Source: a virus
IMG/VR virus record: IMGVR_UViG_3300030451_000387
Coordinates: 1-20,026 of that record
Direction: 5' to 3' (one strand)
DNA length: 20,026 nucleotides
Positions 1 to 20,026 of the stretch are shown one piece after another. Within the stretch, counting starts at the first letter, position 1. Each line of letters opens with the position of its first letter. The position numbers and the translations under genes were made by a program. The notes under the pieces are model-generated. The model did no database searches, was not told the origin of the DNA, and saw only the letters and a list, made by a program, of their open reading frames with translations.

Positions 1-84
1 TCCTGTTGCGTGAGGCGCAGAATCGGACTCACGGTTAGCTTCGGGGAATAGTACCCCTGTGTTCTCATTATTGTATTTAGCCAT
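1..84 (-). CDS. Partial conserved phage hypothetical protein (N-terminus only)
   Basis: An open frame starts at the ATG at 84-82 and runs off the left edge after 28 codons. It begins MAKYNNENTGVLFPEANRES. The opening, with NTGVLF followed by a charged stretch, resembles small phage proteins often encoded next to recombination genes, but that is a recollection and no function is claimed. It follows the ERF gene with a 15-base gap. The gap carries the CTAACCAA leader motif (minus strand of 92-99) instead of a purine-rich Shine-Dalgarno, as before several other leftward genes. The downstream part lies outside the window. Confidence 0.6.
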   Translation of the reverse strand, partial: MAKYNNENTGVLFPEANRESDSAPHATG

Positions 85-99
85 ATTTATTTTGGTTAG

Positions 100-555
100 T
101 TAGAAATCAAAGTTTGAACCAACGGAAGCTATTGGCTTGTTTGGCTTCTTGCCATGATCGTTAGTTGCATCAGCATCCTTTGTATCATCAATAGCAAAGA
201 GTCCATTGAGTGCGTACTTACGTGCATAAGAACTAGCGGAGCCAGTAATCTGTGAATCATCCATACCCTTGCGTGACTCAGCTTCTCTTGCAAAGCCTTG
301 TACTTGTATGGAGTAATCCGATTCTGATTCAGCTAGGACTGCCGTGGCTTTGACATATACTCTGCCCTCTACACCTACTATATCATCAGAGATAACAAGT
401 GTGCAAGCGTACTCAGCAAGTAATGGTTTTACTGCTGTGAGTATATCTTCAGCGGAGCGATACGAGTACCCTCCGAACTTATTAGTCTGCCCTTTAGGGG
501 CTTTGAGGGATGACTGAATCCCTTGTAGTTTTTCATGTATGGTTCTTTTTTCCAT
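100..555 (-). CDS. erf: ERF-family single-strand DNA annealing protein
   Basis: This 151-residue protein matches the ERF superfamily of phage recombinases, which bind single-stranded DNA and anneal complementary strands during recombination and genome circularisation. The N-terminal signature is visible at residues 26-38 (KFGGYSYRSAEDI). The characteristic Gly/Ser/Tyr helix is at about 105-120 (GSASSYARKYALNGLF), followed by an acidic DDTKDAD stretch. The C-terminus is a short Asn/Lys-rich linker ending NFDF, an acidic-aromatic tail like those that often recruit partners on single-strand binding proteins; that role is inferred. The start at 555 overlaps the upstream endonuclease gene by 23 bases and is preceded by the CTAACCAA motif at 564-571. 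A RecB-like exonuclease in the same block is its likely partner. Family assignment is firm. Confidence 0.9.
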   Translation of the reverse strand: MEKRTIHEKLQGIQSSLKAPKGQTNKFGGYSYRSAEDILTAVKPLLAEYACTLVISDDIVGVEGRVYVKATAVLAESESDYSIQVQGFAREAESRKGMDDSQITGSASSYARKYALNGLFAIDDTKDADATNDHGKKPNKPIASVGSNFDF

Positions 556-988
556 ATTTATGTTTGGTTAGTTCACGGAATAGTTTGGTTCGTTCTGAGG
601 CGTTAGAACATTCCATGAGTTGTATTCGTTTCGCCCCTAGATCTACTAAAGTGGCTTTCTGTTTTTGTGATGTCAAGCCTTTAAATTTTTTACATAACTG
701 AGTAAGTCCTACTGGGTGCAGTATATCGAGTTGCTTTCTCTCTAGGTAATCGGCCATAGCTCGAAGCACCGACGGTAGTTCTATTGGCTCTACTTGGCAT
801 CTTCTGAACGCAAAGTTTTCTATCTTGCCTAACAAAGCATTACCTACCCTAGACACTACGCCTCGTACCATACCAGACTTGTGACAGTGGTCCACCACCC
901 AGTCTGAGGTCTTGCGTAACAACAAAGGACACCGCTTAGGTGTATTCTCAGTTCTCCACTTCTTCAGTCTGCTCTGCGGTAGATACAT
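533..988 (-). CDS. Endonuclease VII-like His-Me finger nuclease, zinc cysteines missing
   Basis: The 151-residue protein carries the core of recombination endonuclease VII (T4 gp49 family), which cuts Holliday junctions and branched DNA before packaging. The Asp-His-x-His motif is at residues 33-36 (DHCH), then SGMVRGVV and the conserved Asn at about 50 in GNALLG. The two CxxC pairs that hold zinc in the classical family are largely absent: only C20 remains in the N-terminal position, and the usual C..CN segment reads SRVGN. The catalytic residues look intact, so it may be an active zinc-independent variant. The C-terminal half is helical and basic. The gene overlaps its upstream neighbour by 41 bases and ERF by 23 bases. 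GAGG directly abuts the chosen ATG, so the start is somewhat uncertain. Confidence 0.75.
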   Translation of the reverse strand: MYLPQSRLKKWRTENTPKRCPLLLRKTSDWVVDHCHKSGMVRGVVSRVGNALLGKIENFAFRRCQVEPIELPSVLRAMADYLERKQLDILHPVGLTQLCKKFKGLTSQKQKATLVDLGAKRIQLMECSNASERTKLFRELTKHKYGKKNHT

Positions 989-1160
989 CCTCGTACAATA
1001 CTTTTAGTAAGTCCTTGAGATTCTTTTTCTCTTGGCTGAGTTGCTTACGCTGCTCAAGCATCCTTTCTATTCTGAAGGATAGTGTTCGTGACTCCTGACG
1101 AATCATGTCAATGCGTGTCTGTATACGCTCTACGTTACTTTCGATTTGTGATATGCTCAT
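948..1160 (-). CDS. Small coiled-coil protein, unknown function
   Basis: This 70-residue protein is not recognised. Residues 1-60 are almost entirely charged and amphipathic helix, with heptad-like spacing of Ile/Leu (ISQIESNVERIQTRI and later LSQEKKNLKDLLKVL), so it probably forms a coiled coil. The last ten residues are acidic. The ATG at 1160-1158 shares one base with the TAA of the upstream gene (TAATG), which indicates translational coupling and supports this start. The 3' end overlaps the endonuclease VII-like gene by 41 bases. Its place inside the recombination block suggests a helper or adaptor role, but nothing in the sequence shows which. Confidence 0.6.
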   Translation of the reverse strand: MSISQIESNVERIQTRIDMIRQESRTLSFRIERMLEQRKQLSQEKKNLKDLLKVLYEDVSTAEQTEEVEN

Positions 1161-1630
1161 TACTTTTTAAATGTACGGAGTTGGTTTTGCTCAAGTGCAT
1201 AGCCTCTTCCGTAACCTAGGTCTTGTATATTTTTATCGTTGATTAGTTCTTTCTTCCAGCACCAGCCCACTATCTTCACGGTCCACCGATCAGGGGTAAG
1301 GCACATGATGTACATATCCACGTCGCGGTTTTCTTTTAGTGTAGCTAGTAACTTTCCAAATTCATGTTGAGTACTCTTTACATCGTAGGTGTACCCCTTC
1401 ATAGTCCCATCGGCAGTGCCGGATCTTGGACTCAGACCCATATCAAAGAATGTATTGAAGTGTTTTGAGACTGCGTACTCAGCTGTGACTCCTTGAGCGT
1501 CTATGTCTAATCCCGACATATCGGAATGCTTCCTATCTTGTACGTTATTGCTACGTGACATTACAGAGCGTAAGTGTCCTATATGCCGACACATCATTAC
1601 CTCCTCATCAGTTAGTTGAATCTCAATCAT
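1160..1630 (-). CDS. Putative PD-(D/E)XK-type nuclease
   Basis: The chosen start, ATG at 1630-1628, overlaps the upstream stop in the arrangement ATGA and gives 156 residues; the frame stays open further upstream but that part would lie within the preceding gene. A Gly-x-x-x-Glu element at residues 47-51 (GVTAEYAV) is followed about 30 residues later by YDVKST at 82-87. This spacing of a Glu and a hydrophobic D-x-K strand is typical of the PD-(D/E)XK fold. The C-terminus carries a DLGYGRGYALEQNQLR segment that I associate with phage proteins of this type. It would act on DNA ends or branches alongside the ERF and RecB-like genes. Substrate and activity are inferred; no close named relative is asserted. 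Confidence 0.55.
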   Translation of the reverse strand: MIEIQLTDEEVMMCRHIGHLRSVMSRSNNVQDRKHSDMSGLDIDAQGVTAEYAVSKHFNTFFDMGLSPRSGTADGTMKGYTYDVKSTQHEFGKLLATLKENRDVDMYIMCLTPDRWTVKIVGWCWKKELINDKNIQDLGYGRGYALEQNQLRTFKK

Positions 1631-1923
1631 TCCGTGCTTCCATCGCTGTATGAACATTGACCAGTAAGTTTTCTTTCTAAATTCGCTAAGGCTCTCCAAG
1701 CTACCTTGTCCCATTCTTCCTCTATCATGTGACGCATCAGCGCATCTAGTTCATCCTTTGACTTCTCTGGATCCCAATGCACTGGTTGTCCAGGGTGATG
1801 TTGTTGGCCGCCAAGATAGCTAACGTGCGATACCCTAGCTATAGCGTGTGGGAAGTATTTTATTACCCCTGAATATACAGGGTAAGTCTTGCGTTCTTTT
1901 GCGTCAGTTGGTAATGGTTTCAT
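1627..1923 (-). CDS. dATP/dGTP diphosphohydrolase N-terminal-like domain protein (DUF5664-like)
   Basis: This 98-residue protein begins MKPLPTDAKERKTYPVYSGV and continues with a conserved block around KYFPHAIARVSHVSYLGGQQ, HPGQPVHWD and SKDELDALMRHM. From memory this matches the short domain labelled dATP/dGTP diphosphohydrolase N-terminal (formerly DUF5664), which occurs alone in many phages and also in MazZ-type proteins of phages that replace adenine with 2-aminoadenine. Here it stands alone and ends in a polar tail. The stop overlaps the next gene as ATGA, and the start lies one base after the upstream exonuclease stop. A role in trimming deoxynucleotide pools is plausible but not shown. 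No purZ- or datZ-like gene is visible in this window. Confidence 0.65.
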   Translation of the reverse strand: MKPLPTDAKERKTYPVYSGVIKYFPHAIARVSHVSYLGGQQHHPGQPVHWDPEKSKDELDALMRHMIEEEWDKVAWRALANLERKLTGQCSYSDGSTE

Positions 1924-1924
1924 A

Positions 1925-2704
1925 TTATTGTTTTACTACAGGTTGCATTCTTAACATCCAATAAAGGTTCGCGGCAGCTTTGGCTACACGTATGCCCCAC
2001 TGAGTTTCTTCTTCGGTCCACTCGTAGTGCATATGCTCTGCTGTGTCGCAGTCAACTATGACTGAGCGTATCTTGGGCAGATAGGGTAGTCTCTGTAACT
2101 GCATAATCATATAAGCCTCGATAGCTAACTGGGAGCAGTCCTTTTGGTATCGTTTAGGCTTGCCATTAGTATTAACTCTGCACTTGTAATCAGCTAGAAA
2201 TATTCTTGAGTCCTTCATACCTACAAAGTCTACCGAGCCGGCAATCTTGATACCTCCGTGGCTCACAAGTTTCTCACAAGCAATAACTTGCACATTGTTT
2301 TCCGTGATCCAATCTAAAAAGGGCGATGCCCACTTGTCCCAACAGGACTCACCGGGATCTTTTTGTATCCCTAGTATCTGATGGTTTATCATACGCTCTA
2401 TCGTGGCGTGAACCGATGTTCCAAATTCATGAGATGGTATTAGCTCACCGTCTTTTGGGTGAGGTCTTGTGCCGTATACCATCTCTGTAAGGTCGGACCA
2501 CGGCAAGTCCGGATTGTCTCTCGCAAGTTCAGTCAGCATTTTAGGCTTGTATACATCATCTAGAAATGAGTCCTTAACTATGCCTAGTACAGTTGTAACC
2601 GATGGATAAATATCTTCACCAGCCTTGCGAGCTTGTGCAGGAGTACCCACCTCGGCCTCGAACTGAGGCTCTGATGGGTTCTTGCAACTGTAGAAGTGAC
2701 TCAT
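1925..2704 (-). CDS. RecB/Cas4-like PD-(D/E)XK exonuclease
   Basis: The 259-residue protein has the full motif set of the phage RecB-like PD-(D/E)XK nucleases. PSVTTVL is at residues 34-40, the FGTSVHATIE helix supplies H99, AGSVDFVG carries D159, and the IFLADYKC strand gives D172 and K174. The helix starting QLAIEAY supplies the Q192 to Y198 motif. Such enzymes resect double-stranded DNA and feed single strands to an annealing protein; here the ERF gene lies downstream in the same operon, so the pair is a likely two-component recombination system. The start at 2704 overlaps the upstream stop as ATGA, and the stop sits one base before the next ATG. Family assignment is strong; polarity is not evident. 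Confidence 0.85.
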   Translation of the reverse strand: MSHFYSCKNPSEPQFEAEVGTPAQARKAGEDIYPSVTTVLGIVKDSFLDDVYKPKMLTELARDNPDLPWSDLTEMVYGTRPHPKDGELIPSHEFGTSVHATIERMINHQILGIQKDPGESCWDKWASPFLDWITENNVQVIACEKLVSHGGIKIAGSVDFVGMKDSRIFLADYKCRVNTNGKPKRYQKDCSQLAIEAYMIMQLQRLPYLPKIRSVIVDCDTAEHMHYEWTEEETQWGIRVAKAAANLYWMLRMQPVVKQ

Positions 2705-3078
2705 AGTTCCTCTTGATCTAGTATGTAGTTAAGTCCATCACGTAGAGCATCGAGGTCGGTGCAATCTTCTTTCTTGTATTCGTATTTAAAAAGCTCGTCC
2801 CCTTCATCATTCAATAGAAAAAATGTCCTTTCGGTTTTGTCTATGATGTTATCCACATAAAGAGGTGTTAGTTTTTCGTGAGCCAGTACAGCCAGTAGCT
2901 GAGTGTCTGATCTAGGGCCAAGTTCGGTTTGTATAGGCATAGTGTAACGATCCCCATCGTCTAGCATTCCTATACGAAGTTCATTGAATCGTCCCCACTG
3001 GTTCATTACTGATACTACCTCTTCTTGAGGTAGCGTTGCTGCCGGTCCTTTCGGGTAAGTATATAGTTGTAGTTTCAT
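2701..3078 (-). CDS. Hypothetical protein, first gene of the recombination operon
   Basis: I do not recognise this 125-residue protein. It is mixed alpha/beta by appearance, acidic in its C-terminal half, and has no Cys, signal peptide or membrane segment. It overlaps the exonuclease gene by four bases (ATGA), so the two are probably translated together. The ATG at 3078-3076 follows an A/C-rich leader with the AACCAACCAACTAA version of the recurrent motif (3087-3094) and lies downstream of a 6-bp stem-loop (3105-3129). It is the first gene after the leftward promoter-like sequence at 3228-3257. Confidence 0.6.
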   Translation of the reverse strand: MKLQLYTYPKGPAATLPQEEVVSVMNQWGRFNELRIGMLDDGDRYTMPIQTELGPRSDTQLLAVLAHEKLTPLYVDNIIDKTERTFFLLNDEGDELFKYEYKKEDCTDLDALRDGLNYILDQEEL

Positions 3079-3104
3079 ATGTTTAGTTGGTTGGTTTTAT
3101 GTAG

Positions 3105-3129
3105 GCACAGCTCCACTTAAAAACTGTGC
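3105..3129 (-). promoter_or_regulatory. Stem-loop in the 5' leader of the 125-residue gene
   Basis: GCACAG (3105-3110) and CTGTGC (3124-3129) form a perfect 6-bp stem around a 13-base loop, ending 26 bases before the start codon. It lies between the predicted leftward transcription start and the ATG. It is not followed by a T-tract, so it is not a terminator. A role in mRNA stability or translational control is possible. Confidence 0.4.
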
Positions 3130-3227
3130 AAGAAAATTCTAGTGCTATGTAACAGCGATCGGATGTTAAGTAAAAGCATTCTAGTAATATGGTTCAGCTA
3201 TTGATTGCTATGGTTTCCACCTATTTC

Positions 3228-3257
3228 TATTTAGAGTCCCCAAAAAAGCTATGTCAA
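3228..3257 (-). promoter_or_regulatory. Predicted leftward sigma70-like promoter (P3)
   Basis: Reading the minus strand, TTGACA (3257-3252) is followed after 18 bases by TAAATA (3233-3228), or after 17 by CTAAAT. The -35 sits in a GCTTGACA box, as does the promoter at 5581-5609. An A/T tract (A8 C T6) directly upstream resembles an UP element. It would start transcripts near 3221 and drive the block from 3078 to 1. Confidence 0.6.
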
Positions 3258-3302
3258 GCAAAAAAGTTTTTTTTGGTGGTTCTCCTTGATTATCAATAGG
3301 AT

Positions 3303-3782
3303 TTAATTTCTTACACGATTTACTATATGAGGTAAATTTAATCTACCTTTAGCTGCATAGTACTGATTTATATCTATCGTGCTTTCCTTGATAGCTTCAT
3401 CTAAGGTCTTGTGACTGTTACGTGCAGTCTCGTTTACTCTCCTAGCTTCAGCATCAATTCTTTTCCTAGCCTCAGCCTTCTTAGCTTTTAACATAGCTGG
3501 ATTAAAGATGCCGCGACGTATCGCTAAGTCTCGTAAAGCTACTGGTCTACCATCCCAAGGTGTACCCTTGGCAGCTTGTGGCCACTTCATACCCTCGTCC
3601 TCGATTCTTTTGATGATTAGTGCAAGCCAGTTAGCTTCAGCTTCTGGGCTTACACATATTTTTTGTCTGCCAGGCCGACGCTTGACTGGCTCTACCATAT
3701 CACCGGTCTTGAGTAGCTCACGATATTTTTGGGTCATTGATTTGCAGAAGTCCAAAGTGGATCTCGCAGGTTCGTTATACAT
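3303..3782 (-). CDS. Basic hypothetical protein
   Basis: The chosen ATG at 3782-3780 gives 159 residues. The frame is open 30 codons further, but that extension crosses the hexamer repeat (read as EIEIEI) and approaches the terminator, while the chosen start follows an AACTAACAAAAGGAA leader. The protein is not recognised. It is strongly basic, with KRRPGRQK at residues 38-45 resembling a minor-groove AT-hook-like patch, a middle segment with conserved-looking KWPQAAKGTPWDGRP and LRDLAIRRGIF, and a long charged helix at about 104-130. A DNA-binding role would fit the composition but is inferred. It lies just downstream of a terminator and no strong promoter is visible between, so its transcription may depend on read-through. 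Confidence 0.6.
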   Translation of the reverse strand: MYNEPARSTLDFCKSMTQKYRELLKTGDMVEPVKRRPGRQKICVSPEAEANWLALIIKRIEDEGMKWPQAAKGTPWDGRPVALRDLAIRRGIFNPAMLKAKKAEARKRIDAEARRVNETARNSHKTLDEAIKESTIDINQYYAAKGRLNLPHIVNRVRN

Positions 3783-3807
3783 TGTGTTCCTTTTGTTAGT
3801 TGTTAAT

Positions 3808-3827
3808 ATCTCGATCTCGATCTCGTT
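3808..3827. repeat. Short tandem hexamer repeat, leader copy
   Basis: The hexamer ATCTCG (CGAGAT on the minus strand) occurs about three times in tandem in the untranslated leader of the basic protein gene. The same hexamer is repeated at 4118-4146 inside a neighbouring small gene, about 300 bases away. Confidence 0.7.
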
Positions 3828-3860
3828 TGGATAGTACAATCCAGGATAGTTTTGTCTACT

Positions 3861-3891
3861 AAAAAAGCCCACGCCTTTTGAGCGTGAGCTT
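3861..3891 (-). terminator. Rho-independent terminator of the GP88 operon
   Basis: Read leftward, a ten-base stem AAGCTCACGC pairs with GCGTGGGCTT (one G-T wobble) across a seven-base loop TCAAAAG, and the stem runs into a T-tract (A-run at 3861-3866 on the plus strand). It lies 14 bases after the stop of the 60-residue acidic gene. It should end the transcript that starts in the control region and separates this operon from the recombination operon. Confidence 0.85.
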
Positions 3892-3905
3892 GTTTGATTT
3901 ATGAA

Positions 3906-4088
3906 TCAATCAATATAATCTTTAATGAACTCTACTGATTCTAAGACTTCTTGATTGTTGTCTCCTAATGCGCTACTCTCTGCTTCATTTAAGACAATCG
4001 TCATAGCTTCTGTCAGTTGCTCTCTATCAAAATCGTCAGTAGGTTGCAACGCATTTACCGCGTGTATTAGTGATGTTAGTTTATCCAT
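3906..4088 (-). CDS. Small acidic hypothetical protein
   Basis: This 60-residue protein (MDKLTSLIHAVNALQPTDDF at its start) is acidic and predicted all-helical, with no Cys and no membrane segment. It is not recognised. The ATG at 4088 is preceded by CTAACCAA (minus strand of 4097-4104), which itself overlaps the stop codon of the upstream 53-residue gene. It is the last gene before the terminator at 3861-3891, so it is probably co-transcribed with the GP88-family gene. Small acidic early proteins in phages are often inhibitors or DNA mimics, but nothing here shows that. Confidence 0.6.
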   Translation of the reverse strand: MDKLTSLIHAVNALQPTDDFDREQLTEAMTIVLNEAESSALGDNNQEVLESVEFIKDYID

Positions 4089-4100
4089 AGTATTAGTTGG

Positions 4101-4262
4101 TTAGTGTTTCTTCGTAGTTTCTCGATCTCGATCTCGATCTCGATCTAATTCATTAATTAACTCATTCAAAGAATCGAGCGCGACGCTGAAATAATACCAG
4201 TCGCCGCTTTTCTCGAATTCAGTTAAGTTAATTAAAATCTCTTTAATTATTTCTTTACGCAT
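4101..4262 (-). CDS. 53-residue protein with Arg-Asp repeats
   Basis: An ATG at 4262-4260 overlaps the TAA of the GP88-family gene by eight bases (ATGCGTAA), and the frame runs 53 codons to a TAA at 4103-4101. The first 40 residues look like a normal soluble helical protein (DWYYFSVALDSLNELINELD). They are followed by DRDRDRDR encoded by the tandem hexamer at 4118-4146, then a basic end. The overlap start, a coding-like N-terminus and a stop just before the next gene's leader support it as a real small gene in the leftward operon. Function is unknown. The repeat makes length variation between relatives likely. Confidence 0.6.
   Translation of the reverse strand: MRKEIIKEILINLTEFEKSGDWYYFSVALDSLNELINELDRDRDRDRETTKKH
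4118..4146. repeat. Tandem hexamer CTCGAT/ATCGAG repeat
   Basis: TCTCGA units run in tandem about four and a half times. On the minus strand they are read as GAT CGA codons, giving the Arg-Asp repeat of the 53-residue protein. A shorter run of the same hexamer lies at 3808-3827 in a non-coding leader. Confidence 0.8.
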
Positions 4263-5133
4263 GAATACCTATGCCGATAGCCACGCCGTCAAATGACTTC
4301 GAACCGCAAGCATGCGCGCCATTTGGTAAGCAGTTGCCACAATTGCCGGGACAAGCGAAAACCCTTTTATGCATTGCCTTTAATTTTTCCTTTACGGCTT
4401 TTCGATACAAATCGGAACCCGGGTTTGCCTTGTCTTGATAAGCGCGCGATTTGATAAAGGACTTGTCCACTGGTACCGCGTCAAACGCGCCTCGTACAAC
4501 TGGCAATTGTAAAAACGCATTGCCAATACCAGTATTGATCCAGCGGCTACCATTTGATTGATTGACTAAGTAATTAGAAGGAAATTTATAACCGCTAGAA
4601 TTTAAAGAAACAAATTCTTGCCAGCTTTTCGAGTATCCATAAACAGACAAATCTTGTCTTTCCTTGCATAAATCCATAAAGAATCTTAATAAGTCGACGT
4701 TAGGAAAATCCCCGTCGACAAACAAGCGTACAGTGCGCTCTTCCGGTATTGCTTGCCACGCTTGCGCAATCATTTGTTTATTGTTGCGCATTAATAAACT
4801 ATTTTGTAATTGCCTAAAGAATGCCGCTGGATATCTCCACGCTTTTAAAGAGTAGCAGTATTTGACGCAAGCACCTTTTCCCGGACAATCCGCGAAAGGT
4901 AACGACGAAAAGGCATAAAAGGGAAGTTTTTTATTGCCATTTGGCCTAAAGATAGTAAATGGCGCAGGGTCTATTAATCCGCCGTCGATCCATTTCAGCA
5001 ATTTATTTGCATGTTCGGACCATGTGCCGCGCTTGTTAACGTCCCCAGCCTTTACAACTTCGACTAATAAAGATTGTATCTTTTCTTTATCGTCAATTGA
5101 TCGGATAAACTTTAAACATTCTTTTCTATCCAT
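4255..5133 (-). CDS. GP88-family cysteine-rich protein
   Basis: The 292-residue protein matches the phage Gene product 88 family known from mycobacteriophages and many other phages. Its function is not established. A first Cys cluster is at residues 83, 89 and 93 (CPGKGACVKYCYS). RLFVDGDFPN is at about 136-145, a YGYSKSW segment follows, and the C-terminal cluster has Cys at 261, 265, 268 and 276 (CPGNCGNCLPNGAHACG). The two clusters look able to bind metal or an Fe-S centre; that is inferred. Compared with its neighbours the gene looks richer in CGC/GCGC words and poorer in CTA codons, which may mean separate acquisition. It is the first gene of the leftward operon, downstream of promoter P2, and is coupled to the 53-residue gene. 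Confidence 0.75.
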   Translation of the reverse strand: MDRKECLKFIRSIDDKEKIQSLLVEVVKAGDVNKRGTWSEHANKLLKWIDGGLIDPAPFTIFRPNGNKKLPFYAFSSLPFADCPGKGACVKYCYSLKAWRYPAAFFRQLQNSLLMRNNKQMIAQAWQAIPEERTVRLFVDGDFPNVDLLRFFMDLCKERQDLSVYGYSKSWQEFVSLNSSGYKFPSNYLVNQSNGSRWINTGIGNAFLQLPVVRGAFDAVPVDKSFIKSRAYQDKANPGSDLYRKAVKEKLKAMHKRVFACPGNCGNCLPNGAHACGSKSFDGVAIGIGIHA

Positions 5134-5153
5134 AGTATTTTGATTTTATGTTT

Positions 5154-5173
5154 ATTAAGCTTCATTGCTTAAT
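5154..5173 (-). promoter_or_regulatory. Perfect inverted repeat at the predicted start of the GP88 transcript
   Basis: ATTAAGC (5154-5160) and GCTTAAT (5167-5173) are perfect 7-base arms around six bases. The repeat begins exactly where a transcript from the promoter at 5181-5209 would start, so it could be a 5' stem-loop protecting the mRNA or an operator. Confidence 0.5.
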
Positions 5174-5180
5174 GTATCCT

Positions 5181-5209
5181 ATATAAGCACACATAATATA
5201 TTAGTGCAA
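5181..5209 (-). promoter_or_regulatory. Predicted leftward sigma70-like promoter (P2)
   Basis: On the minus strand TTGCAC (5209-5204) is followed after exactly 17 bases by TTATAT (5186-5181). The -35 is part of GCTTGCAC, close to the GCTTGACA box of the other two leftward promoters, and an A8 tract lies just upstream. Transcription would begin near 5174 and run into the GP88-family gene. Confidence 0.55.
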
Positions 5210-5407
5210 GCTTTTTTTTCAAGATAGTAAATAGCACTTAAAGCAGCTAATATATAGGAAGGATAGTATCCCTGTTTTTACCCTTTATAATAGGTTGATT
5301 CACTTGGTATAGATTAGCCTGGATAAATCCACTTGTTACAAAATAAATAATCCTTTCATATAATAGCCACTTATTACTAATAATTATGTATGTATGTAAT
5401 ATGTACG

Positions 5408-5436
5408 CTAGCTATGGGGAGGAGGGGGTCAGCTAG
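5408..5436. promoter_or_regulatory. Inverted repeat enclosing a G-rich tract
   Basis: CTAGCT (5408-5413) and AGCTAG (5431-5436) flank a 17-base loop that is almost all purine, with GGGGAGGAGGGGG. It is unlike the surrounding AT-rich DNA. It could be a protein-binding or structural element; no function is assigned. Confidence 0.35.
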
Positions 5437-5572
5437 TTGCATTTGTCTGTGTATATATATTATCAGACACCCCCTTAAAAAATATCCTTCTCATAGGGAC
5501 TTAGCTCCCGGACTCCCCCTTGTATTACTCAGTAGGGTTACTGCTCTGATAGGGTTCCCTTCATCGATCGCT

Positions 5573-5609
5573 GAATCCGGATTCTATGTTTCATGAAAAT
5601 AGGTGTCAA
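5573..5609 (-). promoter_or_regulatory. Predicted leftward promoter (P1) with overlapping operator-like palindrome
   Basis: The minus strand reads TTGACA (5609-5604), 17 bases, TAGAAT (5586-5581), close to the sigma70 consensus, with the -35 in a GCTTGACA box. GAATCCGGATTC (5573-5584) is a perfect 12-bp palindrome that covers most of the -10 and the predicted start near 5574, where a repressor site would lie. The transcript would have about 440 untranslated bases before the GP88-family ATG. Confidence 0.6.
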
Positions 5610-5630
5610 GCATAAAATTAAATATATTTA

Positions 5631-5659
5631 TTGACATATGTATAAGTGCTTCCTATCAA
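5631..5659 (+). promoter_or_regulatory. Weak candidate rightward promoter
   Basis: A perfect TTGACA (5631-5636) is followed after 17 bases by TATCAA (5654-5659). It is back to back with P1, 21 bp between the two -35 boxes. The predicted start would fall at about 5666, almost on the small terminase ATG, leaving no room for its AAAGGAG. So either the -10 is elsewhere or late transcription uses another signal. Confidence 0.3.
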
Positions 5660-5666
5660 AGGAGTA

Positions 5667-6251
5667 ATGAGTCAAAAAAATCTTACTGAGGAGGAACTCA
5701 AACTGGACCTGATGTCTAGTATTTCAGAGAGTATACAGGCCGTAGTAAAAGAGAAGGAGTCCTTGAAGATGAATAGTCTTAGTAGAACCGAGCCTAGAAA
5801 GGTGGCCGAGATACTATATCACTACGCTATGGGCGAGACTCAGACTAAAATAGTAAAGAAATACAAGTTCGCTAGAAGTACAGTGATTTCCGTTCTCACG
5901 GATTATGCGGATTACTTGGGTAAGTTCAGAGAAGTAACAGGTAGACTAGCTGCTAGGAACTATCTGAATCTTAGTTCGCTAGAGGAGGATCTCATAGAGA
6001 AGGTCAGAGGCAGACTAGAAGGGGATCCGGACTTTGAGGTTACTTTCCGTGACTTAAAGGAGCTATCCATAGCTAAGGCTAACGCAGGTAGGGAGGCATT
6101 GACGGCTAGAGGTGAGGCTACACAGATCACGGAAGATAGGAAGGTGTACAGCCAGGAGGACTACGAGGCCACCATCCAAGCCGCCAAAGAAAGAATAAAG
6201 AAGATAAAAGAGCAAAGCGTTGATGCAGAACTAGTTAAAGAAGATGGATGA
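5667..6251 (+). CDS. Putative terminase small subunit
   Basis: This 194-residue protein sits two genes upstream of the large terminase and has a helix-turn-helix at about residues 56-80 (GETQTKIVKKYKFARSTVIS), as expected of a small terminase that recognises phage DNA and hands it to TerL. The remainder is helical and charged, with a coiled-coil-like C-terminus. The ATG at 5667 follows AAAGGAG very closely; an in-frame GTG at 5646 lacks any ribosome site and would add seven residues. The stop overlaps the next gene by eight bases (ATGGATGA). Assignment rests on position and the HTH rather than on a recognised sequence family. Confidence 0.65.
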   Translation: MSQKNLTEEELKLDLMSSISESIQAVVKEKESLKMNSLSRTEPRKVAEILYHYAMGETQTKIVKKYKFARSTVISVLTDYADYLGKFREVTGRLAARNYLNLSSLEEDLIEKVRGRLEGDPDFEVTFRDLKELSIAKANAGREALTARGEATQITEDRKVYSQEDYEATIQAAKERIKKIKEQSVDAELVKEDG

Positions 6252-6438
6252 GCAGGTATCAGACAAGATAAAGGAGATACTAGGGGAGTTCTACCCTAAC
6301 TATCTTGTGTTAGTCCTTGATGAAGAAGGAGAAGTGCAATCAAGGTGTACTAGTTTCTCTGTAGGACGTATGCTGATTAAGGAGGCTGCTCTTGAGTTCT
6401 GCGATGAGAACACAGAAATAATTTATGAAGAAGAATAA
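6244..6438 (+). CDS. Small acidic protein between terminase subunits
   Basis: The 64-residue acidic protein (MDEQVSDKIKEILGEFYPNY at its start) is not assigned a function. It has an alpha/beta appearance, with a hydrophobic strand LVLVLDEEGEV, then a helical segment and an EIIYEEE tail. Similar short proteins often sit just before terL in marine podovirus-like contigs, from memory. It overlaps the small terminase by eight bases and ends immediately before the TTG proposed as the TerL start, so translation of all three is probably coupled. Confidence 0.65.
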   Translation: MDEQVSDKIKEILGEFYPNYLVLVLDEEGEVQSRCTSFSVGRMLIKEAALEFCDENTEIIYEEE

Positions 6439-8097
6439 TTGTTCTACGTGGAACTTATATTTACAGAGCATCCTTTACTAGAAACTCCTACGGATGAGGA
6501 GATAGTTACCCTTGGGGAGATGGACCCCAAGTTACTGGCTTCTTTGCACGAGGCTCATGAGGGTAGGATACGCTCTGCTGAAGAGGATCCACTGCGTCAC
6601 GGATTCGAGTTACCAGGGTGGAGCAGAATGCGCGATGCCCTCAAGGACTTTGATGAAGTGATTACCTTCGGAGGCAACAGAAGTGGAAAGACAACTGGTT
6701 GTGCTAAGATGGTGATGGAAGCAGTAACTGAGAATATGGATGGTCATATTGTATGCTTCAGTCAGAACGCTGACACATCTATTAAAGTACAGCAAGCTGC
6801 TGTATGGTCTATGATGCCCAAGGAGTTTAGAAAGAAAACAAAAAGTATTGAAGGATATATTAATTATAGTATGCAAAACGGTTTTACCGGTAGTAGTTTT
6901 ATATTTCCAGATACTAGAACTAGAGTTGATTTCAAAACTTACACGCAGTTCAGTAATAACCAAACGATCCTAGAAGGTTTTGAGTTCGGTTTCCGTAATC
7001 CTACAGGAACAAACATAGGGGCATGGCTCGATGAGTACCTAGGGGATGCAGCACTAGTCAACACGTTACGCTTCCGTCTAGCGACCAGAGATAGTAAGAT
7101 GCTTCTAGGTTTTACTCCTATTGATGGGTACACACCCTTTGTTGCTGAATATCTAAAAGGCTCTGAGACATTAGAGACTAAGTCAGCTATTCTTTTGGGC
7201 GGAGAACAAGTACCAGTAAAACAGTACAGCCCTGAACGTGACGCTGGTGTAGTGTACCTGCACTCAGACGAGAACCCATTTGGGGGCTATGATCGTATAG
7301 CTAAGGATCTAAAGAACGCAAACCGTGACACAATAATGGTCCGTGCCTATGGATTACCTACAAAGTCAATGACTTCACTGCTACCAAACTTTAGTCCAGA
7401 GGTAAATGTGCTAAATGACACGCCAAATAAACACGGTATCTCCTTCCCTGACAAGGACTTACTAACTTGGTATCATGTAGTTGATCCAGCTTTTGCTAGG
7501 AACTACGTAGCTATTTGGGCAGGAGTATCAGAAGAAGAAGAGATATTTATACGCAGGGAGTGGCCGGATAGAGATACATATGGAGAGTGGGCATTGTTTG
7601 GTGATCCAAAGTGGCGTAAAGGTCCAGCCTCAGAAAAACTAGGCTATGATGTAGAAAAGTACTGCGAGTTATTTAAGGAGATTGAAGAAGAGTTAGGTAT
7701 CGAGGTCACGGAACGTATAGGTGACTCCAGGTTCTTTGCTAAGGAGAATGAGAATAATGTAGATTTATTCACGGCTTTCTATGACTTCGGTATGAACTTT
7801 ACACCGTCTGATGGACAACAGGAGGGCATAGGTAATACAAGCCTAGACGATTGGTTCTTCTATAATCCTAATTACGACATTGATGCAGCTAACAGACCTC
7901 GGTGCTACGTTCACGAGGACTGCGGCAATCTCATAGAGAGCATGATTAATTACAACGCAGCCGGCAAAGCCGACGAAGCACTAAAGGACTTCTTTGACCT
8001 CATACGTTATTTGCGTATGTCCAACGGTGGAATGGGTCCTGATTACTTTACATCCTCTGACATGGGGATTACCAGAAGAAAACAAGGAGGTTACTAA
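6439..8097 (+). CDS. terL: Terminase large subunit
   Basis: The 552-residue protein is the ATP-driven DNA packaging motor and headful or site-specific nuclease. The Walker A motif GGNRSGKT is at residues 78-85. Walker B with the catalytic Glu is in AWLDE at 195-199, and the coupling motif is in LLGFTPIDG at 222-230. The C-terminal nuclease has its metal-binding acids at D349 (HVVDPA), D429 (RIGDS) and probably D520 (FFDLIRY). There is no ATG at the 5' end: TTG at 6439 directly follows the upstream TAA, and a GTG lies at 6448; the first ATG (6520) would drop about 27 coding-like residues, so a non-ATG start is likely. The stop shares a base with the next ATG. Confidence 0.92.
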   Translation: MFYVELIFTEHPLLETPTDEEIVTLGEMDPKLLASLHEAHEGRIRSAEEDPLRHGFELPGWSRMRDALKDFDEVITFGGNRSGKTTGCAKMVMEAVTENMDGHIVCFSQNADTSIKVQQAAVWSMMPKEFRKKTKSIEGYINYSMQNGFTGSSFIFPDTRTRVDFKTYTQFSNNQTILEGFEFGFRNPTGTNIGAWLDEYLGDAALVNTLRFRLATRDSKMLLGFTPIDGYTPFVAEYLKGSETLETKSAILLGGEQVPVKQYSPERDAGVVYLHSDENPFGGYDRIAKDLKNANRDTIMVRAYGLPTKSMTSLLPNFSPEVNVLNDTPNKHGISFPDKDLLTWYHVVDPAFARNYVAIWAGVSEEEEIFIRREWPDRDTYGEWALFGDPKWRKGPASEKLGYDVEKYCELFKEIEEELGIEVTERIGDSRFFAKENENNVDLFTAFYDFGMNFTPSDGQQEGIGNTSLDDWFFYNPNYDIDAANRPRCYVHEDCGNLIESMINYNAAGKADEALKDFFDLIRYLRMSNGGMGPDYFTSSDMGITRRKQGGY

Positions 8098-8468
8098 TGA
8101 AAGTAAAATTAACAGAGTTCGTGAAGTACCATGACGAGGACTTCGATAACGCACTAAAAATAGTAAAAGAAAAACTACCTAGTGAATACGTCACTGGTAA
8201 AGGAAAGAACACATGGCTGAGTGTAGAGGGTCAGGACATACTAGCTGAGGGTTTATTTATTAACGAAATAATACCTAAGCATTACAAGGGCAAGGTTCTG
8301 TCCGTGTGTCCAAACCCAAGATTCAACATGGTTCACTTTGTTGAAATAGGAAAAAAGGTTCCTGTTCTTATACCCAAACGTCTAAGTGGAAGATTTGTAG
8401 GTAAAGTTATTTGCTTCGAGGCTATAGAAACAGACTCAGGCGTCAGCTACCGTTATGTCAAAAACTAA
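8097..8468 (+). CDS. Hypothetical protein downstream of terL
   Basis: I do not recognise this 123-residue basic protein. The N-terminal 50 residues are helical with a conserved-looking WLSVEGQDILAEGL segment that could be the end of a winged-helix domain. The C-terminal half is beta-rich (KGKVLSVCPNPRFNMVHFVE). The ATG at 8097 shares a base with the TerL stop (TAATG), and a good GGAGG lies nine bases upstream, the clearest Shine-Dalgarno in the packaging genes. It overlaps the following HTH gene by 14 bases. Its position suggests a packaging or DNA-binding accessory role, unproven. Confidence 0.65.
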   Translation: MKVKLTEFVKYHDEDFDNALKIVKEKLPSEYVTGKGKNTWLSVEGQDILAEGLFINEIIPKHYKGKVLSVCPNPRFNMVHFVEIGKKVPVLIPKRLSGRFVGKVICFEAIETDSGVSYRYVKN

Positions 8469-8718
8469 GAAGACTAAAATTTTTTATGACAGAAACCCCA
8501 AGACAGGACAGCTTGAGGACGAACATATTACGACTGATTACAAGTGGAACCAACAAAATAAAGATCGACTTATTATGTGGGAAACTTTTATACGTTATGT
8601 AAAACATGAGTCCGATTTGCCTATGACTAATATGGAGTTATGTGATAAGATAGGCAGTTCGAGGACCCTTCTAAGCAATATGCTTCAAATAATAAAACAA
8701 CGACTCAATGGAGAATAA
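8455..8718 (+). CDS. Small helix-turn-helix protein between TerL and portal
   Basis: This 87-residue protein is basic at its N-terminus and has a helix-turn-helix-like segment at about residues 57-78 (MTNMELCDKIGSSRTLLSNM). Overlaps of 14 bases with the upstream gene and 11 bases with the portal start place it firmly in the packaging operon. It could be a transcription regulator of late genes or a second terminase-like DNA-recognition subunit. The choice between these cannot be made from the sequence. Confidence 0.6.
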   Translation: MSKTKKTKIFYDRNPKTGQLEDEHITTDYKWNQQNKDRLIMWETFIRYVKHESDLPMTNMELCDKIGSSRTLLSNMLQIIKQRLNGE

Positions 8719-10798
8719 AAATATTTCAGAGGCTCTTACGTACGTAACTGATGAGCCGGACGTTAAAACCTTACGGTATGCTTACGAGCAAACTATTACA
8801 GAACTAGAATCATATTTTGATTTATGTCGCACTAGCTACGATGACCGCAGGAATTGGTGGCCAGGCAAGAGTCGCGATCACCGAAAGCACGGTTCCGATG
8901 CCTTTCCTTGGGAGGGTGCAAGCGACAGTGAGTGCCACCTTATAGACGAGAGGATTACAAAACTTACCTCTCTCTTTATATCTGCTCTTAAACGTGCTAA
9001 CGTAAGGGCGTTTCCGGTAGAAAGCGGAGACATAGCAAGGAGCAAAATAGTGTCAGGCTTTCTTAAATGGATGATTCGTTCTGGATACATCCCTCGCTTT
9101 TATCGTGAGATGGAATTAGGTGCTAACTATTTATTAGAACGTGGTATTTTAGTTACATATGTTGGTTGGCACATGGAGGATCGATCCTTTGAGCAAGAAA
9201 TACAATTAGAACAAATAGCACAGATGTCTCCTGAGATAGCAGAACTTATACAGGAAGCAGATAATGATGAAACATTAATTTTATTACTTCAACAAACTTT
9301 TGGCGGCGTTACAAAAAAACGAGCGAAGAACGCACTCAAAGATCTAAGAAAAAATGGAATGGCGAAACTGCCCGTAGTACGCCGTCAAATTAATTGTCCA
9401 GAGGTTAAAACACTTGCACCTGATGGTGACTTTTTGTTTCCTCCCTATGTCACGGATCCACAACGAGCGCCTTACTGTTTTTGGAAAACTTATTACACTC
9501 CACAAGAACTAGAATTAAAGGTTACTACCGATGGGTGGAATCAGGACTTTGTAGATGTAATGATAGAAAGATACCGTGGCGTAAATATTGATAGCCTTGA
9601 GCGTTATGAAGAGGGTCGTCGTAGTATGAGTCTTACAGATACAGCCTATGAAGCTGATGAGCTAATAGAAATCATCTATGGTTATCAAAGACTTATTAAT
9701 GAAGAGGATGGATCAGAAGGTATTTACTGCACAGTATTTCACAAGAACTTTACTGGAGATGATGGTACAGGAACACCAGCTTTTGCTAAGTTTGAATTAC
9801 TTAATGGTTACGAGGACTATCCAGTAATAGTCACACGTCTATCAGAGGATACAAAACGTCTTTACGATGTATCTACTGTGCCAAGTATCTTGCGTGGTAT
9901 ACAGAATCAAGTCAAGGTAGAACGTGACTCACGGATTGACCGCAACAGTCTTGCTACGTTACCTCCTATCTTGCACCCAGTAGGTCAAGCACCCAATGAC
10001 TGGGGACCAGGCAGAATGATTCCTTATCGTCGTAAGGGTGACCTAGACTTTGCTCCTACACCTGCATTTAATCAAGGATCAATAGAGATGGAGCAAACAC
10101 TGCTAAATCAAGCTGATAGGATGATTGGACTTGATCCACAGGATCCTATGTCTCAATCAAGGCAGCAGTTCATGGTTGATAAGTTCTTAGGTCATGTAGC
10201 AGAAGTTATTCGTATGTCCTATAAGTGCTTCCAAAGATTTGGACCAGATCAAGTATTCTTTCAAGTTACTGGAATCCCTGATCCACAAGTTATCAGCAAA
10301 GGTGATCCTAATGAGAACTTTGATATAATGATTAACTTTGATGTGCTTGACACTGATCCAGAAACAGTAGAAAAGAAAATACAAGGCTTTGTTGCATTAC
10401 AGCAACTTAATGTAAATAACCGAATGAATGTAGATGGACTTCTTGATATTGCAGCAGCAAGTATTGATCCAGTTATGGCTGACTCCGTGCTACAGCCTGC
10501 GCCTGATGCACAAGAAGAAATGGTTCAAAGTGTTACTGATGACCTTACAAAAATCTTTGCAGGTATTGAAATGCCAGCAAGACCAGCTGGCGCACAGATT
10601 GCTATGGAAGTTATTCAGCAGTACGTTCAACAGCCTGACATTCAACAGCGTTTACAACAGGATGAAGCGTTCCGTGGACGTTTGGAGAAGTACCAAGGTC
10701 AGTACACATTCCAGATGCAACAAGCACAAAACGCACAGATTGGTAGAATTGGTACAGCCCCTGCACAAATGGGTGAAATCAGTACTCAGAATATGTAG
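8708..10798 (+). CDS. Portal protein (P22-like)
   Basis: The 696-residue protein has the length and layout of P22-type portal proteins, which form the dodecameric ring at one capsid vertex through which DNA enters and leaves. The conserved N-terminal element DAFPWEGASDSECHLIDERI is at about residues 64-83. A large mixed alpha/beta wing and clip follow, with the stem region around the RIDRNSLATLPPIL segment. The last 80 residues are Gln-rich and helical, like a portal barrel. The ATG at 8708 overlaps the upstream stop. Position between TerL and the scaffold and capsid genes supports the call. The 3' end may overlap an alternative GTG start of the lysozyme gene. Confidence 0.85.
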   Translation: MENKNISEALTYVTDEPDVKTLRYAYEQTITELESYFDLCRTSYDDRRNWWPGKSRDHRKHGSDAFPWEGASDSECHLIDERITKLTSLFISALKRANVRAFPVESGDIARSKIVSGFLKWMIRSGYIPRFYREMELGANYLLERGILVTYVGWHMEDRSFEQEIQLEQIAQMSPEIAELIQEADNDETLILLLQQTFGGVTKKRAKNALKDLRKNGMAKLPVVRRQINCPEVKTLAPDGDFLFPPYVTDPQRAPYCFWKTYYTPQELELKVTTDGWNQDFVDVMIERYRGVNIDSLERYEEGRRSMSLTDTAYEADELIEIIYGYQRLINEEDGSEGIYCTVFHKNFTGDDGTGTPAFAKFELLNGYEDYPVIVTRLSEDTKRLYDVSTVPSILRGIQNQVKVERDSRIDRNSLATLPPILHPVGQAPNDWGPGRMIPYRRKGDLDFAPTPAFNQGSIEMEQTLLNQADRMIGLDPQDPMSQSRQQFMVDKFLGHVAEVIRMSYKCFQRFGPDQVFFQVTGIPDPQVISKGDPNENFDIMINFDVLDTDPETVEKKIQGFVALQQLNVNNRMNVDGLLDIAAASIDPVMADSVLQPAPDAQEEMVQSVTDDLTKIFAGIEMPARPAGAQIAMEVIQQYVQQPDIQQRLQQDEAFRGRLEKYQGQYTFQMQQAQNAQIGRIGTAPAQMGEISTQNM

Positions 10799-10835
10799 CA
10801 TTGTACTAATACTTTGTTGTTCAACAAGTTATACA

Positions 10836-11363
10836 ATGGCAGATAATAAGACACCTAAAGAATTAGCTAATCGTCGAGTTCAGGAGCAACGCTCCAAGAA
10901 CTATTTTAATATGTTTAAGCTCAATGAAGGTAACAAACCAAAGGTTTACAAGGATAGCAAAGGCAATCGAACTATAGGTATTGGTTTTAATCTTGAGGAT
11001 GCTGGCAACAAAAGATTCTTAAAAGAACAAGGCATTGATATAAATGAACTGTTCAGAGGTAGAGAACTAACTGATAAAGAAACAAAAGTTCTTTATAATC
11101 ATAGTCTTAGGCAAGCATTTGCTGATGCACAGAAGTTCGATCCAGATCTAGCAAAGCGTCCAGAGGCAGCTAGGATGGCTATAGTTGACATGGCTTTTAA
11201 TCTAGGTCTAACAAAGTTAAATAAATTTGTAGAAATGAAAAAAGCTTTGATGAATAACGATTATCAAAAAGCTGCTGATGAAATGGTTGACAGCAACTGG
11301 TACAAGCAAGTAAAGTCCAGAGGACCAAGAATGGTAGATGTAATGCGTTCAGCCGCAAGATAA
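10836..11363 (+). CDS. T4-type lysozyme endolysin (GH24)
   Basis: From ATG 10836 the protein has 175 residues. The catalytic triad has exactly the spacing of T4 lysozyme: E31 in LNEG, D40 in YKDSKGN, T46 in RTIGIGF. The C-terminal WYKQVKSRGPRMVDVMR also matches the family. It cleaves peptidoglycan glycan strands and should release progeny. It is placed between portal and scaffold, away from the holin-like genes. The frame is open upstream, and a GTG at 10773 would add 21 residues with a basic start and a strongly hydrophobic core, resembling a signal peptide; neither start has a clear ribosome site. A near-perfect stem (10811-10829) precedes the ATG. Function is firm, start uncertain. Confidence 0.9.
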   Translation: MADNKTPKELANRRVQEQRSKNYFNMFKLNEGNKPKVYKDSKGNRTIGIGFNLEDAGNKRFLKEQGIDINELFRGRELTDKETKVLYNHSLRQAFADAQKFDPDLAKRPEAARMAIVDMAFNLGLTKLNKFVEMKKALMNNDYQKAADEMVDSNWYKQVKSRGPRMVDVMRSAAR

Positions 11364-11364
11364 T

Positions 11365-11583
11365 ATGAATATCCAAGACGATATAAAAACACTTTACAAT
11401 TACGAAGCATTTGCTAGGTTTATTAAAATGGTGCATCAACTCAGAGAAGAATCAATTGAGGAACTGCATGAGGCAACTAGCGACAACATACAACAAATAT
11501 CAGGACGAATCATCACTTACGATCAACTACTTCAGCTTGTAAACTGGGAAGAATTACGTGATCGTCATCGTGAAAACTTTTAG
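11365..11583 (+). CDS. Small conserved phage hypothetical protein
   Basis: The 72-residue protein is acidic and helical, with a NYEAFARFIKMVHQLREESI segment followed by an ISGRIITYDQLLQLVNW block. I recall similar short proteins near portal and capsid genes in other podovirus-like genomes, but no function is known to me. The ATG lies one base after the lysozyme stop, and the protein ends 1 base before a 7-bp inverted repeat. It is probably a virion assembly or minor head component. Confidence 0.65.
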   Translation: MNIQDDIKTLYNYEAFARFIKMVHQLREESIEELHEATSDNIQQISGRIITYDQLLQLVNWEELRDRHRENF

Positions 11584-11603
11584 GTGAATAATACTGTTCA
11601 CCT
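11582..11603. promoter_or_regulatory. Perfect inverted repeat before the scaffold gene
   Basis: AGGTGAA (11582-11588) and TTCACCT (11597-11603) form a perfect 7-bp stem around eight bases, overlapping the stop codon of the 72-residue gene. No run of T follows, so it is unlikely to terminate transcription. It may be an RNA processing or regulatory stem ahead of the scaffold and capsid genes. Confidence 0.4.
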
Positions 11604-11651
11604 GTGTTAAAGTAAATTATCGCAATCTCTCGGCGTAAATGAGTGGAAATT

Positions 11652-12761
11652 ATGACAGACGAAATCGCAACTGCTGACTCTGGGGCAGATACAAAACCAG
11701 TGGACAATACTAATATATCCGTTACGGATTTTGCAAATCGCCGATTGGGGCAGATGACTTCTCAGCAAAATGCTGAGGAAAAATCAGAACCAGTTGCCGA
11801 AGAGCCAACTGAGGAAACAACCGAAGAAGCAACTGAAGAGGTTTCAGAAAGTACTGAGACTAATGAAGAAGTTTCCCAGGAAGAGACTGAAGTTAAATCA
11901 ACATCCGAAGATGTTCTTTCACAGATTGATTTGGACAATGTGTCCGAAGAGGAACTTAAGGAACTAGCTGAAAAACTAGGCAGTAAAGCTGTTGCACGTT
12001 TTGGGGAACTTACTGCAAGACGTAAATTAGCTGAAGAAAAACTGGCTAGATTGCAAGCACAAATGCAACAGCAAAGTCCTCTTGAATCTAATAAAAAGAT
12101 ACAAAATAACCCATTTAGTAATCTTACTACTATTGAGGATTTACAAAATAAATCTCAAGAAATAGAAAGTATAGTAGACTGGGCCGAGGATCTTCTTTTT
12201 GAAAATGCCGATCATGCAGCTGATGATGTAATCACAGAAGTAGAAGGTCAAGAAATGACCAAGGCACAGGTTCGTAAGTCACTTTTACAGGCACGTAAAG
12301 CAAAAAAAACCTTTCTACCAGATCAACTTGCTAAATTACAAGCCCAATTAGCGGCTCAGAATATGGAAGTTGCTTTTAAAGAAAGAGCTAAACAAGAGCT
12401 ATCCTGGCTAGATGGTGAAGACAATGATGTACGCAAGCAATACGAAGCTACAGTGAATGATGCTCGTTTTCAACATATGAAAGAGATCATATCAAAAGAA
12501 GCTCCCGATGTTGCGAGTCAGTTAGATTACTGGTTTGCTCACGCAGCAAACAGTCTCTATGGTCGTAAACCTATAGTTGATGGTAAGCCAAGCATGAAAC
12601 TTACACCACCCAAAGGTGCAACAACAAGTAGTGCAAACGCTGATAAGTCCCAATCAAGAACCGCAAAGAACCTCAAGGAAATGCAAAATCGATTCAAGCA
12701 ATCAGGTAACGCTCGTGATTTCGCCGAACTTAGAAAACTACAAATGGCCTCGCGCCAATAA
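11652..12761 (+). CDS. Capsid scaffolding protein
   Basis: The 369-residue protein lies directly upstream of the major capsid gene and has the composition of a scaffold. Residues 1-90 are Glu/Thr-rich and disordered, a long charged helix follows with repeated Ala/Leu/Lys heptads (ELTARRKLAEEKLARLQAQM), a central acidic helical part comes next, and the C-terminal 60 residues are basic (KNLKEMQNRFKQSGNARDFA). In P22-like systems a basic C-terminal helix of the scaffold binds coat protein, so the same role is inferred here. An in-frame GTG lies nine bases upstream, but the ATG at 11652 has a better-spaced GAGTGGA. No protease domain is visible. Confidence 0.75.
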   Translation: MTDEIATADSGADTKPVDNTNISVTDFANRRLGQMTSQQNAEEKSEPVAEEPTEETTEEATEEVSESTETNEEVSQEETEVKSTSEDVLSQIDLDNVSEEELKELAEKLGSKAVARFGELTARRKLAEEKLARLQAQMQQQSPLESNKKIQNNPFSNLTTIEDLQNKSQEIESIVDWAEDLLFENADHAADDVITEVEGQEMTKAQVRKSLLQARKAKKTFLPDQLAKLQAQLAAQNMEVAFKERAKQELSWLDGEDNDVRKQYEATVNDARFQHMKEIISKEAPDVASQLDYWFAHAANSLYGRKPIVDGKPSMKLTPPKGATTSSANADKSQSRTAKNLKEMQNRFKQSGNARDFAELRKLQMASRQ

Positions 12762-12781
12762 CTCATTAATAATTAAATACA

Positions 12782-13768
12782 ATGGCATTCTCAAATACAT
12801 TCGATACTACAAATACAGGATCGGCTGTCTCCAATCGTGAGGACTTGACTGATGTCTTGACCATTCTTGCGCCTGAAGAGACTCCAATCCTTTCATCTGC
12901 TAATAAAGAACGTGCCTCCGCAACTAATGTTGAGTGGACTGTTGACAGCCTTTCTGCACCCAGCACTGCTGGTATCTCAGAAGGTGCTGACGTTGCTGCA
13001 TTCACTGACAAGTTTGCTAGTCGCGCTCGTCTTAGCAATCGCATCCAAAAATTCCGTCGTGACTACATGGTTTCTGATCTGCAAGAAGCAGTCGATTCCG
13101 TAGGTCCTGCTAAAATCGCACAAGCTGAAGCCAAAGCAATCCGTGAGCTAAAACGTGACGTTGAAGCTACACTTGCTGGAACTCAAGACTCAGCAACAGA
13201 AGATGGTGCTGGTACAGCAAACCGCCTTCGCGGTCTTGGTGATTGGCTTGATTCTGCTGGTCCTTCTGACGTCCCTGCTGCTTATCGTACACCTGCTGAC
13301 AGCATCAAAGACCAAGGCGGTACAGCAATTACTGAAAGTCAGTTCAACGCAATCATTGCTTCTATATTCAAGGTAACTGGTTCTACCAACAACTTGATGA
13401 TGGTTGCAGATGTTGGCGTTCGTCAAACTATCAGTGACTTTGCTCGTACAACTGGTTCTGCTACAGATAATGTTCGTACAGTAAACTACGATGGCAACAG
13501 CGGAAGCATCAAACTATCCGTTGACTTATACGAGTCAGATCACGGTGTTGTTTCTATAGTAAACGCTAACCCTGATTGTATGCCAACAACAACTCCAGCA
13601 AATGAAACTGCTTACTTAGTAAATCCTGAGTATTACGGTGTTCATGAACTCATCCCTATGGGAAGCACTCGTCTTCCTAATCTTGGTGGTGGCGAGCGTG
13701 GATTCGTTGACTGTGCATTAACCCTTGGCGTGTACCACCCTGGTGCGCACGGTAAGATCACTGATTAA
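12782..13768 (+). CDS. Major capsid protein (SU10-like, HK97 fold)
   Basis: The 328-residue protein resembles the SU10-type major capsid family (DUF5309, HK97 fold), the main shell subunit. The characteristic N-terminal NREDLTDVLTILAPEETPIL (residues 18-37) is followed by a VEWTVDSLS strand. The middle and C-terminal parts are A/P-domain-like alpha/beta, ending in a run of strands around YLVNPEYYGVHELIPMG. No long N-terminal delta domain is present, matching the separate scaffold gene. The ATG follows an AT-rich leader (ATTAAATACA) without a Shine-Dalgarno, although it should be the most highly expressed gene. Position after the scaffold gene supports the call. Confidence 0.88.
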   Translation: MAFSNTFDTTNTGSAVSNREDLTDVLTILAPEETPILSSANKERASATNVEWTVDSLSAPSTAGISEGADVAAFTDKFASRARLSNRIQKFRRDYMVSDLQEAVDSVGPAKIAQAEAKAIRELKRDVEATLAGTQDSATEDGAGTANRLRGLGDWLDSAGPSDVPAAYRTPADSIKDQGGTAITESQFNAIIASIFKVTGSTNNLMMVADVGVRQTISDFARTTGSATDNVRTVNYDGNSGSIKLSVDLYESDHGVVSIVNANPDCMPTTTPANETAYLVNPEYYGVHELIPMGSTRLPNLGGGERGFVDCALTLGVYHPGAHGKITD

Positions 13769-13792
13769 TATTAACCAAGGAGATAAAATATA

Positions 13793-14278
13793 ATGGCAGA
13801 TATAACATTAAAAAGAGTTCAGGACATCCAAACATTAGCTTTGGGTTTTAACTACGAAGGCTCAGTTGACCTAGCTGAAGATATAGCTACAGGTGGAGTA
13901 AGCGACTTAAAGGTTGGTGGCGCACAGCTTGCAGGAACTATATCAAAGGCAGCAATCGTCGTTGATGAACTTGTACCAGAAACATCCTCTTCAGGAACTA
14001 CATACACTAGTGTGACAGTTTCTCTAGGAGATGATGATGATTCAGGTGATGATAACCTAATCGATGATATCCAAGTTGAAGAAACTAATGCAGGTGTAGC
14101 AAGCGTAGGTACAGCTTTTGTAAATACAGGAGCATCTATTGCACTACCATTGCTTACTGATAAGATTAATCTTTTAGTTACTTCCGCAGGAGAAGCTGAT
14201 GAGGCTCTTATGACTGGAGGAAAACTAAGAATATTCTTAGAGTATCATCCAACTGCTGGAGAATCATTCTCTAACTAA
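13793..14278 (+). CDS. Putative capsid decoration protein
   Basis: This 161-residue acidic protein follows the major capsid gene after 24 bases and has one of the clearest ribosome sites in the window (AAGGAG). It is Gly/Ser/Thr/Val-rich and looks almost entirely beta-stranded, with an Asp-rich loop (GDDDDSGDDNLIDD) at about residues 79-92 that could bind calcium. It ends just before a strong terminator, so it shares the heavily expressed capsid transcript. Position, composition and expression signals suggest a decoration or head-fibre protein. I do not recognise a named family. Confidence 0.5.
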   Translation: MADITLKRVQDIQTLALGFNYEGSVDLAEDIATGGVSDLKVGGAQLAGTISKAAIVVDELVPETSSSGTTYTSVTVSLGDDDDSGDDNLIDDIQVEETNAGVASVGTAFVNTGASIALPLLTDKINLLVTSAGEADEALMTGGKLRIFLEYHPTAGESFSN

Positions 14279-14287
14279 TTAATTACT

Positions 14288-14317
14288 GGTCGGGGGGCTT
14301 CGGCCCCCCACCTTTTT
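14288..14317 (+). terminator. Strong rho-independent terminator after the capsid genes
   Basis: GGGGGGC (14292-14298) and GCCCCCC (14303-14309) form a perfect 7-bp GC stem closed by the stable TTCG loop. It can be extended by GGT/ACC with a bulged C and is followed by TTTTT (14313-14317). It begins ten bases after the decoration gene stop and ends three bases before the next ATG. Confidence 0.93.
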
Positions 14318-14320
14318 AAT

Positions 14321-14629
14321 ATGGATGTAATCATTCCTAAAATAAAGCGGTACTCTGATGGAGAGATTGATCGCGCGTTCATGCGTGAAATCAAGACTGG
14401 CTTTAGACTAGAGCGTGAGACAGAACAAAAAAGGGTCACAGCTGCGGCTAAAGAAGCTCAAAAACTAAAAGGCACAAAACATCCAGTTCTGGGTCGACCA
14501 GTTGCAAGTATTCCTCCTAGGGAGTACTTCCGGCTAATAAAGAAGTACGGTCATGAAACTGTGCATTCTAAAGAATTTTTAAAGTACTACAACAAGAAGT
14601 TTCCTGAACTAAGTCCAAACAAAGCATAA
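14321..14629 (+). CDS. Conserved phage hypothetical protein, possible head completion factor
   Basis: The 102-residue basic protein has a charged helical N-terminus and a C-terminal block VASIPPREYFRLIKKYGHET that I associate with small proteins next to capsid genes in many phages; function unknown. Its ATG lies three bases after the terminator T-tract, so its ribosome-binding area is the terminator hairpin itself, and any read-through mRNA would have its start close to a stable stem. The stop shares a base with the next ATG (TAATG), so it is coupled to the neck protein gene. Low expression relative to the capsid genes is expected. Confidence 0.6.
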   Translation: MDVIIPKIKRYSDGEIDRAFMREIKTGFRLERETEQKRVTAAAKEAQKLKGTKHPVLGRPVASIPPREYFRLIKKYGHETVHSKEFLKYYNKKFPELSPNKA

Positions 14630-15582
14630 TGCAAACTAGAACCTACGGCGAGTTATTTAAGTTAATAAGATCCTTAGCTGGGGTTGGCTCTTTTTCCGCG
14701 AACGAGTTAGACGATATTGCGAACCTAATTAACAGAAGGTTCTTACAAATATTTAACGAGAGTCCTATATGGCCTCGATACCTTGTGTCCTCTGAGAAGA
14801 GAGATGTTTTAGCTTTGACGCTCTCTGGTGCGACAGCAAGCACGGACACAACAGTAAATCAGAACTACAAACTACTAGGTTCTAATACAACTGGTGGTTC
14901 TAATGTTTACCAAGGTACAACTACTAGCACTGTTATTGTTTATAATACAGGTACCGCTTGGCGTGTAGATACAGCAGCATCAGCTGCTGAACAAACTGAT
15001 GGAACATTTACAGTAACTTCTGGTACTCAACAATTTATTGAAGCAGATACTAACAAAAAAGATAACATCACTGATGTAGAAACATTTACTCCACGTGCAG
15101 GCACGGATTCATTGCTTGTTGAAGGTAAGAACCTTGTACCATTTGCACAGACTGGTAAAACTACTATAGGTTCATTTAATCGTATTTACAGAAAGCAACC
15201 TTTCTTAAATCAATCAGCACTTGAGTACGAGTTCTTTGTTGATGTTACCGGAGCTAATATATTAAATATTGCCTCTACTACCGATAACTCAGTATTTGTA
15301 ACTTATAAACAACAATTTACTCCATTTAGTGTAGGACCGAGTACTGATGCTACAATTTACACAGATAGCACTGTAGAAGTACCAGGAGAGTTTTTTGCTT
15401 ACTTAGCTCATGCAACCTATGCTGATTTTCTTCGTATGGATGGTCAGACTGACAAGGCATTCCAAGAAGAAGAAAGAGCTAATATAGCTATGGCTTTAGA
15501 ACTGGAGAAGATTGATATAATATCTAATAACAATACCGTAAACAAACGGTTCTCAACTTACGTAAATCGGCAATCCCGATAG
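14629..15582 (+). CDS. Putative neck/head-tail adaptor protein with inserted beta domain
   Basis: The 317-residue protein has split helical ends: residues 1-50 (ELFKLIRSLAGVGSFSANEL and INRRFLQIFNESPIWPRYL) and 250-300 (EVPGEFFAYLAHATYADFLR and a charged helix). These resemble the paired helices of head-tail connector proteins that dock under the portal. Between them lie about 80 residues of Gly/Ser/Thr-rich beta repeats (roughly 75-150, with YQGTTTSTVIVYNTGTAWRV), probably an extra domain on the neck surface. No close named family is recognised, so the role is inferred from layout and position. It overlaps the upstream gene by one base. Confidence 0.45.
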   Translation: MQTRTYGELFKLIRSLAGVGSFSANELDDIANLINRRFLQIFNESPIWPRYLVSSEKRDVLALTLSGATASTDTTVNQNYKLLGSNTTGGSNVYQGTTTSTVIVYNTGTAWRVDTAASAAEQTDGTFTVTSGTQQFIEADTNKKDNITDVETFTPRAGTDSLLVEGKNLVPFAQTGKTTIGSFNRIYRKQPFLNQSALEYEFFVDVTGANILNIASTTDNSVFVTYKQQFTPFSVGPSTDATIYTDSTVEVPGEFFAYLAHATYADFLRMDGQTDKAFQEEERANIAMALELEKIDIISNNNTVNKRFSTYVNRQSR

Positions 15583-15609
15583 TAACCCCCTGTGATACAA
15601 TAATAAATT

Positions 15610-15876
15610 ATGGCAAAATCAAGAAATAACGCATTGGAGTTCAGCTCCGCAGGTTCAGTCCTAGCAACAGATAGCGATGTTACTACAGGTAGCTTTGGAG
15701 CTATACAAATTCTACAGGACACTACTATGGGTGCTGTAGTATCTGATAATGTTGACCAGACTACTCACTCCGCAGCTGCTTTTAGTGGAAAAACTTTTGG
15801 AGCTGGAACTATACTATACGGTCAATTTTCATCTGTTACAGTAACTTCTGGCTTAGTAGCACTTCACAAGGTTTAA
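15610..15876 (+). CDS. Small beta-rich virion-like protein
   Basis: The 88-residue protein starts MAKSRNNALEFSSAGSVLAT and consists of short Ser/Thr/Gly-rich strands (GSFGAIQILQDTTMGAVV, GTILYGQFSSVTVTSGLVAL). This pattern, a single small beta unit with a repeated Gly turn, is common in small head or tail tip proteins of phages, which often form trimers. No function is known to me. The start follows an AT-rich leader without Shine-Dalgarno, and the stop lies one base before the next gene. Confidence 0.55.
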   Translation: MAKSRNNALEFSSAGSVLATDSDVTTGSFGAIQILQDTTMGAVVSDNVDQTTHSAAAFSGKTFGAGTILYGQFSSVTVTSGLVALHKV

Positions 15877-15877
15877 T

Positions 15878-16732
15878 ATGAATATTAGCCTCGATTCAGC
15901 CCTAGGTCGGCAGAGAAGGCTGAACCAAGTAGGAGAGACTATTAACTCAATAGCTACTCCTGCTGCTGCATATAGTCTTAGGAGTCTTACTGGTGGTGAT
16001 CCTTTAGCAGTGCGTGTTCGTAGAGATACAGGTGGGGGTGCTGGAGATGACGATGAGCAAGATTTTACTGTATCTGAAATAAACTCTGGAGCATTGGTTG
16101 CTTTTGTTGGTTCTGGAAACAATGGCTTTGTTGAAACTTGGTATGACCAATCAGGCAACGATAATCACGTTACTAATACAAATACAGGTAATCAACCTAA
16201 GATTGTAAGCTCTGGTTCTTTATTAACACAAGGCGGTAAAGCCTGTATTAATTTTGATGGTACAGATAACTTTCTTAACAAAGAAACTTACACGCAAGGA
16301 GCTTTATCTCAACCCAATACTGCTTTTGCTGTGGCTAAATTAGACGTTTATACTGATTCAAATAAGAAAATATTTGATGGTGATGTAGCGACGGCTAGAA
16401 ATATGCTTAATCTTAATCCAGCTGGCAATGGGCAGTTTAGTATTTTTGCAGGGACTGTTCGAACTACTGGAGAAGATGCTGATGCGGATAGGCATTTACT
16501 TACTGCTTTATATAATGGTGCGTCATCTATTTTAAGAATAGATACAACCCAGAAAATTTCAAATAATGCCGGAACCAATACAATGAACGGAATTGTAATT
16601 GGAGCAAACCACGATACTGCTCAAAACTTTTGGGATGGAGATATACAAGAAATTATTATATGTGACTCCAATCAAACAAGTAACTTTACTGCCTTAGAAG
16701 GTAACATTAACTCTTATTACTCAATATTCTAA
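15878..16732 (+). CDS. GH54/arabinofuranosidase-like lectin-fold tail or surface protein
   Basis: The 284-residue protein has the start of the alpha-L-arabinofuranosidase B catalytic-type beta-sandwich (GH54-like): AYSLRSL at 31-37, VRVRR at 45-49, an acidic linker, then ETWYDQSGNDNH at 86-97, followed by strands around CINFDGTDNFL. The second half looks like a concanavalin-type jelly roll, ending in an LEGNINSYYSIF helix typical of such domains. Phages use this fold mainly for binding or cutting surface glycans, so a receptor-binding fibre or glycan hydrolase is likely. Catalytic residues cannot be confirmed by reading. It overlaps the next gene by one base (TAATG). Confidence 0.65.
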   Translation: MNISLDSALGRQRRLNQVGETINSIATPAAAYSLRSLTGGDPLAVRVRRDTGGGAGDDDEQDFTVSEINSGALVAFVGSGNNGFVETWYDQSGNDNHVTNTNTGNQPKIVSSGSLLTQGGKACINFDGTDNFLNKETYTQGALSQPNTAFAVAKLDVYTDSNKKIFDGDVATARNMLNLNPAGNGQFSIFAGTVRTTGEDADADRHLLTALYNGASSILRIDTTQKISNNAGTNTMNGIVIGANHDTAQNFWDGDIQEIIICDSNQTSNFTALEGNINSYYSIF

Positions 16733-16968
16733 TGATTTATTTAATATACGACAACGAAGAAGATGCTAATGCTCGTGCCGATAAAGAAGGTAAGAGAATA
16801 GGTTTATCTTATTGGATACATGGAGTAGGGTCACGAAGAGTTCTTTCACCACAACCTACAGCAGAAGGTAAGTGGGCATTGAATGTTACTGTTTATGATT
16901 TAACCGAAGAGGAAGAATCTTCTACTGTTGAGTCATTTAATTCTGTAATACAAAGCGAGGAATTTTAA
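16732..16968 (+). CDS. Small protein following the adhesin gene
   Basis: The 78-residue acidic protein (MIYLIYDNEEDANARADKEG at its start) is unknown to me by function. It has an N-terminal strand, a helix, a central YWIHGVGSRRVLSPQPTAEGKW segment that looks conserved, and an acidic tail. Short genes coupled to fibre genes often encode assembly chaperones, and the one-base overlap with the adhesin gene fits that, but this is inference. It overlaps the next gene by one base as well. Confidence 0.6.
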   Translation: MIYLIYDNEEDANARADKEGKRIGLSYWIHGVGSRRVLSPQPTAEGKWALNVTVYDLTEEEESSTVESFNSVIQSEEF

Positions 16969-17123
16969 TGGAAACTATGCTCAGAGGAACAGTAGGATCA
17001 ACAGGGTTCTTTGCTTGTATGGGATTACAAAGCGTAAATACCGTAGTTAGCCTAGTTGTTGGGGTAATGACTTTTGTATTTCTAGGACTATCTATTTATA
17101 AATTACTAAAGGATCTGAAATGA
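16968..17123 (+). CDS. Small single-span membrane protein, holin-like
   Basis: A 51-residue frame starts at ATG 16968, sharing a base with the upstream stop, and ends in an ATGA overlap with the next gene at 17120. It has a short N-terminus, one strongly hydrophobic helix at about residues 24-45 (VNTVVSLVVGVMTFVFLGLS) and a basic end YKLLKDLK. Size, topology and position next to another holin-like gene suggest a small holin or pinholin that opens the inner membrane for lysis. The family cannot be named from sequence. Confidence 0.65.
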   Translation: METMLRGTVGSTGFFACMGLQSVNTVVSLVVGVMTFVFLGLSIYKLLKDLK

Positions 17124-17524
17124 CTACTGAACTTATAGCAATGCTAGGTGGTGGTGCATCTGGGTTCTTGTTTAAGTTGATCGGTACAATGGTTACTGCT
17201 CAACAAAACAATGTAAATAACCTCATAAAAAAACAAGAGGCATCGAGTGCAAGTGCTGATGCAGCTGCAAAACGCACAGGAGATGGTGGTGCTTGGGTAA
17301 GAAGAGTAATAGTAGTAACAGTTTTATTTGGTGTAATTATAGCCCCCTTTATACTAGCTCACAGTGACGAAGGAGTAACAGTAGCTAGTGAATACAGTAA
17401 ATTTTTTGGGTTTAAAAAGGGTACAACATTCCAAACTCTGCACGGCTATGTTATACTACCAGAGATACGCCAAACAGTTCTAGCCATAGTAGGTTTTTAC
17501 TTTGGTTCATCCTCAGTCAAATAA
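17120..17524 (+). CDS. Putative 3-TM holin (gene-transfer-agent type)
   Basis: The 134-residue protein starts with a Gly-rich weakly hydrophobic helix (residues 4-25), has a Gln/Asn/Ala-rich linker, a clear membrane helix at about 63-80 (VIVVTVLFGVIIAPFI) and a third hydrophobic stretch at 117-130 ending GFYFGSS. The arrangement and the final FYFGS motif resemble the 3-TM holins described for gene transfer agents and related phages. It would control timing of lysis. It overlaps the 51-residue membrane gene by four bases and ends one base before the next ATG. Confidence 0.6.
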   Translation: MTTELIAMLGGGASGFLFKLIGTMVTAQQNNVNNLIKKQEASSASADAAAKRTGDGGAWVRRVIVVTVLFGVIIAPFILAHSDEGVTVASEYSKFFGFKKGTTFQTLHGYVILPEIRQTVLAIVGFYFGSSSVK

Positions 17525-17525
17525 T

Positions 17526-17744
17526 ATGAAAAAATGTAATGTATGCGACAAGCCTAAGAGCATTTGCTCTTGGTGTTCACCAATCCAATGGATTACAAAA
17601 ACGCTCAACAAAAACTCTCTGAACTCCGTGATAGCCTCGATAAAGTTCTTGGTAGTAAAACCGAAGGACCTAGCCGGGAAGACGCTGAGGAGGCTCTCAA
17701 GACGGCTAAAGACGGTGCTAGGCGGGCTAAGAAAACGCTCCTAG
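17526..17744 (+). CDS. Small CxxC...CxxC protein overlapping the acidic coiled-coil gene
   Basis: ATG 17526 begins one base after the holin-like stop and opens MKKCNVCDKPKSICSWCSPI, with two CxxC pairs that could bind zinc. The frame continues 72 codons to 17744 but from 17588 runs in a different frame from the larger acidic gene, and its C-terminal half is just basic, as expected from reading the other gene out of frame. Either two genes truly overlap here, or only the first 20-odd codons are functional (for example as a coupled or frameshifted leader of the acidic protein). Confidence 0.4.
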   Translation: MKKCNVCDKPKSICSWCSPIQWITKTLNKNSLNSVIASIKFLVVKPKDLAGKTLRRLSRRLKTVLGGLRKRS

Positions 17745-18367
17745 GCAGAATCAAGGAGTTACCTGTAGTAGACAAGATAACACAGCTTGGAGCCGCAGGA
17801 ACAGTAGCTGTAAGCACGGCAGCAGTTACTCAGACTAATATAGCCGTGGATGAGACAGAAGTATTTGTAGCCAGTGTAGCTAACGACGTAGTGCATGAAA
17901 GACTAAGATTCCCACCAGTGATAAATAACTTTGTAGATTTTAGTGCATTGAACTCTTGGGGACAAGCAGTTATGCAAGAAAAGGTAGCCAAGGTACAAGC
18001 AGAGGTAGCCAAGGTAGAGGCTAAGGTAGCACCGGTTGAGTCACAGGCCACCGAAGAAACCGAGAGCCAAGAACCACAAGCCCAAAAAGAAAGTGCTAAC
18101 AACACCGAGGAAAATAGAGGAAGTGCAGAAGAAGCTAAACAAGATGCAGAAGAGGTTGATAGTGAAGAAGTAAAGAGTAACGAGACACAGGAGTCCCAGC
18201 AAGCAGAAGAAGCAGAACCTGTGCCAGAGGAAGAAAGCGGTGAAAGTGTTGATAAAATAGATGAGGTTAAGCCGCATTCAGAAGTTCAATCCGATGAACC
18301 TGAACAGCCAATAATTACACCAGATAACTTACCAACAGTGTCACCAGAACAACCAAGACAGGTATGA
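17588..18367 (+). CDS. Acidic coiled-coil protein with hydrophobic segment
   Basis: From ATG 17588 the protein has 259 residues and is not recognised. A charged helical N-terminus (1-60) is followed by a moderately hydrophobic stretch at about 65-87 (LGAAGTVAVSTAAVTQTNIAV) that could cross or insert into a membrane. A region rich in aromatic residues and Pro follows, then coiled-coil repeats of Glu/Val/Ala/Lys at 131-150, and a long disordered Glu/Ser/Gln tail with Pro at the end. The coiled-coil repeat is also visible as a near-duplicate of about 20 bases in the DNA around 18000. It lies between membrane genes, so it may be an envelope-spanning or virion-internal protein. The stop overlaps the next ATG as ATGA. 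Confidence 0.55.
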   Translation: MDYKNAQQKLSELRDSLDKVLGSKTEGPSREDAEEALKTAKDGARRAKKTLLGRIKELPVVDKITQLGAAGTVAVSTAAVTQTNIAVDETEVFVASVANDVVHERLRFPPVINNFVDFSALNSWGQAVMQEKVAKVQAEVAKVEAKVAPVESQATEETESQEPQAQKESANNTEENRGSAEEAKQDAEEVDSEEVKSNETQESQQAEEAEPVPEEESGESVDKIDEVKPHSEVQSDEPEQPIITPDNLPTVSPEQPRQV

Positions 18368-18528
18368 TACAATACATAATTGATAATTACAAAGAGAATC
18401 TACTAGGTATGCTATTTGCGTACATAGGAATATTTTCTATTATAGTTATGTTCCTACCTAAGAATAATATAATATCTAGAGCTTTCAAAGAGTTTGCATC
18501 AATATGTACGTCTATCTTCAAAAAATAA
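18364..18528 (+). CDS. 54-residue single-span membrane protein
   Basis: The frame starts at ATG 18364 in an ATGA overlap with the acidic coiled-coil gene and ends at 18528, overlapping the secreted-protein gene by 25 bases. It has a short polar N-terminus, a membrane helix at about residues 15-32 (GMLFAYIGIFSIIVMFLP) and a basic C-terminus. The overlaps on both sides and the clean hydrophobic helix make it a likely real gene. Its role is unknown; a holin, antiholin or spanin part is possible given the neighbours. Confidence 0.6.
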   Translation: MIQYIIDNYKENLLGMLFAYIGIFSIIVMFLPKNNIISRAFKEFASICTSIFKK

Positions 18529-19121
18529 AATTTTTATTAGCCCCCTTACTACTTGCTTCTATAGCTTGGGGTGCTGTACAACTAAACAGCGTGGTATATG
18601 ACCTAGAGGTAGGCATAGACGAAACCTATAGTGTATCTGATTTTAATCCACAGGGCGGTAAAACTTACTACAATCCAATGATATTTACTACTTCTGTAGG
18701 CGGACAGTACACATTTGAAAACTATTCTAGCGACCTAACAGGAGGAACCCAGGATACTGCATTGTTAATTTACGATGACCTCAAGGCTGACTTTGTAATT
18801 GATCAGCCTGCAATATTTAACGATGGTCCTAACATAGGATTTGGTGGAGGACAGCTTGATACTTTTCAAGGGTTTGAAAGGTATAATGAACCATTCAACG
18901 GAACTATAACTTTAGCCGAAGACACTACTTATGCTGCTGTGTTCTCATCGTTTTCACCGGATGCTTTAGGAACTATGCAAGTTCGACTAACAGCACCAGG
19001 ACAAATTTATAGTGTTGATTTAGTGCCTATACCAGAACTAAAAGATACTGGATTATGGATTGCACTAATCATAGGATTCTTTGTAGCATTCAGCTACATG
19101 AAAATAAAAAGCGGTATATAA
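18504..19121 (+). CDS. Secreted beta-sandwich protein with PEP-CTERM-like C-terminus
   Basis: The 205-residue protein begins with a signal peptide (basic LQKIKF, hydrophobic LLAPLLLASIAWGA, likely cut near residue 24). The body (25-170) is beta-rich, with GGQYTFENYSSDLTGGTQDT and a TITLAEDTTYAAVF strand pair, resembling small carbohydrate- or Ca-binding sandwich domains found in host exported proteins. The end is VPIPEL at 174-179, an uninterrupted hydrophobic helix (LWIALIIGFFVAFSYM) and a short basic tail, the layout of PEP-CTERM or other tail-anchored exported proteins. Whether an exosortase would recognise VPIPE is unknown. No later in-frame start would preserve the signal peptide. It may be displayed on the host surface, for example in superinfection exclusion; that is speculation. 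Confidence 0.6.
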   Translation: MYVYLQKIKFLLAPLLLASIAWGAVQLNSVVYDLEVGIDETYSVSDFNPQGGKTYYNPMIFTTSVGGQYTFENYSSDLTGGTQDTALLIYDDLKADFVIDQPAIFNDGPNIGFGGGQLDTFQGFERYNEPFNGTITLAEDTTYAAVFSSFSPDALGTMQVRLTAPGQIYSVDLVPIPELKDTGLWIALIIGFFVAFSYMKIKSGI

Positions 19122-19150
19122 TCGCATAACCAATAACAAAAGGATATATC

Positions 19151-19264
19151 ATGCCAATGGGAAAAGGAACATACGGAAGCAAAGTAGGCCGTCCATCTAA
19201 AGCTGCAAAAGCTAAAGGAATGAAGGGAATGGCTAAAAAGAAAATGGTAAAACGAAAGAAGTAA
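19151..19264 (+). CDS. Polybasic mini-protein 1 (37 residues)
   Basis: ATG 19151 follows a good AAAAGGA and a leader containing ACCAATAACA. The 37 residues are Lys/Gly/Met-rich (MPMGKGTYGSKVGRPSKAAK, then KGMKGMAKKKM), with no acidic residue. Short proteins starting with this Gly-Lys-Thr-Tyr-Gly pattern recur in phage genomes, from memory, with no known function. The stop shares a base with the next ATG (TAATG). A role in binding DNA inside the capsid would fit the charge. Confidence 0.6.
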   Translation: MPMGKGTYGSKVGRPSKAAKAKGMKGMAKKKMVKRKK

Positions 19265-19404
19265 TGCCATTTAGCAAATACAGTCCAAAACAGAAGAAGA
19301 TAGCTAGAATAGCTGCACCTCGTAACAAAATTACTGGGGCTGACTTCAAAGTACTAAGGAGTAGAAATGCACAGAAAAATACTAACCGTCGCAAGAAAGC
19401 TTGA
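19264..19404 (+). CDS. Polybasic mini-protein 2 (46 residues)
   Basis: The frame starts in TAATG overlap with the previous gene and encodes 46 residues beginning MPFSKYSPKQKKIARIAAPR and containing KITGADFKVLRSRN. It is strongly basic with a single acidic residue. Similar short proteins with a KYSPKQKK start occur in other phages, by recollection, without assigned function. It overlaps the next gene by 38 bases in another frame. Confidence 0.6.
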   Translation: MPFSKYSPKQKKIARIAAPRNKITGADFKVLRSRNAQKNTNRRKKA

Positions 19405-19492
19405 GAAAGCTTCTAAGGCTCACGCAGGACAAGCAAAACTATTAAAATCATTAGCAAGTCATGGCAAAAAAAAGAGCAAAAAGCGGGGGTAA
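19367..19492 (+). CDS. Polybasic mini-protein 3 (41 residues)
   Basis: ATG 19367 has the good ribosome site AAGGAG and encodes 41 residues of basic helix (MHRKILTVARKLEKASKAHA, then GQAKLLKSLASHGKK and a Lys/Arg tail). It overlaps the preceding gene by 38 bases and the following gene by 32. The AHAGQAKLL block is, from memory, conserved in small phage proteins. Function unknown. Confidence 0.55.
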   Translation: MHRKILTVARKLEKASKAHAGQAKLLKSLASHGKKKSKKRG

Positions 19493-19634
19493 AATATGCC
19501 CCGAAGGTAAAGCCTGGGCTAGGCGTACATTTGACACCTATCCAAGTGCTTATGCTAACTTGGCCGCATCTAAGTACTGCAAGGATCCAAACTACGCAAA
19601 AAAAGCAAAGGGAGGAAAACGAAAGGGTAGATAA
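19461..19634 (+). CDS. Small basic protein with YPSAYAN motif
   Basis: The 57-residue protein reads MAKKRAKSGGKICPEGKAWA followed by TFDTYPSAYANLAASKYCKD and a Lys/Gly tail. The pattern of Cys, EGK, YPSAYAN and Cys is one I associate with a recurrent family of small phage proteins (near DUF5872), function unknown. The two Cys (13 and 40) could form a bridge or bind metal. It overlaps the upstream gene by 32 bases and shares one base with the next start (TAATG). Confidence 0.65.
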   Translation: MAKKRAKSGGKICPEGKAWARRTFDTYPSAYANLAASKYCKDPNYAKKAKGGKRKGR

Positions 19635-19921
19635 TGGCATCCAAAAGGATTCCTAGAAAAAGACCAGATGGAACTGTAAGACCTAAGTCAAAGCACTCTG
19701 ATTTGTACACGGATGAGAATCCTAAAGGTACAATAAAGGGACTAGGATTCAAGGATGTTAAGACAGCTAAGTCTAGTATAAATAAAATTAAACGATCAGG
19801 AAGAACTCACGCACATAAGATACAAGCAGCTATAGCTATGGAACAAAGAGCAAAAGTAATGAAAAAAACAGGTCCTGCTAGAGTATATAGAACTTATATT
19901 AACAGTATAAAAAAATCATAA
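19634..19921 (+). CDS. Conserved phage basic protein (95 residues)
   Basis: The protein begins MASKRIPRKRPDGTVRPKSK and contains HSDLYTDENPKGTIKGLGFK, VKTAKSSINKIKRSGR and AHKIQAAIAMEQRAKVM. These blocks are, from memory, conserved in many phage hypothetical proteins, probably a helical DNA-associated or virion-internal protein. It is coupled on both sides by TAATG overlaps. No enzymatic motif is visible. Confidence 0.65.
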   Translation: MASKRIPRKRPDGTVRPKSKHSDLYTDENPKGTIKGLGFKDVKTAKSSINKIKRSGRTHAHKIQAAIAMEQRAKVMKKTGPARVYRTYINSIKKS

Positions 19922-20026
19922 TGGCTCAACTAAAAGAATGGTTAAAACAAAACTGGGTACGTATAGGCACTGATGGATCGATTAAAGGACCTTGCGGAAC
20001 GTCTAAGGACAAGAAGAACCCTGACC
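19921..20026 (+). CDS. Partial conserved phage protein (DUF6321-like), cut by window end
   Basis: The frame starts at ATG 19921 in TAATG overlap with the previous gene and runs off the right edge after 35 codons. It opens MAQLKEWLKQNWVRIGTDGS and contains KGPCGTSKDKKNPD. The WVRI..G.I.GPCGTSKDKKNP pattern is one I recall as DUF6321, a small basic phage protein of unknown function. Only the N-terminus can be seen. Confidence 0.65.
   Translation, partial: MAQLKEWLKQNWVRIGTDGSIKGPCGTSKDKKNPD

Follow-up and report, generated by a model that had tools for sequence, protein, structure and literature searches.

The last gene of a holin-like cassette in the window, the 20,026-nt stretch of DNA from an IMG/VR virus record analysed here, encodes what is probably (we put it at roughly 0.6) a divergent, drifted member of a phage protein family that carries an exosortase-type (PEP-CTERM-like) C-terminal signal and acts with the exosortase of the host. 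The tail is a feature common to two unrelated protein bodies, and tails have been recombined between bodies. The sorting signal itself is of a known kind; its bearers, phages, and its setting, a holin-like cassette, are new. Exosortase substrates have so far been described as bacterial proteins, and no earlier description of phage PEP-CTERM proteins was found in the part of the literature covered, as judged by titles and abstracts. If the reading is right, a phage family that carries and swaps the signal in such a cassette would mean that viruses use the exosortase sorting route.

The open reading frame named in the preliminary description is intact at its position (Table 1) and begins with a signal-like helix, recognised by hydropathy and inspection. 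In residues 1-24 a hydrophobic core that ends in AWGA follows a basic n-region, and the predicted signal peptide, judged like its cleavage site by eye and hydropathy, is likely to be cut at AWG/A or WGA/V; the mean peak N-terminal hydropathy is 2.46 in proteins with the target body type vs 0.35 in the short type described below. This basic and hydrophobic start is followed by a beta-rich body and then by VPIPELKDTGLWIALIIGFFVAFSYMKIKSGI, and the protein contains no Cys. Of the beta-sandwich body proposed earlier, the beta-rich character was borne out by AlphaFold in both models built (mean pLDDT 48.8 from 10 sequences, 62.9 from 28), whereas the likeness to known sandwich domains was weak: a fold search with the model gave no PDB match at E<=0.001, weak beta-sandwich matches only, and an unnamed viral protein at 1.6e-6. 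Family scans of the protein against Pfam, NCBIfam and PHROGs gave no match, and a PDB sequence search returned nothing credible. Among the collections searched, relatives were seen in viral contigs only, with no cellular homologue of the body in 223 Opitutales and no credible one in 388 Verrucomicrobiota. Isolate phages searched with the target, one short-body protein and tm54 gave no match, nor did plasmids searched with the short-body protein.

Table 1. Genes of the cassette and predicted features of the target protein (window positions)
Feature	Position	Strand	Remarks
tm51, 51-aa membrane protein, first cassette gene	16968..17123	+	homologue in P8625
Holin-like membrane protein, phrog_38283	17120..17524	+	nearest relatives in C75C1 (52%) and Verrucomicrobia phage P8625 (51%)
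cc267, one membrane segment then long acidic tail	17564..18367	+	travels with tm54 and target
tm54, 54-aa single-helix protein	18364..18528	+	25-nt overlap with target start; upstream partner of tail proteins
Target gene, 205 aa	18504..19121	+	ORF intact; predicted signal peptide, beta-rich body, IPE tail
Predicted Sec signal peptide, residues 1-24	18504..18575	+	by eye and hydropathy; no lipobox Cys
Beta-rich body, residues ~30-172	18591..19019	+	AlphaFold models; loop 95-130 poorly modelled
VPIPEL motif, residues 174-179	19023..19040	+	Ile-Pro-Glu invariant in 28 relatives
C-terminal membrane helix and K-I-K end, residues 182-203	19047..19112	+	predicted

The protein had been described as ending in VPIPEL, a hydrophobic helix and a basic tail. 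Motif and helix are present, the helix following directly on the motif at the extreme C-terminus (182-203 of 205), and the basic end is thin: the terminus reads KIKSGI, with a cluster of just two Lys, and relatives have KIRS or IKRK. Because all 28 distinct relatives of the target body keep Ile-Pro-Glu (176-178) and the hydrophobic segment after it, the tail is more than a chance resemblance. The gene is clearly under purifying selection (median dN/dS ~0.10), and the tail is held as tightly as the body (pN/pS 0.19 and 0.18, respectively). The motif of the window copy is Pro-Glu-Leu, not Pro-Glu-Pro; PEP occurs in 8 of the 28 distinct members with this body, and L, M, S or V takes the place of the second Pro in the other 20. 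No NCBIfam or Pfam PEP-CTERM model matched the window protein at E<=10 (a TIGR02595 scan of the whole viral record, in which the controls were silent, is not counted). The window tail scored like shuffled sequence when compared with an HMM built from 38 Opitutales tails, and most IPEP orthologues of the target scored 6.0-9.6 bits, 99.9% of block-shuffled controls lying below 9.4 bits. Some homologues do carry the motif at their end, close relatives reading AIPEPSDTGLW. By itself the window tail would not carry the PEP-CTERM label; the family context changes the reading.

The null profile scores, together with the replacement of the second Pro in most members, would also suit an ordinary type I inner-membrane protein, in which the IPEL anchor of the window copy has lost exosortase recognition while its relatives keep it. 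Such a loss sits poorly with an Ile-Pro-Glu that is invariant in 28 of 28, with a tail constrained as much as the body and with close IPEP relatives whose tail is nearly identical, and we consider it unlikely.

Stronger signals come from more distant phages, found by searching with tm54, in which the gene after tm54 encodes a different, unrelated body. These short-body proteins (79-126 aa, about 90) lack a signal peptide, have an N-terminal part with a charge of about -12 and end in canonical tags such as AIPEPSTYVLFAGFAVLLYTLIKRRK, AIPEPSTTAIFLGIIALCMVSLNKLIRRT and SVPEPSAIGFIMGLALLTLTILKRK, with [VI]PEP in 57 of 60 distinct proteins. TIGR02595 matched 14 of 22 members and PF07589 15 of 22; one of them, L069, reached 17.5 bits with the former, above its cut-off of 16, and 18.6 bits with the latter vs a cut-off of 20.7. 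Short-body tails scored up to 32.5 bits against the HMM of Opitutales tails, a slightly circular result in that 10 of the 38 tails were first found with the short-body profile; the TIGR02595 result is free of this circularity. Tails matched by TIGR02595 and PF07589 thus occupy the same slot in other phages, whereas the window copy shows the layout proposed earlier in a weakened form and has no profile match; phage use of an exosortase signal is supported at the level of the phage family, of which the window copy would be a drifted member. A tm54-like gene is the immediate upstream neighbour in 56 of 57 distinct testable cases (52 recognised by pattern and 4 more by eye), and in almost all of them the two genes overlap by the 4 nt ATGA, indicating that the tail protein is made as one of a coupled pair with tm54. 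From the strongly negative N-terminal part and the basic end, the positive-inside rule would make the short type N-out/C-in.

Tails have been exchanged between bodies. L099 and L444 have bodies of the target type (39-40% and 39% identity, respectively) joined to a tail of the short-body type, and at the DNA level the L099 tail shares 90% identity with the tail of an unrelated body in L048. L151 and L055 have bodies that are 94% identical in DNA and tails that are 56% identical. Short-body tails of the form ADAGF...FVAFCYFKNK grade into the target kind, DTGLW...FVAFSYMKI. On the simplest reading of these sequences, the target tail would descend from an IPEP form that is extant in 8 of the 28 members.

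The phages resembling the window probably infect marine Opitutales (Verrucomicrobiota), a host that we infer for the window phage itself. The portal (~70%) and MCP (71%) of the window are matched in a 10.1-kb contig of the Opitutales MAG G221, whose genome gives 2 matches to exosortase and 16 to PEP-CTERM models; a second contig of this MAG resembles P8625, a phage of Puniceicoccales (PMC4642752). The phage contigs of the MAG are short, and their placement in it could be a binning error. The target was found neither in MAG G221 nor in P8625, a phage of known host. Among isolates, the closest homologues of the holin-like protein belong to P8625 and phage C75C1 (host not given). A host order without exosortases, which would have told against the earlier proposal, is not what we found: exosortase matches occur in 161 of 223 Opitutales genomes and PEP-CTERM matches over the cut-off in 158 of 223. 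The short-body profile also matches various proteins at their C-terminal ends, in 66 of the 223 Opitutales genomes and in 0 of 25 genomes from other groups. In L324, a P8625-like locus of MAG G221 (contig C78), the holin-like gene is followed by a metallophosphoesterase-like gene, not by the tail pair.

The cassette, which occurs in marine IMG/VR phages, runs in the order tm51, the holin-like gene, cc267, tm54 and target. We call the phrog_38283 protein holin-like by inference, as Pfam holin models did not match it. A homologue of its gene in a Roseobacter phage directly adjoins a putative lytic transglycosylase, which argues for a lysis setting of the cassette; the membrane/lysis setting assigned earlier to the target is supported. 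The related phage L020 is 69-96% identical to the window across the cassette genes (tm54 96%, holin-like 92%, target 79%); among the structural genes, portal and MCP are 42% and 38% identical, and the cassette is thus well conserved even between phages with divergent structural genes. The order is changed in L097 (3873-5405), where cc267, tm54 and the tail gene precede the holin-like gene, and these three genes therefore move as a block.

For timing, recognition of the IPEL form and purpose, we infer the following course. The target would probably be made late, from within the holin-like cassette and coupled to tm54, and its body would be exported by way of the signal peptide. The predicted signal peptide would put the N-terminus out and the C-terminal helix, held in the inner membrane, would put the C-terminus in, and Ile-Pro-Glu would therefore face the periplasm, in the arrangement that has been described for PEP-CTERM proteins (PMC1569441). 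A host exosortase meeting the tail could then release the body or anchor it towards the outer membrane or surface, in a step at lysis that disrupts the envelope, as a spanin does, or remodels it. This explanation is least certain in that an exosortase would have to recognise the IPEL form; the window tail without a profile match and the short-body relatives without a signal peptide also count against an exosortase substrate. The lysis-time purpose is tentative, though it is the most likely one given the holin-like cassette, the lack of recognisable lipoprotein spanins and a layout like that of T1 gp11, and we favour a lysis-time envelope role over surface exclusion.

One form of the exosortase-substrate explanation would make the target a spanin-like lysis protein that bridges inner and outer membrane through exosortase sorting instead of lipidation. 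Its place in the holin-like cassette would fit, as would a C-terminal helix and beta-rich periplasmic body like those of the unimolecular spanin T1 gp11 (PMC6139136), and N-out/C-in proteins have been proposed as possible spanin parts (PMC6139136). A pattern scan of near-complete relatives found no lipobox protein, and the sole match in the window is antisense to the lysozyme ORF, so a lipoprotein spanin was rejected. The target itself has no lipobox Cys, in which it differs from the lipidated T1 gp11 (the two are compared by layout, not by sequence), the short-body form lacks a signal peptide, tm54 and cc267 show no known spanin likeness, and the phage lysozyme domain lies far from the cassette, between portal and scaffold-like genes (10434-11363, at 10.4-11.4 kb of the window). 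A spanin-like function in this specific sense is rather unlikely, and it is doubtful that phages of PEP-CTERM bacteria possess a whole class of exosortase-sorted, non-lipidated spanins coupled with the inner-membrane protein tm54.

The preliminary description had suggested altering of the cell surface or superinfection exclusion, that is, a body displayed on the cell surface that blocks or changes receptors. The predicted beta-sandwich does weakly resemble carbohydrate-binding and adhesin folds, and PEP-CTERM and exosortase are tied to exopolysaccharide and export (PMC1569441). A position on the lysis side would nevertheless be poor timing for exclusion, and two unrelated bodies in one slot, with no receptor-binding signature, make this role improbable. 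That the tail is a mere decoy occupying the host exosortase, as unrelated bodies with a common tail type and swapped tails might suggest, is very improbable, given a conserved exported domain for which a decoy has no need and which is under purifying selection equal to that on the tail.

Set against the PEP-CTERM/exosortase system (EpsH; TIGR02595, PF07589, PF09721), the family shows a likeness in its Pro-Glu motif and hydrophobic helix, with a C-terminal end that is weakly basic in the target, in the predicted signal peptide of the target, in diverse bodies without known domains and in an exosortase-rich likely host order. The family differs from that system in being phage-encoded, in a holin-like cassette and coupled to tm54, with PEL in place of PEP in the window and short-body relatives that lack a signal peptide. 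A choice-of-anchor protein was also considered: the orthologue in L005 matched NF041539 (choice_anch_R) weakly (E 0.0016; 18.4 bits vs a cut-off of 30) and the window protein did not match, and membership was rejected because the score is below the cut-off and weak matches also occur in unrelated control genomes. If true, the exosortase-substrate reading would give a handle on how Verrucomicrobia phages without recognisable lipoprotein spanins open the outer envelope, and the short-body proteins (~90 aa) would be small substrates for testing exosortase chemistry.

Further features were observed around the cassette. Several short and strongly basic proteins are encoded in succession 3' of the target (19152-19921); they are also present in relatives, among them phages that lack the tail gene. 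On the other side, a virion-like protein (phrog_10356; 15878-16732) matches relatives better at its start and end than in its middle, and a small gene at 15610-15876 has matching tandem copies in L019 (3576-4154). In L098, L087 and L100, which lack the tail pair, a 51-aa membrane protein (MNE.LQ...FDFHNKRK) is encoded just after the holin-like gene.
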